Origin: an uncultured Flavobacteriaceae bacterium
GTDB taxonomy: Bacteria; Bacteroidota; Bacteroidia; Flavobacteriales; Flavobacteriaceae
Direction: 5' to 3'
Assembly: GCA_947497245.1 (NCBI GenBank)
Contig: CANMFO010000006.1
Span: 1 to 64,000 of the forward strand
Length of the DNA stretch: 64,000 nucleotides
The position numbers were made by a program, and so were the translations under genes. Below the pieces are notes generated by a model, which saw only the letters and a program-made list of their open reading frames with translations, searched no databases and was not told the DNA's origin. Positions 1-64,000 of this stretch are shown piece after piece; within the stretch, counting starts at the first letter, position 1, and each line of letters begins with the position of its first letter.

Positions 1-654
1 AACGGTGGCTTCAACGGAAGCGTGGACCTAGAGGCCCTGGTCGATGCGGCAGCCGGGAACAACGGCTACCTGATCACGGAGGTCGACGGCGACGCAACCA
101 ACGAAATCCAGACGCTTTCAATTGTCGGGGCGGACCTGACCCTCTCCGACGGGGGAGGTACCGTGACCATACCAGGAGTTAGTGCACTGACTACTGATGC
201 AAGTCAAAACGTTGGCATTGGCTTAATACCATCAGAAAGGCTAGATGTCAACGGGAATATCAGGGCAAGCCTTAATTTCATCTCTGGGGTTACAACTTTG
301 GCTGTTCCAGACTACGTATTCGAAACCTATTACAAAGGGCATTCCAACCTGAACGCAAACTACAGGTTTAAAACATTGGAAGAAATTGAGGCATTCGTGA
401 AGAAAAACAACCATCTTCCAGGTGTAGTTTCCGCAAAGGAGGCCAAACAGACAGGGCAATGGAACTTGACCAAATCTTCCGTTGTAAATCTCGAAAAGAT
501 AGAGGAACTTTACCTTCACACCATCGAACAGGAAAAAGAAATAAATGCATTAAAACTGCAAAACGAGACACTTTCCGAAACGGTTGCGGCAATGAAAAAA
601 GAACTGGACGAAATTAAGGCCATGGTAAAGAAAGAATATTCAAAGAGAAACTAG
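1..654 (+). CDS. 3' end of a large repetitive surface/tail-fibre-like protein (5' truncated)
   Basis: The reading frame is open from base 1, so the gene begins outside the window and only 217 residues are seen. The first 60 residues are a beta-rich repeat with the recurring pattern of NEIQTLSI followed by LTLSDGGGTV, common in very long flavobacterial surface proteins. The C-terminal half changes character. It has a segment ending NHLPG, the hallmark of the C-terminal tail found on many Bacteroidota tail-fibre-like or chaperone-capped proteins. A charged coiled coil follows to the stop (about residues 165-217), probably for trimerisation. No T9SS sorting domain is visible. A GTG at 22 could be read as a start, but the upstream codons continue the same repeat. 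Surface or phage-fibre-like role is inferred from architecture; no enzymatic function is visible. Confidence 0.75.
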   Translation, partial: NGGFNGSVDLEALVDAAAGNNGYLITEVDGDATNEIQTLSIVGADLTLSDGGGTVTIPGVSALTTDASQNVGIGLIPSERLDVNGNIRASLNFISGVTTLAVPDYVFETYYKGHSNLNANYRFKTLEEIEAFVKKNNHLPGVVSAKEAKQTGQWNLTKSSVVNLEKIEELYLHTIEQEKEINALKLQNETLSETVAAMKKELDEIKAMVKKEYSKRN

Positions 655-692
655 AAGTTAAATGGAACCGTGAGGTCCAAATACAACGTATC

Positions 693-1856
693 ATGAAGCT
701 TAGGTTCGCTTTTTTTTGGTTTTTAGGGCTGGTTGGCGTGTGCAATACCTTTGCCCAAACCGCCCTGTATAACCTGGGCAACCTGCGGATCCATGAAAAT
801 GGACAAATGGGGTTCCATACCCATTTGATCAACGACGGGGTGTTCGATGACAATCTGGGCCTGGTAGGGTTTTATGGCGATCTGCCCCTGGCCGTTTCGG
901 GTGCCTTTGCCCCCACCCTTTTCGATGTGGAAATCTCCAATACTTCCGGTGTGGGGCTGGATACCGGTATCAATACACTGAACAACACCAACTTCATCAG
1001 GGGGGATTTTTTTACCCCCAAAGACCGACTGGCGGTCTATTACAACTTTGTGCAGAACGCCTTTTATGTGGGTGATGGCGACCTGTCCAAGGTAAACGGC
1101 TATGCGGCCATTACCGATCAGCGGAATTTCAGGTTCCCGGTGGGCGATACGGCACAGCTCAGGCCCCTTATCCTGAATTCAGAGGGAATCAACAGCCTGG
1201 CCAAATGTGCCTATTTTCGGGAAGACCCGAACAATCCCACTACTTTTGGCACGGCCTTCGATACCGAAAACAGGCCGCCGACAATGGCCGGTATCAGCAC
1301 CAGGGAATTTTGGCGTTTGGAGGGCAGTGTCCCTGCTTCCATCGAGATCAGCTGGAATTCGCAGAGCGATATGGCGGCTTTGACCGAAGATGTCAACACG
1401 ATCCTTCCCGTGGGATGGAGCAAAGCGGCCAACCAATGGGTAAGTTTGGGAAGTTCGGGCGCTTTGGGAACTTTGGACAATGGTTTTACCACTTCGGGCA
1501 GTTTTGTCCCGGATGAATACGAGATCATCACCTTTGGAGCCCTTGGGGGCCCCATTGAGCCCTTGAACTTGGGGAACTACCTGGTAACGCCAAACGGTGA
1601 CGGCATTAACGATACCCTGGAAATTCCCGAGTTGGAACAATCCCCCAACAACAGGGTGCGCATCTTTGATCGGTTTGGGGCCAAGGTATTCGAGAAAAGC
1701 AACTACACCAACGAGTTTGATGGTCTTGCCACTTCCGGTAGTTTTGTGGTCAGCCAAGAAAAAGGGCTTCCTTCCGGAGTGTATTTCTACATCGCCACGC
1801 TACATGACCTGGACCTGGAGTTCCAAGGGTTTTTATACCTCTCCGTACGGGAATGA
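693..1856 (+). CDS. T9SS type B sorting domain (gliding motility-associated C-terminal domain) protein
   Basis: A 387-residue secreted protein. Residues 1-21 form a signal peptide (charged start, hydrophobic core, ending in TFAQ). The middle is beta-rich with no recognised enzyme motif. The last 90 residues are a CHU_C/type B sorting domain: the segment TPNGDGINDTL, then RIFDRFGAKVFE, then the tyrosine-rich GVYFYIA strand. By family knowledge this domain directs export through the type IX system and attachment at the surface. It lies 38 bp after the preceding surface-protein fragment on the same strand, so the two may be co-transcribed. Cargo function (adhesin or matrix component) is not readable. 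Confidence 0.85.
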   Translation: MKLRFAFFWFLGLVGVCNTFAQTALYNLGNLRIHENGQMGFHTHLINDGVFDDNLGLVGFYGDLPLAVSGAFAPTLFDVEISNTSGVGLDTGINTLNNTNFIRGDFFTPKDRLAVYYNFVQNAFYVGDGDLSKVNGYAAITDQRNFRFPVGDTAQLRPLILNSEGINSLAKCAYFREDPNNPTTFGTAFDTENRPPTMAGISTREFWRLEGSVPASIEISWNSQSDMAALTEDVNTILPVGWSKAANQWVSLGSSGALGTLDNGFTTSGSFVPDEYEIITFGALGGPIEPLNLGNYLVTPNGDGINDTLEIPELEQSPNNRVRIFDRFGAKVFEKSNYTNEFDGLATSGSFVVSQEKGLPSGVYFYIATLHDLDLEFQGFLYLSVRE

Positions 1857-1942
1857 CCCCGGACAGGGGACAACCACCGAACACCGTGGAGCGAACCGCA
1901 GCGGCGTTCCACAGTCCCAGTGAAATTTGTCGAAATACTTGT

Positions 1943-1950
1943 TATCTTTG
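1943..1950 (+). promoter_or_regulatory. Bacteroidota -7 element (TAtcTTTG)
   Basis: Exact match to the TAnnTTTG element 110 bp upstream of the M15 peptidase start. No TTG lies at the expected distance upstream, so this is a -7 match only. Confidence 0.4.
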
Positions 1951-2060
1951 AATCAGGGTGTTAAAAAAAACTCGACCCAAGACCATAACTACATCGCCTT
2001 GGCAACATTTTTGCAATATCCCAGTTGTATATCCATAGTGTTTAACAGTAAACCGATCGT

Positions 2061-2795
2061 ATGCAAAGAAGAGCTTTTATCAAAACATCCGGTCTTGCCG
2101 GTCTGGCGCTGACTTCCTTCCCGGGCCTGGCATATTCACAAGAGGTGGAATATTCCGTTCTGGAACTGATGGGAAAGACCGACATACCACTCCATGGCAA
2201 AGGAATCGACCTAAGAAAGCAGGCCCATGACGCTTTTGTGGCCATGAAAAAAATGGCCTATGACGATGGTATTGATCTCCAAGTGGTCTCCAGCTACCGC
2301 AGTTTTGAAAGGCAGGCGGCGATTTGGGAGCGAAAATTCATGCGCTTTACCGGCGACGACGACATGGAGCCCTTGGCGGCCATCGACAAAATTATTGAGT
2401 ATTCGACCATTCCAGGTACCAGTAGGCACCATTGGGGAACCGATATCGATATCATCGATGGGAGTAAAAAGGTGGAAGGCGATGTGCTTGTCCCGGAAAA
2501 GTTCGGTGCCGACGGGCCCTTTGGGGATTTTAAAAAATGGATGGACGAAAACTCCCAAAGATTCCACTTTTATCTGGTCTACACCGATGAGCCCAAAAGA
2601 AAGGGCTTTAAATACGAGCCCTGGCATTACAGTTTCGCTCCCCTGTCCATTCCCATGCTCACCCAGTTCCGGAGCAAGAACATTTTACAATTGTTGGAAA
2701 AAGAAGATTTCCTTGGAAGCGAATATTTTACCAACGGCTTCGTGAACACCTATATACGGGATAATATTTTGGACATCAACACGGAACTTTTATAA
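2061..2795 (+). CDS. M15 family D-Ala-D-Ala carboxypeptidase-like protein with Tat-type signal
   Basis: A 244-residue exported peptidase of the VanY/M15 zinc family, expected to trim peptidoglycan stem peptides in the periplasm. The N-terminus has a twin-arginine pattern (RRAFIK at residues 3-8) followed by a short hydrophobic core ending at AYS, so export by Tat is likely. Zinc-ligand motifs are present: SRHHWGTDID in the middle and EPWHYS near the C-terminus. The SYRSF segment is also typical of the family. It stands alone, with an M48 peptidase 40 bp downstream on the same strand, so the two may be transcribed together. Substrate preference cannot be read. Confidence 0.85.
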   Translation: MQRRAFIKTSGLAGLALTSFPGLAYSQEVEYSVLELMGKTDIPLHGKGIDLRKQAHDAFVAMKKMAYDDGIDLQVVSSYRSFERQAAIWERKFMRFTGDDDMEPLAAIDKIIEYSTIPGTSRHHWGTDIDIIDGSKKVEGDVLVPEKFGADGPFGDFKKWMDENSQRFHFYLVYTDEPKRKGFKYEPWHYSFAPLSIPMLTQFRSKNILQLLEKEDFLGSEYFTNGFVNTYIRDNILDINTELL

Positions 2796-2835
2796 GTCTT
2801 TCGTATCTTGAACCAGCATCAGAACACTATCCATT

Positions 2836-3600
2836 ATGAGAAGAAGTAGCTGGAAAATACGAATCTTCATCGGTCTCGCCATTGTCGCCTTCGCCTTCAT
2901 AAAACGCTGTAGCAGCAAACAGGAAAATCCGTATACCGGCAGGGTACAGACCATAAATATGAGCGCCGACCAGGAAATTGCAATCGGCCTTCAGAGCGCT
3001 CCGGAAATGGCCCAGCAACACGGCGGCCTGTATCCCGATCAACGGTTACAGTCCTTCGTCACCACGGTGGGGAACAAATTGGTCAATAGCAGTGTGGCCC
3101 GCGACACCCCCTATCGATACAATTTCCACCTTTTGGCAGACGAAAGGACCATCAATGCCTTCGCACTTCCCGGAGGGCAGATTTTCATCACCTATGCCCT
3201 TTTTTCACAATTGAACGAATCGCAATTGGCCGGGGTACTGGGCCATGAAATCGGACATGTGATCGGACGGCACTCTGCGGAGCGCATCGCGGAAAGCGAG
3301 TTTTGGCAAACCCTGTCCACCGGTGCTTCCGTAGGCGGGGACATGGGAGGTCTTGTGGGGGGAATAGGACAGAACACCTTGCTAAAAAATGGGCGTGGTG
3401 ATGAATTGGAAAGCGATGAACTCGGTGTGCTGTTCATGATCCAATCGGGCTATGATCCCAATGAGATGATCGAGGTGATGAAAATACTCAAGGCCGCCGC
3501 CGGTCCGAATCGTGTTCCGGAGTTTCAAAGTACCCATCCCGACCCTGAAAACCGCATCGAAAAAATTAAGGAAGCTATTGCAAAATACAGCAAACAGTAA
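2836..3600 (+). CDS. M48 family zinc metalloprotease
   Basis: A 254-residue M48 peptidase (HtpX/BepA/LoiP-like, short form). The catalytic motif HEIGH is present in LGHEIGHVIGRH, and the third ligand is in the downstream GDELESDELG helix, where E and D are in the usual place. The N-terminus is a hydrophobic anchor (residues 8-23) followed by RCSS, which could be an uncleaved anchor or a poor lipobox. The active domain therefore lies in the periplasm. No TPR repeats follow the peptidase domain, unlike BepA. By family knowledge it would degrade misfolded envelope proteins. It shares a strand with the M15 peptidase upstream. Confidence 0.88.
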   Translation: MRRSSWKIRIFIGLAIVAFAFIKRCSSKQENPYTGRVQTINMSADQEIAIGLQSAPEMAQQHGGLYPDQRLQSFVTTVGNKLVNSSVARDTPYRYNFHLLADERTINAFALPGGQIFITYALFSQLNESQLAGVLGHEIGHVIGRHSAERIAESEFWQTLSTGASVGGDMGGLVGGIGQNTLLKNGRGDELESDELGVLFMIQSGYDPNEMIEVMKILKAAAGPNRVPEFQSTHPDPENRIEKIKEAIAKYSKQ

Positions 3601-3851
3601 TAGTCTGCGCCTTGTTGATCGCCCTCTCAATGACCGCTTCCCCGGAAGTTTTCCGTGGCCTTTGCCCCTCTTTTTTAAGACAAAAAGCAAGAACCCGACA
3701 TACGGTATCGCATTTTCGACAAACCACCGTTAAATTATTGAAAACCAACCTTCTTTTGGGAATATTTCTGTATATTTACGCATCCCAAAATCTTGTATCG
3801 CCTCAGATTTAACCCTTATAGCTTTACTTTAATCATTTAAATAAAACTATA

Positions 3852-4019
3852 ATGGGAACACTATCGCACTTTAGAAATCTTTACATGGAAGCTTTTGAGG
3901 ATTGCAAGCCCGAATTGGTGGTTTTGCTCTTGAAAGTGTATTCCGTTTTTTGCGCCTTAATGTTGTTTATGGCGGTTTACGCGTTTATGGACAGGGCACT
4001 GAACGGATTTGAATTCTGA
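3852..4019 (+). CDS. Small membrane protein, 55 residues
   Basis: An ORF shorter than the usual annotation cutoff: starts MGTLSHFRNLYMEAF and ends NGFEF. Residues 22-46 form one hydrophobic helix, preceded by an amphipathic segment with EAFEDCKPEL. The pattern resembles small flavobacterial proteins of the DUF6747 type, but I recall that family only loosely. Support comes from a good downstream terminator 30 bp after the stop and from an AT-rich leader upstream. A near-consensus -7 element (TAtaTTTa) lies at 3771-3778. Function unknown. Confidence 0.65.
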   Translation: MGTLSHFRNLYMEAFEDCKPELVVLLLKVYSVFCALMLFMAVYAFMDRALNGFEF

Positions 4020-4051
4020 ACCTAATTCCACTTTAAGGGTGGTAAAAAAAC

Positions 4052-4085
4052 AAACCCCTTAGGATTTTCCTATGGGGTTTTTTGA
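4052..4085 (+). terminator. Rho-independent terminator
   Basis: Hairpin with arms AAACCCC-t-TAGGA and TCCTA-t-GGGGTTT (4052-4080) around a three-base loop, followed by a T run. It ends the small-protein transcript. The hairpin is nearly symmetrical, so it may also serve the convergent ankyrin gene. Confidence 0.8.
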
Positions 4086-4098
4086 TTGATGAATAAAC
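4077..4098 (+). repeat. 22-bp repeat, copy 1
   Basis: Identical over 22 bases to 42770-42791. Its core GATTGATGAATAA (4084-4096) recurs at 4508-4520, so two core copies flank the ankyrin gene in direct orientation. Confidence 0.6.
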
Positions 4099-4107
4099 CT
4101 TTAGCAA

Positions 4108-4494
4108 TCAAGCATTTTCCAGGATCACCTCCAATGCATCCTTCGCATTGGAAAGTTCCGCATGCTTGCGGATCGACCAACCATTATCCGATTTGCGCTT
4201 AAGATCGGCCCCATTGGCGATCAGCAATTTCAGGATTTCCGCTTTGTTGTAACGTGCGGCAAAAATGGCGGGGGTCATTCCCAAAGACTTCTTGTTGACA
4301 TCCTCGCCGAGCTCTATCATGCGTTTCACGGTTTCGATATCACCCTGCATGATGGCTTTGCAAAAAGAACTGAGTTCCGCGCTAAAGGAAATTTTAGCTT
4401 CAATTGTAGTTGTTGGTTCGGATTTGTTGGCAGCATAGGTGCTACCTACCATTGTCAGTGCGACAACAGCAAAGGCTAGGACTGTTTTTCTCAT
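4108..4494 (-). CDS. Secreted ankyrin-repeat protein
   Basis: A 128-residue exported protein. Residues 1-21 are a signal peptide ending TYAA. The rest is about two ankyrin repeats: one with VKRMIELGEDVN, one with TPAIFAARYNKAEILKLLIANGADL, and a degenerate third. Proteins of this type act in the periplasm as protein-binding modules, but no partner is evident here. It stands alone between convergent and divergent neighbours and has its own -7 element upstream. It is flanked by two copies of a 13-bp direct repeat, which may point to insertion as a unit (see findings). Confidence 0.8.
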   Translation of the reverse strand: MRKTVLAFAVVALTMVGSTYAANKSEPTTTIEAKISFSAELSSFCKAIMQGDIETVKRMIELGEDVNKKSLGMTPAIFAARYNKAEILKLLIANGADLKRKSDNGWSIRKHAELSNAKDALEVILENA

Positions 4495-4507
4495 GATTAA
4501 TGATTTA

Positions 4508-4520
4508 GATTGATGAATAA
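4508..4520 (+). repeat. 13-bp core repeat flanking the ankyrin gene
   Basis: GATTGATGAATAA, the same 13 bases as 4084-4096 and 42777-42789. It lies in the leader of the ankyrin gene. Confidence 0.55.
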
Positions 4521-4532
4521 GTTAAACTTATA

Positions 4533-4540
4533 CAAATATA
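4533..4540 (-). promoter_or_regulatory. -7 element for the ankyrin gene
   Basis: Reads TAtaTTTG on the minus strand, 39 bp upstream of the ankyrin start. No upstream TTG at the usual distance. Confidence 0.45.
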
Positions 4541-4667
4541 GACGCCCGTGATTCTTTTTTGTTTCACTCTACACCGTTAATTCACGAAAATTTAACACTC
4601 TTGGGCCGTTTTTAATGAAACATTTAACATCTTTGGGGGCCATCCCCAAAAAAGCCACATCATTTAA

Positions 4668-4698
4668 TTGAAAAACTTGTTAAAGAGAAGTACTTTTG
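4668..4698 (+). promoter_or_regulatory. Promoter of gpmI (TTG-N20-TActTTTG)
   Basis: TTG at 4668-4670 and TACTTTTG at 4691-4698 with a 20-base spacer match both elements of the Bacteroidota housekeeping promoter. The gpmI start codon follows 22 bases later. Confidence 0.7.
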
Positions 4699-4720
4699 GG
4701 CGCATAATCAGGACCAGAAA

Positions 4721-6238
4721 ATGAACAAAAAAGTAATATTGATGATTTTGGATGGATGGGGAAAATCGCCCGACCCCAAGATCTCGGCCATAGATCAGGC
4801 CGACACTCCCTTTATAGACTCGCTTTACACGCAATACCCGAGTGCCAACCTGCTCACAGATGGAATGAATGTGGGCCTGCCCGAAGGCCAGATGGGTAAT
4901 AGTGAAGTGGGTCATATGAACCTGGGGGCGGGAAGGATCGTCTACCAGGATTTGGCCAAGATCAACCTCGCGGTCAGGGAAAACACCCTTAGGGACGAAA
5001 AAGTACTTCAGGAGGCCTTCTCCTATGCCAAAGAAAGCAACAAGCCGGTACATTTTCTTGGCCTGTTGAGCGATGGAGGCGTACACAGCCATATTTCGCA
5101 TCTCAAAGGACTCATTGAGGCCGGTGAAGACTTCGGGGTGGACGAGATGTACATCCATGCCTTTACGGACGGCCGGGACGTAGATCCCAGGAGCGGCAAG
5201 GGTTTTTTGGAAGACCTTACCCAATTCTGTTCGGACAAACACGCCAAATTGGCCTCGGTCATCGGTAGGTATTACGCTATGGATCGCGATAAACGCTGGG
5301 ACCGGGTAAAGTTGGCCTATGATCTTTTAGTGAATGGACAGGGAGCGATGGCGACCAATATTTCCGAAGCGGTACAGAAAAGTTATGACCAGGGGGTTAC
5401 CGATGAGTTCATCGAGCCCATCCTAATGACCGATGCCCAAGGCTCGGCCCTGACCTCTGTACAAGAGGGCGATGTGGTCGTTTTCTTTAACTTTAGAACA
5501 GATCGTGGACGCGAACTGACCCAAATGCTGAACCAGGCCGATTTTCACGAACAGAATACGCACCGATTGGATCTACATTACGTTACCCTGACCAATTACG
5601 ATGAATCCTTCCAGGGAGTACATGTGGTCTATGACAAGGACAATATTGAGCAAACACTGGGAGAGGTGCTGGCAAAAGCCGGAAAAAAACAGATTCGGAT
5701 TGCAGAAACGGAAAAATATCCGCACGTCACCTTCTTTTTCAATGGAGGGCGCGAAGAGCCCTTTGATGGGGAAGAGCGCATACTATGTCCTTCACCCAAG
5801 GTGGCCACCTACGATCTGAAACCCGAAATGAGTGCCTACGATATCCGGGATGCCATTATTCCGGAATTGGAAAAGGGCACTCCGGATTTTGTATGCCTTA
5901 ACTTTGCCAATCCGGATATGGTCGGGCACACGGGCGACATGGCGGCGGCGATCAAAGCCTGTGAAGTGGTCGACAGTTGTGCGAATTCGGTAATTTCCGC
6001 AGGGCTTGAAAACGGTTATACCACGATTGTGATCGCGGATCATGGGAACTGTGATACTATGGTGAATCCGGATGGATCTCCCAACACCGCCCACACCACC
6101 AATCCGGTACCGCTTATTTTGGTGGATGGAGAGCTGGACAAGGTTGCGGATGGTGTCCTAGGTGATATCGCGCCCACTATTTTAAAGTTAATGGGGATAC
6201 CGCAACCCGATCTGATGACGCAAAAACCCCTGGTATAA
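4721..6238 (+). CDS. gpmI: 2,3-bisphosphoglycerate-independent phosphoglycerate mutase
   Basis: Interconverts 3- and 2-phosphoglycerate in glycolysis and gluconeogenesis, using two metal ions and a phosphoserine intermediate in the cytoplasm. The 505-residue length is normal for the family. The N-terminal LDGWG supplies the metal-binding Asp11. GNSEVGH contains catalytic Ser61. The C-terminal phosphatase half has NPDMVGHTGD and IADHGNCD. The insert domain carries the HSHISHL segment. It begins with a well-formed promoter and lies 33 bp before map, so they may share a transcript. Nothing is missing. Confidence 0.97.
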   Translation: MNKKVILMILDGWGKSPDPKISAIDQADTPFIDSLYTQYPSANLLTDGMNVGLPEGQMGNSEVGHMNLGAGRIVYQDLAKINLAVRENTLRDEKVLQEAFSYAKESNKPVHFLGLLSDGGVHSHISHLKGLIEAGEDFGVDEMYIHAFTDGRDVDPRSGKGFLEDLTQFCSDKHAKLASVIGRYYAMDRDKRWDRVKLAYDLLVNGQGAMATNISEAVQKSYDQGVTDEFIEPILMTDAQGSALTSVQEGDVVVFFNFRTDRGRELTQMLNQADFHEQNTHRLDLHYVTLTNYDESFQGVHVVYDKDNIEQTLGEVLAKAGKKQIRIAETEKYPHVTFFFNGGREEPFDGEERILCPSPKVATYDLKPEMSAYDIRDAIIPELEKGTPDFVCLNFANPDMVGHTGDMAAAIKACEVVDSCANSVISAGLENGYTTIVIADHGNCDTMVNPDGSPNTAHTTNPVPLILVDGELDKVADGVLGDIAPTILKLMGIPQPDLMTQKPLV

Positions 6239-6257
6239 GGTACTTGTTCAAATGTTA

Positions 6258-6265
6258 TATCTTTG
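6258..6265 (+). promoter_or_regulatory. -7 element upstream of map (TAtcTTTG)
   Basis: Exact TAnnTTTG match that ends 6 bp before the map ATG. If used, transcription would begin at or next to the start codon, giving an almost leaderless mRNA. It also argues against the in-frame TTG at 6263, which lies inside the element. Confidence 0.5.
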
Positions 6266-6271
6266 GCCCCG

Positions 6272-7090
6272 ATGATCAAAATCAAAACACCCGAAGAAAT
6301 CGAAATCATGCGCGAAAGCGCATTGGTGGTCTCCAAGACTTTGGGGATGCTCGCCGCAGAAATCAAACCGGGGGTCACTTCGCTGTATTTGGACAAATTG
6401 GCCGAGGAATTCATCCGGGAACAGGGTGCAGAACCTGGATTTCTGGGTATGTACGACTTTCCCAACACCTTGAACATGAGCCCGAACGCCCAGGTGGTGC
6501 ACGGAATACCCAACGATGAACCCTTGAAGGACGGGGATATTATATCGGTGGACTGCGGTAGTCTTAAAAATGGCTATTATGGGGACCACGCCTATACTTT
6601 TGAAGTGGGCGAGGTGGAGGAGGAAACCAAAAAACTGCTCCGGGTCACCAAAGAATCCCTTTATTTGGGAATCGGTCAGTTTAAGGTTGGAAACCGGGTC
6701 GGCGATGTGGGCTATGCCATTCAGAACTATTGCGAAAGCCATGGTTATGGCATTGTGCGCGAATTGGTGGGGCATGGACTTGGGGAAAAACTCCATGAAG
6801 GGCCCGAAATGCCCAACTATGGGAAGCGCGGTAGGGGCAAAAAGTTTATGGAGGGCATGGTCGTGGCCATAGAGCCTATGGTGAACATGGGAACAAAGAG
6901 GATCAAACAGTTGAAAGATGGCTGGACCATACTCACGGCAGATGGTCTTCCCAGTGCACACTTTGAGCACGATGTGGCCATTGTAAACGGTAGGCCCGAA
7001 CTGCTGTCCACTTTTCAATATATTTACGAAGCCTTGGGAATAAGCAGTGATGAGGAAGACGCGTTCAGACAGACCAAACTTGTACTGTAG
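6272..7090 (+). CDS. map: Type I methionine aminopeptidase
   Basis: Removes the initiator methionine from nascent proteins in the cytoplasm. The 272-residue protein has the full set of five metal ligands: the Asp in SVDCGS, the Asp in YGDHAYTF, the His in GHGLGEKLHEGP, the Glu in AIEPMV and the Glu in AHFEHDVA. The substrate-pocket His lies in VHGIPND. The ATG at 6272 is preferred over a TTG three codons earlier because the normal N-terminus is MIKIKTPEEI. It follows gpmI by 33 bp. Confidence 0.96.
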   Translation: MIKIKTPEEIEIMRESALVVSKTLGMLAAEIKPGVTSLYLDKLAEEFIREQGAEPGFLGMYDFPNTLNMSPNAQVVHGIPNDEPLKDGDIISVDCGSLKNGYYGDHAYTFEVGEVEEETKKLLRVTKESLYLGIGQFKVGNRVGDVGYAIQNYCESHGYGIVRELVGHGLGEKLHEGPEMPNYGKRGRGKKFMEGMVVAIEPMVNMGTKRIKQLKDGWTILTADGLPSAHFEHDVAIVNGRPELLSTFQYIYEALGISSDEEDAFRQTKLVL

Positions 7091-7258
7091 CATCCCGATC
7101 GTTCGGAACGGTGGGTCCGCTCTCGGCGCTTGACGCCCAGAAGTGCGACCTTAGCACTGAAATACATGATGTTTTGGCATGGTCGCTTTGAAGATTGTCG
7201 CAGAAGTCGTTTCCACAAGAGATAAACCGATTCTTGAAGCTCGATGAAATAGTCTTTT

Positions 7259-8023
7259 ATGAAACGTATTTTCAAGTTTGTTCTTAACAGTATTCCCCGA
7301 CCGTTGCTGATCAAATTGAGTTATTATGCCCGCCCTTTTCTGGCACTGTACTACAAGGGATCCACGTATACCGATCCCATCGACGGACGGCAGTTCCGGA
7401 GTTTTCTTCCCTACGGTTATGAAAGCCCGCGCGATAACGTGCTCTCTCCTTCCACCCTCTCTTTGGAGCGTCATCGATTGCTGTGGCTTTACCTAAAGCG
7501 GGAGACCGATTTTTTCACCGCTCCGCTCAAGGTGCTCCATTTCGCCCCGGAACAGGCATTTTACCGCCGCTTTCGAAAACTGGAACACCTGGACTACACC
7601 ACTACCGATCTGCTGTCGCCCCTAGCCGATGTCAAAGCGGATATCTGCGACCTTCCGTTTGAGGACAATGCCTTTGACGTCATCCTGTGCAATCATGTAC
7701 TGGAACATATCCCCGATGACACCAAGGCGATGCAGGAACTCTATCGTGTGCTCAGCCAAGGCGGGTGGGGCATTTTTCAGATTCCGCAGGACCTCGGCCG
7801 GGAAAACACCTTTGAGGACGACACCATCACCGATAAAAAAAAACGTGCCCAAATTTTTGGGCAATACGATCACGTCCGAATATACGGAAAGGATTATTTT
7901 GAGAAATTGCGCGGAATCGGTTTTACCGTATTGGAAGTGGACTATACTTCTATTTTGAGCCCTGAAGAGGTCGAAAGGTATCGCTTGGCCAAGGGGGAGC
8001 TTATCCCGGTAGTCAGAAAATAA
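7259..8023 (+). CDS. Class I SAM-dependent methyltransferase (type 11)
   Basis: A 254-residue cytoplasmic methyltransferase. The SAM-binding core has KVLHFAPEQ in place of the usual glycine-rich loop I. It then has TTDLLSP, the acidic DICDLPFEDNAFD, and CNHVLEHIPDD (motif post-II), followed by GGWGIFQIPQD. Loop I lacks the common GxGxG, which is normal in a subgroup of Bacteroidota methyltransferases. Substrate unknown. It follows map by 168 bp. Its stop codon (8021-8023) directly abuts the stop of the convergent apbE, with no space for a terminator. Confidence 0.8.
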   Translation: MKRIFKFVLNSIPRPLLIKLSYYARPFLALYYKGSTYTDPIDGRQFRSFLPYGYESPRDNVLSPSTLSLERHRLLWLYLKRETDFFTAPLKVLHFAPEQAFYRRFRKLEHLDYTTTDLLSPLADVKADICDLPFEDNAFDVILCNHVLEHIPDDTKAMQELYRVLSQGGWGIFQIPQDLGRENTFEDDTITDKKKRAQIFGQYDHVRIYGKDYFEKLRGIGFTVLEVDYTSILSPEEVERYRLAKGELIPVVRK

Positions 8024-9034
8024 TCAGTTCGGAACCACCACATTTTTAAACCCCTCGGTCATAAACTCCTGGGTAGTTCCCTCTTGGTCGAGGTAAATAA
8101 CATAGGCATCCAACTCTTTTTGCTGGTTTATAAAAATAAGGGCATCCTCCAGGTCCATGGCCATAAACGCCGTGGCATAGGCATCGGCTTCGGCGCAGGT
8201 GTCGGCCAAGATGTTCACGGCCAGGGTATTCGCATTTTTGGTAAAGCCCGTTTTGGGATCCACGGTGTGCACATACTTCTTGCCCGTCTCAGGGTCCACA
8301 CGGAATTTTCGGTAATTCCCGGAGGAGGCCAAAGCCCTGTCTTTGAGCGCTATCAAAATTTTAAGGCTTCTGCCACTCTCGGCCTGGGGGTCATCGATAC
8401 CAATGACCCAGGGTTTTTGCTTGATCGTGTTCTCCCCTTTTGCGACGACCTCTCCCCCCACCTCCAACAAATAGTCCGAAATGCCCTTGGCGTCCATCAT
8501 ACGGGCCAAGCGGTCGATGGCATAGCCCTTCGCAATGGCATTAAAATCGAAATATACATTGGAAACCGACTTTTTGATGCGACCCTGTTGGCTTAGGCGT
8601 ACCTTGTCGAAGCCCACAGAGGCCAATAGGCTATCCACACGGGCGCTGTCCATTGCTATCGGCTCCCGGGGACCGAACCCCCAGGCATTGACCAAAACGC
8701 CCACGGTGGGGTCAAAATAGCCATTGGTCTTTTGGTGTACCCGCTTGGAAAGCCCAAAAACGTCCCGAAACATATGATCGACCACAACGGTGGAATCTCC
8801 CCTGTTAATTTTGGAAATATCGGAATCCGGCATATAGGTGGACAAGGATCGGTTCACCGCCTGGAAGACCGAATCGATCTGTGGTTGGAAATCCAGGGCG
8901 CTGTCCGAAAAGTAAATTAGGCTGTAGGAGGTACCCAAAGCACCGCCGACGTTTTCGTTCCGAATAGGTTTGGACTGTCCGGAGATGCAGGAAATCAGAA
9001 CACAAAAGACAATAAACAGAAGTACCCCTTTCAT
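8024..9034 (-). CDS. apbE: FAD:protein FMN transferase (ApbE), lipoprotein
   Basis: Transfers FMN from FAD to threonines of target proteins outside the cytoplasmic membrane; NqrB and NqrC are the classic targets. The protein from the ATG at 9034 has a lipoprotein signal ending LISC (about residue 16). ApbE signatures present: the S-Y segment near the N-terminus, STYMPDSDISKIN, the DFNAIAKGYAID motif, the LEVGGEV glycine segment, and the C-terminal THTVDPKTG-like sequence VHTVDPKTG with nearby A-D metal-ligand region. An in-frame ATG at 9052 would place six extra residues before the signal. It sits 61 bp after a conserved hypothetical gene at the tail of the nqr cluster. Confidence 0.95.
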   Translation of the reverse strand: MKGVLLFIVFCVLISCISGQSKPIRNENVGGALGTSYSLIYFSDSALDFQPQIDSVFQAVNRSLSTYMPDSDISKINRGDSTVVVDHMFRDVFGLSKRVHQKTNGYFDPTVGVLVNAWGFGPREPIAMDSARVDSLLASVGFDKVRLSQQGRIKKSVSNVYFDFNAIAKGYAIDRLARMMDAKGISDYLLEVGGEVVAKGENTIKQKPWVIGIDDPQAESGRSLKILIALKDRALASSGNYRKFRVDPETGKKYVHTVDPKTGFTKNANTLAVNILADTCAEADAYATAFMAMDLEDALIFINQQKELDAYVIYLDQEGTTQEFMTEGFKNVVVPN

Positions 9035-9095
9035 TTCAAACTCAATAAGCATTCATTAAAAACGAAGCGTTTCGAACCCGTCGTAACGGCCGTGA

Positions 9096-9452
9096 TCACA
9101 CCTCGATCAGCCCGTCATAATCCACGATATATTCCTCGTCCAGGTATACGGGCAATTGGATGTCCGTCGCATTCGCAAGACCCACCCCGGCATAATAGGT
9201 CCGTGCCTCGAACTTTAGGGCATGTTCCTTCATTTTCTGCATAAACGCCGGATCGTATCTCTTTGGATCTGTCGGATACGCAACCGTTCTGACGATAATA
9301 AAATGGAGCTCCCTTTCTTTCAAGCATACAAACTGGGGGTTCTTTTTCGGTTTGCTGTTCACTCCCATGAACTCAAAGCCTTCGGCCTCCAATTGCTTGC
9401 CCACGATATTCATGGCGAGGTTGTACAGTTCCTGTTCGCTCAGTGCCCGCAT
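9096..9452 (-). CDS. Conserved hypothetical protein linked to the nqr cluster
   Basis: A 118-residue soluble protein with no signal peptide or membrane segment. Genes like this are found after nqrF in Flavobacteriia and are sometimes mislabelled as NqrF because of the position; there is no flavin or iron-sulfur motif here. Visible features are a helical N-terminus (SEQELYNLAMNIVGKQL), a charged beta segment KNPQFVCLKERELHFIIV, and a C-terminal acidic strand EEYIVDYDGL. It is separated from nqrF by a strong hairpin (9473-9500) and from apbE by 61 bp. A role in maturing or stabilising Na+-NQR is an inference from position only. Confidence 0.75.
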   Translation of the reverse strand: MRALSEQELYNLAMNIVGKQLEAEGFEFMGVNSKPKKNPQFVCLKERELHFIIVRTVAYPTDPKRYDPAFMQKMKEHALKFEARTYYAGVGLANATDIQLPVYLDEEYIVDYDGLIEV

Positions 9453-9472
9453 TGCCCTTTGATCATAATAAG

Positions 9473-9500
9473 AAAACCGATATTGGGGTATATCGGTTTT
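9473..9500 (-). terminator. Terminator downstream of nqrF
   Basis: Perfect 11-bp inverted repeat (AAAACCGATAT, six-base loop, ATATCGGTTTT) with T-rich ends on both strands. On the minus strand it lies 73 bp after the nqrF stop and 20 bp before the hypothetical gene, so it likely lowers expression of the hypothetical gene and apbE relative to nqrA-F. Confidence 0.75.
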
Positions 9501-9572
9501 ATGTTATTCCTCTCGTTCTTGTAATCACGGCCCAACTTGTTCGCGACAGGGGTCCTTGGCCAATCCATGTGG

Positions 9573-10880
9573 CTATCCACCAAAATCGTCGAATCGGATA
9601 TGCTCATCCGGAATACCGAAATCTTCTCCCATTTTCTGTACCGCCTTGTTCATCAATGGTGGGCCACAAAAGTACAGTTCGATATCCTCTGGAGATTCGT
9701 GGTGGTTCAAATAATTGTCGATGACACAGTTGTGGATAAAGCCCACAAAACCGTCTCCCGGGGCATCAATGTTCTCCTTGACCTTCCAATTGTCCTCTTC
9801 CATTGGTTCCGATAGCGCCAAGTAGAACTTAAAATTGGGGAAGTCCTTTTCCAATTGATAGAAGTGGTCCAGATAGAACAATTCCCGTTTCGAACGCCCT
9901 CCGTACCAATAGGACACCTTCCTATTGGTCTTTAAGGTTTTAAACAGGTGATAGAGATGCGAGCGCATCGGGGCCATTCCGGCACCTCCGCCCACGTACA
10001 GCATCTCAGATTCCGATTCATTGATGAAGAACTCGCCATAGGGTCCCGAAATAATAACATCGTCCCCGGGTTTCAGGGAAAAGATGTAAGATGAGGCCAC
10101 GCCCGGGTTAACGTCCATCCAACCGTTCTTGGATCGGTCCCAGGGCGGGGTGGCGATACGTACGTTGAGCATGATCTCTTTTCCTTCTGCGGGGAACGAG
10201 GCCATGGAATATGCCCTTTCCACGACTTCAGGGTTTTTCATGACCAAGGGCCAAAGGTTGAACTTATCCCATTCTGCCTGAAATTTATCCGGGGTTTCGT
10301 GTTCTTCAGGATGCGCGGTGATATCGATATCCGAAAAATTTATCTCACACTTGGGAATCTCGATCTGGATATATCCCCCGGCCTTATAGCCCATCTCTTC
10401 GGGAATCTCCACGACAAATTCTTTAATAAAAGAGGCCACGTTGTAGTTCCGAACCACCTTGGCGGGCCACTTTTTGATTCCGAATACTTCTTCGGGAATC
10501 GTGATTTCCATGTCCTGTTTAACCTTTACCTGACAGGCCAGACGTGCCCCATGGTCCAGTTCCTTTTTTGAAAAATGGGGTGTTTCGGTCGGAAGGGCCT
10601 CACCCCCACCGGAAAGGACATGGCATTCGCACTGGATGCAGGTACCCCCACCACCACATGCAGAGGGCAGAAATACCTTCTGGTTTCCCAAAGTGCTCAA
10701 TAAGGAGTTTCCCGAAGCTACCTCTATTTGTTTTTCTCCATTGATCGTGATCGTCACGGGACCCGAAGGGGATAGTTTTTCCTTGGTAACCAATAGCAGG
10801 GCCACCAACAGCAACAATAGGATCAAAAATGCGACTACAGTAATCAGTATGGTACCTCCGGTACTTGCAGCTAAAATCAT
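9573..10880 (-). CDS. nqrF: Na+-translocating NADH:quinone reductase subunit F
   Basis: The electron entry subunit of Na+-NQR: it takes hydride from NADH to FAD, then passes electrons to a [2Fe-2S] cluster. One N-terminal membrane helix (residues 10-31) is followed by a ferredoxin domain with Cys75, Cys81, Cys84 and Cys116. The FAD-binding segment is RAYSMASFP. The NAD-binding segment is YVGGGAGMAPMRSHL, and the C-terminus carries the ELYFCGPPLM motif and ends in FDDFGG. The 435-residue length is a little longer than the Vibrio protein. It starts 2 bp after the nqrE stop. Confidence 0.97.
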   Translation of the reverse strand: MILAASTGGTILITVVAFLILLLLLVALLLVTKEKLSPSGPVTITINGEKQIEVASGNSLLSTLGNQKVFLPSACGGGGTCIQCECHVLSGGGEALPTETPHFSKKELDHGARLACQVKVKQDMEITIPEEVFGIKKWPAKVVRNYNVASFIKEFVVEIPEEMGYKAGGYIQIEIPKCEINFSDIDITAHPEEHETPDKFQAEWDKFNLWPLVMKNPEVVERAYSMASFPAEGKEIMLNVRIATPPWDRSKNGWMDVNPGVASSYIFSLKPGDDVIISGPYGEFFINESESEMLYVGGGAGMAPMRSHLYHLFKTLKTNRKVSYWYGGRSKRELFYLDHFYQLEKDFPNFKFYLALSEPMEEDNWKVKENIDAPGDGFVGFIHNCVIDNYLNHHESPEDIELYFCGPPLMNKAVQKMGEDFGIPDEHIRFDDFGG

Positions 10881-10882
10881 AG

Positions 10883-11623
10883 TTATTCTTTTATGGCATC
10901 ATTAAAAGAAATCTCTTTTTCATCGATCTCTTCCTTTTCAATTTCTTTTTTCAATTTCATCTTTTCAGCAGTGGTCTCCTCTACCGCTGGGGCAGCATCG
11001 TCGCCCCCCGTCAACATCCCCCCAAAACTTTGGAAGCCGATGCCCATCAAGCCGGTGATAATAAAGGTTATGCCCAAGCCCCTCAAAGGTGCAGGTACGT
11101 TGGAGTACCTTATTTTTTCCCGAATGGCGGCAATCGCCAAAATGGCCAAGAACCAACCGATACCGGAGCTGACCCCGTAGTTGAAGGCAAGTCCCAAGGT
11201 TTCTATCTCCCTGGCCTGCATAAACAGCGACCCTCCCAAAATGGCACAGTTCACCGCAATCAGGGGCAAGAAGATCCCCAAGGAGTTATAAAGTGATGGC
11301 GAGAACTTTTCCACGACGATCTCTACCAATTGCACCATGGTGGCGATGGTAGCAATGAACAGGATAAAGGATAAAAAACCAAGGTTGTAATCCGCGTATT
11401 CCGGCCCCAACCAGGCCAATGCCCCGTCTTGCAACAGGTATTTGTCGAGCAGCCAGTTAAGCGGTACGGTCACCGCCAATACAAAAATCACCGCGGCCCC
11501 AAGACCCACAGCGGTGGCCACTTTCTTGGAAACCGCCAGATAGGAGCACATTCCAAGAAATACGGCAAAGACCATATTGTCTATGAAAATCGATTTAAAA
11601 AACAACTCTATATGTTCCAACAT
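10883..11623 (-). CDS. nqrE: Na+-translocating NADH:quinone reductase subunit E, with C-terminal extension
   Basis: An integral membrane subunit with six helices, which together with NqrD binds an iron centre between the subunits. The core (residues 1-205) is typical, including FIDNMVFAVFLGMCSYLAVS with the Cys on the first half-helix and NCAILGG with the matching Cys on the fourth. The last 40 residues are a charged tail (from GGDDAAP to the end, rich in K and E), absent from the roughly 200-residue gammaproteobacterial protein. It follows nqrD by 24 bp and precedes nqrF by 2 bp. Confidence 0.96.
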   Translation of the reverse strand: MLEHIELFFKSIFIDNMVFAVFLGMCSYLAVSKKVATAVGLGAAVIFVLAVTVPLNWLLDKYLLQDGALAWLGPEYADYNLGFLSFILFIATIATMVQLVEIVVEKFSPSLYNSLGIFLPLIAVNCAILGGSLFMQAREIETLGLAFNYGVSSGIGWFLAILAIAAIREKIRYSNVPAPLRGLGITFIITGLMGIGFQSFGGMLTGGDDAAPAVEETTAEKMKLKKEIEKEEIDEKEISFNDAIKE

Positions 11624-11647
11624 GCTATAAGGCTTAAGTTTCGTATT

Positions 11648-12295
11648 TTAATTCTCTTCTACCAAGGCGGGATTTTTAGATCGCTGCACCCAAATTATGA
11701 TGCCCACCACGATCAAGGCCGCAGGGGGAATGATCATAAATCCGTTGTTTTCGTATCCCGTGGCGTAGAGCCCTGTTTTTACTATGGGGTCTCCCAAAAC
11801 CGGATATCCAAATAAGGTCCCAGATCCCAACAGCTCCCTAAAGAAACCCACGATTACCAGAATGACCCCATACCCCAGGGAATTTCCAATACCGTCCAGG
11901 AAGGAGCGCCATGGCCCATTGGCCAGTGCAAAAGCCTCGAAACGTCCCATGATGATACAGTTCGTGATGATCAACCCCACAAAAACAGCCAAAGTCTTGC
12001 TCAGTTCATAGGCAAAGGCCTTGAGCACCTGATCGACGATGATCACCAGCGCCGCAACGACAATAAGTTGGACAATGATCCTGATCTTTGACGGGATGAC
12101 ATTCCGCAACAGGGAAATGACCACATTGCCCACTCCCAGAACGAACATTACTGAAATGGCCATTACCACAGAGGCCTTCAACTCAGCGGTGATTGCCAGG
12201 GCCGAGCATATACCAAGTACCTGGATGGTGATCGGGTTGTTGTCCGCCAAGGGGTCTAAAATAAGATTGGTGTCCTTTTTTGAAAGTAGTGCCAT
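11648..12295 (-). CDS. nqrD: Na+-translocating NADH:quinone reductase subunit D
   Basis: A 215-residue integral membrane subunit of Na+-NQR, homologous to NqrE and RnfA/E. Six hydrophobic helices are visible. The first contains GICSALAIT and the fourth TNCIIMGRFEAFA, each giving one of the two cysteines that ligate the membrane-embedded iron centre. The C-terminus is short and charged. It starts 2 bp after the nqrC stop. It is clearly D rather than E by the GRFEAFA segment and by gene order. Confidence 0.96.
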   Translation of the reverse strand: MALLSKKDTNLILDPLADNNPITIQVLGICSALAITAELKASVVMAISVMFVLGVGNVVISLLRNVIPSKIRIIVQLIVVAALVIIVDQVLKAFAYELSKTLAVFVGLIITNCIIMGRFEAFALANGPWRSFLDGIGNSLGYGVILVIVGFFRELLGSGTLFGYPVLGDPIVKTGLYATGYENNGFMIIPPAALIVVGIIIWVQRSKNPALVEEN

Positions 12296-12297
12296 AG

Positions 12298-13047
12298 TTA
12301 CTTAACTCTTATGGTTTCTAAATAGTCCTCGTACATTCGGACGCTTGCCTTGATCATGGCCGAAACGCCGTTCCCTGTAATGGTCGCCCCGGCTAGGGCG
12401 TCGACCTCATTGTCGTCCTTTATCTTGTTCAAGGGATCGTTATTGCCCTTGGCCACGGAAATTCCTGAATACTGGTTGCCTTTCAAAATGGTCTCCCCGG
12501 AAAAATCGTCCATAAAATAACGCATCTTGATATTGGCCCCCAAGCCCGGGGTTTCCCCTTTATGGTCGAAATACACTCCTTGGACGGTCATGGTGTCATC
12601 CAAAGCGACAAAGCCCCAGATGGCATCCCAAAGTCCTTTTCCGTACATGGGGATGATATAGAATTTCTTTCCATCTTTCTCTCCTATAAAAAGGGGCAAT
12701 TTTGGGGTTTCCCCTTTTTTGGCCGCGGACAGCTGTTTTTTGAGGTCGATCAAATAGGCCTGGTCGTCCTGGGTGATCTCGTCGCCCTCGATGACCAATT
12801 GTTCCTTGATATAACTTGTGAACACCTCCTCTACCTTGTCGGTGGGGACAAAGTTCACACTACCTTCATCCTCGTTTTCATTCACGCCCATGGCATAGAG
12901 AATGTTCTGCTGTTTTTCGAACCGTTCGTTTTCTTGGATACGCTCCTTAAGACCGGATGCCGCCAAGGCCAAAATTGATCCCACCACCACCACCATGATG
13001 GCCGCGAAGATTACGGTATAGGCATTTTTATCTGTGTTGATCGCCAT
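12298..13047 (-). CDS. nqrC: Na+-translocating NADH:quinone reductase subunit C
   Basis: Carries covalent FMN on the outer face of the membrane. A single N-terminal helix (residues 11-31) anchors a periplasmic domain. The flavinylation motif is AGAT at residues 219-222, so Thr222 is the expected FMN site modified by ApbE. The conserved GETPGLGA segment is at about residues 164-171. The 249-residue length is normal. It lies 2 bp from both nqrB and nqrD, so translation is probably coupled across the operon. Confidence 0.96.
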   Translation of the reverse strand: MAINTDKNAYTVIFAAIMVVVVGSILALAASGLKERIQENERFEKQQNILYAMGVNENEDEGSVNFVPTDKVEEVFTSYIKEQLVIEGDEITQDDQAYLIDLKKQLSAAKKGETPKLPLFIGEKDGKKFYIIPMYGKGLWDAIWGFVALDDTMTVQGVYFDHKGETPGLGANIKMRYFMDDFSGETILKGNQYSGISVAKGNNDPLNKIKDDNEVDALAGATITGNGVSAMIKASVRMYEDYLETIRVK

Positions 13048-13049
13048 AA

Positions 13050-14336
13050 CTAAACGGTTTCTGCTTTTAATTCCTCTTTTTTACTATCGGAATCCTTGGG
13101 AAGGATTACCGCATTTTTTAATCTTTTCATCCTGCGTTTTATGTTACCCCTGACAACGTAGTGGTCAATGGTCGGCGCAAAGACGTTCATCAACAGGATG
13201 GCCAGGAAAACCCCTTCCGGATAGGCCGGATTGAATACCCTGATCATCACGGAAATGAATCCGATCAAAAAGCCATAGATCCATTTGCCACGATTGGTCT
13301 GGGATCCGGTTACCGGATCGGTGGCCATATATACGATACCAAAAGCCAATCCCCCGACCAGAAGATGTTTCCAGAATTCAAAACCCATCAATCCGTAAAA
13401 GGTACTGGTTTCGCCTACGATCCCCATGTCGACCACTTGGTTAAAAATCAATCCCATCACCAAGGAACCCAACACGGCGCTGACCATAATGCGCCAGCTG
13501 GCAATCTTGCTGAAGACAAGGAACAATCCTCCCAGGAGGATCAGGAAGGCCGAGGTCTCCCCAACGGAGCCGGGAACGAACCCCCAGAACATGTCCCAGG
13601 TATCATAAAAAGAAGACATCTCCGCACCCTTGTTCTGTGCCAAATATCCCAAAATGGTTTCACCCGATATGGCATCGGCCTGCAGGCCATCGGCAATCTG
13701 TTCGGCCCGTTCACGGGCCCCGTGCACCCAAACCTTGTCACCGCTCATCCAGGTAGGATAGGCGAAGAACAGAAAGGCCCTGATGGTCAAAGCCGGATTC
13801 AGGATGTTCATCCCTGTTCCCCCGAACACTTCCTTTCCGATGACCACACCGAAAACAACGGCGACGGACAACATCCACAGCGGTGTATCGACGGGTACGA
13901 TAAGCGGCACCAACATTCCCGTCACCAAATAGCCCTCCTCCACTTCATGTCCCTTGATCACGGCAAAAATAAACTCTACCAACAGCCCCACACCATAGGA
14001 AACCACCACCAAGGGCAGTACCTTGACGATACCGATCCAAAAATTGTCCCAAGTCAAAAAGTGCTCCATTAGGGAGAAATTTTCAGGAAAACCGTTGATT
14101 GCCGAATAGTGCTGGTAGCCCGCATTGAACATAGAAAACAACAGCACGGGCACCAAGGCCATAATTACCGTGTTCATGGTCCTTTTAAGATCGTCGGCAC
14201 CCTTTACATGGGTACCTCTGCCATGGGTTGTGTCGTTGGGGCTGAACAAAAAAGTATGGAAGGCGTTGAAGGCAGGGGCCATTTTTTTGCCCTGGTACTT
14301 TATCTTCAACTCGTGCATCTTTGATTTTAGGCTCAT
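13050..14336 (-). CDS. nqrB: Na+-translocating NADH:quinone reductase subunit B
   Basis: The central membrane subunit, carrying a covalent FMN and riboflavin, and lining the Na+ path. The ATG at 14336 (N-terminus MSLKSKMHELK) is preferred. The longer frame from 14411 would overlap nqrA by 73 bp and add a segment not seen in the family. The protein is 428 residues with about ten helices. The GKEVFGGTGMNILNPAL segment is typical. The flavinylation site reads SGET (residues 224-227) where many homologues have SGAT, so Thr227 is the expected FMN threonine. It starts 2 bp after the nqrA stop. Confidence 0.96.
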   Translation of the reverse strand: MSLKSKMHELKIKYQGKKMAPAFNAFHTFLFSPNDTTHGRGTHVKGADDLKRTMNTVIMALVPVLLFSMFNAGYQHYSAINGFPENFSLMEHFLTWDNFWIGIVKVLPLVVVSYGVGLLVEFIFAVIKGHEVEEGYLVTGMLVPLIVPVDTPLWMLSVAVVFGVVIGKEVFGGTGMNILNPALTIRAFLFFAYPTWMSGDKVWVHGARERAEQIADGLQADAISGETILGYLAQNKGAEMSSFYDTWDMFWGFVPGSVGETSAFLILLGGLFLVFSKIASWRIMVSAVLGSLVMGLIFNQVVDMGIVGETSTFYGLMGFEFWKHLLVGGLAFGIVYMATDPVTGSQTNRGKWIYGFLIGFISVMIRVFNPAYPEGVFLAILLMNVFAPTIDHYVVRGNIKRRMKRLKNAVILPKDSDSKKEELKAETV

Positions 14337-14338
14337 CT

Positions 14339-15691
14339 TTATCCTATTTCTTGATATAATAAATCCAACCCGTCCCTGATAATCTGTTGGTGGGGCTGTT
14401 TTGATATGCAAATGAATTCGGTCAGTGAAAAATCTTCCGGGGCCACCTCGTACAATCCCAATTGCTCCATCTCATCCAAATCCTTTACCATACAGGCCTT
14501 GAGCAATTGCATGGGATAGACGTCCATGGGAAAAACCGCTTCATACTGCCCGGTAACCACAAATGCCCGGTGCTCCCCATTGGTATTGGTGGTCAGATCG
14601 TATTTCTTTTTGGGCTGGAGCCAAGAGAAGGTCAAGGCCCTTGTTGTGGAAATTTTGTTGAAAACAGGTTTGTTCCATCCAAAAAGCTCATAATCATCCC
14701 CTTCCGGAATAGCGGAAACCGTATTGTTGTAGAATCCAAGGTATCCTTCCTGGCTGCTCCTTGCCCCCGTGAGGACATCACCGTTGATTACCCTGAAATT
14801 CTCGGTATTCACTCCACTGGCGTACAAAAAGGTAGCTATTTCGGCCCCTATTTTGGTCCTGTAATATTTCGGTGCCTTGACCGATGCGCCGGCCAGGGCC
14901 ACTATCCGTTCCGAATTGAAGGTTCCCGTCAACAGGAATTCGCCCATGATCACCAAATCCTGGGGCGATACGGTCCATATCGTTTCACCTTTGTTGATAG
15001 GGTCCAACTTGTTGATCTGCGTCCCGACCAAACCGGCGGGGTGCGGCCCGGAAACCCGGTGCAGTTCCACTCCGTCCAAAGTGGCCAGGGGAGAATTCGA
15101 TGCTTTTCCTACGGAAACGTGTACTTTTCCCGGTGTCAGCTTGCCCAAAGCACCGATGGCCGCCTGTAGTTCTTTTTCCCTGCCCTGTAGCACAAAGTCG
15201 GAGTCCGCTCCCAAGGGCGCGGTAACATAGCCTGAGATAAAAACGGCTTTGGGTGTCGTATCCGGATCGGCGATGATGTCATATGGCCTTTGCTTGATGA
15301 AAGGCCAACATCCGCCCTTCAAAAGGAACGATTTGATCTCCGGTGCCGAAGCCCCATCGATGTCGATCGTTTCATGGGTCACGGACCGTTGCTCCTTGTC
15401 GGCAAGTATCTTTATGGTAAGGATGCGCCTTCTGGACCCTCTTTCTATCTCGATAAGCTCTCCACTCACTGGGGAGACGAACATCATATCTTCTTGGTTC
15501 TTATCGTAAAAGAGGGGTTCCCCAGCCTTGATTTCAGCGCCTTGCTTTATCAACATTTTGGGGGTAATTCCGTGAAAATCGTTGAGATTGATTGCGTAAA
15601 CATTGCTTAAAACCGCCTTGGAAATTGTCTGTTCTGCGGCACCTACAAGGTTAATGTTCAAACCTTTTTTAATTCGAATGTCTGTAGACAT
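14339..15691 (-). CDS. nqrA: Na+-translocating NADH:quinone reductase subunit A
   Basis: The soluble cytoplasmic subunit of Na+-NQR that contacts NqrB; it has no membrane segments or cofactor motifs. At 450 residues it has the expected length. Family-typical segments are the N-terminal IKKGLNINLVG, the biotinyl-lipoyl-like region with GEPLFYDK and VSPVSGE, GCWPFIKQRPYD, and SGPHPAGLVG in the central domain. It is the first gene of a six-gene operon and has a -7 element 35 bp upstream. Confidence 0.96.
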   Translation of the reverse strand: MSTDIRIKKGLNINLVGAAEQTISKAVLSNVYAINLNDFHGITPKMLIKQGAEIKAGEPLFYDKNQEDMMFVSPVSGELIEIERGSRRRILTIKILADKEQRSVTHETIDIDGASAPEIKSFLLKGGCWPFIKQRPYDIIADPDTTPKAVFISGYVTAPLGADSDFVLQGREKELQAAIGALGKLTPGKVHVSVGKASNSPLATLDGVELHRVSGPHPAGLVGTQINKLDPINKGETIWTVSPQDLVIMGEFLLTGTFNSERIVALAGASVKAPKYYRTKIGAEIATFLYASGVNTENFRVINGDVLTGARSSQEGYLGFYNNTVSAIPEGDDYELFGWNKPVFNKISTTRALTFSWLQPKKKYDLTTNTNGEHRAFVVTGQYEAVFPMDVYPMQLLKACMVKDLDEMEQLGLYEVAPEDFSLTEFICISKQPHQQIIRDGLDLLYQEIG

Positions 15692-15725
15692 ATTGTGGTT
15701 GACCTTAGGTTATCAAAAGTTCGTG

Positions 15726-15733
15726 CAAATTTA
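15726..15733 (-). promoter_or_regulatory. -7 element of the nqr operon
   Basis: Reads TAaaTTTG on the minus strand, 35 bp upstream of nqrA. The -33 position is a poor match (ATG rather than TTG). Confidence 0.5.
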
Positions 15734-15816
15734 GCACTAAAACGATAGTTTTCATAATTATTGCCCATAAATTTGGGCATTACAACGAGGTAAATTTTTT
15801 GGGTACGCTTTTTGTT

Positions 15817-15824
15817 TACCTTTG
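15817..15824 (+). promoter_or_regulatory. -7 element of the T9SS plug gene
   Basis: TAccTTTG, 19 bp before the ATG at 15844. A TTG at 15799-15801 is at a 15-base spacing, shorter than usual. It is divergent from the nqr promoter. Confidence 0.5.
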
Positions 15825-15843
15825 CCTGAAAATTAGTTTGCAA

Positions 15844-17088
15844 ATGCAATCGATCTTTAAACAGATGGTATTTCTTCTATTTGTCATGCCCCTCTTCGCG
15901 CAGGTCCAGGAAGAAGTGGAAGCCCCTTCAAATATCAAATCGATCGTCTTCAACGGGCCAACGGGGGACCAGTTTCCCGTGATACAGATCGGGGAGCCCA
16001 TTTACTTGGAATTTGACGATATTTCGGCCAGTGAACAGGACTACTATTACAAGATCGTACACTGCGATTACGACTGGACCCCTTCCGACCTTTTAAAATC
16101 GCAATACCTCAACGGGGTCGACAACCAGCGGATCATAGATTACGGAAATAGCTACAACACCCTTCAGCCCTATTCCAATTATAGGTTGACCCTACCAAAT
16201 GACCAGGTTCGCCTGAAAGTGAGCGGCAACTATCTCATTGAAATATACAACAATCGCTATGAGCTCCAATTTTCGAGGCGTTTTGTTGTATATAAGGACA
16301 TTGTAAAGGTGGGCGCGGTGGTAAAGCGTTCCAGGGATTTTAACTTCGTGAACACCAAGCAGGTGGTCCAGTTCAATATCAAAGCGGGAAACTTCCAGTT
16401 GGTCAATCCGAAGAAGGAAGTGAAAGTGGCCATTATCCAGAATTATTTTTGGCCCACGGCCATATACAATATCCCGCCACAGTTTACCCTGGGCACGGAA
16501 CTGGTCTATAAATACGATCAGGAAACCAGTTTTTTCGGGGGCAATGAATTCCTGAACTTCGACACCAAAGATCTCAGGGCCCCGAGTTCGGTCATTTCCC
16601 GTATCGAGCTAAAGGACCTTTACAACCACTACTTGTTCAGCGACACCTACAGGTTCGACAGGCCTTATACCTATTTTCCGGATATAAACGGGGGCTTTGT
16701 TGTACGTACACTGCAAGGAGATGATACTTCACGGGAGGCAGAATACACCAAACTGCACTTTGGCCTTCCCTATAACGAGTTATTGAACCTTGACGAGGTG
16801 TACGTCTTCGGAAAGTTCAACAATTATGCGCTCACTGAGGAGAACCGAATGAACTACAATGGGGACAACGGCATGATGGAAGCCGAAATACCTTTCAAAC
16901 AGGGCTTTTACAACTACAAATACGTGGTAAAGCGCGAGGATGGCACCATTGATCTTAACGCGGTTTCCGGTAATTTCCATTTTACGGAAAATACCTATAT
17001 CATCTTGGTTTACTACCGCAATTTCGGAGACCAGTACGACAGTATTATCGGGGTCGGCTCCACCAATTCCAGAACGATCAGTAATTAG
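15844..17088 (+). CDS. DUF5103 protein, type IX secretion system plug
   Basis: A 414-residue exported beta-rich protein. The ATG at 15844 gives a clean signal peptide (residues 1-19, ending FAQ); the in-frame ATG at 15799 would add 15 residues before it and lies upstream of the promoter element. Family-typical segments: YYYKIVHCDYDWTPSDL near residue 75, and the C-terminal QGFYNYKYVV and ILVYYRNFGDQYD. By established knowledge, a DUF5103 protein fills the SprA pore in the resting T9SS translocon in Flavobacterium johnsoniae. No other translocon gene adjoins it. Assignment is by family recognition. Confidence 0.88.
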   Translation: MQSIFKQMVFLLFVMPLFAQVQEEVEAPSNIKSIVFNGPTGDQFPVIQIGEPIYLEFDDISASEQDYYYKIVHCDYDWTPSDLLKSQYLNGVDNQRIIDYGNSYNTLQPYSNYRLTLPNDQVRLKVSGNYLIEIYNNRYELQFSRRFVVYKDIVKVGAVVKRSRDFNFVNTKQVVQFNIKAGNFQLVNPKKEVKVAIIQNYFWPTAIYNIPPQFTLGTELVYKYDQETSFFGGNEFLNFDTKDLRAPSSVISRIELKDLYNHYLFSDTYRFDRPYTYFPDINGGFVVRTLQGDDTSREAEYTKLHFGLPYNELLNLDEVYVFGKFNNYALTEENRMNYNGDNGMMEAEIPFKQGFYNYKYVVKREDGTIDLNAVSGNFHFTENTYIILVYYRNFGDQYDSIIGVGSTNSRTISN

Positions 17089-17115
17089 CGTATATTTCGG
17101 CTTCATTTTTACGCC

Positions 17116-18243
17116 ATGAAGGACAAACCGACCATTCCCGACCTAAAAGGCAGGTACCAACTGCGTTACCGGGGCATTGAATGCAAAAACTGCGGCCATG
17201 CATTGGACATGAGCGACAAATACTGCCCAAACTGTTCCCAGGCCAATAGTACCAAGAAACTGACCTTGAAGGATTTCTTCGACGAATTTTTCTCCAGCCT
17301 TATTTCCTATGATTCCAAACTATTGAAGACCCTGTCGGCCCTATTGCTGCGACCAGGAAAAATTACCAGGGACTATATTGAAGGGAAACGGGTTTCCTAT
17401 ACCAATCCCTTTCGGTTTTTGTTGAGCCTGGCCATCGTATATTTTCTGATGACGAATTTTAGCTGGAACCTGGCAGATCTGGACCGTTACGGCGTAAAGG
17501 ACGAAATTGGGCTGCTGGACAAATTTGGTGCATGGAGCTGGGATCTGGGAGAGGGGAACAACGAGGGGGGCCAAAAACAATTGGACTCGATCGAACAGCT
17601 TGGGGGACTTCGGGAAGTAGTGGAAAAGAAAAGAAGACAGGACTCCCTTGTGCTGTCGAACCCGCAAAAATACTTCAACGCCATCGGGGGCGCTCCCATC
17701 CAACGCTATTCCAAAAAATACGATGTTTTCAACACCCTCTTGCAAAAAGACAGTATCTTCAGTTTGGAGGATGCCATGGTAAAATATGGAATCCCGGATA
17801 CCTATGAAAACCGGTTCACTTTTAATTTCTCAAAGAGCCTGATAAGGGCCAGACAACAGCCCGGTAGCTTCATAAGTGCCCTGATTTCCAGACTTCCCTT
17901 TCTGATTTTTTTCTTCCTTCCGGTCTTTGCCTTGTTCATTTGGTTGATGTATATCAGAAAAAAATATACTTATACCGATCATTTGATCTTTAGCTTTCAC
18001 ATTCAGTCGCTCTTGCTTATCTTGCTGATCATTAGCTTTTTGATCGATAGTTTGTTCGATGTCTCTACGGGCTGGTTGTTTGTGTTGGTTTTTGGATTTT
18101 ACCTATATAAATCGATACGCAGGTTTTACGGGCAGGGAAGGTTTAAAACTATTGTTAAATATATTTTTCTCAATGCGATTTTTATTATTTTAGCATTGTT
18201 CTCAGTCGTCCTTCTCTTAACGGGAAGTATGTTTACGTACTAG
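17116..18243 (+). CDS. DUF3667 membrane protein with zinc ribbon
   Basis: A 375-residue membrane protein. The N-terminus has a zinc ribbon (CKNCGHAL about residue 24, CPNCSQ about residue 37). It is followed by the family signature LLRPGKITRDYIEGKRVSYTNP-like segment (about residues 78-98) and the first hydrophobic helix. A long charged middle (130-250) separates it from three or four C-terminal helices. Function is unknown for the family. It starts 27 bp after the plug gene and is followed by apaG after 10 bp, so the three may be co-transcribed. Confidence 0.85.
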   Translation: MKDKPTIPDLKGRYQLRYRGIECKNCGHALDMSDKYCPNCSQANSTKKLTLKDFFDEFFSSLISYDSKLLKTLSALLLRPGKITRDYIEGKRVSYTNPFRFLLSLAIVYFLMTNFSWNLADLDRYGVKDEIGLLDKFGAWSWDLGEGNNEGGQKQLDSIEQLGGLREVVEKKRRQDSLVLSNPQKYFNAIGGAPIQRYSKKYDVFNTLLQKDSIFSLEDAMVKYGIPDTYENRFTFNFSKSLIRARQQPGSFISALISRLPFLIFFFLPVFALFIWLMYIRKKYTYTDHLIFSFHIQSLLLILLIISFLIDSLFDVSTGWLFVLVFGFYLYKSIRRFYGQGRFKTIVKYIFLNAIFIILALFSVVLLLTGSMFTY

Positions 18244-18253
18244 ACAAAATCAT

Positions 18254-18640
18254 ATGATAACACAGGTAACCAAAGGCATAAAAGTTTCCGTCAACACGAG
18301 TTTTGAAGGCACATTCTTTAAGAATTATAAGATGCATTTTGCCTTCGGCTATACCATTACCATAGAAAACCAGAGCAAGGATTCGGTACAGCTCACCTCC
18401 CGCCATTGGGAGATCTTCGATTCACTGAACGAAACCGAATATTTGGACGGGGAAGGTGTTATAGGCAAAAAGCCCGTTATCAAGCCCGGGGAATCGCATA
18501 CATATAATTCGGGCTGCCTGTTGGCCTCGCCCATCGGTGCCATGAAGGGACACTACAATATGGTGAACTTCAGCAATACCGAAAAGTTCAGGGTGTATAT
18601 CCCTACCTTCAAATTCAGTGCGCCCTTCGCGTTGAACTAA
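18254..18640 (+). CDS. apaG: ApaG domain protein
   Basis: A 128-residue single-domain ApaG protein with an immunoglobulin-like beta fold. Typical segments: ITIENQSKDSVQLTSRHWEI, the G-rich EGVIGKKPVIKPGESHTYNSGC turn region, and GAMKGHYNMV. In Salmonella the gene affects Co2+/Mg2+ handling, but its molecular role is unsettled. It follows the DUF3667 gene by 10 bp. No signal peptide. Confidence 0.93.
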   Translation: MITQVTKGIKVSVNTSFEGTFFKNYKMHFAFGYTITIENQSKDSVQLTSRHWEIFDSLNETEYLDGEGVIGKKPVIKPGESHTYNSGCLLASPIGAMKGHYNMVNFSNTEKFRVYIPTFKFSAPFALN

Positions 18641-19026
18641 GTAATTTTTACCACATTGTTCCAAAGTGTCCTTCATTCGTCCCGCGGCATGCTTGTTGCG
18701 TAGAACGTTCCTATTGTTGATGGTCCAGTGCCCATCGAACCATCTTTGGGGGCCAACCAAAAATCCTTTTAAGAAGCATCTTGCAAGGTAGCTGGGGCCC
18801 CCGGTTCGGGATTGCGGACGACCCAAAAGGGGCCTGGGCAAACAAAACGGATATCGCTGAAATTACCAGAGGTCCTGAACTGCCAGATGGAGCGACGGTA
18901 CCTTCAACACCCTGCCGAATATCCCAATCCCAAAGCCCGGAACGGGCCATCCACAATACACAATTAATTTGATTCCCCGGGTTAATTTACAAGGAGGTTT
19001 TGGCCCCAACTAAACACCAAATTGGT
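18641..19026. other. GC-rich intergenic region with no convincing gene
   Basis: About 385 bp between apaG and the pruA promoter. Short open frames exist on both strands (plus 18781-18972, minus 18711-18956) but neither has a family signature or a good start context. The stretch 18781-18950 is richer in G and C than other spacers here and has local inverted pieces such as GGGGCCCCC. It may be a decayed gene or a structured RNA. No tRNA cloverleaf was seen. Confidence 0.4.
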
Positions 19027-19034
19027 TACCTTTG
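19027..19034 (+). promoter_or_regulatory. -7 element of pruA
   Basis: TAccTTTG, 31 bp before the pruA ATG. A TTG at 19000-19002 lies 24 bases upstream, slightly beyond the usual spacer. Confidence 0.5.
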
Positions 19035-19065
19035 CCGGACTAATTCAAATCCAAAATATTCAACA

Positions 19066-20694
19066 ATGGGCAAAGGTTTTTTCGAAGTACCAACGGCGTA
19101 CAATGAACCAATAAAGAGCTACGCTCCCGGCTCTCCGGAACGGAAAGCTGTACTGGAGCAGTACAGGTCGTATTTTACCGGCAATGTCGACGTCCCGCTT
19201 TACATAGGAAGTGGGGAAATCAGGACCGGGAACACCAAACCCATGTCTCCTCCCCACGATCACGGACATCGGGTCGGGACCTATCATTTGGCAGAAAAAA
19301 AGCACATCGAAAGCGCCATTGACAATTGTCTGGCTTCCAGGGCGGCCTGGGCCGATCTTAGCTGGGAACAGCGGGCCGCCATTTTCTTGAAGGCCGCGGA
19401 ATTGATAGCAGGGCCTTACCGGGCCAAAATGAACGCTGCCACCATGATCGCACAGTCGAAGACCATTCACCAGGCCGAGATCGATGCCGCTTGCGAGCTC
19501 ATCGATTTTCTTCGTTTCAACGTGGAGTACATGTCCCAAATCTATGAGGAACAGCCCGATTCTTCCGAAGGGGTCTGGAACCGGGTGGAATACCGCCCGC
19601 TGGAGGGCTTTGTCTATGCCGTTACCCCTTTCAACTTTACGGCCATTGCCGGAAACCTTCCGGCGAGTGCGGCGATGATGGGCAATGTGGTCGTTTGGAA
19701 GCCCAGTGACAGCCAAATTTTCTCGGCCAAGGTCATCGTGGATGTGCTCAAAGAGGCCGGACTCCCGGATGGTGTGATCAATGTGGTCTATGGCGATCCG
19801 GTAATGATCACGGAGACCGTTTTGGCCAGTCCCGATTTCGCCGGAATCCATTTTACGGGATCCACCCATGTATTCAAATCGCTTTGGAAGCAGATCGGGA
19901 ATAATATTGACCGCTACAAGACCTACCCCAGAATCGTAGGGGAAACCGGGGGAAAGGATTTCATTGTCGCACATCCTTCGGCAAAACCCGCGCAAGTGGC
20001 CACCGCCATCACTAGGGGGGCATTTGAGTTCCAGGGACAAAAATGTAGTGCCGCCTCCAGGGTGTACTTGCCCAAATCCACAGCTGAAGAAATTTTGGCC
20101 CTGGTCAAGGAAGATATCGGTTCTTTCAACAAACCGGGTTCCCCCGAGGATATGTCGAACTTTATAACGGCGGTCATCCATGAGGGATCTTTTGACAAAC
20201 TGGCAAGTTATATCGACCAGGCCAAAAAGGACGAAAATGCAGAGGTTGTGGCCGGTGGAAACTATGACAAGTCCAAAGGATATTTTATTGAGCCCACCGT
20301 CATCCTTACCACTGATCCCAACTACACCACTATGGAGACCGAACTGTTCGGTCCTGTGGTGACCGTGTACGTCTATGAGGACAAAGATTGGGGCAAAACG
20401 TTGAAATTGGTCGATGCCACCTCGGAATATGCCCTTACCGGGGCCGTATTGTCCACGGACCGATACGCTATTGAGGAAGCCACCAAAACCTTGCAAAACT
20501 GCGCAGGGAATTTTTACATCAACGACAAGCCTACCGGAGCGGTGGTCGGACAACAACCTTTTGGCGGTGCCAGGGCATCGGGAACAAATGATAAGGCAGG
20601 TTCCGCGCAAAATTTGTTGCGCTGGGTCTCCCCCCGTTTGATCAAAGAGACCTTTGTGACCCCGGAGGACTACAGATATCCGTTTTTGGGATAG
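19066..20694 (+). CDS. pruA: L-glutamate gamma-semialdehyde (1-pyrroline-5-carboxylate) dehydrogenase
   Basis: Oxidises glutamate semialdehyde to glutamate with NAD+, the second step of proline breakdown. The 542-residue length fits the single-enzyme form rather than the PutA fusion. The aldehyde dehydrogenase motifs are present: TPFNFTAIAGNLP, VVWKPSD, HFTGST, the catalytic Glu in VGETGGKD, the catalytic Cys in FQGQKCSAASR, and GPVVTVYVY. The ATG at 19066 (MGKGFFEVP) is chosen over the longer frame from 19000, which starts upstream of the promoter element. No proline dehydrogenase gene is adjacent. Confidence 0.95.
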   Translation: MGKGFFEVPTAYNEPIKSYAPGSPERKAVLEQYRSYFTGNVDVPLYIGSGEIRTGNTKPMSPPHDHGHRVGTYHLAEKKHIESAIDNCLASRAAWADLSWEQRAAIFLKAAELIAGPYRAKMNAATMIAQSKTIHQAEIDAACELIDFLRFNVEYMSQIYEEQPDSSEGVWNRVEYRPLEGFVYAVTPFNFTAIAGNLPASAAMMGNVVVWKPSDSQIFSAKVIVDVLKEAGLPDGVINVVYGDPVMITETVLASPDFAGIHFTGSTHVFKSLWKQIGNNIDRYKTYPRIVGETGGKDFIVAHPSAKPAQVATAITRGAFEFQGQKCSAASRVYLPKSTAEEILALVKEDIGSFNKPGSPEDMSNFITAVIHEGSFDKLASYIDQAKKDENAEVVAGGNYDKSKGYFIEPTVILTTDPNYTTMETELFGPVVTVYVYEDKDWGKTLKLVDATSEYALTGAVLSTDRYAIEEATKTLQNCAGNFYINDKPTGAVVGQQPFGGARASGTNDKAGSAQNLLRWVSPRLIKETFVTPEDYRYPFLG

Positions 20695-20712
20695 TGCACC
20701 GCCGATTTTCAG

Positions 20713-20720
20713 TACATTTG
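20713..20720 (+). promoter_or_regulatory. -7 element of the DinB-family gene
   Basis: TAcaTTTG, 39 bp before the ATG at 20760. A TTG at 20686-20688 is at a 24-base spacing, inside the end of pruA. Confidence 0.5.
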
Positions 20721-20759
20721 AAAGGAATATTTCAAATTATTAACCTTGATTCATATACC

Positions 20760-21278
20760 ATGAAAAGAAAAACACTATTAGTATCATTGATGCTTATGGG
20801 CTGCTTTGCGGCCCAGGCACAGGACCAGCTTGCACAATCGACCATTCAAGGAGTATTGGCCGGAAATCAGGACCAAGTGGTTCAGCTTGCGGAAGCCTTT
20901 TCGGAAGACCAATACGATTGGCGCCCTATGGAAGGGGTCAACTCGGTCCGGGAAGCCCTTTTGCATGTCGCAGGGGCAAATTATTTTTTGGCCTCCAAAA
21001 TGGGTTTCCCCCCACCTGAAGACGTGGACATGATGGGATTGTCCGCCATCACCGGAAAAGAAAACGTGATTGCCGCACTGAAAAAATCCAACGAATTCGT
21101 CCTCGGAAAAATCACGGAGGTGGAAAACGCTAAACTTTCGGAGGAGGTTGATTTCGGATTTACCAAAATGAATGTTCTCGGAGGCCTATTGGTCGTTATG
21201 GAGCACAACGGGGAACACAAGGGCCAATTGATCGCTTATGCCCGTTCCAACGGAGTGGTGCCCCCGTGGAGCAAATAG
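20760..21278 (+). CDS. Exported DinB-family protein
   Basis: A 172-residue protein with a signal peptide (residues 1-20, ending AAQAQ) followed by a DinB/YfiT four-helix domain. Metal-binding histidines of the family are visible: one in LLHVAGANYF and two in EHNGEHKGQLIAYAR. The exported location is unusual for DinB proteins in general but common in Bacteroidota. Members often act as metal-dependent thiol transferases; the substrate here is unknown. The ATG at 20760 is chosen because the longer frame lacks a signal peptide at its start. Confidence 0.82.
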   Translation: MKRKTLLVSLMLMGCFAAQAQDQLAQSTIQGVLAGNQDQVVQLAEAFSEDQYDWRPMEGVNSVREALLHVAGANYFLASKMGFPPPEDVDMMGLSAITGKENVIAALKKSNEFVLGKITEVENAKLSEEVDFGFTKMNVLGGLLVVMEHNGEHKGQLIAYARSNGVVPPWSK

Positions 21279-21305
21279 CGACGTCCGAACTAAAGAACAT
21301 CTTTC

Positions 21306-21340
21306 AGCCTCCCTGCGGTACGTACGGGAGGCTTTCTTTT
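21306..21340 (+). terminator. Terminator downstream of the DinB-family gene
   Basis: Eight-base arms AGCCTCCC and GGGAGGCT (21306-21333) with a 12-base loop, followed by TTCTTTT. Confidence 0.75.
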
Positions 21341-21633
21341 GCACGGCCTTTTTGTGGAATTCCTCCCTGGGATGGAATAGGACACTCGGCGCTGCCTAGA
21401 AGAACCCTTTCCGGTTCTGATCGGTTTGGGCCGGAAAATCCCTTGGAAAACGGCTCGTTCCATCCCTTTCGCGGATTGCCCTTCCCGTCTTTTGATCATT
21501 GATTTTCGATACTATTTCCAGTTAATCCGTGAAATTGGAGGGCATTTTACAATTTTCAATGTAAATTTAACGTTAAGTAATTGTAAATTATTTGTAATTT
21601 ACAGCTAGTATTCATTTTTAACCCTGAAAGACG
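21341..21633. other. Spacer without a recognised gene
   Basis: About 290 bp. It has a small hairpin (AGAACC and GGTTCT, 21401-21418) and an AT-rich stretch from 21540 with an inverted repeat (GTAAATT at 21583, AATTTAC at 21596). The AT-rich part probably holds the promoter of the small ORF that follows. No gene seen. Confidence 0.4.
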
Positions 21634-21762
21634 ATGAAAGAAGAAAGCCCCAACATCTCCAGAAAAAGCACATTGATATCCTTTGTGAAAAACGCCCAGG
21701 ACTATATTAAGGCCTATGCAAAGAAGTGTAGGCACTCCTATTTGCGTATGCTGAGCACCTAG
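21634..21762 (+). CDS. Possible small basic protein, 42 residues
   Basis: A short ORF starting MKEESPNISRKSTLISF and ending LRMLST. It is basic, with an amphipathic helix around NAQDYIKAYAKKC, and has no signal peptide. Its stop overlaps the stop of the convergent rsmG. Support is an AT-rich upstream region and a normal start context, but I recognise no family. It could be spurious. Confidence 0.45.
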   Translation: MKEESPNISRKSTLISFVKNAQDYIKAYAKKCRHSYLRMLST

Positions 21763-22400
21763 TCAGTACCCTTAAATTTCATGGGCAGATATACCACTTT
21801 CTTGGTGTCAAAAAAAGCGTCGGAAAAATAATCCGTTAAGTTGAAAATTTGAACGGTCCTATAGCCCGTAAGTTCTTCGGATAGATCTCCGCCCTTTAAA
21901 TACAGTACGCCGTTTCGCCTTTCATGGATCGATTCTTTTTTGATTTTTCCCTTTACCCAGCGCATAAAGGTAGGCATGGCCGCGACCGCCCTGCTGACGA
22001 TGAAATCGAATTGCCCCTCCAAATCCTCGACCCTTTGGTTCACCAGACGTACATTGGTCAGTTGTAGGCCTTGTACCACCTCCTCGACCACCTTTATCTT
22101 TTTTCCGATCGAATCTACCAGCACAAACTGCGTTTCCGGAGACAGAATGGCCAGGGGGATTCCCGGAAATCCGCCCCCGGTACCCACGTCGAGCACCGTG
22201 GCGTCCGGATGAAATTGCTGGACTTTGGCGATGCCCAAAGAATGGAGGACATGTCGCAAATACAGTTCTTCAATATCTTTGCGGGAGACCACATTTATCT
22301 TTTGGTTCCAATCTTGGTACAGGTCGGCCAATTGGGAAAATTGGCGTTTTTGCAAGTCCGGGAGTTCCGGAAAATGGTCGAAAATCAATTGGGCGTCCAT
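21759..22400 (-). CDS. rsmG: 16S rRNA (guanine-527-N7)-methyltransferase
   Basis: Methylates G527 in the 530 loop of 16S rRNA using SAM. The family core is clear: NQKINVVSRKDIEELYLRHVLHSL at the N-terminus region, SAM loop TVLDVGTGGGFPG, LVDSIGKKIKVVEE, and FDFIVSRAVA. The start at 22400 (MDAQLIFDHFP) gives 213 residues, matching Bacteroidota homologues. ATGs at 22415 and 22445 are in frame, but a -7 element at 22422-22429 excludes the latter. Confidence 0.95.
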   Translation of the reverse strand: MDAQLIFDHFPELPDLQKRQFSQLADLYQDWNQKINVVSRKDIEELYLRHVLHSLGIAKVQQFHPDATVLDVGTGGGFPGIPLAILSPETQFVLVDSIGKKIKVVEEVVQGLQLTNVRLVNQRVEDLEGQFDFIVSRAVAAMPTFMRWVKGKIKKESIHERRNGVLYLKGGDLSEELTGYRTVQIFNLTDYFSDAFFDTKKVVYLPMKFKGTD

Positions 22401-22421
22401 TGGGTGTTTTTTCATTCTGGA

Positions 22422-22429
22422 CAAAAGTA
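22422..22429 (-). promoter_or_regulatory. -7 element of rsmG
   Basis: TActTTTG on the minus strand, 22 bp upstream of the chosen rsmG start. It helps decide the start codon. Confidence 0.5.
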
Positions 22430-22469
22430 GGGCAATAAAGGGCATAAATATTTCCTTTTTGGCAAAGTA

Positions 22470-22503
22470 TTGACAGTTGCAAAAGGGATTTACTTTATCT
22501 TTA
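22470..22503 (+). promoter_or_regulatory. Promoter of the desaturase gene (TTG-N23-TAtcTTTa)
   Basis: TTG at 22470-22472 and TATCTTTA at 22496-22503, one base off the -7 consensus, with a 23-base spacer. The ATG is 20 bp further. Confidence 0.5.
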
Positions 22504-22522
22504 CCGCCAAAGATTGCATTTC

Positions 22523-23626
22523 ATGGAACAAAGCGCCATTCGATTTTCAAGAAAAGATTCCGCCCAATTCTTCCGAACCTTGAACAAGCGGGTAAACGAC
22601 TACTTCAAAGAGAACAAAATAAAAAAAACCGGAAACTGGAGATTGCACATCAAAGCGGTCATAATGTTCGCCATTTTCCTGACACCTTATTTTCTTATTT
22701 TGACCTTGAACCTCCCCATTTGGGCCAATTTACTCCTGACCCTTGTCATGGGTGTTGGAATGGCAGGGGTAGGTATGAACGTTATGCATGACGGCAACCA
22801 CGGTTCGTACTCCAACAAAAAATGGGTGAACAAGCTCATGGGGGGCAGTATCTATATTCTGGCCGGAAATGTCTACAACTGGCAGGTACAGCACAATGTA
22901 CTGCACCACACCTATACCAATATCCACCAACACGATGAAGATTTGGAAGCAGGTAGGATCCTCCGGTTTTCAAAACACGCCAAATGGCACCGTTTCCATA
23001 GGTTCCAGCATTTTTACTCGGTATTCCTCTACGGCCTATTGACCTTTAACTGGGCCATTACCACCGATTTTCAGCAGATGTACCGTTATATGAAACGGAA
23101 ATTGTCGTATGGAAAACTCCCTAACCCGGTAATCAATTGGAGCACTTTAGTGGTGACAAAATCACTGTATATTACCATTTGGATCGTACTTCCACTGATT
23201 TTTGTCGATATCGCTTGGTGGAAGGTCCTTTTGGGCTTCTTTATCATGCACTATGTGGCCGGAGTTATCCTAAGCGTGGTCTTTCAATTGGCCCATGTGG
23301 TCGATGAAGCGGAGACCCCCTTGCCCGACGAGCACGGATCCATGAAAAATACTTGGGCGATCCATCAATTGTCCACCACCGTTAATTTCGGCACCAAGAA
23401 CCGAATTGTCAATTGGTTTACCGGTGGTCTGAACCACCAGGTGGAACATCATATTTTCCCCAATATCAGCCATGTACATTACACAAAAATCGCTAAAATT
23501 GTGAAACAGACGGCAAACGAATTTAATTTGCCTTACAATGAATACAAAACTACTAGAAAAGCTATAATTTCGCACTTCAAACATCTAAAGGAATTGGGCA
23601 AAAGGCCCGCCTTGCAATACCAGTAG
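22523..23626 (+). CDS. Membrane fatty acid (acyl-lipid/acyl-CoA) desaturase
   Basis: A 367-residue di-iron desaturase of the front-end (linoleoyl-CoA/delta-6-like) family that inserts a double bond into membrane fatty acids using O2. The three histidine boxes are intact: HDGNH (residues 89-93), HNVLHH (124-129) and QVEHH (306-310). The Gln in the third box is the front-end desaturase hallmark. There are four membrane helices, at about residues 45-65, 68-88, 205-225 and 230-255. No fused cytochrome b5 domain, so electrons must come from separate carriers. The ATG at 22523 is preferred to a TTG three codons earlier. Confidence 0.92.
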   Translation: MEQSAIRFSRKDSAQFFRTLNKRVNDYFKENKIKKTGNWRLHIKAVIMFAIFLTPYFLILTLNLPIWANLLLTLVMGVGMAGVGMNVMHDGNHGSYSNKKWVNKLMGGSIYILAGNVYNWQVQHNVLHHTYTNIHQHDEDLEAGRILRFSKHAKWHRFHRFQHFYSVFLYGLLTFNWAITTDFQQMYRYMKRKLSYGKLPNPVINWSTLVVTKSLYITIWIVLPLIFVDIAWWKVLLGFFIMHYVAGVILSVVFQLAHVVDEAETPLPDEHGSMKNTWAIHQLSTTVNFGTKNRIVNWFTGGLNHQVEHHIFPNISHVHYTKIAKIVKQTANEFNLPYNEYKTTRKAIISHFKHLKELGKRPALQYQ

Positions 23627-23699
23627 CGTATTAAAACTTGATTTTTTGATGTCTCAAAAACCTAATATTTCATTAATATATACCACAATGATTATTAGG

Positions 23700-23707
23700 T
23701 ATTTTTG
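23700..23707 (+). promoter_or_regulatory. -7 element of the aspartate aminotransferase gene
   Basis: TAttTTTG, 40 bp upstream of the chosen ATG. No TTG at the expected distance. Confidence 0.45.
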
Positions 23708-23746
23708 TGGGATATCGTATTAGCAGTTATTATGACAACCCTTGCA

Positions 23747-24937
23747 ATGAACCACCAACTATCTGAAAGGATTAACAGCGTAACTCCTTCCGCAACCCTT
23801 GAGATGGCCGCCAAGGCCCGGGAACTTAGGGCTTCCGGCAAAGATATCATAGGCCTTAGCCTGGGAGAGCCCGATTTTAAAACGCCCGATTATATCAAGG
23901 AGGCCGCCGTACAGGCGATAAACGAAGGCTACAATTCCTATACTCCGGTCGACGGGTATGTGGAGCTGAAAGATGCCATAATCACGAAGTTTCAGCGTGA
24001 TAACGGACTGGATTATGAACACCCACAGATCGTGGTGTCCACTGGGGCCAAACAGTCTCTGTACAATGTGGCCCAAGTAGTTCTGGACAAAGGAGACGAA
24101 GTAATTTTGCCCTGTCCGTACTGGGTGAGCTACAGCGATATCGTTAAGTTGGCCGATGGTGTTCCCGTGGAGGTCGGCACCTCCATAGATACCGATTTTA
24201 AGATGACACCGGAACAATTGGAGGCGGCCATTACCCCCAAAACCAAGATGCTCTGGTACAGTTCGCCCTGTAACCCAAGTGGTTCCATTTATAGCAAACA
24301 AGAGCTGCGCGCTTTGGCCGACGTATTGCAAAAACACCCGCAGATCATTGTGGTTAGCGATGAAATCTATGAGCATATCAACTATGGAGTGACCGCCCAT
24401 GCTTCCATGGCGGCTTTTGAAGACATGTACGATCGTACGGTCACGGTCAATGGAGTGGCCAAGGCCTTTGCCATGACCGGATGGCGAATTGGATATATCG
24501 GGGCACCTGCCTATATCGCCCGGGCCTGCAACAAGCTCCAGGGCCAGGTGACCAGTGGGGCCAATTGTATTGCACAACGTGCCGTAATCACCGCTTTGGT
24601 GGAATCTCCCGACCGCGTACAGTATATGGTGGATGAGTTCAAGGAGCGCCGCAAGATCATTTTGGAATTGTTGAACGCAATCGATGGCTTTGAATGTAAC
24701 GAACCGGAAGGCGCGTTTTACGTATATCCCGATATTACCGCTTTTTTTGGGAGGACCTTCAATGGCTCTACGATCAACAATGCCTCGGATTTTGCCATGT
24801 ACCTCTTGGAAGCGGCGAATGTGGCCACGGTTACCGGGGATGCCTTCGGCAACGGTAACAGCATCCGCATTTCCTATGCCGCCTCGGAAGCGGAGATAAG
24901 GGAAGCGGTGGCACGCATCGAGGCAGCGCTTCAATAG
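23747..24937 (+). CDS. Class I pyridoxal-phosphate aminotransferase, aspartate aminotransferase type
   Basis: Transfers amino groups between aspartate and 2-oxoglutarate (subgroup I-gamma by similarity) in the cytoplasm. The 396-residue protein has the PLP lysine at Lys239 in NGVAKAFAMTGWRIGY, with Arg247 in the same motif. Asn176 is in SPCNPSG and Asp205 in SDEIYEH. The substrate-binding Arg is in the C-terminal SIRISYA. The ATG at 23747 (MNHQLSERIN) fits homologues; another in-frame ATG at 23732 would add five residues. Confidence 0.93.
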   Translation: MNHQLSERINSVTPSATLEMAAKARELRASGKDIIGLSLGEPDFKTPDYIKEAAVQAINEGYNSYTPVDGYVELKDAIITKFQRDNGLDYEHPQIVVSTGAKQSLYNVAQVVLDKGDEVILPCPYWVSYSDIVKLADGVPVEVGTSIDTDFKMTPEQLEAAITPKTKMLWYSSPCNPSGSIYSKQELRALADVLQKHPQIIVVSDEIYEHINYGVTAHASMAAFEDMYDRTVTVNGVAKAFAMTGWRIGYIGAPAYIARACNKLQGQVTSGANCIAQRAVITALVESPDRVQYMVDEFKERRKIILELLNAIDGFECNEPEGAFYVYPDITAFFGRTFNGSTINNASDFAMYLLEAANVATVTGDAFGNGNSIRISYAASEAEIREAVARIEAALQ

Positions 24938-25091
24938 CAAAAAGGTAGGAAGAAATGGGTGCCCGTTGCTGCATTGTTCAGCAGTGGGGCTGCCGCATCC
25001 AAATGGTCAAGATAGCTTCTACCGAGCTGCTAGCGCCCAAGATGATCATCGAAATAGGGGAAAGTCTTTTTTATTTTTACCACATCCAAAA

Positions 25092-26582
25092 CTAGGTCCG
25101 CTTCCAAAAATAGGGTGTCATCAAAATAAGTACGGTGAAGAGTTCCAACCTCCCGGCAAGCATCAAAAGGCAGCACCACCATTTTCCCAGATCCGGGAGT
25201 CCGTTAAAATTGCTCAGAGGGTTCAAGCTCCCCAAGGCGGGACCGACATTGCCCAAAGACGAGGCCGCTCCGCCGATCGCGGAAACAAAGTCGAGCCCCA
25301 AGGCTCCCAATACCAGGGCCCCGATGATAAAGAGCAACATGTACAGCACAAAAAAACCGATGATGTTGTAAACAATATGTTCATTTACGGTCTTGTTGTT
25401 GTACCGAACGGGAATGATCGCATTGCTGTGCAAGGTGCGCTTAAACTCCAACAGTCCATTTTTTATGATGAGAAGATGCCGCATCACCTTGATTCCCCCG
25501 GCGGTGGACCCCGCAGAACCTCCAAGGAACATCATACCAAAAAAGAAAATGGTCAAAAAGGGCGTCCAACCCGTGAAGTCCGCGGTCACGAATCCGGTTG
25601 TGGTCACCACGGCCACCACCTGGAACAGCCCATGCCTAAATGCACTTTCCCCTGCCCCGAAGACCATGGGATGGTAATCGGTAAGGGGCACATTGGCCTG
25701 AAAATAAATCACTAGGCCGGCCAAGATGGTGAAACCGGCAATGAACAGGGTGTAATATTTGAACTCTTCGTCCTTAATGACCTTTTGCACTTTTCCCTTA
25801 AAGGCAAAATAACTCAGTACAAAGTTACTGCCCGCCAAAAACATGAAGAGGATAATGATGTACTGGATCAGGGGCTGGTCGTTCCAAAAGGCAATACTTG
25901 CATTTTTTGTAGAAAACCCACCGGTGGACAATGTGGCCAAGGATTGATTGATGGCGTCAAAAAAGTCCATGCCCGCCAACCTCAGCAAAAGCGTCTCGGC
26001 CAAGGTATACCCCAGATAGATGTACCATAGGCGTTTGGCGGTATCGGTGATTCTGGGGTGAAGCTTGTCACCACCGGGGCCTGGCGCCTCCGCAGCGAAC
26101 AATTGCATGCCCCCAATACCCAGTAGGGGCAAGATGGCAATGGCCAAAACGATGATTCCCATCCCTCCTATCCAATGGGTAAGGCTACGCCAAAAAAGAA
26201 TGCCCTTTGGCATGGCCTCAATATCGTCCAAAATGGAAGCCCCTGTCGTGGTATATCCAGAAATTGTCTCGAAAAAGGCATTGGTGACCCCGGGAATGCT
26301 CCCTGAAAAAATATAGGGCAACATTCCTGAAATCGACATCACGATCCATCCGAAGGTTACGATGAGGTAGCCCTCCCTTCTTTTTACTTCTTTTTTATGT
26401 CCCTGGGTGAAATACATGGCCGTCACTCCGGCGAACATGGTAGTGATCGCGGCCAGGGCAATGTCGAGGGTGACACCATCGGCATAGATACCGCTCACAA
26501 GGGCCGCCAAGAGCATAAAGCCCCCGTTGAAGAGCAATAGCAGCCCCATTAGGTGAAATATTATTTTGGAGTTCAATTCCAT
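25092..26582 (-). CDS. trkH: Trk-type potassium uptake protein, membrane subunit
   Basis: The K+-translocating subunit of the Trk system, a 496-residue protein with about ten membrane helices and four pore-loop repeats. Selectivity-filter glycines are visible in TISGYTTTGAS, LATLSTGGFST, VTTTGFVTADF and SLGNVGPALG. The segment MFLGGSAGSTAGGIKVMR is characteristic. Its ATG follows the trkA stop codon directly (TAAATG), so translation is coupled to trkA. There is no obvious terminator downstream. Confidence 0.95.
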   Translation of the reverse strand: MELNSKIIFHLMGLLLLFNGGFMLLAALVSGIYADGVTLDIALAAITTMFAGVTAMYFTQGHKKEVKRREGYLIVTFGWIVMSISGMLPYIFSGSIPGVTNAFFETISGYTTTGASILDDIEAMPKGILFWRSLTHWIGGMGIIVLAIAILPLLGIGGMQLFAAEAPGPGGDKLHPRITDTAKRLWYIYLGYTLAETLLLRLAGMDFFDAINQSLATLSTGGFSTKNASIAFWNDQPLIQYIIILFMFLAGSNFVLSYFAFKGKVQKVIKDEEFKYYTLFIAGFTILAGLVIYFQANVPLTDYHPMVFGAGESAFRHGLFQVVAVVTTTGFVTADFTGWTPFLTIFFFGMMFLGGSAGSTAGGIKVMRHLLIIKNGLLEFKRTLHSNAIIPVRYNNKTVNEHIVYNIIGFFVLYMLLFIIGALVLGALGLDFVSAIGGAASSLGNVGPALGSLNPLSNFNGLPDLGKWWCCLLMLAGRLELFTVLILMTPYFWKRT

Positions 26583-27932
26583 TTACAAAAACAATCGCTC
26601 TATGGTGGGAATGACCTCGGGCAAACAACATACTACCACCCGGTCGCCCTCTTGAATCTTGAAACCACCCAGGGCGATGATTCCTTGGTCGCCCCGAACC
26701 ACACCTCCGATAGTGGCCGATTTTGGAAAATCGAGCTCGCGGATCACATTGCCGGTGACCCTGGAGTCGGCCTTTACCACAAATTCCAGGATTTCGGCGT
26801 TCAGGTTGTTTAGGCGCATCATGGCAACGACCTCCCCTCTTCGAATGTGACGGAAGATATTGTTCGCGGCCAATAGTTTCTTATTGATCAAGGTATCGAT
26901 CCCGATAGAATGCGAGAGCTGGAAATAATCCATGTTCTCCACCAGGGCAATAGTCTTTTTAATGTGCTTTGATTTGGCCACTAGGCAAGACATGATATTG
27001 GTCTCGGAATTTCCCGTCACGGCGATAAAAGCGTCCATGGACTCCAGACTCTCCTCCTCCAACAGTTCCACGTTCCTACCGTCTCCATTGATCACCAGGG
27101 CATTGGGAAGGTCGTCGGCGAGGTCGAAGGCCTTTTCCTTGTCCTGTTCGATCAGTTTCACGTTGAATTTTTTGGCGCAGAGATCTCTTGCCGATTTAAA
27201 GCCCACTTTGCTCCCCCCCAAGATCATGACATTCTTGATCTCTTCCTTCTTTTTCCCGGTCAGCTTATAGAGTTCATCGACCCCTTCCTTTACGGTAATG
27301 AAGTATACTTGATCACCTTCCTTAAAAACGGTATCTCCTCGGGGAATTACCGTAAATTGGGTACCCATGCGCTGTAGGGCAATGGGCATAAAATGGAGTT
27401 CCGGGAATATATTTGCGGCCTCTTTTACCATTTTGCCCACAAATGGGGCGGATTTGGGCAGGGACACCCCGACCATGATCAGTTTACCGTCCTCGAATTC
27501 GTAGGTATCGTTGAAGGCCGATTTGTTCAACAACAACTGTATTTCCGTTGCGGCCAGCTCCTCCGGTGAGATCAGTTCGTCGATCCCGAGTTCCGAAAAC
27601 TTCACCGTATCCTTGTTATCGACAAATTCGGTATTGGAAATACGGGCAATGGTACGTTTGCAGCCCAGTTGTTTTGCCAACATGCAGAGGGTAATGTTCG
27701 TAGTCTCCGAGGAGGTCACACCGATTACCAGATCGGAACTCCCCACCCGGGCATCCCTTAAAACGGAAATCGAAGTGGCATCACCCCGTAGAACCCTGAT
27801 ATCCAGATGACTATCGGCATAGGCCAAACTTACCTTGTCGTTATCGATCAGTGTAATATCCTGGGATTCGTATGAAAGCAGTTTCGCCAAATGGAAACCT
27901 ACTTCACCCGCTCCCGCTATTATAATCTTCAT
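26583..27932 (-). CDS. trkA: Trk potassium transport regulatory subunit TrkA
   Basis: The cytoplasmic nucleotide-binding regulator of TrkH. It has two tandem RCK_N/RCK_C halves in 449 residues. The first Rossmann motif is IIAGAGEVGFHLA at the N-terminus; the second is VMILGGSKVGFKSA near residue 235, a variant with GGS in place of GAG. Each half has an acidic residue ending the second strand (LIDND and LIEQD), typical of NAD(H) binding. It is the first gene of the trkA-trkH pair. Confidence 0.95.
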   Translation of the reverse strand: MKIIIAGAGEVGFHLAKLLSYESQDITLIDNDKVSLAYADSHLDIRVLRGDATSISVLRDARVGSSDLVIGVTSSETTNITLCMLAKQLGCKRTIARISNTEFVDNKDTVKFSELGIDELISPEELAATEIQLLLNKSAFNDTYEFEDGKLIMVGVSLPKSAPFVGKMVKEAANIFPELHFMPIALQRMGTQFTVIPRGDTVFKEGDQVYFITVKEGVDELYKLTGKKKEEIKNVMILGGSKVGFKSARDLCAKKFNVKLIEQDKEKAFDLADDLPNALVINGDGRNVELLEEESLESMDAFIAVTGNSETNIMSCLVAKSKHIKKTIALVENMDYFQLSHSIGIDTLINKKLLAANNIFRHIRRGEVVAMMRLNNLNAEILEFVVKADSRVTGNVIRELDFPKSATIGGVVRGDQGIIALGGFKIQEGDRVVVCCLPEVIPTIERLFL

Positions 27933-28054
27933 CTGTCAGGTAGATTGTATATCACCAAGGGCTGTCCCAAAATGCCGATAAGAAAGAAATGCCTCGGTAA
28001 CCGGAATGGTCTTTTGCAGTCCATGTTGAGTAAAGATTTGCACAATATGCGGTA

Positions 28055-28087
28055 CAAAATTACACATTTTATTGGGTCCGTGTCCAA
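28055..28087 (-). promoter_or_regulatory. Promoter of trkAH (TTG-N22-TAatTTTG)
   Basis: On the minus strand: TTG (28087-28085), 22-base spacer, TAATTTTG (28062-28055). It leaves a 122-base leader before trkA. Confidence 0.5.
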
Positions 28088-28162
28088 AACCGGCCCATTA
28101 AAAAACAAATCCAAGCCGTCTTTATTGTGCAAATAATGCCATATATCCCAAAAGCGAAATCG

Positions 28163-28170
28163 TATCTTTG
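28163..28170 (+). promoter_or_regulatory. -7 element of menG/ubiE
   Basis: TAtcTTTG, 15 bp upstream of the ATG at 28186. Confidence 0.5.
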
Positions 28171-28185
28171 CCGAAATTCGTAGCA

Positions 28186-28914
28186 ATGTCAGAGAAAGTT
28201 ACCCCCTATAGCCATTCCAAACTCGGAAAAAAAGAGCAGGTAACCCAGATGTTCGATACCATTAGTGAAAATTATGATGGACTCAATCGTGTCATCTCAT
28301 TTGGCATTGATGTCAAATGGCGAAAACGCGTGGTCGACATCCTCAAAAAAAAGCGACCGACCAGCATTCTGGACATTGCGACGGGAACCGGGGATTTGGC
28401 CATCAATCTTACGAAAACGGGTGCGCAAAAAATTGTGGGACTCGATATTTCCCCGGGCATGCTGGAGGTCGGCAAAAAAAAGGTCCACAACAAAAAGTTG
28501 GACGATGTCATAGAAATGGTGGTCGGTGACAGTGAGAACCTTCCCTATGAGGATCAGAGCTTCGACGCCGTTACCGTGGCCTTTGGGGTGCGCAATTTTG
28601 AAACCCTGGAAAAGGGTTTGGCCGAAATCTACCGGGTCACCCGTAAAAATGGGACTTTCGTAATCTTGGAAACCTCCGTCCCGACCAAAACGCCGTACAA
28701 ACAGGGCTATCACTTTTACACCAGGTTTGTTCTTCCCACCATCGGCCGGCTCTTTTCAAAAGATAAATCGGCCTATGCCTATTTAAGTGAATCCGCTTCG
28801 GTTTTTCCCCACGGCGAGGACTTCAACAATATTTTGCGCAAAATTGGGTTTATAGAGGTAGAGAACAGGCCCCAAACATTTGGGGTCGCATCTATTTATG
28901 TCGCTACAAAGTAA
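28186..28914 (+). CDS. menG: Demethylmenaquinone methyltransferase
   Basis: The last step of menaquinone synthesis: SAM-dependent C-methylation of demethylmenaquinone at the membrane surface. The protein is 242 residues. The UbiE/COQ5 signatures are present: QMFDTISENYDGLNRVIS-like start segment (residues 20-40), DIATGTGDLA, LDISPGMLEVG, DSENLPYEDQSFDAVTVAFG, and VRNFE. The start at 28186 is supported by the promoter at 28163. The product serves Na+-NQR as electron acceptor. The gene is 4 bp from porT. Confidence 0.95.
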   Translation: MSEKVTPYSHSKLGKKEQVTQMFDTISENYDGLNRVISFGIDVKWRKRVVDILKKKRPTSILDIATGTGDLAINLTKTGAQKIVGLDISPGMLEVGKKKVHNKKLDDVIEMVVGDSENLPYEDQSFDAVTVAFGVRNFETLEKGLAEIYRVTRKNGTFVILETSVPTKTPYKQGYHFYTRFVLPTIGRLFSKDKSAYAYLSESASVFPHGEDFNNILRKIGFIEVENRPQTFGVASIYVATK

Positions 28915-28918
28915 GCTT

Positions 28919-29635
28919 ATGAGGAATACGCTTTTTTTATTGATGGGCATGCTGTTTTTTGCGCATACCGCCCTGGGGCAGTTCAATGAGAAGCCTGTTT
29001 TGAATATTGAAAACAAGGACAAGAAGTTCCTTAACTACGGCTATTTTCTCGGGTTCAACCAGTACGACTTCAAATTTGACTACAAGGCGGATTCGGGAGG
29101 GGTCGATGATGTTTTGGTCGACAAATCGATAGGCTTCAATGTAGGGTTGATCGGAGAAATGCGGTTGCACGAATTTTTGGACCTGCGGATCGAGCCCGGC
29201 CTCCACTACAACGCTCGGAATTTGGTGTACACCAAATTTCCGGAAGCGGAGAGCACCCCCCAAAACATACTAAGGGAAGTTAAATCGACCTATATTAACT
29301 TTCCCCTGCTGCTAAAGGTAAGCACCAAAAGGTTCGGAAACTGGAAACCCTTTATCATCGGGGGGCCATCCGTTTCCCTTAATCTGGGGAGCAATGAAAC
29401 CAATTTGGACGATAACAGCAGCGGTACCTTTCGGATGAAAAAATGGAACTACAACTACGAACTGGGTTTCGGCATCGACTTCTATCTGGAATACTTCAAG
29501 TTCACCCCATCGATTCGCGGTGTGTTTACCTTAAGCGACGAACTGGTACCCGATACGGATCCGAACAGCAGGTGGACGGGCAACATCGACGCCATGCGCA
29601 CCCGTGGGCTGTTCATAAATTTTACCTTCGAGTAG
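28919..29635 (+). CDS. porT: PorT/SprT family type IX secretion protein
   Basis: A 238-residue outer-membrane beta-barrel protein with a signal peptide (residues 1-21, ending ALGQ). The alternating beta pattern and the conserved order FGYFLG-like GYFLGFNQYDFKF, then LRIEPGLHY, then STYINFPLLLK, match PorT (SprT in F. johnsoniae), which is required for T9SS assembly. Placement 4 bp after ubiE/menG is conserved in Flavobacteriia and supports the call. The ATG at 28919 is chosen over frames beginning inside menG. Confidence 0.9.
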   Translation: MRNTLFLLMGMLFFAHTALGQFNEKPVLNIENKDKKFLNYGYFLGFNQYDFKFDYKADSGGVDDVLVDKSIGFNVGLIGEMRLHEFLDLRIEPGLHYNARNLVYTKFPEAESTPQNILREVKSTYINFPLLLKVSTKRFGNWKPFIIGGPSVSLNLGSNETNLDDNSSGTFRMKKWNYNYELGFGIDFYLEYFKFTPSIRGVFTLSDELVPDTDPNSRWTGNIDAMRTRGLFINFTFE

Positions 29636-29653
29636 CCCCTGGACCTAAAGGGT

Positions 29654-30376
29654 TCACTCACGCCTGATCTCATTCAATAAGATGGAAGTGGCCATCGCCA
29701 CATTAAGGCTCTCGGCAGTCTTTTTTCCAAACTGGGGGATGCCGATCTTTTGGGTGACCAGGGCCTCGATTTCTTCCGATACCCCATGCGCCTCATTTCC
29801 CAATACGAGAATCCCCGCCCCGGGAAGGGTCGATCTGTGGACCGATGCCCCATCCATAAAGGCACCGTAGACCGGGACTTCGGCCTTGGCACAGAATCCA
29901 CGGAGATCGGTATATCCAACGTTCACCCGGGCCATGGAGCCCATGGTGGCCTGAAGTACCTTGGGGTTATAACAATCTACGGTGTTTTGGGAACAGATCA
30001 AGGTACCGATGTTGAACCAATCGCACAAACGGATGATCGTACCCAAATTACCGGGATCCCGAACATCGTCGAGTGCAACGACCCAATCGGTAAAATCGAT
30101 TTTTCCCGGTTCCGGAATGTGGAAAACGGCCAATGCCGTATTGGGGTTCTGAAGTCCGCTCATCTGCTTGAGCTCCTTTTGGGTGACCCCTACGGTTTTG
30201 GAGGGGGGGGCTTCCAGCACATCCAAATCCGACGTATAGAGTTTTTCCAGCTCGTAGTGCGATTTCAGCAGCTCCCCGACCGTTTTGATGCCCTCCGCCA
30301 CAAACAGCCCATATTCATTTCGGTATCTTTTTTGTTGTAAGCTTTTGATAAACTTTATTTGGTTTTTGACAACCAT
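29654..30376 (-). CDS. SpoU/TrmH-family RNA 2'-O-methyltransferase
   Basis: A 240-residue SPOUT methyltransferase acting on rRNA or tRNA. The N-terminal substrate-binding domain is recognisable by KFIKSLQQKRYRNEYGLFVAEG (residues 8-29). The knot motifs are DDVRDPGNLGTIIRLCDW, LVLGNEAHGVS, and IPQFGKKTAESLNVAMATSI. It converges on porT and is divergent from tamL; the tamL promoter overlaps its 5' end. Target base not assignable. Confidence 0.9.
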   Translation of the reverse strand: MVVKNQIKFIKSLQQKRYRNEYGLFVAEGIKTVGELLKSHYELEKLYTSDLDVLEAPPSKTVGVTQKELKQMSGLQNPNTALAVFHIPEPGKIDFTDWVVALDDVRDPGNLGTIIRLCDWFNIGTLICSQNTVDCYNPKVLQATMGSMARVNVGYTDLRGFCAKAEVPVYGAFMDGASVHRSTLPGAGILVLGNEAHGVSEEIEALVTQKIGIPQFGKKTAESLNVAMATSILLNEIRRE

Positions 30377-30394
30377 ACAAATAACGTATTTTTG
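30366..30394 (+). promoter_or_regulatory. Promoter of tamL (TTG-N18-TAttTTTG)
   Basis: TTG at 30366-30368 and TATTTTTG at 30387-30394 with an 18-base spacer match both elements. The start codon at 30401 is only 6 bp further, so the transcript may be nearly leaderless. The TTG lies inside the coding sequence of the divergent methylase. Confidence 0.7.
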
Positions 30395-30400
30395 ATTTCT

Positions 30401-32977
30401 ATGAGGATACCCCTGCGATCTAAAAAAACCTACGCTAAAATAAGCCTAATATTATTAGCTATCGCAACAACGTCGTGCAACGCTCTTAAAAGGGTAGGGG
30501 AAGACGAGCTCCTTGTCAAGAAAAACAATCTGTTCACCGACAGCCTAAAGGTGGTCGATGAGGACATAGAAAGTCTTATTTTACAAAAACCCAATAGCAC
30601 CGTTTTGGGGTATCCGCTTCGCCTGAACCTTTTCAATCTCGCCAAGGAAAATCCAGATTCATCGTTCCAACAGTGGTTGCACAAAAAGGAAAAACGGCAG
30701 GAACGCTTGGCCAAATTACTATCACAAAAGCAGGTAAACCGTCTTGGAGAGTCTTTTTTGGTGAAGGGCCTTAGCGAATGGCTTAAAAAAATCGGGGAAG
30801 CCCCGGCAATTTTGGATACGGCACAGACTCGAAGGACCTTGGAACGGTTGGGCGCCTACTATGGAAGCAAGGGATATTTTAACAACAACACGACCTTCGA
30901 GATAGATACCCTGGCAAAAAGGCAGCGTGCCACGGTCAACTATAAGATCGATTTGGGAAAACCGTTTATGATCGATTCCATCTCCCATAGCATCTCTTCC
31001 CAGGCCATTGACTCGATCTATCAACGGAATAGGGAAGATTCCTTTATCCAAAAGGGAAAACAATTCGACCTTGCGGATTTTAACAGCGAACGGGAAAGAT
31101 TGACAACGCTTTTTAGGAACACCGGGGTGCACAATTTTCAGGAAAGTTCCATCTATTTCGATATGCTGGCCGACACCACCAAATTGGCCGACGACCAGCA
31201 AATGGGTGTCGTGCTCAACATTGATGACCTAAGACAGCGCGGTGAGAATGCCGTCACCTCGTCGGATTACAAGGTTCACCGATTCGAGAAAATAAACATC
31301 TATACCGACTACCTGTTCGATGACCGTGATAGCGAGCAACAGTTTATCCGCTATGAAGATTACACCATTTTTTATCGTGGCAAGTTGCGGTTTAAACCCA
31401 AAACCTTGACAGATGCCATTTTCTTTTCAAAGGACAGTGTATATAGGGAATTGGATAGGGTACGGACCTATAGGCAGATCAACAATCTGAACGTTTTTCG
31501 ATATCCCACCATTTCCTTCAAAGAAGATTCCACCAGAACCAAGCTCACTGCGGATGTTTACTTGGCGGCCCGGCCCAAGTACTCTTTGGGAACGGCATTC
31601 GATGTAACCCATTCCAATATCCAGCAGGTGGGTATGGCCTTCAGCCCGTCCTTGCAGGCGCGGAACCTGTTCAAAGGGGCCGAAAACCTGAGCCTTTCGG
31701 GCCGTTTGAGTCTGGGAAACTCCAATGACCCCAATATTATCGATAACCGGTTTTTCAATATCCAGGAATACGGGGCCGACCTCAACCTGGACTTTCCCAG
31801 GATCTGGTTTCCCTTTGTGAACACCAATAGGATCATTCCCAGCTACACCCTGCCCAGAAGCCGGATAACCCTGGGGACCAGTTTCCAGAAAAACATAGGG
31901 CTCGATAAACAGACCTTCAACGCGATCTTGGGCTATAACTGGACCCCTTCGGAAAAAATACGGCACAATGTGGAACTGTTGAACATTCAATTTGTGCGCA
32001 ACGTACGACAAGAACAGTTCTTCAATTTTTACAGAAGTTCTTATTCCGAACTCAACCGAATCGCCGATAATTTCCAGGATAATGCGCTATTGGACTCCTT
32101 CTTTGACGCCAATACGAACTTGATCATTCCGACCGGCACCCAGGGGTTTACCGATGCCGTAATCAACAATACGGTCGGTTCCACCCTGGAGGAGCGTGGT
32201 GATGTGAGCCGCATCGAAGAACGGAGGCAACGATTGACAGAGAACAACATGATCTTTGCCAGTAACTACACCCTGAACCTGAACAATCAGAATGGAATCA
32301 CCGACAATAGTTTTTACAAGTTCCGATTCAAGTTTGAAAGCGCCGGAAATCTGCTTTCAGGGCTCTCCTATCTGATTCCGTTCAACGAACAGGACGACAA
32401 GCTCAGGGTCTTCGGTGTCCCGTACTCACAATATATAAAAACCGAATTCGATTATGTGAAATACTGGGACCTTAGCCGATCGAACATCTTGGCCTTTCGC
32501 TCCTTTGTGGGCATTGCCGTCCCTTACGGGAATGCTACCAGCGTACCCTTCGTACGGAGTTACTTTGCGGGAGGGGCCAACGACAATAGGGCTTGGTATC
32601 CGTATTCCCTGGGGCCTGGAAAGACCAATGCCCTCCAGGATTTTAACGAGGCCAACCTAAAACTGGCTTTTAATCTGGAATACCGGTTTCCCGTAGTGGG
32701 CAATTTCAAAGGGGCTTTTTTCGCGGATGCGGGAAACATCTGGAACGTTTTTGACGATGTGGAAGATCCCGATGCCAAATTCAATGGTCTTAGTTCCCTT
32801 GCGGATATCGCTCTTGGTTCGGGCTTTGGCCTGCGCTATGACTTCACCTACTTCCTTTTCAGGGTCGATTTGGGCTTCAAGACCTACAACCCGGCGGAAG
32901 AAGCATCCAAAAGATGGTTCCGCGACTACAACTTCGCCAACTCGGTTCTTCAAATCGGAATCAACTATCCCTTCTAA
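30401..32977 (+). CDS. tamL: TamL, BamA-family outer-membrane lipoprotein
   Basis: An 858-residue Omp85-family protein, the Bacteroidota lipoprotein counterpart of TamA, thought to work with TamB in outer-membrane assembly. The signal ends with a lipobox TTSC around residue 26. POTRA-like modules fill about residues 35-400 (note LERLGAYYGSKGYFNN and RQINNLNVFRYPTISF, each typical of POTRA strands). The C-terminal 16-strand barrel covers about 410-858, with AGGANDNRAW as the conserved (V/I)RGY-like loop and GSGFGLRYDF near the end. The start at 30401 is supported by the promoter. Confidence 0.92.
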   Translation: MRIPLRSKKTYAKISLILLAIATTSCNALKRVGEDELLVKKNNLFTDSLKVVDEDIESLILQKPNSTVLGYPLRLNLFNLAKENPDSSFQQWLHKKEKRQERLAKLLSQKQVNRLGESFLVKGLSEWLKKIGEAPAILDTAQTRRTLERLGAYYGSKGYFNNNTTFEIDTLAKRQRATVNYKIDLGKPFMIDSISHSISSQAIDSIYQRNREDSFIQKGKQFDLADFNSERERLTTLFRNTGVHNFQESSIYFDMLADTTKLADDQQMGVVLNIDDLRQRGENAVTSSDYKVHRFEKINIYTDYLFDDRDSEQQFIRYEDYTIFYRGKLRFKPKTLTDAIFFSKDSVYRELDRVRTYRQINNLNVFRYPTISFKEDSTRTKLTADVYLAARPKYSLGTAFDVTHSNIQQVGMAFSPSLQARNLFKGAENLSLSGRLSLGNSNDPNIIDNRFFNIQEYGADLNLDFPRIWFPFVNTNRIIPSYTLPRSRITLGTSFQKNIGLDKQTFNAILGYNWTPSEKIRHNVELLNIQFVRNVRQEQFFNFYRSSYSELNRIADNFQDNALLDSFFDANTNLIIPTGTQGFTDAVINNTVGSTLEERGDVSRIEERRQRLTENNMIFASNYTLNLNNQNGITDNSFYKFRFKFESAGNLLSGLSYLIPFNEQDDKLRVFGVPYSQYIKTEFDYVKYWDLSRSNILAFRSFVGIAVPYGNATSVPFVRSYFAGGANDNRAWYPYSLGPGKTNALQDFNEANLKLAFNLEYRFPVVGNFKGAFFADAGNIWNVFDDVEDPDAKFNGLSSLADIALGSGFGLRYDFTYFLFRVDLGFKTYNPAEEASKRWFRDYNFANSVLQIGINYPF

Positions 32978-33128
32978 ACAAAAAAGTACCGGCCCCCTAT
33001 CCCAAAAACTGAAGGCAAAGCCTGCCGTGTATCCTATATCAGGTCCCTGGGAATGGGTCTCCCCTTAAATCAAATGACCGGGCAATCCAATTGCATAAAA
33101 TTGAACTCCGCACTACAACTTATTTTAT

Positions 33129-33136
33129 TACTTTTG
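33129..33136 (+). promoter_or_regulatory. -7 element of fbaA
   Basis: TActTTTG, 34 bp upstream of the fbaA ATG. TTG at 33101-33103 is 25 bases upstream, longer than usual. Confidence 0.5.
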
Positions 33137-33170
33137 TGCCATTCTAACTAAAACTAACAGAAAATACACT

Positions 33171-34238
33171 ATGTCCCACAATATTAAACCCGGTGTTGCC
33201 ACCGGTGATGAAGTACAGGCGATTTTCAACTATGCAAAAGAGAAGGGGTTCGCCCTCCCTGCGGTGAATGTTATCGGATCCAATACCATTAACGGCGTAC
33301 TGGAGACCGCTGCAAGCCTCAACGCTCCCGTAATCGTCCAATTTTCAAATGGGGGAGCCCAGTTCAATGCGGGCAAGGGCCTTTCCAACGATGGCCAAAA
33401 CGCCGCCGTACAAGGAGCCGTTGCCGGTGCAAAACACGTGCATCAACTGGCCGAGGCCTATGGGGCAACCGTAATCTTGCATACCGACCATTGTGCTAAA
33501 AAATTGTTACCTTGGATCGACGGGCTTTTGGACGCCAGCGAAAAACATTTTGCCGAAACGGGCAAATCGTTGTTCAGTTCGCATATGATCGATCTGTCCG
33601 AAGAGACCTTGGAGGAAAATATTGAAATATGTAAAGGATATTTGGCAAGAATGGCCAAAATGGACATGACCCTTGAAATTGAGCTGGGCATCACCGGGGG
33701 CGAGGAAGATGGTGTCGACAACTCCGATGTGGATGACAGCAAACTGTACACCCAACCCGAGGAAGTGGCCTATGCCTATGAGGAACTCTCAAAAGTCAGT
33801 CCCCGCTTTACCATTGCCGCTGCGTTCGGAAACGTACATGGGGTGTACAAACCGGGAAATGTAAAACTGACCCCTAAAATTTTGAAAAACTCGCAAGAAT
33901 ATATCAGCGAAAAATACGGCGTGGAACACAATCATATCGATTTTGTTTTCCACGGCGGCTCCGGTTCCACTGTTGCTGAAATCCGTGAAGGGATCAGCTA
34001 TGGCGTAATCAAGATGAACATCGATACCGATCTACAGTATGCCTTTCTGTCCGGGGTACGTGACTATGTGCAGGATAAGGCCGACTTTTTGCAAGGGCAG
34101 ATCGGGAATCCGAACGGGGCCGATGAGCCCAACAAGAAATTCTATGACCCACGGGTCTGGTTGCGCGAGGGGGAGAAGACCTTTGTCGAGCGTTTGAAGC
34201 AGGCTTTTGCCGACCTGAACAACGTCGATACGCTATAA
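33171..34238 (+). CDS. fbaA: Class II fructose-bisphosphate aldolase
   Basis: Cleaves fructose 1,6-bisphosphate to dihydroxyacetone phosphate and glyceraldehyde 3-phosphate with a zinc ion. The 355-residue protein is the long (FbaA/type A) form. Catalytic Asp106 and zinc ligand His107 are in HTDHCAKK. Other ligands lie in [10 protein letters not shown] and [18 protein letters not shown] is the phosphate-binding segment. It is followed 38 bp later by accD; the pair is probably co-transcribed. Confidence 0.97.
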
Positions 34239-34276
34239 AGGTTCCCGACAACCCATCTAACCTAAACACGGAAAAT

Positions 34277-35137
34277 ATGACGGCTTGGTTCAAGAGAAAG
34301 GAAAAGGGAATACAGACAGCAACGGAAGAAAAAAAGGACACCCCAAAGGGACTCTGGTACAAGTCCCCCACAGGAAAGATCGTTGAATCGGAGGTATTGG
34401 CAAAGAATTTCTATGTCAGCCCCGAAGATGATTATCACGTCCGAGTAGGAAGTAAGGAGTATTTCGAGATTCTATTTGACAACAACAAGTTCAGGGAACT
34501 CGACGCGAAGCTCACTTCAAAGGATCCGCTCAAGTTCGAGGACACCAAAAAATATTCCGATCGTTTGGCGGCCGCACAAAAAAAAACAGGGCTCCGGGAT
34601 GCCGTTCGCACCGCGATCGGAAAATCCCAAGGCAAGGATCTGGTAGTGGCCTGTATGGATTTCAGCTTCATTGGTGGTTCCATGGGAAGTGTGGTCGGTG
34701 AAAAAATAGCCCGGGCCATAGATTATGCCATCAAGAAGAAAACCCCCTTTGTCATGATCTCCAAATCGGGCGGGGCACGGATGATGGAAGCTGCACTCTC
34801 CTTGATGCAATTGGCCAAGACCTCTGCAAAATTGGCCCAGTTGGCCGAAGCCAAAATCCCCTATATTTCCCTGTGTACCGATCCAACCACAGGGGGCACC
34901 ACGGCATCCTACGCCATGCTGGGCGACATCAATATTTCTGAACCGGGGGCCCTGATCGGTTTCGCCGGACCCAGGGTGGTCAAGGAAGCTACCGGAAAAG
35001 AGCTTCCAGAGGGTTTTCAAACCGCAGAGTTTGTCCTGGAACACGGGTTTCTCGATTTCATTACGCACCGAAGTGAACTCAAAAAAAAGATCAACTTGTA
35101 TATCGATCTGATAGGCAACCTCCCCCTAAGAACATAA
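34277..35137 (+). CDS. accD: Acetyl-CoA carboxylase carboxyltransferase subunit beta, lacking zinc-ribbon cysteines
   Basis: With AccA, transfers the carboxyl group from biotin to acetyl-CoA in the first step of fatty acid synthesis. The crotonase-like core is intact: [48 protein letters not shown] and IGFAGPRVV. The N-terminal region normally contains a four-cysteine zinc ribbon; here residues 25-60 ([24 protein letters not shown]) have Ser where Cys is expected and no Cys at all. The fold segment remains, so the ribbon is probably metal-free. It is 9 bp from the lipoprotein gene downstream. Confidence 0.95.
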
Positions 35138-35146
35138 TTCTTTCCC

Positions 35147-35641
35147 ATGAGACCCTGGCATCCTTTGTTGGCATTGCTGGTGTGCTGCTTTTGCTGCGCA
35201 ACCGACAAGGCCGGAACGGATAGCCTGGACACCAATGTACCTACGGAGCAGCCCCAGTCGGGCAAGGTCCGGGTAACGGAGGTGTCCGTGGAGGGGAACG
35301 AAAATGACTACACTTTTTCCGTAACGCTAGAAAGCCCGGATACGGGCTGCGCCCAATACGCGGATTGGTGGGAAATCATCGGATTGGATGGCACCTTGAT
35401 CTACAGAAGGATCCTTACCCATAGCCATGTCGGGGAACAGCCCTTCAGCCGTGCAGGTGGTCCGGTCAATATTGGGGAAAACATCCAGGTTTATGTCCGC
35501 GCGCATATGAACAACACGGGTTATGGCAGTTCGGTATTCAAAGGGTCGGTGGCCACCGGCTTCCTTTCGGAAGAGCTCGATCCCAAGTTTGCAAAAGAGT
35601 TGGAGTCCCAAGTACCCCTGCCCAGCGGGTGTGCTTTCTAA
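35147..35641 (+). CDS. Conserved flavobacterial lipoprotein of unknown function
   Basis: A 164-residue protein with a lipoprotein-type signal (residues 1-16, with several Cys around LLVCCFCC, so the exact lipidated Cys is unclear). The mature part is beta-rich, with a conserved core SPDTGCAQYADWWEI and a GYGSSVFKG strand. Two Cys (in TGCAQ and SGCAF) could form a disulfide. Located 9 bp after accD. I recognise the core from flavobacterial hypothetical proteins but know no function. Confidence 0.75.
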   Translation: MRPWHPLLALLVCCFCCATDKAGTDSLDTNVPTEQPQSGKVRVTEVSVEGNENDYTFSVTLESPDTGCAQYADWWEIIGLDGTLIYRRILTHSHVGEQPFSRAGGPVNIGENIQVYVRAHMNNTGYGSSVFKGSVATGFLSEELDPKFAKELESQVPLPSGCAF

Positions 35642-35716
35642 AACCTGCCTTTGCGGTCGAAATGGGTCCAAATTGATTTATGGGGCAGTGCATGTCGGTC
35701 GATCGAAAAAAAATTT

Positions 35717-35724
35717 TATCTTTG
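35717..35724 (+). promoter_or_regulatory. -7 element of rpsO
   Basis: TAtcTTTG, 54 bp upstream of the rpsO ATG. Confidence 0.5.
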
Positions 35725-35778
35725 CCGCCTGATTGAAAGACAGTCAGATACATAAAAATCATTTAAAATAATATTGGA

Positions 35779-36048
35779 ATGTATTTAACCAAGGAAGTTA
35801 AGGCCGGGATCTTTAAGAAACACGGCGGCGAAGAAAAAAATACAGGTTCTACCGAAGGGCAGATCGCGTTGTTCACACATCGCATCAACCACTTGACCGG
35901 ACACCTTAAAAAAAATCACAAAGATTATAACACCGAGCGTTCCTTGGTGCGTTTGGTGGGTAAGCGAAGAAGTCTTTTGGACTATTTGAAAAAGAAAGAT
36001 ATTGTAAAATATCGAGAGCTTATCAAAGAATTGAATATCAGAAAATAA
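35779..36048 (+). CDS. rpsO: 30S ribosomal protein S15
   Basis: Binds 16S rRNA early in assembly of the small-subunit platform. The 89-residue length is exact for the family. Diagnostic segments: NTGSTEGQIALFTHRINHLTGHLKKN-like core (residues 22-48), then LVRLVGKRRSLLDYLKKKD. It has its own promoter and a strong terminator, yet is followed by pnp at 234 bp, the usual bacterial rpsO-pnp order. Confidence 0.98.
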   Translation: MYLTKEVKAGIFKKHGGEEKNTGSTEGQIALFTHRINHLTGHLKKNHKDYNTERSLVRLVGKRRSLLDYLKKKDIVKYRELIKELNIRK

Positions 36049-36055
36049 TAGTACC

Positions 36056-36087
36056 AGGGGCTGAAAGTTTTCAGCCCCTATATTTTT
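36056..36087 (+). terminator. Terminator of rpsO
   Basis: Perfect 11-bp stem AGGGGCTGAAA / TTTCAGCCCCT (36056-36079) with a two-base loop in the DNA sequence, followed by ATATTTTT. Confidence 0.85.
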
Positions 36088-36137
36088 GCTGAACGCGTTT
36101 CGGCATTTTTGGTTTATCTTAAAATATCCTGAAACAG

Positions 36138-36153
36138 CCCGATCGCTATCGGG
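36138..36153. repeat. Small palindromic element
   Basis: CCCGAT, four bases, ATCGGG in the rpsO-pnp spacer. A looser relative (CCGA tcgt TCGG) is at about 7096-7107. It resembles short palindromes scattered in flavobacterial genomes; no T run follows. Confidence 0.4.
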
Positions 36154-36282
36154 ACGGGAAATTTCAAAAAGCTGCACACGGTTTTTCATTGGTCAACACA
36201 ACACAACAACTCCGACCAGAGAAAATGTCGGAAAGACCATTGTTTAACAGGTCCGCCATAAGGTGGATCCTAAATCAAATCT

Positions 36283-38493
36283 ATGATTCCAAAAGTATTT
36301 AAAGAGGTCATCGACCTTGGGGGCGGTAGGGAGATTTCTATCGAAACCGGAAAGTTGGCAAAACAGGCCCATGGTTCTGTTGTTGTGCAATCGGGGAAAT
36401 GTATGCTATTGTGTACCGTGGTTTCCAATTACAAACAAAGTGATGTGGATTTTCTTCCCCTCACCGTTGATTATCGGGAAAAGTTCGCAGCTGCGGGCCG
36501 TTATCCCGGAGGGTTTTTCAAAAGAGAGGCCCGCCCAAGTGACGGTGAAGTATTGACCATGCGATTGGTGGATCGCGTATTGCGACCACTTTTCCCAAAG
36601 GACTACCACTCCGAAACACAGGTAATGATCCAACTGATGTCGCATGACGAAGATGTAATGCCCGATGCCATGGCCGGTTTGGCGGCATCCGCTGCGATCC
36701 AGTTATCCGATTTCCCTTTCGAATGTGCCATTTCCGAAGCCAGAGTGGGTCGGGTAAATGGTGAGTTTGTCATCAACCCGACACGGGCACAATTGGCAGA
36801 ATCTGACATCGATATGATGATCGGTGCTTCCGCCGATTCAGTAATGATGGTGGAAGGTGAGATGGGCGAGATCTCGGAAGAGGAAATGACCGACGCGATC
36901 AAATTTGCGCACGAGGCCATCAAAGAACAGGTAGCCGCCCAAACAAGATTGGCAGAAGCCTTCGGAAGAAAGGAAGTTAGGGAATACGAAGGAGAGGCCG
37001 AAGATGAGGAGTTGGCCAAAAAAGTGCACGACCTTGCCTATGATAAGGTCTATGCCGTAGCCAAAGCCGGTTCCGCCAAACAGGAAAGAAGTGCCGCTTT
37101 TGATGCCATCAAAGAAGAGGTAAAGGCCACTTTCTCGGAAGAGGAACTGGAAGAAATCGGGGACATGGTCTCCAAATACTACTACAAGGCTGAAAAAGCT
37201 GCCGTTCGTGACCTGACTTTGAACGAAGGTTTGCGATTGGACGGCCGCAAGACCGACGAGATTCGTCCAATCTGGTGCGAAGTGGATTATCTACCTTCGA
37301 CCCATGGTTCAGCAATCTTTACCCGCGGGGAAACCCAAGCCTTGGCTACCGTAACATTGGGAACCTCAAGGGACTCCAATCAAATAGACATGCCTTCCCA
37401 TGAAGGGGAGGAGCGTTTCTACCTCCATTACAACTTCCCCCCGTTTTCAACTGGGGAGGCAAGGCCCATCCGTGGTACTTCAAGAAGGGAAGTGGGCCAT
37501 GGTAACTTGGCGCAACGTGCTTTAAAGGGAATGGTCCCTGAGGATTGCCCCTATACCGTGCGGGTAGTTTCGGAAGTACTGGAATCCAACGGTTCTTCTT
37601 CCATGGCTACCGTATGTTCGGGCACAATGGCCTTAATGGACGCCGGGGTACAATTGAGAAAACCGGTTTCCGGTATTGCCATGGGGCTCATTTCCGATGC
37701 CGATTCGGGAAAGTACGCCGTACTTTCTGATATCCTCGGGGATGAGGATCACCTGGGTGATATGGACTTCAAAGTTACCGGTACCGCAGATGGAATCACC
37801 GCATGCCAGATGGATATCAAGGTAAAGGGACTATCGTATGAAATCTTGGTGAATGCATTGAAGCAGGCCAGGGATGGTCGTATGCATATCCTTGAAAAAT
37901 TAACGGAAACGATCGCGGCACCAAATGCAGATGTGAAAGCACATGCTCCTAAAATGGTGACAAAAATTATTCCGAACGAATTCATCGGTGCCCTCATCGG
38001 ACCTGGTGGAAAAGTAATCCAAGAACTTCAGAAAGAAACGGGTACTACCATTGTTATCAATGAAGACCCCGTTACCGAAGAAGGTATCGTTGAAATTTTA
38101 GGTACGGACCAAGATGGTATCGACGCTGTATTGGCCAAGATCGATTCTTTGATGTTCAAGCCCGAGGTAGGGAGCATCTATGAAGTGAAGGTCATTAAAA
38201 TGCTGGATTTCGGGGCCGTAGTGGAATATCAGGACGCCCCGGGCAACGAGGTGTTGCTCCATGTTTCGGAACTGGCATGGGAACGCACCGAAAACGTATC
38301 CGACGTAGTGAACATGGGCGATGTTTTTGACGTCAAGTACATGGGCACCGATCCAAGGACCCGTAAGGACAAAGTATCGCGCAAAGCATTGCTGCCAAAG
38401 CCGGAAGGCTACAGGGAAAGGCCTCCGCGAAGCAATGACCGAGATCGTGGCAGGAACGATAGAAACAGGGACAGAAAGCCCCGAAGGGACTAA
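36283..38493 (+). CDS. pnp: Polynucleotide phosphorylase
   Basis: A 3'-5' phosphorolytic exoribonuclease that degrades mRNA. Domains in order over 736 residues: RNase PH 1 (about 10-145), all-alpha linker (150-240), RNase PH 2 (about 300-530, with [14 protein letters not shown] and [17 protein letters not shown]), KH domain (about 560-620, with [12 protein letters not shown]), S1 domain (about 627-700, with [21 protein letters not shown]-like core). A disordered R/D-rich tail ends the protein and may bind RNA. Followed by a terminator. Confidence 0.98.
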
Positions 38494-38510
38494 TTTTTTC
38501 CCAGTACAAC

Positions 38511-38545
38511 AAAAAGGCCCCAACGGAAACATTGGGGCTTTTTTG
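38511..38545 (+). terminator. Terminator of pnp
   Basis: Stem GCCCCAA / TTGGGGC flanked by A and T runs (arms about 38513-38523 and 38532-38543), 18 bp after the pnp stop. Confidence 0.85.
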
Positions 38546-38609
38546 TGTTTTGACGCAACCTTATGGCCCTTTGATAGACTTATATATACAGCTAAATGGA
38601 TTTCGAGCT

Positions 38610-39575
38610 ATGAAAAACTACCTACTCCCCTTTCTTGGCCTCCTTCTGTTCTCGTGCAACAATGACCTGGATGACAATCTGTCGCGTCCATCCGACGGAG
38701 AAAACAATGTCCCCGTACAAAAGGATGTTTTTACCGATGCCGAAGATATCCTTTTCACAGATTTGGAGGGAAATGATCATGGAATGGGCTGCGACGTCAC
38801 TTTTTGTTATGGATATGGCGGCGCCATCCCCGATAGTGACAGGGTTCTGAAAGATTTCCCAATTCCGATTGCCCTACCGGAATCCTTTGATTTGAGCCAG
38901 TTCCTACCACCCGTGGGAGATCAAGGACAACAAGGGTCCTGCGTTTCATGGGCGATCTCGTATTATATGAAGAGCATGCAGGAAAAAATACAGCACGGCC
39001 ATGACTTTGATGGCAATACCGTACTAAGCCCGGCGTACACCTACAACCAAATGGTAAACGGGGCGTGCGGCGCGGGTTCCGACATCGCACTGACCCTGGA
39101 CCTGGTAAAAAGCAAGGGGGTCAGTTCCATTGCGACTTTCCCCTACACACCGGACAGCTGCAGTGCCCTTCCCTCCGAAACGGACGACCTGGAGGCGGCC
39201 AGGGCCAAAATTTCGGACTATAGGATCCTTAGCGGCAACAATATGGTCGGTGAAATGAAGGCCTTGATCAACGACCAAAGGCCTATTGTCCTGGCCGTGG
39301 GCTTGGACGGGACATTCGGCGCCAAGGACCATATGGGCCTCAGCGCCTATCGTGAACATACGGTAAGCCCCGACGATATATTGGCGGCACATGCCATGCT
39401 GGCGGTAGGGTATTCCGATACGTACCAAGCCTTTAAATTGGTCAATTCCTGGGGACCCGAATGGGGAGATAGTGGATTCGTTTGGATCGACTATAGCGCT
39501 TTTGAAAGGGTGTTGGACCCGACCTATGGCTTCAAGGTAATCTGTCAGGCCTTTGTGGCCTTTGACGAACCATGA
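38610..39575 (+). CDS. Papain-family (C1) cysteine peptidase lipoprotein
   Basis: A 321-residue lipoprotein (signal ending LLFSC, Cys16). The peptidase domain carries a complete papain triad: Cys111 in GDQGQQGSCVSWA with oxyanion-hole Gln105, His261 in AAHAMLAVGY, and Asn279 in LVNSWGPEWG. The pro-segment of about 80 residues before the domain has two Cys (GMGCDVTFC). Export to the periplasm or surface is expected. The ATG at 38610 is chosen since the longer frame starts inside the pnp terminator. Substrate unknown. Confidence 0.9.
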   Translation: MKNYLLPFLGLLLFSCNNDLDDNLSRPSDGENNVPVQKDVFTDAEDILFTDLEGNDHGMGCDVTFCYGYGGAIPDSDRVLKDFPIPIALPESFDLSQFLPPVGDQGQQGSCVSWAISYYMKSMQEKIQHGHDFDGNTVLSPAYTYNQMVNGACGAGSDIALTLDLVKSKGVSSIATFPYTPDSCSALPSETDDLEAARAKISDYRILSGNNMVGEMKALINDQRPIVLAVGLDGTFGAKDHMGLSAYREHTVSPDDILAAHAMLAVGYSDTYQAFKLVNSWGPEWGDSGFVWIDYSAFERVLDPTYGFKVICQAFVAFDEP

Positions 39576-39677
39576 TTTAATCCTATCTTTTTGCCAGGAC
39601 GCCCAAGGTATTTCCAAAATGGCGGTTGGATCTGCAATGGAAGCACAACAATACAATGAATAAAATATGATCGGTAT

Positions 39678-40247
39678 TTGGAGCTGGACCAACTGATAAA
39701 GAGTTGTATCAAAAAAGATCGAAAGGCACAGGAAGCACTGTACAATCAGTACAAAAAAAAGCTGTTTCCCGTTTGCCTAAAATACTGTCGTTCCCATACC
39801 GAAGCGGAAGACCACCTGCACGATACGTTCATTACGATCTTTGGCGACATCAAAAAATACAAGGGAAAGGGATCGTTTGAAGGTTGGATGAAACGCATTG
39901 CCATCAATAAGGCCATCGACAAATACAAAAAACAGAACACATTTGAATTGGCAGACCACAAAGCGGCCAGCCTGTCCGGGGACGAAGATGTATCCATATA
40001 CGAGAACGACCTATTGCTTTCTTTCGAAATCCTCATGGCCCTGATCCAAGAACTGCCGCACCAATATCGGATCGTCTTCAACCTGTATGAGTTGGACGAT
40101 TACCCGCATAAAGAAATTGCGGCTCTGTTGGGGATCACGGTGGGCACCTCAAAATCGAACCTGCACCGTGCCAAAAGCCTATTGAAAGGGAAAATTTTAG
40201 ATCATAACAACCAAGGGGCCATCAAAACGAACAGCCATGAAAGCTAA
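39678..40247 (+). CDS. ECF-type RNA polymerase sigma factor
   Basis: A 189-residue sigma-70 family factor with region 2 (about residues 20-90; EAEDHLHDTFITIFGDI and SFEGWMKRIAINKAIDKYKK) and region 4 (about 125-175; LPHQYRIVFNLYELDDYPHKEI, then GTSKSNLHRAK). The start is a TTG, the first possible start after an in-frame stop at 39657. A near -7 element (TATCTTTT at 39584) lies upstream. Its 3' end overlaps the next gene by 11 bp, so the two are a translational unit. The downstream protein is its likely regulator. Confidence 0.92.
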   Translation: MELDQLIKSCIKKDRKAQEALYNQYKKKLFPVCLKYCRSHTEAEDHLHDTFITIFGDIKKYKGKGSFEGWMKRIAINKAIDKYKKQNTFELADHKAASLSGDEDVSIYENDLLLSFEILMALIQELPHQYRIVFNLYELDDYPHKEIAALLGITVGTSKSNLHRAKSLLKGKILDHNNQGAIKTNSHES

Positions 40248-41661
40248 AAAAGATCTTGGAAAACTGATCAAGGACCGTTTGGCACATGCCGAGGCCGAGC
40301 CCAAGGACGGACTGTGGGACGCTATTGAGAAAACCTTGGAACAAAAACGGAAGAAAAGGGCAGGCTTCCTTTTGCTCTGGATAAGCTCGGCCCTACTCTT
40401 GGGAACGGTATCGATCACATATTTGGTGAGAAGTACATCGGGTACCGGGGAAGGTACTCCAACTATGGAAGTCCCGTCCGACGATGCAGACTCTTTGAAC
40501 AATGGTGACAGGAACGGAACCGGTACGTCCATACCGATCCACGCTTCCGAGGCCGAATTCCAAGGGGCCGGTCCCGACACTTCCAGTGGTCCCGAAGCAT
40601 CGTCCCAAGAAATTCATGAAACATCCAGTACCCCGAGGGATAGGACAAAAAGTCCCATCAAAAGCACAGGTCCGGGCAATACGGCCTCTTTTGTAAGCCA
40701 AGATGCCGAAAGCTCCACTAAGGGCTCCCCACCAAAAACGGATTCCACCCCTGTCGCTCCCCTACGGCAAAATCCGCAGGAAAACGCCACCCACATCGAT
40801 ACGCTCTTGAAGGGGAAGGTCGTCAGTGACGACACGACCGGTCCGACCACCAATTTGATCAAAAAAAGGACGGAAGAAGAAACCCAGCCTGAAAGAGATT
40901 CCCTCACGGCAAAAAGGAAGCCCGCGGAAAAACCCAAAAAAAATACTGAAGACGTGCTTCCCAAACCCCAGTCAGATCTGTCCAATTGGTTAATATCGGT
41001 GCAGGGCGCACCTACCTTTTATTCTTTTATTTCCAGTGGAACTCCCTACGGTCAAAGTTTGTCCTCCGGGAAGGTAACCACCGGCCTTTCAATGTCCTAT
41101 GGGGTTTTGCTCAATATTCCCCTCTCTGAGAAACTCACCTTTAGACTGGGGTATCGCAGATCCAATTTTGCCTATTCCGTAAAGGATGCCACGAGTGGTC
41201 TGGCCAATAGCGGAAATGGTGCCATCCTCACCGATCGCGCCATACAAAGAAATGGGAACACCATCCCCAGTGCGGTGTTGCAAAGCGTCAATTCTGGAAA
41301 TGCGTTTACCTTGAAACAAAAGATGGGCCATACCGACATCCCTTTTGAAATTTACTATACCCTGAAAAAAGGGAAAATAACTATCGATGCGATCGGCGGA
41401 ATAAGCGTCCTATTTTTGGGAAGCAATTCCATTACCCTTAAAAACGAGGGGGGAAGCGTGGATATCGGTAGTATGAAATATCTAAAAAAGGCCAGTTTCA
41501 GCCCAAATGTGGGTTTGGGCCTTCGCTATCGGCTATCGGAAAGGCTACGGCTCGATCTGGAACCGACTTTGCGGTACCAATTAAACGCATTTGATGGGGA
41601 AAATAGAGATCTGCATCCGCTGATTTTTGGAATTTATACCGGTGCGACCCTAAAGCTGTAA
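40237..41661 (+). CDS. Anti-sigma-like inner-membrane protein with outer-membrane beta-barrel domain
   Basis: A 474-residue protein with three parts. Residues 1-41 are cytoplasmic and charged, with LWDAIEKTL resembling a sigma-binding helix. Residues 42-64 form one membrane helix. Residues 65-245 are a low-complexity Pro/Ser/Thr/Lys-rich linker long enough to cross the periplasm. Residues 250-474 have the alternating strands of an OmpA/PorT-like beta-barrel (LISVQGAPTFYSF, FRLGYRRSNFAY, GLGLRYRLSERLRLDLEPT). No classical signal peptide. Overlap with the sigma gene suggests it controls that factor. The spanning topology is an inference. Confidence 0.75.
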   Translation: MKAKKDLGKLIKDRLAHAEAEPKDGLWDAIEKTLEQKRKKRAGFLLLWISSALLLGTVSITYLVRSTSGTGEGTPTMEVPSDDADSLNNGDRNGTGTSIPIHASEAEFQGAGPDTSSGPEASSQEIHETSSTPRDRTKSPIKSTGPGNTASFVSQDAESSTKGSPPKTDSTPVAPLRQNPQENATHIDTLLKGKVVSDDTTGPTTNLIKKRTEEETQPERDSLTAKRKPAEKPKKNTEDVLPKPQSDLSNWLISVQGAPTFYSFISSGTPYGQSLSSGKVTTGLSMSYGVLLNIPLSEKLTFRLGYRRSNFAYSVKDATSGLANSGNGAILTDRAIQRNGNTIPSAVLQSVNSGNAFTLKQKMGHTDIPFEIYYTLKKGKITIDAIGGISVLFLGSNSITLKNEGGSVDIGSMKYLKKASFSPNVGLGLRYRLSERLRLDLEPTLRYQLNAFDGENRDLHPLIFGIYTGATLKL

Positions 41662-41808
41662 GGTTTCCTACCTTCCAAGCGACCATTTATACACGTATTT
41701 TGTGCCGTTTAACCGAAAAATCAAGTTTTTTCGACCATTTTGTAACATTTGTGGCATTTCAACGTATAAGTATATGCAGTCTATGCGACCCGAACTTAAT
41801 TTATATAC

Positions 41809-42672
41809 ATGAGACAGCTCAAGATCACAAAACAGGTCACCAATAGGGAGACCGCATCCTTGGACAAGTACTTGCAGGAAATTGGCAAAGTAGACTTGAT
41901 AACCGCTGATGAGGAAGTAGAATTGGCACAACGCATCAAGGCAGGCGACCAGATCGCTCTTGAAAAACTGACAAAGGCCAATCTTCGATTCGTGGTATCG
42001 GTGGCGAAGCAGTACCAAAACCAAGGTCTTACTTTACCCGATTTGATCAACGAGGGAAACTTGGGATTGATCAAAGCGGCACAACGTTTCGATGAAACCC
42101 GAGGGTTTAAGTTTATCTCGTACGCCGTTTGGTGGATTCGTCAATCCATATTGCAGGCATTGGCCGAGCAGTCGCGTATTGTACGCCTGCCCTTGAATAA
42201 AATTGGATCAATAAACAAGATCAACAAAACATTTGCTTTCCTGGAGCAGGCACATGAACGCCAGCCCTCCGCCGAGGAGATTGCAAAAGAATTGGATATG
42301 ACCGTGGAGGATGTCAAGCAATCCCTCAAAAACTCAGGCCGTCACGTATCTATGGATGCCCCCTTGATCGACGGGGAAGATTCCAACCTATACGATGTAC
42401 TCCGTAGTGGGGAATCGCCAAATCCAGATCGGGAACTGTTGCACGAGTCGCTCCGTACCGAGATCGAACGCGCTTTGGAAACCTTGACACCAAGGGAGGC
42501 CGACGTGATCCGTTTGTATTTTGGTCTTGCCGGGCAACATTCGATGACCTTGGAGGAAATCGGTGAAACTTTTGACCTGACCAGGGAAAGGGTGCGCCAG
42601 ATTAAGGAAAAAGCGATCCGAAGGTTGAAACATACCTCGAGAAGCAAAATATTGAAGACCTATCTAGGCTAG
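41809..42672 (+). CDS. rpoD: Primary RNA polymerase sigma factor RpoD/SigA
   Basis: The housekeeping sigma factor, 287 residues. It lacks region 1.1 and the non-conserved insert, as is normal in Bacteroidota. Region 1.2 begins at about residue 17. Regions 2.3-2.4 are in [20 protein letters not shown]. Region 3 holds RLPLNKIGS to about 195. Region 4.2 is [20 protein letters not shown] near the C-terminus. It recognises the TTG/TAnnTTTG promoters seen across the window. A -7-like element (AAcaTTTG) lies 58 bp upstream. A terminator follows. Confidence 0.97.
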
Positions 42673-42769
42673 TCCTAGGGACAAATTGCGTGTTAATTAT
42701 TCCTTAATATTGGAAATTTGGCATATAAGTTGTAATTTGTAACCGTAACAACAGTTATCATGACTGTTC

Positions 42770-42791
42770 GTTTTTTGATTGATGAATAAAC
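42770..42791 (+). repeat. 22-bp repeat, copy 2
   Basis: Identical to 4077-4098. Here it runs into the left arm of the rpoD terminator hairpin. Confidence 0.6.
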
Positions 42792-42816
42792 TCCGGCTGA
42801 TTACCGGAGTTTTTTC
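42788..42816 (+). terminator. Terminator downstream of rpoD
   Basis: Nine-base arms AAACTCCGG and CCGGAGTTT with a seven-base loop, then a T run. It lies 115 bp after the rpoD stop. Confidence 0.8.
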
Positions 42817-42879
42817 ATTTATGTCCACTGCCCTTCCTACAGGCCTTGTATCGTAGGCATTGTATAATTTTTTTACACT

Positions 42880-43107
42880 ATGGAACCCGCAAATACCCAG
42901 CCCAACAATCCACTGCACGGTGTGAAGCTTGTGGCTATTCTGGAACACCTGACAGATCTCTATAGCTGGGACGAGCTGGCTGCGAGGGTCAACATCAACT
43001 GCTTTAAGAGCAACCCCTCCATCAAATCATCCCTCAAGTTTCTGCGCAGGACCCCGTGGGCCAGGGAAAAAGTGGAACGCTTGTACCTGAAATCCATAAA
43101 AAAATAG
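42880..43107 (+). CDS. VF530-family DNA-binding protein (DUF2132)
   Basis: A 75-residue soluble protein matching the VF530 family closely: [15 protein letters not shown] near the N-terminus, [12 protein letters not shown] in the middle, and [20 protein letters not shown] toward the C-terminus. The NMR structure of the Vibrio member suggests a DNA-binding role; the biological function is unknown. It is separated from trmL by 3 bp, so they are probably one transcript. Confidence 0.9.
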
Positions 43108-43110
43108 GAC

Positions 43111-43563
43111 ATGGCGTTCAACATTGTGCTTATTGAACCTGAAATCCCCAACAATACCGGAAATATTGGCAGGTTGGCCCTGGCTTCCGGTTCCCAGCTG
43201 CATTTGGTGAGACCATTTGGTTTTGAGCTTGATGACAAACGGCTAAAACGTGCCGGCCTGGACTATTGGCAGCACCTGTCCGTTTCCATATATGACAATA
43301 TTACTGCTTTCTTGGAGGTACATCGGGATAAAAACATGGTGTATTTCTCAAGCCATGGGAAGCAAGATCACTGGTCGATCGAATATCGGAAGGACATGTT
43401 CTTGGTCTTCGGTAAGGAATCCATGGGACTCCCCAGGCCCCTTCTCGAAGAGAACCCTTCAAAACTGTATAAAATACCCCTGTACAGTAACCACATCCGG
43501 AGTTTAAATTTATCAAATGCCGTGAGTATTGTGGTTTATGATGGGTTACGGCACTTGCAATAG
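43111..43563 (+). CDS. trmL: tRNA (cytidine/uridine-2'-O)-methyltransferase
   Basis: Methylates the ribose of the wobble base 34 in tRNA-Leu isoacceptors. The 150-residue SPOUT protein is the minimal TrmL form: N-terminal IEPEIPNNTGNIGRLA, then VFGKESMGLPRPLL, and the C-terminal knot IPLYSNHIRSLNLSNAVSIV. It follows VF530 by 3 bp. Confidence 0.95.
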   Translation: MAFNIVLIEPEIPNNTGNIGRLALASGSQLHLVRPFGFELDDKRLKRAGLDYWQHLSVSIYDNITAFLEVHRDKNMVYFSSHGKQDHWSIEYRKDMFLVFGKESMGLPRPLLEENPSKLYKIPLYSNHIRSLNLSNAVSIVVYDGLRHLQ

Positions 43564-43573
43564 TACATTTTAG

Positions 43574-43581
43574 TATCTTTA
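43574..43581 (+). promoter_or_regulatory. -7-like element of the cytochrome lipoprotein gene
   Basis: TATCTTTA, one base off consensus, with TTG at 43555-43557 (16-base spacer). The start codon is 23 bp further. Confidence 0.4.
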
Positions 43582-43604
43582 GGTACAACCTAAGAGCGAT
43601 TACT

Positions 43605-46235
43605 ATGTACAAAATGACCACCTTGGCACTACTCTGCCTTCTTTTTCTTTCCTGTAAGAATGACGGAACGTCAACTTCCGATGAAATCGAAAAATCCATA
43701 ACCTTTAACTTGCCCGATGGGTTTGAACTGGAGGATCTTTACCATCCCAGTGAACATGAACAGGGTTCGTGGGTGGCCTTGGCCCAGGGGGATAATGGTC
43801 AAATTTTTGCGTGTGACCAGTATGGAAAGATCTATAGTTTCATGGCCCCGGAGGAGGGCAGTGTTTTGGACCCCGGGGACGTAAAGCCCCTTGACCTGGG
43901 AATCGGGGAGGCGCATGGACTGCTATGGGCCTTTAACAGCCTGTATGTGGCCGTCAACAAACGCTGGGACGATGATGTACCCGATGAATCGGAAAACGGA
44001 AGTGGCATCTATCGAATTACCGATTCGGATGGCAATGGGGAATTGGACAAGGTTCAGATGCTTCTAAAACTGGAAGGTGCAGGGGAACACGGCCCGCACA
44101 GTTTTGTGCTTTCTCCCGATGGGACCGAAATCTACTTTATCGCGGGCAACCACACCTTGGTCCCAGAAAAACTCCTAACGAACAGCCATCTCCCCACCAA
44201 TTGGGGTGAGGACAACCTTTTTGAACCCTATTTGGACGCTCGCGGGCATGCCAACGACATCAAGGCCCCGGGCGGGTGGATCTCAAAGTTCAATCCGGAT
44301 GGCAGCCAGTGGGAACTCATTTCCGCTGGATACCGGAATCCGTTCGACATGGCCTTTAACCAGGATGGCGAGCTGTTCGCCTACGATGCCGATATGGAAT
44401 GGGACATCGGAATGCCCTGGTACCGCCCAACCCGAATCTGTCATGTCACCAGCGGGAGTGAATACGGCTGGCGTACCGGATCGGGCAAATGGCCCGCCTA
44501 CTATCCCGACAACCTACCTGCCGTGCACAATCTGGAACAGGGATCGCCCACCGCGGTACTTTCCGGGGCCAAATTGAATTTTCCCGCCAAATACCAAAAC
44601 GGGCTCCTGATCATGGACTGGAGTTTTGGGACCGTTTATTTCATCGATCTCAAAAGAAAGGGGAGCAGTTATTCTGCGAAGAGGGAAGAGTTTCTATCCG
44701 GCACGCCCCTGCCCCTTACCGATATGATCGCCGGTACGGATGGCGCACTCTATTTCGCCACCGGAGGACGGAGGATCGATTCGCATTTGTATCGTTTGCG
44801 CTATACGGGCACCGATATGGGAGCGGCCCAATCGGAAACCGATGAGACCACGGCAGCGCTCCGAAGCCTGCGCCATACCCTTGAAAAATACCATACCGAA
44901 GTCTCCAATGCCGCCGTACCGCTGGCCTGGGAAAATCTAGATCATGAAGACCGGTTTATCCGCTATGCCGCGCGACTCGCGCTGGAGCACCAAGCTGTTG
45001 CCGAATGGAAGGCGCGGTTCTTTAAGGAAACCAATGTCCAAAAACTTATTGAGGCCGGTATCGCCCTGGCCCATCAGGGAGACAAGGACCTTCAGGGAAA
45101 AATATTGGATAAGTTCCAAGCCTTGAAATTGGAGCAGTTGTCCACCGAACAGCAAATTGCCCTTTTGCGGAACTATTCGCTGCTGTTCATTCGGATGGGC
45201 GCACCCGATGCGGCACACGCCCGCTCAGTCGCCAAAAAATTAAGTGCTTATTTTCCCCATGCGAACAATGCCGTGACCCGGGAATTGGGACAACTGTTGC
45301 TCTTTTTAAAGTCCGATGGCATTACCGGGGCTTTGGTCGAACAATTGGAGCGGCACACTAGGGAAAAGACCATCGCGGAAGGTGTTGAAATGCTTTCCGA
45401 GGAAGCAACCCTTCGCAGTGAACAGTACGGTCCGCTCATCCGCGACGTAATTGCCAAAATGCCCCCCAGCGAATCCATATTTTATGGAATGCTGTTGAGC
45501 CATGCCCAAGAGGGGTGGACGCGGGAGCTTCGCGAAAAATACTTCCTGTGGTTCTACGATGTCTTGGCAGCCAAGGGTGGAATGAGTTTTAAGGCCTATA
45601 TGGAAAATGTCCGCCAACAGGCCATGGCCCATGTACCCGCTGCCGAAAAGGAGGAGTTCCAGGAAATATCGGGGGTATACGACCCCTCGACCGCGGTGGC
45701 CGATTTACCTCAGCCCATTGGACCGGGAAAAAACTATTCGAACCGGGAAATTGGCCAATTGCTGGGTGCCGGGGAACACGGAAATTTTGCCGATGGGGAA
45801 CGGGCCTACCAAGCGGCCATGTGCGTTATGTGCCATAGGATGCAGGGCAACGGGGGGGCCGCCGGACCCGACCTGACCCAGGCCCACACCAAATTCAACA
45901 GTTGGGAGATGCGCTTTACCGTTTTGAGCCCAAACGATGAAATCTCGGACCAATATGCCAATATGCTGTTCCATCTAAAGGATGGACGTAAAATGGCGGG
46001 GCGCGTAAAATCCGAGGAAGGCGACAGCATTGTGCTGATGCCCAACCCCTTTAACGAGACCTATACCGTACAACTGGCCAAAGCCAATGTTGAAAAGCAA
46101 GAACTTTCACCCATTTCCCCTATGCCCTCGGGTCTCCTGAACCGGTTGAACGAACAGGAGATCCGAGACTTGTTCGCTTATTTGCAGGCGGGCGGGGATG
46201 CGGACAGTCCGGTGTATTCGGAAGAAGGGGAATAG
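43605..46235 (+). CDS. Lipoprotein with sugar-dehydrogenase-like propeller and C-terminal cytochrome c domain
   Basis: An 876-residue lipoprotein (signal ending FLSC, about residue 17). Residues 35-400 form a soluble-glucose-dehydrogenase/PVC-type beta-propeller (GHANDIKAPGG, ISAGYRNPFDMAFN, DMEWDIGMPWYRPTR, TDMIAGTDGALYFAT). Residues 420-680 are helical, HEAT-like. A monohaem domain follows with Cys740, Cys743 and His744 (CVMCH) and the downstream GAAGPDLT; the axial Met is probably in ISPMPSG. It would oxidise a substrate at the cell envelope and pass electrons to a cytochrome. Known relatives occur in Planctomycetes-Verrucomicrobia and Bacteroidota. Substrate unknown. Confidence 0.85.
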   Translation: MYKMTTLALLCLLFLSCKNDGTSTSDEIEKSITFNLPDGFELEDLYHPSEHEQGSWVALAQGDNGQIFACDQYGKIYSFMAPEEGSVLDPGDVKPLDLGIGEAHGLLWAFNSLYVAVNKRWDDDVPDESENGSGIYRITDSDGNGELDKVQMLLKLEGAGEHGPHSFVLSPDGTEIYFIAGNHTLVPEKLLTNSHLPTNWGEDNLFEPYLDARGHANDIKAPGGWISKFNPDGSQWELISAGYRNPFDMAFNQDGELFAYDADMEWDIGMPWYRPTRICHVTSGSEYGWRTGSGKWPAYYPDNLPAVHNLEQGSPTAVLSGAKLNFPAKYQNGLLIMDWSFGTVYFIDLKRKGSSYSAKREEFLSGTPLPLTDMIAGTDGALYFATGGRRIDSHLYRLRYTGTDMGAAQSETDETTAALRSLRHTLEKYHTEVSNAAVPLAWENLDHEDRFIRYAARLALEHQAVAEWKARFFKETNVQKLIEAGIALAHQGDKDLQGKILDKFQALKLEQLSTEQQIALLRNYSLLFIRMGAPDAAHARSVAKKLSAYFPHANNAVTRELGQLLLFLKSDGITGALVEQLERHTREKTIAEGVEMLSEEATLRSEQYGPLIRDVIAKMPPSESIFYGMLLSHAQEGWTRELREKYFLWFYDVLAAKGGMSFKAYMENVRQQAMAHVPAAEKEEFQEISGVYDPSTAVADLPQPIGPGKNYSNREIGQLLGAGEHGNFADGERAYQAAMCVMCHRMQGNGGAAGPDLTQAHTKFNSWEMRFTVLSPNDEISDQYANMLFHLKDGRKMAGRVKSEEGDSIVLMPNPFNETYTVQLAKANVEKQELSPISPMPSGLLNRLNEQEIRDLFAYLQAGGDADSPVYSEEGE

Positions 46236-46296
46236 GATGGCACCACCGGTCGAAGATTCAAATACAGAACCGAACTTTTGGTTAAGATCAAAAAGG

Positions 46297-46926
46297 ATGC
46301 GGGCCTATACCCTCATCACATCCAACCAAAATTTCAACGCCACTATTAAAAAAGCGGTGTTGCTGGCCTTCCTTTTTACGCTACAACCGGGTTTGTCCCA
46401 AACCGTCGTGGGCCCTGTGGAGTTGTCCGATGGCGCTTTGGAGCTGACAAAACAGGAGGTGACCTATGACCCATCGTATTTTTCCATTGATTATCCGAAC
46501 GGGGATGTCCCTGCAGATAAGGGTGTTTGTACCGATGTGATCATTCGGGCGTACCGCAAAATCGGAATTGATCTGCAGAAGGAAGTCCACGAGGACATGA
46601 AGGCCCATTTTGGGGCATATCCAAAAATCTGGGGGCTTAAAACCCCGGATAGGAACATTGATCATAGAAGGGTTCCCAATCTCATGACCTATTTTAAACG
46701 AAAGGGGGCCGAAAAATCGATTTCGGATAAAGCGAGCGATTATTGGCCTGGAGATATTGTCAGCTGGAACCTGGACGGGGCACTGACGCATATTGGAATT
46801 GTTGTGGACAAAAAATCAAAGGACGGAAGAAGAAATCTGATCGTGCACAATATCGGCGCGGGACAAGTATTGGAAGACTGTCTTTTCGATTACAAAATAA
46901 TTGGACATTATCGCTATGAGAAATGA
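46297..46926 (+). CDS. DUF1287 exported protein
   Basis: A 209-residue protein with a longish N-region and hydrophobic core (about residues 18-32, ending GLSQ). The DUF1287 segment is clear: VTYDPSYFSIDYPNGDVPADKGVCTDVI-like stretch (about 55-85), with Cys and Asp in a papain-like/NlpC-like arrangement, DYWPGDIVSWNL, THIGIVVD, and VHNIGAG. The fold resembles NlpC/P60 hydrolases, with Cys in GVCTDV and His in LTHIGI as the likely pair. It starts 61 bp after the cytochrome gene. Other in-frame starts (46237, 46198) would give an N-terminus with no clear signal peptide. Confidence 0.85.
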   Translation: MRAYTLITSNQNFNATIKKAVLLAFLFTLQPGLSQTVVGPVELSDGALELTKQEVTYDPSYFSIDYPNGDVPADKGVCTDVIIRAYRKIGIDLQKEVHEDMKAHFGAYPKIWGLKTPDRNIDHRRVPNLMTYFKRKGAEKSISDKASDYWPGDIVSWNLDGALTHIGIVVDKKSKDGRRNLIVHNIGAGQVLEDCLFDYKIIGHYRYEK

Positions 46927-47068
46927 AAATCCCATACCGACTTAGTCTAAGACGAACAGCGGGTTTGGTAGGTAAACGGATGTAAGGACAAATAGCATTG
47001 CCGTATTTGGGTTCGACCGCTATACCATGCGCTAAACGTTGTATTAAAACCGAAAAACCAAAAAGATC

Positions 47069-47356
47069 ATGATCGTACAGATTATCAAATTAAAAAGTGA
47101 TTTGCCCGAGGGTGAATTATTAAAGCGGGCCAGGGAACGGGAGCCCCAATTCAAGGCCATCCCTGGGCTTTTGCAAAAATATTATGTGAAAATTGGCCCA
47201 TCAGGGCAATATGGGGGAATCTATATCTGGGATTCCAAAGAATCCCTGAAGTTGTATCAGGCTTCCGATTTGGCCTCCAGTATACCGAAGGCCTATGAAA
47301 TTATCGAAGCACCCAATATCGAGGTCCTGGATGTTCTTTTTAAACTGAGGAGCTAA
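47069..47356 (+). CDS. YdhR/ABM-like dimeric alpha-beta barrel protein
   Basis: A 95-residue soluble protein. The alternating beta-alpha pattern and segments MIVQIIKLKSDLPEGE, GLLQKYYVKI, YGGIYIWDSKESLKLY fit the YdhR/antibiotic-biosynthesis-monooxygenase-like ferredoxin fold. Whether it has catalytic activity is unclear. It lies 62 bp before the NTF2-like gene on the same strand. Family placement is by pattern recognition. Confidence 0.7.
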   Translation: MIVQIIKLKSDLPEGELLKRAREREPQFKAIPGLLQKYYVKIGPSGQYGGIYIWDSKESLKLYQASDLASSIPKAYEIIEAPNIEVLDVLFKLRS

Positions 47357-47418
47357 GAAAGGCAACATCGGAAAAATACGGTACCCCTGTACGCTACATA
47401 GTACTAAAACATAACGCA

Positions 47419-47796
47419 ATGAACCTGGACGAAAACAAAAAGAACGCCATTGCCTTTTACCGAATGGCCTATGAAGGAAAGCCCGCGGAAGCAGTGGAAA
47501 GGTATGTGGGCAAAGACTATATCCAGCACAATCCCGATGTGGCCGATGGCACCCAGGGCTTTATCGATTACTTCGAACAGATGCAACGGGAGTATCCCGA
47601 GAAGTCCATAGATTTTGTCCGTGCCATTGCCGAGGGTGAACTGGTGGCGCTCCATACCCACCAGACCTGGCCCGGGAACGATCAGTACATTACAATGGAT
47701 TTTTTCAGGTTCGATGGGCAGGGAAAAATATGCGAACATTGGGATGCCATCCAACAGGTTCCCAAAACATCTAAAAACCCCAATACGATGTACTGA
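47419..47796 (+). CDS. SnoaL-like NTF2-family protein
   Basis: A 125-residue cytoplasmic protein with the SnoaL/NTF2 cone fold: AIAFYRMAYEGKPAEAVERYVGKDYIQHNP-like N-terminal stretch (residues 11-40), FDYFEQ-type helix, GELVALHTHQTWP and the C-terminal FFRFDGQGKICEHWDAIQ. Enzymes of this family are hydrolases, isomerases or cyclases on small polar substrates; the substrate is unknown here. Confidence 0.85.
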   Translation: MNLDENKKNAIAFYRMAYEGKPAEAVERYVGKDYIQHNPDVADGTQGFIDYFEQMQREYPEKSIDFVRAIAEGELVALHTHQTWPGNDQYITMDFFRFDGQGKICEHWDAIQQVPKTSKNPNTMY

Positions 47797-47917
47797 AAAA
47801 AAGCCTGGCAAGCCCAGCTTGGCCATAGGACAAAACTGCTTTCGGCCAAACTGGGGGAAAGAAAACGTCCTCAAAGAATGGGACATACCAAAAAATTGCG
47901 CCTTAACCGAAGCACCT

Positions 47918-48436
47918 ATGCAAGAGAAGATCATTTATTTGCTCCTAGGACCAAAAGGTAGCGGAAAGTCGTTCATCGGAGCGCTTATGGACCAAAATTT
48001 TGGTATCCCCTTTGTGCGTGTGGAAGATTGGGCCAAAACAATCAAAAAGGAAAGGGACATCCTTGATGGGCACTACATCCGGGACGTATTCGAAACCATA
48101 GAAAAAGGGATCAGGAAGACCTTGCTCGACAAGGATACGGTAGTATTTGAGTCCACGGGGCTGTCCACCCCGTTCGATATGATGTTCGAAAACCTGAAAA
48201 ATGATTTTAACGTGGTCTCCATCGGTATTCAGGCCAACGACGATCTGTGCTTGGAAAGGGTCCGAAAAAGGGACGGTTCCATACATATTGCCGTTCCCGA
48301 TGAACAGCTGCGGCAAATCAATCTACAGGTTCGGAAAAAAGCGATCAAAACCGATTTTTCATTGGAGAACAGCAGTACCACCGAAGCAGAGCTCATCAAA
48401 AAATTGAAAGAGATAATCCGAAAAAACAGTGGATGA
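47918..48436 (+). CDS. P-loop kinase-like ATPase
   Basis: A 172-residue protein with a Walker A motif GPKGSGKS (residues 11-18), a core resembling shikimate-kinase and zeta-toxin-type kinases (DWAKTIKKE, VVFESTGL), and a C-terminal charged helix. The conserved Arg region LERVRKRDGS may be the lid. The ATG at 47918 places the P-loop at the usual distance from the N-terminus; no earlier in-frame ATG is close. No antitoxin-like partner adjoins it, so a toxin role is not supported. Confidence 0.75.
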   Translation: MQEKIIYLLLGPKGSGKSFIGALMDQNFGIPFVRVEDWAKTIKKERDILDGHYIRDVFETIEKGIRKTLLDKDTVVFESTGLSTPFDMMFENLKNDFNVVSIGIQANDDLCLERVRKRDGSIHIAVPDEQLRQINLQVRKKAIKTDFSLENSSTTEAELIKKLKEIIRKNSG

Positions 48437-48476
48437 CAAAGCGATAACTTAGCAAGCTACTCCCACACCAATTCCG

Positions 48477-48484
48477 TATTTTTG
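48477..48484 (+). promoter_or_regulatory. -7 element of rpe
   Basis: TAttTTTG, 26 bp before the rpe ATG. Confidence 0.5.
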
Positions 48485-48510
48485 TACAAATTACCAAGCA
48501 AATCCATCTT

Positions 48511-49173
48511 ATGAGCAATATCAAAATAGCCCCCTCCCTCCTGGCCGCGGACTTTGGCAACCTGCAACGGGATGTAGAACTGGTGAACCAAAGCGCCGCC
48601 GACTGGCACCATATCGATGTGATGGACGGGGTGTTTGTACCCAATATCTCTTTCGGGATGCCGGTGATCAAAGCGATTCAAACACACGCCACCAAACCCT
48701 TGGACGTGCATTTGATGATTGTTGATCCCGATCGCTACATCAAGAATTTTGCTGCACTGGGGGCCCAGGTGCTCACCGTGCATTTGGAGGCGTGCACCCA
48801 CCTGCACCGCACCCTTCAGGCCATTAGGGCCGAGGGAATGCAGACCGGCGTGGCCCTGAACCCGCACACCAACATCGCATTGTTGGAGGATACGATCCAA
48901 GATATCGACCTGGTCTGTCTGATGAGCGTCAACCCGGGTTTCGGGGGACAGTCCTTCATAGAAAATACCTACCAAAAAGTACGGGCACTCAAGGACCTTA
49001 TCCAAAAAAAGGAGGGCAGCACCTTGATCGAAATCGATGGTGGGGTCACCGATGCCAATGCCAAAAAATTGGTCGAGGCGGGGGCCGACGTACTCGTAGC
49101 CGGAAGCTTTGTGTTCAAGGCCGCCGACCCAACCGCTACCATTGCCGATCTTTCACAGCTTGCCAATAGCTAG
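48511..49173 (+). CDS. rpe: Ribulose-phosphate 3-epimerase
   Basis: Interconverts ribulose 5-phosphate and xylulose 5-phosphate in the pentose phosphate pathway; TIM barrel with a bound metal. Signature segments: APSLLAADFGNL, DWHHIDVMDGVFVPN, LDVHLMIVDPDRYI, LMSVNPGFGGQSFI and IDGGVTDANAKKLVEAGADV-like C-terminal phosphate-binding strand. The 220-residue length is normal. Its stop overlaps the stop of the convergent CBS gene by 4 bp. Confidence 0.97.
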   Translation: MSNIKIAPSLLAADFGNLQRDVELVNQSAADWHHIDVMDGVFVPNISFGMPVIKAIQTHATKPLDVHLMIVDPDRYIKNFAALGAQVLTVHLEACTHLHRTLQAIRAEGMQTGVALNPHTNIALLEDTIQDIDLVCLMSVNPGFGGQSFIENTYQKVRALKDLIQKKEGSTLIEIDGGVTDANAKKLVEAGADVLVAGSFVFKAADPTATIADLSQLANS

Positions 49174-49595
49174 TATTGCTCCAACAAGTAGTTGATCAGA
49201 TCCGTGGTGGTCACGATGCCGACCAGTTTTTCCTGCTGCACCACGGGAAGGGCATGGTATTCCTTTTGGGCCAATAGTTCCGCAACCTCCTTAATGTTGG
49301 TATCCGGGGAAACACTATCCAAATTTTTGGCCATCACTTGGGGAACGGTGAACATGTTGTACACCAAAGTCTCCACCTCATCTTCGTCCTCATAGGCACC
49401 ATCCGCAAAGCTTATCCGGAGTAAATCTGTCAAACTCAGCATTCCGATAATCTTTTCCCCATCCACCACGGGAATATGGCGAATGCCGTGTTTCTTGAAC
49501 AAACGCTCCGCGGTGTCCAAACCGTCATTGGCATTCAAGGTGATCAAACTGGTGGTCATGATATTTGAAACGGGAATTCGTTGTCGTAAGCTCAT
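49170..49595 (-). CDS. CBS-domain pair protein
   Basis: A 141-residue cytoplasmic protein made only of two CBS motifs: residues 10-65 (VSNIMTTSLITL, HGIRHIPVVDGEKIIGMLS) and 80-137 (VPQVMAKNLDSV, YHALPVVQQEKLVGIVT). Stand-alone pairs sense adenine nucleotides and regulate partner proteins. No partner is adjacent. It converges with rpe. Confidence 0.9.
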   Translation of the reverse strand: MSLRQRIPVSNIMTTSLITLNANDGLDTAERLFKKHGIRHIPVVDGEKIIGMLSLTDLLRISFADGAYEDEDEVETLVYNMFTVPQVMAKNLDSVSPDTNIKEVAELLAQKEYHALPVVQQEKLVGIVTTTDLINYLLEQY

Positions 49596-49741
49596 AATCT
49601 TTGATTTTATAATTACTGTTTAAAGTTCCCATTCCCATAGCGTACAAAGAATGATATATATCACTTGGATTGGGTTTTTAATTTCCGATAAGCACTCCTA
49701 TTTACCCCGATTGGGCGCGGTCAACTTTGCCATAAAATCCC

Positions 49742-49749
49742 TAGCTTTG
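49742..49749 (+). promoter_or_regulatory. -7 element of ypdA
   Basis: TAgcTTTG, 43 bp upstream of the ypdA ATG. Confidence 0.45.
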
Positions 49750-49792
49750 CCCCATTGGATCGGATCGTTCGCGTTCGTTCAAAATCTATAGA

Positions 49793-50776
49793 ATGGAGAA
49801 ATTGGATATTGTTATCGTTGGAGGAGGCCCCATTGGCATCGCTTGTGGGCTGGAAGCCAAAAAGAAGGGGCTGCGTTACCTAATTATTGAAAAGGGACCT
49901 ATCGTGAATTCCTTGTTCAATTATCCCATAAATATGCAGTTCTTCTCCTCTTCCGAACGCCTCGAGATCGATGGCATTCCCTTTATCAGCAAGGAGGCCA
50001 AACCAAAGCGCAACGAGGCCCTGGAATACTACCGGCGAATCGTAACCGGCAACCAACTCAGCATCCATCTCTTTGAATTGGTCGAATCCGTACAAAAGAC
50101 CGACACTGGTTTTTCCGTCCTTACCAACAAGGACAACTACTTGGCAGACCATGTCATCGTGGCCACGGGTTTTTACGACCTTCCGAATACCTTGGGTATT
50201 CCGGGCGAATCGCTGCCCAAGGTATCCCACTACTATAAAGATCCCCATTTTTACGCTAGCCAAAAACTGGCTATTGTAGGCGCCAGCAATTCGGCCATTG
50301 ACGCTGCCCTGGAATGTTGGCGGAAAGGTTCGGAAGTCACCCTGATCATCCGGGGTCCCGAAGTGGGCCAACGGGTAAAGTATTGGGTGCGGCCCGATGT
50401 TATCAATCGTATCGGGGAAGGCAGTATCAAGGCCTACTACAACTCTACGCTGAAGGAAGTTCGTGAAGGTGAAGTGGTCGTCGATACACCGGAAGGCACC
50501 ATCCATTTGGAGAACGATTTTGTATTGGCCCTGACCGGATACATGCCCAATTTTGAATTCTTGCAAAAGCTCGGGATCCAACTCTCCGAGGATGAAAAAA
50601 GACTTCCCCAATACAATCACGATACCATGGAGACCAATGTCGAGGGACTTTACCTGGCCGGGGTTATCTGCGGGGGCATGGAAACCCATAAGTGGTTTAT
50701 TGAAAACTCCCGTATACATGCCCCCATGATCGTTTCCTCCATTTTGGAAAAAAAGGCCTCCAAAATCACCTCCTAA
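49793..50776 (+). CDS. ypdA: YpdA-family putative bacillithiol disulfide reductase
   Basis: A 327-residue FAD/NAD(P)H oxidoreductase. The FAD motif VIVGGGPIGIACGLEA is at residues 6-22. The NADPH motif AIVGASNSAIDAALE lies near residue 163. No CxxC redox pair is present, as in YpdA/Bdr and unlike thioredoxin reductase. The C-terminal FAD contact is GLYLAGVICGG. Homologues reduce bacillithiol disulfide, and many Bacteroidota make bacillithiol. It precedes the Crp-led cluster by 134 bp on the same strand and may relate to it. Confidence 0.9.
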   Translation: MEKLDIVIVGGGPIGIACGLEAKKKGLRYLIIEKGPIVNSLFNYPINMQFFSSSERLEIDGIPFISKEAKPKRNEALEYYRRIVTGNQLSIHLFELVESVQKTDTGFSVLTNKDNYLADHVIVATGFYDLPNTLGIPGESLPKVSHYYKDPHFYASQKLAIVGASNSAIDAALECWRKGSEVTLIIRGPEVGQRVKYWVRPDVINRIGEGSIKAYYNSTLKEVREGEVVVDTPEGTIHLENDFVLALTGYMPNFEFLQKLGIQLSEDEKRLPQYNHDTMETNVEGLYLAGVICGGMETHKWFIENSRIHAPMIVSSILEKKASKITS

Positions 50777-50910
50777 TACGGCAACATGTCCTATCGGTGG
50801 CGCTGGGCAAAAACGCCCCGCTGTCGCCCAAGGTAAGTTTTCGGAAGATAGCGCATTTCCGACGCTTTATAAATCCGTACATTTAAGGAAGTAACCAATT
50901 CGAGGATTGT

Positions 50911-51579
50911 TTGAACAAGTTGACCAAATATTGGTTTCTGGAAGGGTTCGACCTATTTGCCAAATTGGGTAGGCCCACCATGATGCGCATGTGCGAGATC
51001 CTGGAGATGGAGCATCTGGACAAGGGTACGGCCATTTCGTTGGGCGATAGGGACAAAAAGAGCATTTTTTTCTTAAAAAAGGGGGCCGTTAAAATCTCCG
51101 ATGCCAAAAGCGATACGGTAAAATACGTCGTAAAAAAGGGCAATATCTTTGGCGAACTGGCCCTGTACGACCAACAGGCCGCAGCCGAGGAACAGGCCTT
51201 TGCCCTGGAAGACTCCATTATCTGCCATATCGGGGCGGATATGATGGAGAAGCTCATGGAAAAGCACCGCTCGCTTAAGAACGCCGTACTCAAGATATAT
51301 GGCCTACGGATAAAAAAACTGGAACGTCGGCTGCAAGACCTGCTCTATAAGGACAGCACCCGGCGCATTGCCGATTTCATTACGGATTATGTCCACGAAT
51401 TTGGAGAGGAAAACAAGAATGGAAGGATCGCTAAAAACCTATTGTCCCAAAAGGATATTGCCAATCTGACCAACACTTCCAGACAAACGGTAAGCAATAC
51501 GTTAAGTAATCTCCGAAAAGCGCGACTGATCGATTACAGTGCCCAATATATTTCCATACCAAAAAAAACAGTTCCATGA
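50911..51579 (+). CDS. Crp/Fnr-family transcription regulator
   Basis: A 222-residue regulator with an N-terminal cNMP-binding-type beta-roll (about residues 28-135) and a C-terminal winged HTH (LSQKDIANLTNTSRQTVSNT, about 178-200). The cAMP contact region reads FGELALYDQQAAAEEQAF: the Glu is kept but the Arg-Ser pair of CRP is missing, so cAMP binding in the CRP manner is doubtful. There is no N-terminal FNR Cys cluster. The start is a TTG at 50911; an in-frame stop at 50884 leaves no ATG before residue 24. A near -7 element (TAcaTTTa) is at 50878-50885. It overlaps the next gene by 4 bp. Confidence 0.88.
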   Translation: MNKLTKYWFLEGFDLFAKLGRPTMMRMCEILEMEHLDKGTAISLGDRDKKSIFFLKKGAVKISDAKSDTVKYVVKKGNIFGELALYDQQAAAEEQAFALEDSIICHIGADMMEKLMEKHRSLKNAVLKIYGLRIKKLERRLQDLLYKDSTRRIADFITDYVHEFGEENKNGRIAKNLLSQKDIANLTNTSRQTVSNTLSNLRKARLIDYSAQYISIPKKTVP

Positions 51580-51863
51580 AAAATTTTTTAAAACGGCTTT
51601 TCACTTCAAAGGAAGCCGATGTTTTCGATACCGCGCCTAAAGGGGTATGTCCCAATTGCTGGGGCGATCAGGAATATGGCAATGTGGTCCGGGAGAAATA
51701 TAAGGACGCCCAGATCGGCGTGAACAACCGGGAAAGCCAATATGCCTTTATCCAAGATTTTATGGTTACCCATCTGGATGGGATCAAACTAAAGAGTTCC
51801 GTGCACGGCACGGAATGTCCCACCTGTAAAGTGGTGTATCCAAATGAAAGCGGAAATCAATAG
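51576..51863 (+). CDS. Small double-CxxC protein of unknown function
   Basis: A 95-residue soluble protein beginning inside the stop codon of the Crp-type gene (ATGA overlap). It has two CxxC pairs, Cys25/Cys28 (CPNCWGD) and Cys81/Cys84 (CPTCKVV), 52 residues apart, which could bind one zinc ion or an Fe-S cluster, or serve as redox dithiols. The middle is helical and charged. The overlap implies coupled translation and a shared job with the regulator, for example as a sensor partner. I do not know a named family. Confidence 0.75.
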   Translation: MKNFLKRLFTSKEADVFDTAPKGVCPNCWGDQEYGNVVREKYKDAQIGVNNRESQYAFIQDFMVTHLDGIKLKSSVHGTECPTCKVVYPNESGNQ

Positions 51864-51946
51864 TACCAAGTCCGACCGTCTTCCCATCGGGATGGACATA
51901 ACTTCAATCGATAAAAACAATAACCCAATTTAAAACACTAAGAATC

Positions 51947-52705
51947 ATGTCAGAACAACTAGCAAAAATGACGGAACACCAATGTTCCAGCGCCCCGGCC
52001 AAATATGATGACCTCAAGGTCCTTTTCCTCAACTGCACGCTGAACAGAACTCCGGTACTGTCACATACCGAGGGGCTTATCGCCGTCGCACAGCGGGTTT
52101 TTGAAGCCAATGGCGCCAGCACCAAGGTCATACGTCCTGTGGATTATACCATTCCCGCGGGCTTGGGGCTCGATATGTCCCAGACCCCGGAATGGGAAAA
52201 GGACGATTGGCCCATGCTCCAAAAAGAAGTGGACGCCTGCGATATTTTGGTCCTCTGTACGTCGGTATGGCTAGGTGAAAAGTCTTCGGTCTGCAATAGG
52301 GTCCTAGAGCGGATGTACGGTTACACGCACCAATTCAACGAAAAGGGACAGTACCGCGATTATGGAAAAGTAGGTGCGACCTTGATCACGGGAAACGAGG
52401 ATGGGGTAAAACATTGCGCCATGAACATTCTCTTCTCCCTTTCCCATATCGGCTATACGGTCCCTCCCCAAGCAGATGCGGGCTGGATGGGAGAGGCTGG
52501 GCCCGGGCCTTCTTATCGGGATGAAGGTTCCGGCGGACCGGAAAACGACTTCACCAATAGAAATACGACCTTCCTTGCCTGGAACTGTATGCACCTGGCC
52601 CGTATGTTGAAGGACGCCGGGGGGGTGCCGGCACATGGCAATCTCCCCGATGAATGGAAAGCGGGCTGCAGGGCCGGTTTTGACAGTCCCGAACACAAAC
52701 GATAG
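51947..52705 (+). CDS. Flavodoxin-family (NADPH-dependent FMN reductase-like) protein
   Basis: A 252-residue flavodoxin-fold protein. The first strand and loop VLFLNCTLNRTP replaces the typical phosphate-binding loop; downstream DILVLCTSVWLGEKSSVCNRVLERM and GATLITGNEDGVKHC are typical of the NADPH-dependent FMN reductase/NAD(P)H dehydrogenase group. The C-terminal third, rich in Gly and aromatic residues, is longer than in the smallest members. It starts 83 bp after the CxxC gene and ends 5 bp before the next gene. An electron-transfer role in this cluster is an inference. Confidence 0.85.
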   Translation: MSEQLAKMTEHQCSSAPAKYDDLKVLFLNCTLNRTPVLSHTEGLIAVAQRVFEANGASTKVIRPVDYTIPAGLGLDMSQTPEWEKDDWPMLQKEVDACDILVLCTSVWLGEKSSVCNRVLERMYGYTHQFNEKGQYRDYGKVGATLITGNEDGVKHCAMNILFSLSHIGYTVPPQADAGWMGEAGPGPSYRDEGSGGPENDFTNRNTTFLAWNCMHLARMLKDAGGVPAHGNLPDEWKAGCRAGFDSPEHKR

Positions 52706-52710
52706 GCGGT

Positions 52711-53457
52711 ATGGAAAAAATGATGCACCTGGCGGCCCAATATCTGGCCGCCGCCGGAATAAGTTTCGTCCAAAAAGAAGCGGACGACAGCCATACCAAC
52801 CTAGGGTTTTCGACCTTGGACGGAAGTATGTACACATGGCCGTTGAACGTGGCCGGAGACGTGTTGGCCCTTAGCTACAATACCTTTGGCCTGGAATGGC
52901 GCAGCCACGGTTCTACCACTTCCTTCAAGCTCGACGGCAGCACACACGGTGAAATCCTGGAATGGATTCAGCAAAGGGTTGCCGACGCTAGGTTGGACAA
53001 ACCCTTTAGCTATAAGTTCCACTACGACCTGCCCTATACGATCGCCGATGGTTTTACCTTTAAGTTATTGGACACCGATAGGCTCAAGGAACTGATGCAT
53101 CTCAGAATCTTGGGCCAACTGGCCCTTGAGGCTTTTTTGAAACAGGAGCAACTGGTTTCCGAAATTAGGGTCTGGCCGCACCATTTCGACACTGGGGCCT
53201 ATGCCCCGTTAAAGGACAGGCCAGAACGTGCGGTCGGTCTGGGGCTTGCCATCCCCGACACTTTGGTGAACGATCACTACTTCTATATAAGTGGCTATAA
53301 CGGCCATGAGGGGATGGACACTTCCGGTTTTGGAAAACTGGAGCACGGTACTTGGCACAACAATGGGTTCAAAGGTGCTGTTCTGCCCGCGACGGGAACG
53401 GATCAAAATACGGTGGTCGCCTTTTTGTCCGAGGCGTATTCCAACTATAAAAACTAA
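52711..53457 (+). CDS. Conserved hypothetical protein of the Rieske-ThDP cluster
   Basis: A 248-residue soluble protein with no signal peptide. It has aromatic-rich segments: NVAGDVLALSYNTFGLEW, the central YKFHYDLPYT, RVWPHHFDTG and HYFYISGYNGHEGMD. The WPHHFD motif is reminiscent of DUF5996-type proteins, but I am not certain of that family. Histidines and acidic residues in the second half could bind a metal. It lies 5 bp after the flavodoxin-like gene and 9 bp before the fusion enzyme, so its role is tied to them. Confidence 0.7.
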   Translation: MEKMMHLAAQYLAAAGISFVQKEADDSHTNLGFSTLDGSMYTWPLNVAGDVLALSYNTFGLEWRSHGSTTSFKLDGSTHGEILEWIQQRVADARLDKPFSYKFHYDLPYTIADGFTFKLLDTDRLKELMHLRILGQLALEAFLKQEQLVSEIRVWPHHFDTGAYAPLKDRPERAVGLGLAIPDTLVNDHYFYISGYNGHEGMDTSGFGKLEHGTWHNNGFKGAVLPATGTDQNTVVAFLSEAYSNYKN

Positions 53458-53466
53458 CACCATTCT

Positions 53467-55422
53467 ATGGCTTCAACAAAAAAAACGACCTGGCACAAGG
53501 TCCTGGACCATAAAAAAGATCTTCCCGAAGGCAGGGTCAAAACGGTAACCGTCAACCACAAGGGTATTTGCCTGACCCATTTTGAAGGCAAATTTTCCGC
53601 CTTGGACAACAAATGTCCCCATCAGGGCGGTCCCTTGGGAGAAGGATCCATCGAAAACGGACTGTTGCGATGCCCATGGCATGGGTGGGATTTTCACCCT
53701 TGCACCGGGCTACCTCCCGGCGGTTTTGACGATGGGGTGGAAACCTTCCCCGTCAAAACGGAAGCCGACGCCATCTATGTAGGTATGGAAGCGGAAGCTC
53801 CGCACGAGCCGACAGTTTCCGATATCATGGTCGAGACCATGATCAACTGGGGCGTGACCAAGGTTTTCGGCATGGTAGGGCATTCCAATCTCGGTTTTGC
53901 CGATGCGATGAAGCGTCAGGAGCAAAAAGGAAACCTCAACTTCTATGGTATCCGGCATGAGGGTGCCGCGGCTTTCGCGGCCTCCGCCTATGGAAAACTG
54001 ACCGGTAAACCCGCCGCTTGTTTTACCATTGCGGGACCTGGGGCCACCAATTTATACACCGGCATGTGGGACGCCAAGGTGGACCGGGCCCCTTTTCTGG
54101 CATTGACCGGGCAGGTGGCCACCCAAGTAGTGGGGACAGGCAACTTTCAGGAAGTTGATCTGGTGCAGGCCTTCAATACGGTGGCCGAATTCAACCAACG
54201 GGTACAAAGCGATAGCCGGCATGCCGAATTGATGTCCCTTGCCGTAAAGCACGCCATTTTAAAACGGGACGTCTCGCATTTGACCTTTCCCGACGAGGTA
54301 CAGGAACGCCGGGCCAAGCCGGGTGCCAAGGCAAAGTCTCCTGTCAATAGAATCACCCCCTTGGAGATTGCACCGCCCACCGAAATGTCCGACAGGGCCA
54401 TTGCCCTGATCAAAAAATCGAAACGACCTTTGATCGTCATGGGACACGGTGCGCGGGCGCATAAAAAAGCCGTTGTAGCCTTTGCCGAAAGTTTGAATGC
54501 CGCAGTGGTCACTACTTTTAAGGGCAAAGGGCTCATTGCCGACAATCATCCGTTGGGCTGTGGGGTCTTGGGAAGAAGTGGAACACCCATCGCCTCCTGG
54601 TTCATGAACGAAGCCGATCTACTGATCGTACTTGGGGCCTCTTTTTCCAACCATACCGGAATTACGCCAAAGAAACCCACGATCCAAGTGGATTTCGATC
54701 CATTGGCCTTGAGCAAATTCCACCAGGTGGATGTTGCGGTCTGGGGCGAGATATCGCGTACCCTGGAAATCTTTTCGGGAGCGTTGAAGGGAAAAACGGA
54801 TGCGATCGACCAAAGAGGGGAAATCGCATCGCGTTGGGCCATTTGGAAAGCGGAAAAGGAAAAGCGCCTGACGGAGACCTCGGAAAAAGGGTTGAGCTCA
54901 GTAGCGGTCTTTGAAGCGATGAACCGCTTGGCACCGAAAAATGCGGTGATGTGTGTGGATGTAGGGAACAACGCCTATTCCTTCGGACGTTATTTCGAAC
55001 CGGATCAACAGGACTTTTTAATGTCCGGATATTTGGGTTCCATCGGATTTGCCCTACCCGCCGCCATGGGTGCCTGGGCAGCGGTGGGGAGTTCACGTCC
55101 GGTCATCGCTGTGGCCGGAGATGGTGGCCTTTGTCAATATTTGGCCGAAATCACCACCTTGGTGAAGTACAATATGCCTGTAAAACTGATTGTCCTCAAC
55201 AACCATGAGCTTGGAAAAATTTCCAAGGAGCAACGGGCCGGTGAATTTGATGTTTGGCAGACGTCCCTGTCCAACCCGAACTTTTCGGAATATGCCATCT
55301 CCTGTGGTGCCTGGGGGAAACGGGTAACCGAAGAAAGCGACCTGGAAGTGGGGATGAAGCAATTGTTCGAGCAGCCCAAGGCCGGACTTTTGGAGATCAT
55401 CACCGATGTGGACCTGATTTAA
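53467..55422 (+). CDS. Rieske [2Fe-2S]-ThDP-dependent enzyme fusion (pyruvate oxidase/acetolactate synthase-like)
   Basis: A 651-residue two-part protein. Residues 1-105 are a Rieske ferredoxin domain with ligands Cys50-x-His52 and Cys69-x2-His72. Residues 115-651 are a full thiamine-diphosphate enzyme: PYR domain with catalytic Glu165 in GIRHEGAAAFAAS, central domain around 290-440 (KRPLIVMGHGARAH, DLLIVLGASFS), and PP domain with GDGGLCQ starting near residue 551 and NN 25-28 residues later. It resembles pyruvate oxidase, acetolactate synthase and glyoxylate carboligase. The Rieske domain could pass electrons from a decarboxylated intermediate. Substrate unknown. Junctions with neighbours are 9 and 16 bp. 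Confidence 0.9.
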   Translation: MASTKKTTWHKVLDHKKDLPEGRVKTVTVNHKGICLTHFEGKFSALDNKCPHQGGPLGEGSIENGLLRCPWHGWDFHPCTGLPPGGFDDGVETFPVKTEADAIYVGMEAEAPHEPTVSDIMVETMINWGVTKVFGMVGHSNLGFADAMKRQEQKGNLNFYGIRHEGAAAFAASAYGKLTGKPAACFTIAGPGATNLYTGMWDAKVDRAPFLALTGQVATQVVGTGNFQEVDLVQAFNTVAEFNQRVQSDSRHAELMSLAVKHAILKRDVSHLTFPDEVQERRAKPGAKAKSPVNRITPLEIAPPTEMSDRAIALIKKSKRPLIVMGHGARAHKKAVVAFAESLNAAVVTTFKGKGLIADNHPLGCGVLGRSGTPIASWFMNEADLLIVLGASFSNHTGITPKKPTIQVDFDPLALSKFHQVDVAVWGEISRTLEIFSGALKGKTDAIDQRGEIASRWAIWKAEKEKRLTETSEKGLSSVAVFEAMNRLAPKNAVMCVDVGNNAYSFGRYFEPDQQDFLMSGYLGSIGFALPAAMGAWAAVGSSRPVIAVAGDGGLCQYLAEITTLVKYNMPVKLIVLNNHELGKISKEQRAGEFDVWQTSLSNPNFSEYAISCGAWGKRVTEESDLEVGMKQLFEQPKAGLLEIITDVDLI

Positions 55423-55438
55423 GTTCAAACTTTTGACC

Positions 55439-56686
55439 ATGCTACAATCGTTCAGCATTATTTTTTCGATAGCGGCCTTTTACAGCTTTATCAACTATAA
55501 ATGGCTCAAGTTACCAGCCACCATAGGCTTGATGTTGATGAGCCTGGCCACGGTCATCCTGATCACGTTCTGTAAGGATCTCTTCCCCCAATTCTATCGC
55601 TTCTTCTGCGATATCGTACTCCATTCGGATTTCAAGACCTTGCTCCTTGACGGTATCTTGAGCTTCCTGCTTTTTGCGGGTGCACTGCATGTCAATATCG
55701 ATGCCCTGGCCAGGGAAAAATGGTCGGTACTTTTGTTCGCTACCCTGGGGGTCCTGATCTCAACTGCCCTGGTCGGGGCATTGGTTTTTGCAGCGGCGCA
55801 ATGGGCAGGTGTCGCCCTCCCTTTTTTGCATGCGATGCTCTTCGGGGCATTGATTTCCCCGACCGACCCCATTGCCGTGCTGGCCATCCTAAAAAAAACG
55901 TCCATCGCCAAAAGTCTGCAGGTCAAGATAGAAGGGGAATCGCTTTTCAATGATGGTATCGGAGTTGTGGTCTTTGCCGGAATATTGATTTTGGGCGATA
56001 TGGGAGGCCATCCGACAGAAAGCTCCCTGGGCGTTGAAATAGGAAGGTTGTTTTTGGAAGAGGCCGTCGGCGGCATCGCCTATGGGGCCCTACTGGGTTT
56101 TGTGGGATACCATAGTATCAAATCGGTAAGGGACAACCCCCAATTGGCCGTTATGATCAGCCTCGCTTTGGTCATGGGCGGTTACTCCCTGGCATCGCTT
56201 ATCCATGTATCCGGTCCTTTGGCGATGGTCGTATCGGGAATGCTGATCGGCAATAAGTTCAATATCGAATCGAACCGGGGACCCGCAAGAAAATTGCTCA
56301 ACGCGCTATGGGAAGTTTTGGACGAGGTGTTCAACGGCATCTTATTTGTCCTCATCGGACTGGCCATCCATCTTTTAAAATTCGATTTGCACTATCTGTA
56401 TTTGGGCCTTTTGTCCATCCTGGCCGTACTGTTGGCCCGCTTTGTTTCCGTTCTTCTACCTTATGCCCTGTTGAAGCATACCGAGGACCATCCGATCAAG
56501 ACCGTTGCCATTTTGACCTGGGGCGGGCTGCGTGGCGGAATCTCCATTGCCCTGGCACTGACGCTTGCCGATACCACCTCCTCGGAAGCGATTTTGTACA
56601 TCACCTATACGGTGGTGATCTTCTCCATAATCGTCCAGGGGCTCAGCATTGGGAAATTGGTCCAGAAACTATATCCAAACCCATAA
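55439..56686 (+). CDS. CPA1-family Na+(K+)/H+ antiporter
   Basis: A 415-residue membrane protein with about 12 helices. Ion-binding motifs of NhaP/CPA1 are present: ISPTDPIAVLAIL and GESLFNDGIGVVVF, where the Asn-Asp pair is the electroneutral exchange signature. The conserved Arg segment WGGLRGGISIALAL is near the C-terminus. No C-terminal RCK or cNMP domain. It starts at an ATG 16 bp after the fusion enzyme. In the cluster it may link ion balance to the oxidation, but this is inference. Confidence 0.92.
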   Translation: MLQSFSIIFSIAAFYSFINYKWLKLPATIGLMLMSLATVILITFCKDLFPQFYRFFCDIVLHSDFKTLLLDGILSFLLFAGALHVNIDALAREKWSVLLFATLGVLISTALVGALVFAAAQWAGVALPFLHAMLFGALISPTDPIAVLAILKKTSIAKSLQVKIEGESLFNDGIGVVVFAGILILGDMGGHPTESSLGVEIGRLFLEEAVGGIAYGALLGFVGYHSIKSVRDNPQLAVMISLALVMGGYSLASLIHVSGPLAMVVSGMLIGNKFNIESNRGPARKLLNALWEVLDEVFNGILFVLIGLAIHLLKFDLHYLYLGLLSILAVLLARFVSVLLPYALLKHTEDHPIKTVAILTWGGLRGGISIALALTLADTTSSEAILYITYTVVIFSIIVQGLSIGKLVQKLYPNP

Positions 56687-56693
56687 ATACACC

Positions 56694-57332
56694 ATGGCCA
56701 GATCGGACAAAGAATCGAAAAAGAGGGATAGGGAAAAAGATCGGTTGTTGATGGAGGACCTGGGAATTGACAAGGAAGCACTGAAATCCCTAAAGAAAAA
56801 ACTGGCCAAAATTGCTCCAAGGCCCGAACGTGGTGTCGAGACCTTGTTTCGCTTGGTCTCCAAGAACCAATACACCCTGAATACGATGATCGATAGAAAA
56901 TCGAACATCCTTATTTCGGTAAATGCCCTGATTCTTTCCATTGTCCTTGGGACAGTACTGACCCAGCTGGATGAGGACCCCCATTTGCTCGTTCCGACCA
57001 TACTAATGTTGACGACCAACCTGATTTCCATAGGCTTTGCCATTTTTGCAACACGCCCGGAACAGAGACATGGCGATGCTGCTTCCGGCAACATTATGTT
57101 CTATGGAAACTTTGAGGAAATGGAGGAAGATCGTTACCTTAATCAGCTCATGGGCTTGATGGACCAAGGGGACGAACTTTATAAGACCATTGCGAAGGAC
57201 ACTTTTCATCTCGGAAAGGTCATTTCCAGGAAGTTCAGGCTCCTCCGCATTTCGTTCCATATTTTTCTGATCGGTATCGTCCTATCGGTCGTGGCCTTTG
57301 TGCTTTGCCATCTGATGTTCGGAACTTCCTAG
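56694..57332 (+). CDS. PycTM-like (DUF5706) membrane protein
   Basis: A 212-residue protein. Residues 1-65 are soluble and highly charged. Then comes the PycTM pattern: YTLNTMIDRKSNILISVNALILSIVL-like segment (about 60-90), a second helix (about 92-115) ending FAIFATRPE, the soluble FYGNFEEMEEDRY, and the final helix LRISFHIFLIGIVLSVVAFVL. This domain (Pycsar effector TM, DUF5706) is the membrane effector in cyclic pyrimidine antiphage systems; many chromosomal copies have no known role. No cyclase gene is beside it. The ATG at 56694 is 7 bp after the antiporter. Its 3' end overlaps the convergent small gene by 51 bp. Confidence 0.82.
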   Translation: MARSDKESKKRDREKDRLLMEDLGIDKEALKSLKKKLAKIAPRPERGVETLFRLVSKNQYTLNTMIDRKSNILISVNALILSIVLGTVLTQLDEDPHLLVPTILMLTTNLISIGFAIFATRPEQRHGDAASGNIMFYGNFEEMEEDRYLNQLMGLMDQGDELYKTIAKDTFHLGKVISRKFRLLRISFHIFLIGIVLSVVAFVLCHLMFGTS

Positions 57333-57563
57333 CTGTCTTTCCCTTGGGGCCCTTCTTTTCCTGAGCGCACTAAAAAAAATCGATCCGATCAACAGTAGAT
57401 TCACCGCGTGCCAGTGGTACAGGGCAACATGAACCAATTCTTCATTGGGCGCTCCAGTTTCGCCAAAATCTTCCGCCAGTATGGCCATAAGGAGATAGAC
57501 CACAGCATCCAAGAGCAGTATTCCCATCAACAAACAGCAGTTCTGTAACTTGAAGTTTTCCAT
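57282..57563 (-). CDS. Small two-helix membrane protein
   Basis: A 93-residue protein with two hydrophobic helices (about residues 9-29 and 50-66) and a basic C-terminal tail. The ATG follows the stop of the upstream fusion gene directly (TAAATG), which supports it as real and translationally coupled. Its last 17 codons overlap the end of the PycTM-like gene on the other strand. Family unknown. Confidence 0.65.
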   Translation of the reverse strand: MENFKLQNCCLLMGILLLDAVVYLLMAILAEDFGETGAPNEELVHVALYHWHAVNLLLIGSIFFSALRKRRAPRERQLGSSEHQMAKHKGHDR

Positions 57564-59648
57564 TTACTCCTGTGTTATTTTACGTATCCGATGGTTGGCC
57601 GTATCCGCCACGTAGAGGTTTCCCTGTGCGTCTACCGAAAGCGCGTACGGATAATTGAATTGTGCCAGGTCGACCGAGCCATCCTCATTTCCATTCATGC
57701 CCCCGGCATAGGTCGTGACCGTACCGTCGGGAGTGACCTTGCGTATTTTGTGGTTTCCCTCGTCCGCGACATAGCTATTTCCCTGGGTGTCCATCCCTAG
57801 GCCACGGGGATATCGAAACTCGGCGGCACCCCCAACACCATCGGTATCTCCTTCCCGACGTCCGGCCAGGGAACCAGCCTCGCCATTTGGCGCGATCAAA
57901 TAAATACGATGGCTGTTGGAATCGACCACGTATAGCGCCCCCTCATGATTTACGGCAACTCCCGATGGACCCGAAAACATGATCTGATTTCCGATCCGGG
58001 TCACTGTTCCGTCCGGGGTCACCTTCCGTATGGCCAGATTCTTGGTATCCGCCACATAGACATTTCCCTCTAAATCAACCGCCACGCCACGGGGGAAATT
58101 GAACTGGGCCTCAGTTCCCACTCCATCGGCTGAACCCATGGTACTTCCCGCCAAGGTGGTCACCATCCCTTCTGGGCTTATTTTCCGAACCCTATGGTTG
58201 TTGGCATCGGCCACATACACCTGACCCTGTCGATCTACCGCCACCCCATAGGGCGCATCGAACTGTGCGGTGGTCCCCATCCCATCGGCAAAGCCCTTGG
58301 TACTTCCGGCAAAAGTTCCTACGGTACCATCCGGGGCTATTATCCGTATTTGATGGTTCCCCGAATCCGCGACATAGACGTTCCCTTGGCCATCGACAGC
58401 GGTACCCGTGGGGTAGGCGAATTCGGCATTTTTCCCAATTCCGTCGGAACTGCCCACGGTACTTCCGGCCAAAGTGCTGACCCTGGTCTCGGAAAGAACG
58501 TAGGCAAATTCTGGACCTTCCAATTCGGTGCCCCCAATAACGACCTTTATAGTGCCAGAATAGGCCTGCGCTGGCACTTCCGCTTTGATCTGCCCATGCT
58601 GTACCTGGAGCACCTCCCCTTCCTTTCCATTGAAGAAAACCCCCACACTGTCCACTTCCGTCCCGAAGTTCGCTCCCTCAACGGTGACCACGGTATTCTT
58701 CGGTCCGTTGAGCGGACTTACCGCATTCAGCACTGGGACGGGGATCGGTTCTTCCTGCTGGGGATTTTCTTGGACCGGATCAGGGGCGGTCGCCGCTCCA
58801 TCATCCCTGTTGCAGCTAAAAGTCAGTAAAGCGATAAGCAACAGACTTATTCCTTTATTGATCGGTTTACGACCACTGGATTTATGGCCTTCTTTTTCCT
58901 TTTGCTTGTTCAGGTCCTTAAAGGAGAGCATTTGGAGCACTTTCGCTGAAGCTCCATAGTAAAAACCGGTTTGGTGCCCATAGTTTTTGGGATTCTCAAA
59001 GGTGCCAAAAAGGATGTCGAAAATGGGCAGGTCCGAATAATTGTGCTTATGGATTCCCTTGGCATGGTGCACGGTATGGCTCTCCGGGCGTTGAATGATG
59101 TAGCCCAGCCATCGCGGGGTGTTGATGTTCGCATGCTGGAACATTCCCAGGAAATTGGTCACCAAGAGGGTTACCGTGATCGCTTGGGGGGACAGCCCTA
59201 CGAGGAGCGCAAAGCAAAGGCTCCCGAGAACGGTCCAGCCGATCATGTCCAAGGGACTGAAATAGAACGCCCCATAGGTATCCAAACGCTCGGCGCTATG
59301 GTGCATTTGGTGAAAGGCACGCCATAGGAAGTTGGAGGTATGCAGGGCCCTATGCCATACGTACACGCCAAATTCGTACAACAATACGCCCACAGCGCCC
59401 CCGCCCAGGGCACCCAATCCCGTGAGGTCGAAAACCCGGTAGGCTTCCAAATAGGGATCGGTGAACAAGGGGAGATAGGAGGATAGATAGAAGAAAAACG
59501 CAAAGGCCGTCAATCCCCGAATTTTCCAAAACTTAATCTTGGGAAGTTGTCTTGCGGGAAACAGCGCCTCCCAAATCATGAGTACCCCATATATAGCTAA
59601 AACGGATAAGGATACTGGGTCCAATAAAATTTCCAATGGTGTTGGCAT
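57564..59648 (-). CDS. Fatty acid hydroxylase/sterol desaturase fused to an IPT/TIG-NHL lipoprotein
   Basis: A 694-residue protein joined from two units. Residues 1-230 are a membrane di-iron hydroxylase (sterol desaturase family) with His motifs HRALH (99-103), HQMHH (113-117) and HTVHH (191-195) and four helices. Residues 255-279 read like a complete lipoprotein signal (basic, then LLLIALLTFSC, Cys279). Residues 295-385 form an IPT/TIG domain, and 390-694 about five NHL repeats with VYVADSGNHQIRII-type units. The second half may also be made separately from Met240 (at 58931) as a surface lipoprotein. No stop is present between the parts. A frame from 59777 adds 43 residues without homology. 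Confidence 0.8.
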   Translation of the reverse strand: MPTPLEILLDPVSLSVLAIYGVLMIWEALFPARQLPKIKFWKIRGLTAFAFFFYLSSYLPLFTDPYLEAYRVFDLTGLGALGGGAVGVLLYEFGVYVWHRALHTSNFLWRAFHQMHHSAERLDTYGAFYFSPLDMIGWTVLGSLCFALLVGLSPQAITVTLLVTNFLGMFQHANINTPRWLGYIIQRPESHTVHHAKGIHKHNYSDLPIFDILFGTFENPKNYGHQTGFYYGASAKVLQMLSFKDLNKQKEKEGHKSSGRKPINKGISLLLIALLTFSCNRDDGAATAPDPVQENPQQEEPIPVPVLNAVSPLNGPKNTVVTVEGANFGTEVDSVGVFFNGKEGEVLQVQHGQIKAEVPAQAYSGTIKVVIGGTELEGPEFAYVLSETRVSTLAGSTVGSSDGIGKNAEFAYPTGTAVDGQGNVYVADSGNHQIRIIAPDGTVGTFAGSTKGFADGMGTTAQFDAPYGVAVDRQGQVYVADANNHRVRKISPEGMVTTLAGSTMGSADGVGTEAQFNFPRGVAVDLEGNVYVADTKNLAIRKVTPDGTVTRIGNQIMFSGPSGVAVNHEGALYVVDSNSHRIYLIAPNGEAGSLAGRREGDTDGVGGAAEFRYPRGLGMDTQGNSYVADEGNHKIRKVTPDGTVTTYAGGMNGNEDGSVDLAQFNYPYALSVDAQGNLYVADTANHRIRKITQE

Positions 59649-59675
59649 AACATTTGTTTTTAAAGATTTACAGGG

Positions 59676-59683
59676 CAAACATA
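59676..59683 (-). promoter_or_regulatory. -7 element of the hydroxylase-NHL gene
   Basis: TAtgTTTG on the minus strand, 28 bp upstream of the ATG at 59648. It supports that start over 59777. Confidence 0.45.
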
Positions 59684-59866
59684 GCCCGGGCGGTGCCCTG
59701 GCCGCCACCTGGGGTGTGCCATAATCTTTAAAGTTTGTTGCGCCCAAACAATTGGTCGTCAAAGGTTCTGTACACAATGCAACGGATGTTGCAAAAGCGG
59801 CGACTGAGGTTGCAGCGATGGGGTTTTCCGATTAAAGAGGATTCTTTTTTAAACAGGTTGCTATCG

Positions 59867-59897
59867 AAAAAAAAGCACACTCCCATACCGGGAGTGT
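59867..59897 (-). terminator. Terminator of the hybrid two-component gene
   Basis: Stem ACACTCCC / GGGAGTGT (59877-59897) with a five-base loop, followed on the minus strand by a run of T (59867-59874). Confidence 0.8.
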
Positions 59898-59905
59898 CAC
59901 CGAGA

Positions 59906-62900
59906 TCAGCCCTTAGCCATTTCGCTCGGTGATTTGCCAAATTGCTCCTGGAAGCATTTGGAGAAATAGGAGGGGTTCTGGAAGCCCACGGCATAGGCTA
60001 TCTGGGTAATGGTACCGCTTTTTTGCCGCACCATATCCAGGGCGCGGTACAGCCTAAAGGAGCGGATGAACTCGTTCGGGGTCATATCGGTGATCGCCTT
60101 TATTTTCCGGAACAGTTGGGAGCGGCTCAAGGCCATGGCATAGGCGAGTTCTATGACACCGAACAGGGGGTTGGCAATTTGGTCCTCCAGCTCCGTGGCC
60201 ACCTTTTCCATAAACACCTGATCCATGGAGTTCAATGGTATCTTCTTCGGCATCAATTGGTCTCCCGAATGGAAATGCTGCTGCATTTTCTTTCTAAGGC
60301 TCACCAAGTTTTCCAACCGGACCAGCAATTCCTCCGTATCGAAAGGTTTGGTGAGGTAGTCATCGGCCAGGTTTTTGAGCCCTTCGATCTTATCCTCCTT
60401 CGACGCCTTGGCGGTCAGCAGGATAATTGGGATATGGCTGGTGCGCATATCGTTCTTCAGTCTTTTACATACTTCCATCCCATCCATTTTGGGCATCATC
60501 AGGTCGCTCAACACGATATCGGGAACGTGTTCGAAGGCCAGGTCGAGGCCCTTCTCCCCGTTCACCGCTTCCAATACCCTATAGGAGGGGGCGAGTATCT
60601 CCCCGATGTAGTTCCGAAGGTCCTGATTGTCCTCTATCAGCAGGGCGATGGGCAGGTCATCGTCCCCATCGGGGGCGGAAAGCTCCTGTACCACCTTTAC
60701 CGTATTTCCAGTATCCAAGGGGGCAGGTGTTTCCATGGAACGGTCCATCAGTACCAGATCGTCATCGGACAAATGTGCCTTTCCAAAGGGAAGTTCCACC
60801 TCAAAAGTACTTCCCACCCCAACCTTGCTCTGCACCCGGACCTTTCCTTTGTGCAGGGCCACCAGTTCTTTGATAAGGGCAAGACCGATGCCCGTACCGG
60901 TCACATCCTCCCTATCGGCATTGGAAGCCTGATAAAACCGATCAAAAATATGCTCCAGTTCCTGTTCGGGAATCCCAGTTCCCGTATCGGTGACCGCGAG
61001 GCCCAAAACATGCCGCTGGCCCTCCTTTTTCTCCTTCAATCGTATTGAGACCGTTCCTCCGTCGGGGGTATATTTAAGGGCATTGGACAACAGGTTGATC
61101 ACCACCTCCTCGATCTTCCCTTGATCCACATAAAGGAAATGGGCCGCCTTATCGGTATGGAACGACAATTCGATCCCCTTGGTCTCGGCCAAGGAACTGA
61201 ATGACATCGCCCAGCCCTTTATCAGGGGGACCACATCGGTGAGGCTGGCCTTTAGGGTCACTTTTCCCGATTCGATCTTGGAGAGGTCCAACAACTGGTT
61301 GATAAGCTTCAGCAACCGCTTCCCATTGCGCTCGATGACCTCCACTGCCGAGAGGAGCGTTGTGTCGGCCGTTTTTCTGATCTTGTCCAAAGGGCCCAGA
61401 ATAAGGGTCAGCGGGGTACGAAATTCGTGCGATATGTTGTTGAAAAACCGGGACTTCAGCCGATCCACCTCCTCCAATTGCCTTCTTTGTTCCTCCTCTA
61501 TCGCCAACAACTCCTTGTTTTTCCTGTTGCGGTACATAAAAAATTGAAAAAGCAGCAACACTATGCCCAGGGTCAAGACCGTGCCGATGGCGAAAATGTT
61601 GCGCCATAGCGTCCGGGCCTTATTTTCCTGCTGCAATGTACTGATTTCCCTCTCCTGCCGGGCCGTATCGTATTTGGCCTGTACCTCGGCCAGTTCCCTG
61701 TTCTTTCCCGATTGGAAAATGCTGTCCTGTACTTCCTTGAACAGCTTGTAGTACTCCAAAGCCCTTTTGTAGTCGCCCTGTCGTTCCGCAAGTGCCGAAA
61801 GGTTGCTGTAGGTGTCCTTGAACATATGGTGATGATCTCCTTCCTGTTGCCGCAGTTCCAGGGCCTTGTTGAGATAATGCTCCGCACTGTCCAGTTTCCC
61901 GGAACCGAGATAGGTGGCCCCCATTTTGTCGTTGATGTAGGACATCATGGGCCGCTCCGCAGTGGCATTGCTGGTTCTGAAGGCCTCTTGATAGCTACGA
62001 AGTGCTCCTTCAAGATCGTTCTGAAGCCGGTTCGCCTCCCCGATGTTCATCAAAGACTGTACGATATCCCATTCCTTTCCCAGGGTCCTGCGGATATCCA
62101 GGGCCTTTTTGTGGTACACCACCGCGCTATCATATTTTCCCCAATCTTCATACAGTATCCCCATATTATTGAAGATTACCGAACTGATACGAAGGTCCCC
62201 AAAGGTGCTATTGGCTTCCAGGCTCTGTCTTAAATAGCCCAAAGCCGTTTTATAGTTCCCTTTTTCCTCGTGCAGATTGGCCAGGGATATGTTCACTCTG
62301 GCCAAACCGGTCATGTCCCCGATCGCTTCCTTGATGGCCCTGCTCTTGGTGAAATTTTCCAGGGCATTGCCCTCTTCCTTGTTCAAATGGTAGGTAATGC
62401 CGATTCTGAAATAGTCCTTGGAAAGCCCTTTTCGGTCGCCCAGTGCCTTATGGATCTCAATGCTTTTCCTATAATGATCCAGTGATTCTGCATAATTTCT
62501 CAAAAAATATTCCAGATGTCCCAATTCATGGAACGCCTTTGCCCGGCCCGCTTCATTTTCCGTTTCGGTATACATTTCAAGGCTGCGTTCCAGCAGCTCC
62601 CTGGACTCCCGATAGCGGCCATTGTAGGCATAGGTGGCCCCTTTTCCCAAATAGCAATTGGCCAGGTTGTTTTTATCGGACAGGGAATCGAAAAGCACTA
62701 TGGCCCTATCGAAGTATTCATAAGACGTTTCATATTGACCTTGTATGGAAAGTGCCCTTGCTTTGCCATAGAGGGCCCGGGCATGCTCGGACGGAAACAC
62801 TTCTAGATTCTCTGAGGTCAGTAGCTCTTCGGAAATTTGGCCCGCCCTTAATGCATTGTTTTCCAGATAGATCTCTGCCAGATCGTTGGCGCGAATGAAA

Positions 62901-63022
62901 TATTCCTCCCCTTGGGACCTGTTCAGCAGCCTGGTCAGACTATCGATCTGATCGGTCTGGGCCTTGGCTTCCGAAATGGTAAAAAATACCATCCCTACCC
63001 ATATTATAAGGACTCCACGCAT
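59906..63022 (-). CDS. TPR-containing hybrid histidine kinase/response regulator with AraC output
   Basis: A 1038-residue one-protein two-component system. Signal peptide residues 1-22; about ten TPR repeats to residue 430 in the periplasm; a coiled coil; one membrane helix (about 471-492); HisKA with phospho-acceptor His532 in NISHEFRTPL; HATPase with NLLSNALKYTPDGG and DTGTGIP; receiver with Asp840 in VLSDLMMPKMDG; and AraC HTH (about 930-1038) with QIAYAVGFQNPSYFSKCFQEQFG. It differs from classic polysaccharide-utilisation HTCS proteins, which have beta-propeller sensors. Ligand unknown. The adjoining repeat array may be its target. Confidence 0.93.
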   Translation of the reverse strand: MRGVLIIWVGMVFFTISEAKAQTDQIDSLTRLLNRSQGEEYFIRANDLAEIYLENNALRAGQISEELLTSENLEVFPSEHARALYGKARALSIQGQYETSYEYFDRAIVLFDSLSDKNNLANCYLGKGATYAYNGRYRESRELLERSLEMYTETENEAGRAKAFHELGHLEYFLRNYAESLDHYRKSIEIHKALGDRKGLSKDYFRIGITYHLNKEEGNALENFTKSRAIKEAIGDMTGLARVNISLANLHEEKGNYKTALGYLRQSLEANSTFGDLRISSVIFNNMGILYEDWGKYDSAVVYHKKALDIRRTLGKEWDIVQSLMNIGEANRLQNDLEGALRSYQEAFRTSNATAERPMMSYINDKMGATYLGSGKLDSAEHYLNKALELRQQEGDHHHMFKDTYSNLSALAERQGDYKRALEYYKLFKEVQDSIFQSGKNRELAEVQAKYDTARQEREISTLQQENKARTLWRNIFAIGTVLTLGIVLLLFQFFMYRNRKNKELLAIEEEQRRQLEEVDRLKSRFFNNISHEFRTPLTLILGPLDKIRKTADTTLLSAVEVIERNGKRLLKLINQLLDLSKIESGKVTLKASLTDVVPLIKGWAMSFSSLAETKGIELSFHTDKAAHFLYVDQGKIEEVVINLLSNALKYTPDGGTVSIRLKEKKEGQRHVLGLAVTDTGTGIPEQELEHIFDRFYQASNADREDVTGTGIGLALIKELVALHKGKVRVQSKVGVGSTFEVELPFGKAHLSDDDLVLMDRSMETPAPLDTGNTVKVVQELSAPDGDDDLPIALLIEDNQDLRNYIGEILAPSYRVLEAVNGEKGLDLAFEHVPDIVLSDLMMPKMDGMEVCKRLKNDMRTSHIPIILLTAKASKEDKIEGLKNLADDYLTKPFDTEELLVRLENLVSLRKKMQQHFHSGDQLMPKKIPLNSMDQVFMEKVATELEDQIANPLFGVIELAYAMALSRSQLFRKIKAITDMTPNEFIRSFRLYRALDMVRQKSGTITQIAYAVGFQNPSYFSKCFQEQFGKSPSEMAKG

Positions 63023-63140
63023 GCTTTAAGTGTTTCCCATCTACTTGGCACACTAATGTACTCTTTTTTTTGAATTGATGGGGAGCAATGGAACGGGGGG
63101 CCGGCAGGGCCCATACAAATGACCATTGGGAATGGGTTTT

Positions 63141-63294
63141 TTTGAAAACTGCCGGAGTTTTTTAAGGAAACCGCAGCTGTTTTATTTTAAAACTGCGCGT
63201 GTTTTGTTTTGATACTGCACGTATATCGTTTTAAAACTGCAGGTGTTTTGTTTTGATACTACACGTATATCATTTTAAAACTGCAGGTGTTCCA
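63141..63294. repeat. Tandem array of a 22-bp repeat, seven units
   Basis: Units begin at 63141, 63163, 63185, 63207, 63229, 63251 and 63273. Each has TTTT near its start and a core AAACTGC, ATACTGC or close variant at a fixed offset (63146, 63168, 63190, 63212, 63234, 63256, 63278). Units 3-7 alternate TTTTAAAACTGC and TTTTGATACTxC, giving a 44-bp higher-order period. Units 1, 2 and 7 are more diverged. The array lies between the AraC-type regulator gene and the surface protein gene. Confidence 0.85.
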
Positions 63295-63319
63295 TCTTGA
63301 AGGTACGGGATGTTTCTGA

Positions 63320-64000
63320 TCAGTTCCTTTTGACCCTAAAGGTCACGCGCCGATTGGTAATGACGCTGGTCGGGCAGCCGAGGCGCAACGTATTGTCTTT
63401 CGATGACCCAATTGCTTGCCCGGTACCGGCCACCAAGGGAACGCCGTAGGTCGGGCTCGAGGGCGTGGTATCCACGGCCCCGGCCAAACGGTTGTTGGCG
63501 TCCAGGTGATTTCTGGTCAAGGTGCCACCACCCTCCAGGGCATCCGGGCAGTTATCCCCGTCGCTGTCCAGGTCCAAATGGTCCGGGGTACCATCTGCAT
63601 CGGTGTCGACTACCGTGCAATCATTGTTACAACCATCGGCCTCATATACACTGGCCAGCCCATAGATCAAACTTATTTCGGGTATTGAGGTGGTTATGGT
63701 GGTTCCCGAAGTACCTGTTGTGGGGTCATCCAATACTATAATGGAATCAATTGCACCGTATACCACTTGACAACTTCCAGAAATGGCCGCTCCCCAGGCA
63801 AGCCCGGGAAGGGGAATCGGTGCGGAATTGCTTATATAGTTATAGGTATTGGGGTCTATGTCCAGTTCAAACATATAATGTGCAGAGGCATCCGTTGTTG
63901 GATAAGCCAAATAATATATTTTCCCGTTGACCAGGGAAAAGTCCCCCGCAGGAATATAGCCCGCTATGGTGGCCCAAGGGGTAATGGAAAATGAAGGAGA
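63320..64000 (-). CDS. 3' part of a large calcium-binding-repeat surface protein (5' end outside window)
   Basis: The frame is open to the window edge, so only the C-terminal 226 residues are seen. It has a beta-sandwich-like region with many Thr/Ser/Gly, then an Asp-rich thrombospondin type 3-like segment (DTDADGTPDHLDLDSDGDNC), a typical Ca2+-binding motif of secreted flavobacterial adhesins, followed by a short beta-rich tail ending TFRVKRN. No T9SS type A sorting motif is visible. A TTG at 63910 is not a start since homologous-looking sequence continues upstream. It is probably cell-surface. Confidence 0.78.
   Translation of the reverse strand, partial: SPSFSITPWATIAGYIPAGDFSLVNGKIYYLAYPTTDASAHYMFELDIDPNTYNYISNSAPIPLPGLAWGAAISGSCQVVYGAIDSIIVLDDPTTGTSGTTITTSIPEISLIYGLASVYEADGCNNDCTVVDTDADGTPDHLDLDSDGDNCPDALEGGGTLTRNHLDANNRLAGAVDTTPSSPTYGVPLVAGTGQAIGSSKDNTLRLGCPTSVITNRRVTFRVKRN

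What the first reader, a model, noticed from the sequence alone, without database searches (positions are those of the whole stretch)
50911..57332. Seven-gene redox/ion cluster of unknown function
A Crp-type regulator, double-CxxC protein, flavodoxin-like protein, hypothetical, Rieske-ThDP fusion, CPA1 antiporter and PycTM-like membrane protein lie on one strand with gaps of -4, 83, 5, 9, 16 and 7 bp. ypdA (thiol redox) sits just upstream. The composition suggests a regulated oxidation of a 2-oxoacid or aldehyde linked to ion or membrane control. No described system I know has this set.
Basis: partly seen in the sequence, partly recalled or inferred. Interest (0 to 1): 0.8.

Follow-up and report, generated by a model that had tools for sequence, protein, structure and literature searches.

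The report
Regulated Rieske-linked 2-oxoacid oxidation module
Seven neighbouring bacterial genes are a local form of a recurring, apparently undescribed redox module built around a pyruvate-oxidase-like enzyme fused to an iron-sulphur domain, in which two unrelated flavin proteins replace each other and a conserved DNA motif lies upstream.

Summary
All seven genes are present as described. The grouping is not chance. The Rieske-ThDP fusion (RTH) occurs in 16 of 199 same-family genomes; each of these 16 carries exactly one of two flavin enzymes: the close flavodoxin-like form seen here (2) or a Rieske-glutamate-synthase fusion (14). Of the 183 others, 12 carry either. The two were never found together, swap in place, and need at least 5 changes on a quick RTH tree. 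The hypothetical protein is a distant DUF5996 relative whose confident model has no PDB fold match at E 0.001. A 20-bp motif (50821-50840) precedes the Crp gene or other module operons in relatives; among 17 near-matches in this genome no other strong one was intergenic. RTH's best solved match is PoxB, a pyruvate:quinone oxidoreductase, but it lacks PoxB's C-terminal tail and has Lys at a pocket Phe in 88 of 88 sequences. Best reading: a regulated Rieske/flavin electron-transfer module for oxidative decarboxylation of a 2-oxoacid. The biochemistry is inferred. Pycsar membership is not supported.

The parts
50821..50840 (+). conserved 20-bp cis motif (consensus TGTCGYCYRAAGTAASTTT), probable operator of the module's regulator
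   Evidence: Seed pattern found upstream of 16 of 18 Crp genes examined; matrix scan of 2.02 Mb gives 22 hits at score 20 or more (16 of them the training sites) against a mean of 0.25, at most 2, for 40 column-shuffled matrices; in the own genome the other six of 17 near-matches that score 17 or more lie inside ORFs, the remaining ten score lower
50878..50885 (+). TACATTTA, possible -7 element of a Bacteroidota-type promoter, about 40 bp after the motif
   Evidence: Similar box at a like position in the upstream regions of many relatives, judged by eye; the promoter type is recalled, and no perfect TTG-N17-23-TAnnTTTG match lies here
50911..51579 (+). Crp/Fnr-type regulator (TTG start)
   Evidence: cNMP_binding and HTH_Crp_2; none of 18 orthologues has Arg or Ser at the columns aligned with the cAMP-contacting Arg/Ser of E. 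coli CRP; 2-4 Cys in each, 2 here
51576..51863 (+). 95-aa double-CxxC protein (CPNCWG...CPTC)
   Evidence: No Pfam/NCBIfam family; relatives next to the flavodoxin-like or hypothetical gene in L063, L090 and L175; four Cys invariant in 7 of 7
51947..52705 (+). flavodoxin-like FMN protein, exchangeable with the Rieske-glutamate-synthase fusion
   Evidence: PF03358; 79 of 199 aligned residues identical to PDB 5mji; 85-96% protein identity among 11 loci with near-saturated four-fold sites in most pairs
52711..53457 (+). hypothetical protein, distant DUF5996 relative with invariant WPHHFD
   Evidence: 2 of 33 family members hit PF19459, best 3.6e-7; the window protein itself does not; WPHHFD invariant in 33 of 33; AlphaFold2 pLDDT 95.6; no PDB fold match at E <= 0.001
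53467..55422 (+). RTH: N-terminal Rieske [2Fe-2S] domain fused to a pyruvate-oxidase-like ThDP enzyme
   Evidence: Pfam; Rieske ligands, catalytic Glu165 and Lys584 kept in 88 of 88; PoxB first by sequence, PQO and PoxB first by fold
55439..56686 (+). CPA1-type cation/proton antiporter
   Evidence: PF00999 186.6 bits; in 45 of 81 loci around RTH
56694..57332 (+). PycTM-like membrane protein with no cyclase found beside it
   Evidence: PF18967 88.3 bits against 27.2; PADLOC PycTM 1.3e-16; next to the hypothetical gene, or one gene away, in RTH-free modules L176, L178-L181
49793..50776 (+). ypdA, bacillithiol disulfide reductase family; neighbour, membership uncertain
   Evidence: TIGR04018 480.3 bits; next to the hypothetical gene in 12 of 81 loci, all in one clade

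Best explanation
The seven genes are one local form of a Bacteroidota redox module with its own regulator. Shown: a shared upstream motif, co-inheritance, and interchange of the flavodoxin-like protein with a Rieske-glutamate-synthase fusion. Inferred: RTH works like a pyruvate:quinone oxidoreductase. It decarboxylates a 2-oxoacid (pyruvate, or one with a second anionic group that Lys584 could bind) on ThDP, and the electrons leave through its own Rieske cluster, not through a membrane-bound C-terminal tail, to an FMN protein (here the flavodoxin-like protein, elsewhere the Rieske-glutamate-synthase fusion) or, where present, to a membrane Rieske-cytochrome-b-like protein. The DUF5996-like protein acts with the flavin protein on a common metabolite. 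CPA1 and PycTM serve ion or membrane balance when the module is on. The Crp-type protein, which does not look cAMP-responsive, controls its own gene and the module through the 20-bp motif.
For: RTH only with one of the two flavin enzymes: 16 of 16, against 12 of 183 without RTH. No genome with both: 0 of 199, and 0 of 58 distinct RTH genomes, of which 43 have the fusion, 11 the close flavodoxin-like form, 4 neither. In-place swap: L080 Crp-MPE-RGLT-OMP-HYP-DUF2721-RTH-CPA1 and L081 the same with FMN; at least 5 changes forced by starred branches, 7 by parsimony (quick tree, SH-aLRT only). HYP with either flavin enzyme: 18 of 28 against 3 of 171. PoxB ranks first by sequence, PQO and PoxB by fold; catalytic Glu165, D552 and N579 in 88 of 88, the middle Gly of GDG in 86. 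RTH directly followed by c6, first gene of the membrane Rieske set, in 25 adjacent pairs over 81 loci. A malic enzyme cluster in 6 of 81 loci (one member tested). Motif: 8 of 9 matrix hits outside the training set are intergenic and upstream of module genes; in L227 sites lie before both Crp-PycTM and FMN-HYP-RTH.
Against: No enzyme, electron transfer, transcript or phenotype was measured. The substrate pocket differs from pyruvate oxidases (Lys for Phe465 of PoxB, 88 of 88), so pyruvate may be wrong, and acetolactate synthases score close behind. FAD binding was not tested. RTH-free modules exist (RGLT-HYP-PycTM), so RTH is an optional part; HYP is missing in 4 of 16 RTH genomes and on another contig in G077. 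Weaker relatives of the flavodoxin-like protein (41-56%) do co-occur with the fusion, for example in G011, G063 and G076, so the one-of-two rule holds for the close form only. The window genome shows no membrane Rieske-cytochrome gene: its two other Rieske hits look like an oxygenase and a lipoprotein. The motif matrix at the loose threshold of 13 gives 25 hits against a mean of 8.1 (at most 16) for shuffled matrices, and at 3 mismatches whole-genome hits do not exceed the reversed-pattern control. That Crp binds the motif is inferred. RTH against the flavodoxin-like form alone is not significant (p 0.1).
Confidence: 0.42

Rival explanations
1. RTH is a carboligase or acyl-transfer enzyme (acetolactate-synthase-like), and its Rieske domain is a redox sensor or structural switch, not an electron exit.
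For: Acetolactate synthases score close behind pyruvate oxidases in sequence and fold (in one search they rank second); Lys584 replaces a pyruvate-oxidase Phe in 88 of 88, and Ser replaces Ala467 of PoxB in 86 of 88.
Against: PoxB ranks first, PQO then PoxB; Glu588, aligned with PoxB Glu469, is kept in 88 of 88; the partners are flavin and Rieske proteins, which points to electron transfer.
Confidence: 0.22
2. The cluster is a stress or phage-defence island of Pycsar kind: PycTM is a membrane effector and the enzymes are accessory.
For: PycTM matches Pycsar effector models, and the Crp-type protein weakly matches the PycTIR model (3.7e-07); patchy distribution, RTH in 11 of 395 phylum genomes, this one included; PycTM sits in RTH-free modules too.
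Against: No cyclase among the Pfam-scanned neighbours between 43.6 and 63 kb; no PADLOC hit at E 0.01 for the RTH, hypothetical, flavodoxin-like, CxxC or CPA1 proteins; the flavodoxin-like protein looks strongly constrained; PycTM is in only 8 of 81 RTH loci.
Confidence: 0.08
3. The genes are several unrelated small units that travel or settle near the rpe-ypdA region together, with no shared function.
For: Order varies widely between loci; flavodoxin-like loci lie near ypdA without RTH (L170-L173).
Against: The one-of-two rule for the flavin enzymes across 199 and 58 genomes, repeated swaps, and one shared motif in front of differently assembled units.
Confidence: 0.13

Closest known systems
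Pyruvate:quinone oxidoreductase / PoxB (E. coli 3eya and 3ey9, C. glutamicum 9ev5)
   Same: Three-domain ThDP fold over residues 116-644, about 26% identity, catalytic Glu, GDG and N motifs, Glu469 equivalent
   Different: N-terminal Rieske domain; no C-terminal tail (the 572-residue PoxB chain 3ey9 continues 47 residues past the match, RTH 7); Lys for Phe465; partner flavin proteins
RosB-type flavodoxin-like enzymes (PDB 5mji, listed as BRAMP domain protein; its identity as RosB is recalled and was not confirmed by a call)
   Same: 79 of 199 aligned residues identical, shared GNEDG and PP.A.A.W.G.AG.GP.Y blocks
   Different: RosB converts FMN with glutamate in roseoflavin synthesis (passages of PMC11039241); here the gene sits with RTH and DUF5996-like genes and swaps with a Rieske-glutamate-synthase fusion
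Glutamate synthase FMN domain (PF01645)
   Same: C-terminal part of the swap partner RGLT, 288.9 bits
   Different: N-terminal Rieske domain and no glutaminase domain among the Pfam hits of RGLT; absent from this genome, where the best hit is a 34% one to residues 199-518
Pycsar (PycC cyclase plus PycTM)
   Same: PycTM transmembrane domain
   Different: No cyclase found beside it; surrounded by metabolic genes
DUF5996 (PF19459)
   Same: Two distant members of the hypothetical family hit it
   Different: The window protein itself does not hit it

Membership tests
Pyruvate oxidase / pyruvate:quinone oxidoreductase | ThDP N, M and C domains with catalytic Glu and GDG...N motif | tested here: met
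   Pfam; E165, D552, N579 in 88 of 88, middle Gly of GDG in 86; fold ranks PQO and PoxB first
Pyruvate oxidase / pyruvate:quinone oxidoreductase | Phe at the PoxB 465 / LpPOX 479 pocket position (role recalled) | tested here: not met
   Lys in 88 of 88
Pyruvate:quinone oxidoreductase | C-terminal membrane/quinone-docking tail (role recalled; title of 3eya) | tested here: not met
   RTH ends 7 residues after the match, PoxB 3ey9 47
Pyruvate oxidase / pyruvate:quinone oxidoreductase | FAD binding and quinone or O2 reduction | not testable with these tools
   No ligand modelling or assay
Pycsar defence system | PycTM-type effector | tested here: met
   PF18967 88.3 bits; PADLOC PycTM 1.3e-16
Pycsar defence system | Pyrimidine cyclase encoded beside it | tested here: not met
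   No cyclase among scanned neighbours; the rest of the genome was not searched for one
RosB (roseoflavin synthesis) | Sequence family | tested here: met
   79 of 199 residues identical to 5mji; that 5mji is RosB is recalled
RosB (roseoflavin synthesis) | FMN to amino-FMN conversion and ros cluster | not tested
   No assay; rosA and rosC were not searched for
cAMP-responsive Crp | Arg82/Ser83 cAMP contacts (recalled) | tested here: not met
   Columns hold A, S, V, E, H, P, T and E, K, T, D or a gap; no Arg at the first and no Ser at the second in 18 of 18
Fnr | Four-Cys [4Fe-4S] cluster (recalled) | tested here: not met
   2-4 Cys in 18 orthologues, 2 in the window protein

The most novel reading that the evidence does not exclude
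A glutamate/2-oxoglutarate shunt run on Rieske clusters: the exchangeable FMN proteins have relatives whose chemistry joins FMN with the glutamate/2-oxoglutarate pair (RosB with glutamate as donor; glutamate synthase), which could be why an unrelated flavodoxin can replace a glutamate-synthase fusion; RTH, with a Lys in the substrate pocket able to bind a second carboxylate, then oxidatively decarboxylates 2-oxoglutarate and sends the electrons out through its Rieske cluster. This would be a TCA-cycle bypass with a new type of 2-oxoacid oxidoreductase.
Probability: 0.14. Interest if true: 0.85.

Novelty: new variant of a known kind. Interest (0 to 1): 0.62.

Why it matters
If right, it adds an electron exit (a fused Rieske cluster) to the ThDP 2-oxoacid oxidases, gives a repeated natural swap of two unrelated flavin proteins as a direct handle on an unknown reaction, and supplies a regulator-motif pair with which the module can be switched on and studied. 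It also gives a genomic context to DUF5996-like proteins and to cyclase-free PycTM proteins.

Tried and rejected
Chance clustering: rejected by the co-occurrence counts. Recent horizontal spread of the flavodoxin-like gene as the cause of its 85-96% identity: rejected, since four-fold sites are 20-42% identical in all pairs but three close ones (61-71%). A regulon that includes succinate dehydrogenase (a motif hit before sdhC in G243): rejected, since a site scoring 20 or more is in 1 of 30 sdhC loci, next best 14.0. Other own-genome motif hits: 16 further sites with up to 3 mismatches; the six that score 17 or more lie inside ORFs, the ten below 17 were not placed. Crp palindromes of 5-bp arms: TAAAA-N8-TTTTA stood out (5 loci against a shuffle maximum of 3) and it overlaps the promoter-like box. 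The sigma-70 scan gave fewer hits than shuffles, the terminator scan 13 against 9.1 (sd 3.3). Literature: no paper with BRAMP domain or DUF5996; Rieske with pyruvate oxidase and fusion gave one unrelated listing; Rieske with FMN-binding glutamate synthase none; searches gave nothing on the module (PMC9478572 read in passages only: it treats its Rieske gene as a bc1-type one). PMC11039241, PMC6709556 and PMC10326533 were read in passages only. PMC11224242 was seen in a search listing only.

Rows dropped or merged before counts: one RTH under 600 aa (L062) was left out of the tree, and 18 of its 80 rows with neither flavin gene in the held flank were not labelled; L136 was not in the 88-sequence check; L105 Crp hits were dropped. 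For the whole-genome check I gave 48 of the 80 loci as handles with 16 genomes; L041, L081 and L086 were not held. Three of the resulting 61 genomes were counted twice under two handles (G156=G225, G176=G230, G090=G233, from identical coordinates), hence 58. G150 has its Rieske-glutamate-synthase gene in three pieces and was counted as having it; G050, which matches residues 131-535 only, was not (one search lists 22 genomes, I count 21). Of 44 genomes that match the flavodoxin-like protein at 1e-40, only the 7 at 84% or more were counted as the close form. Fisher and hypergeometric p-values ignore shared ancestry.


Full report
Observation. The genome is 5.25 Mb in 34 contigs, the window being the start of contig 6. 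Its family is Flavobacteriaceae as far as record titles tell: same-family genomes such as G120 and G102 share contig length and place with loci L034 and L035, titled Flavobacteriaceae. CPA1 most likely starts at 55439 and PycTM at 56694, which reproduce the stated gaps of 16 and 7.

How the fusion is distributed. RTH (Rieske + ThDP) was found at 67-100% identity over its whole length in 16 of 199 genomes of the family and in 11 of 395 of the phylum, this genome included in both.

Neighbourhood. ORFs of a 21-kb stretch of the window and of the 80 loci were called by a simple script, clustered and ordered. Counts of loci of 81: Rieske-glutamate-synthase fusion (RGLT, PF00355 + PF01645) 51; DUF5996-like hypothetical (HYP) 47; CPA1 45; a membrane set c6-c7-cytbR-c4, of which cytbR has a ferric-reductase-like membrane domain and a C-terminal Rieske domain, 33, 31, 35 and 36; DUF2721 protein 28; beta-barrel protein 20; Crp 19; ypdA 19; a large protein with a weak Omp85-family match below its cut-off (67.8 of 200 bits) and an N-terminal part that I read by eye as phosphoesterase-like (MPE) 12; flavodoxin-like (FMN) 11; ion-channel protein 11; PycTM 8; CxxC protein 6; malic enzyme cluster 6 (one member tested); NAD(P)H-hydrate-epimerase-like 3. 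The loci were selected by RTH, and many are cut by contig ends.

The one-of-two rule. In the family sample RGLT is in 21 of 199 genomes, the close FMN form (84% identity or more) in 7, HYP in 21. All 16 RTH genomes have exactly one of RGLT (14) and close FMN (2); of the 183 others 12 have one (7 and 5); none has both. In a second set of RTH genomes reached through handles (61 handles, 58 distinct) 43 have RGLT (G150 in pieces), 11 the close FMN form, none both, 4 neither: G220, G238 and two Shewanella, which have a 62% hit to residues 132-535 of RGLT only. The two sets share 16 genomes. Weaker FMN relatives do occur beside RGLT (G228, G229, G239 and G242; G011, G063 and G076), so the rule holds for the close form only. 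On a quick tree of 80 RTH proteins the label changes 7 times by parsimony and at least 5 times given the starred branches; 18 rows bear no label. Swaps in place are plain in L080/L081 and in L045/L049. The close FMN form is 85-96% identical between 11 loci while four-fold degenerate sites are 20-42% identical (three close pairs 61-71%), so selection, not recent transfer, keeps it alike.

The core may not need RTH. Genomes without RTH hold RGLT-HYP-PycTM runs (L176, L178, L179, L180, L181), with an NAD(P)H-hydrate-epimerase-like gene between HYP and PycTM in L176 (TIGR00197 97.3 bits against 88.6), and FMN beside HYP (L172, convergent strands) or beside the CxxC gene (L175). So RTH goes with a flavin partner, but not the reverse.

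RTH. All 88 sequences examined keep the Rieske ligands C50, H52, C69, H72, the catalytic Glu165, F227-Q228, D552, N579 and Glu588; all 88 have Lys584 where PoxB has Phe465. PoxB is first by sequence; by fold the Corynebacterium pyruvate:quinone oxidoreductase and PoxB lead, with acetolactate synthases close behind (E 1e-40 against 3.6e-39; model pLDDT 84.3, residues 217-233 under 50). No row among the 60 printed or covers both the Rieske and the ThDP part.

HYP. WPHHFD and several other residues are invariant in 33 sequences, which suggests a metal site; this is inference.

Flavodoxin-like protein. Best PDB match 5mji, E 1.2e-35, 79 of 199 aligned residues identical. I recall 5mji as RosB; no call confirmed it. 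RosB replaces the FMN C8 methyl group with an amino group, glutamate being the donor (passages of PMC11039241).

Regulation. Upstream regions of the Crp genes share TGTCGYCYRAAGTAASTTT; the seed pattern gave 16 sites, one for each of 16 of the 18 Crp genes outside L105. A matrix from these 16 sites hit 25 places in 2.02 Mb at score 13: the 16 training sites plus nine, of which eight are intergenic and upstream of Crp, RGLT, the CxxC gene or a DedA-like gene of the module, and one (L143, 13.4) is inside an ORF. Column-shuffled matrices give on average 8.1 hits at 13 and 0.25 at 20, against 25 and 22 real ones. In L227 (G026), which has FMN, one site (18.8) precedes Crp-PycTM and one (29.8; inside a 60-aa ORF call that I take as spurious) lies 190 bp before FMN-HYP-RTH-c6-c7-cytbR-c4, with CPA1 next on the same strand 206 bp later; in G102 a site precedes an unlinked MPE gene; in G077 it precedes a Crp gene on another contig. 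In the window genome the only strong intergenic site among 17 near-matches is 50821-50840. The 3-mismatch genome counts are no higher than the reversed-pattern control and that list was cut, so only high-scoring sites carry weight. The Crp protein lacks the cAMP contacts and an Fnr cluster; its signal is unknown.

Reading. The best-supported mechanism is electron transfer from a decarboxylated 2-oxoacid through the fused Rieske cluster to an FMN partner, under an autoregulated switch. The steps shown are co-inheritance, interchange, sequence conservation and the shared motif. Substrate, electron path, operon status, autoregulation, and the roles of CPA1, PycTM, CxxC and HYP are inferred.

Noticed in passing
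window 57564-59777, - strand: One 737-aa ORF joins a fatty-acid hydroxylase domain to an IPT/TIG and NHL-repeat region; an unusual fusion, or two genes read through.
   Followed up: no
window 57282-57563, - strand: A 93-aa ORF overlaps the 3' end of the PycTM gene by 51 bp on the opposite strand; no family at E 0.01.
   Followed up: no
L037 and L045-L060: ypdA and the DUF5996-like gene are directly adjacent in 12 of 81 loci, all in one 28-row clade, hinting at a bacillithiol link.
   Followed up: partly
L170-L173: In RTH-free genomes the flavodoxin-like gene still lies about 5-7 kb from ypdA.
   Followed up: partly
G150 C1:1694880-1696470: The Rieske-glutamate-synthase gene is in three overlapping pieces, apparently broken or mis-assembled.
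   Followed up: no
L034 12084-14415 and other loci: A conserved membrane set (c6, c7, Rieske-cytochrome-b-like, c4 with an IDPKCYFGVMKPG motif), the Rieske member in 35 of 81 loci; c4 and c7 of L034 have no Pfam family at E 0.1.
   Followed up: partly
window 43605-46235, + strand: 876-aa cytochrome-c-domain protein whose cluster is in 5 of 81 loci, the window included.
   Followed up: no
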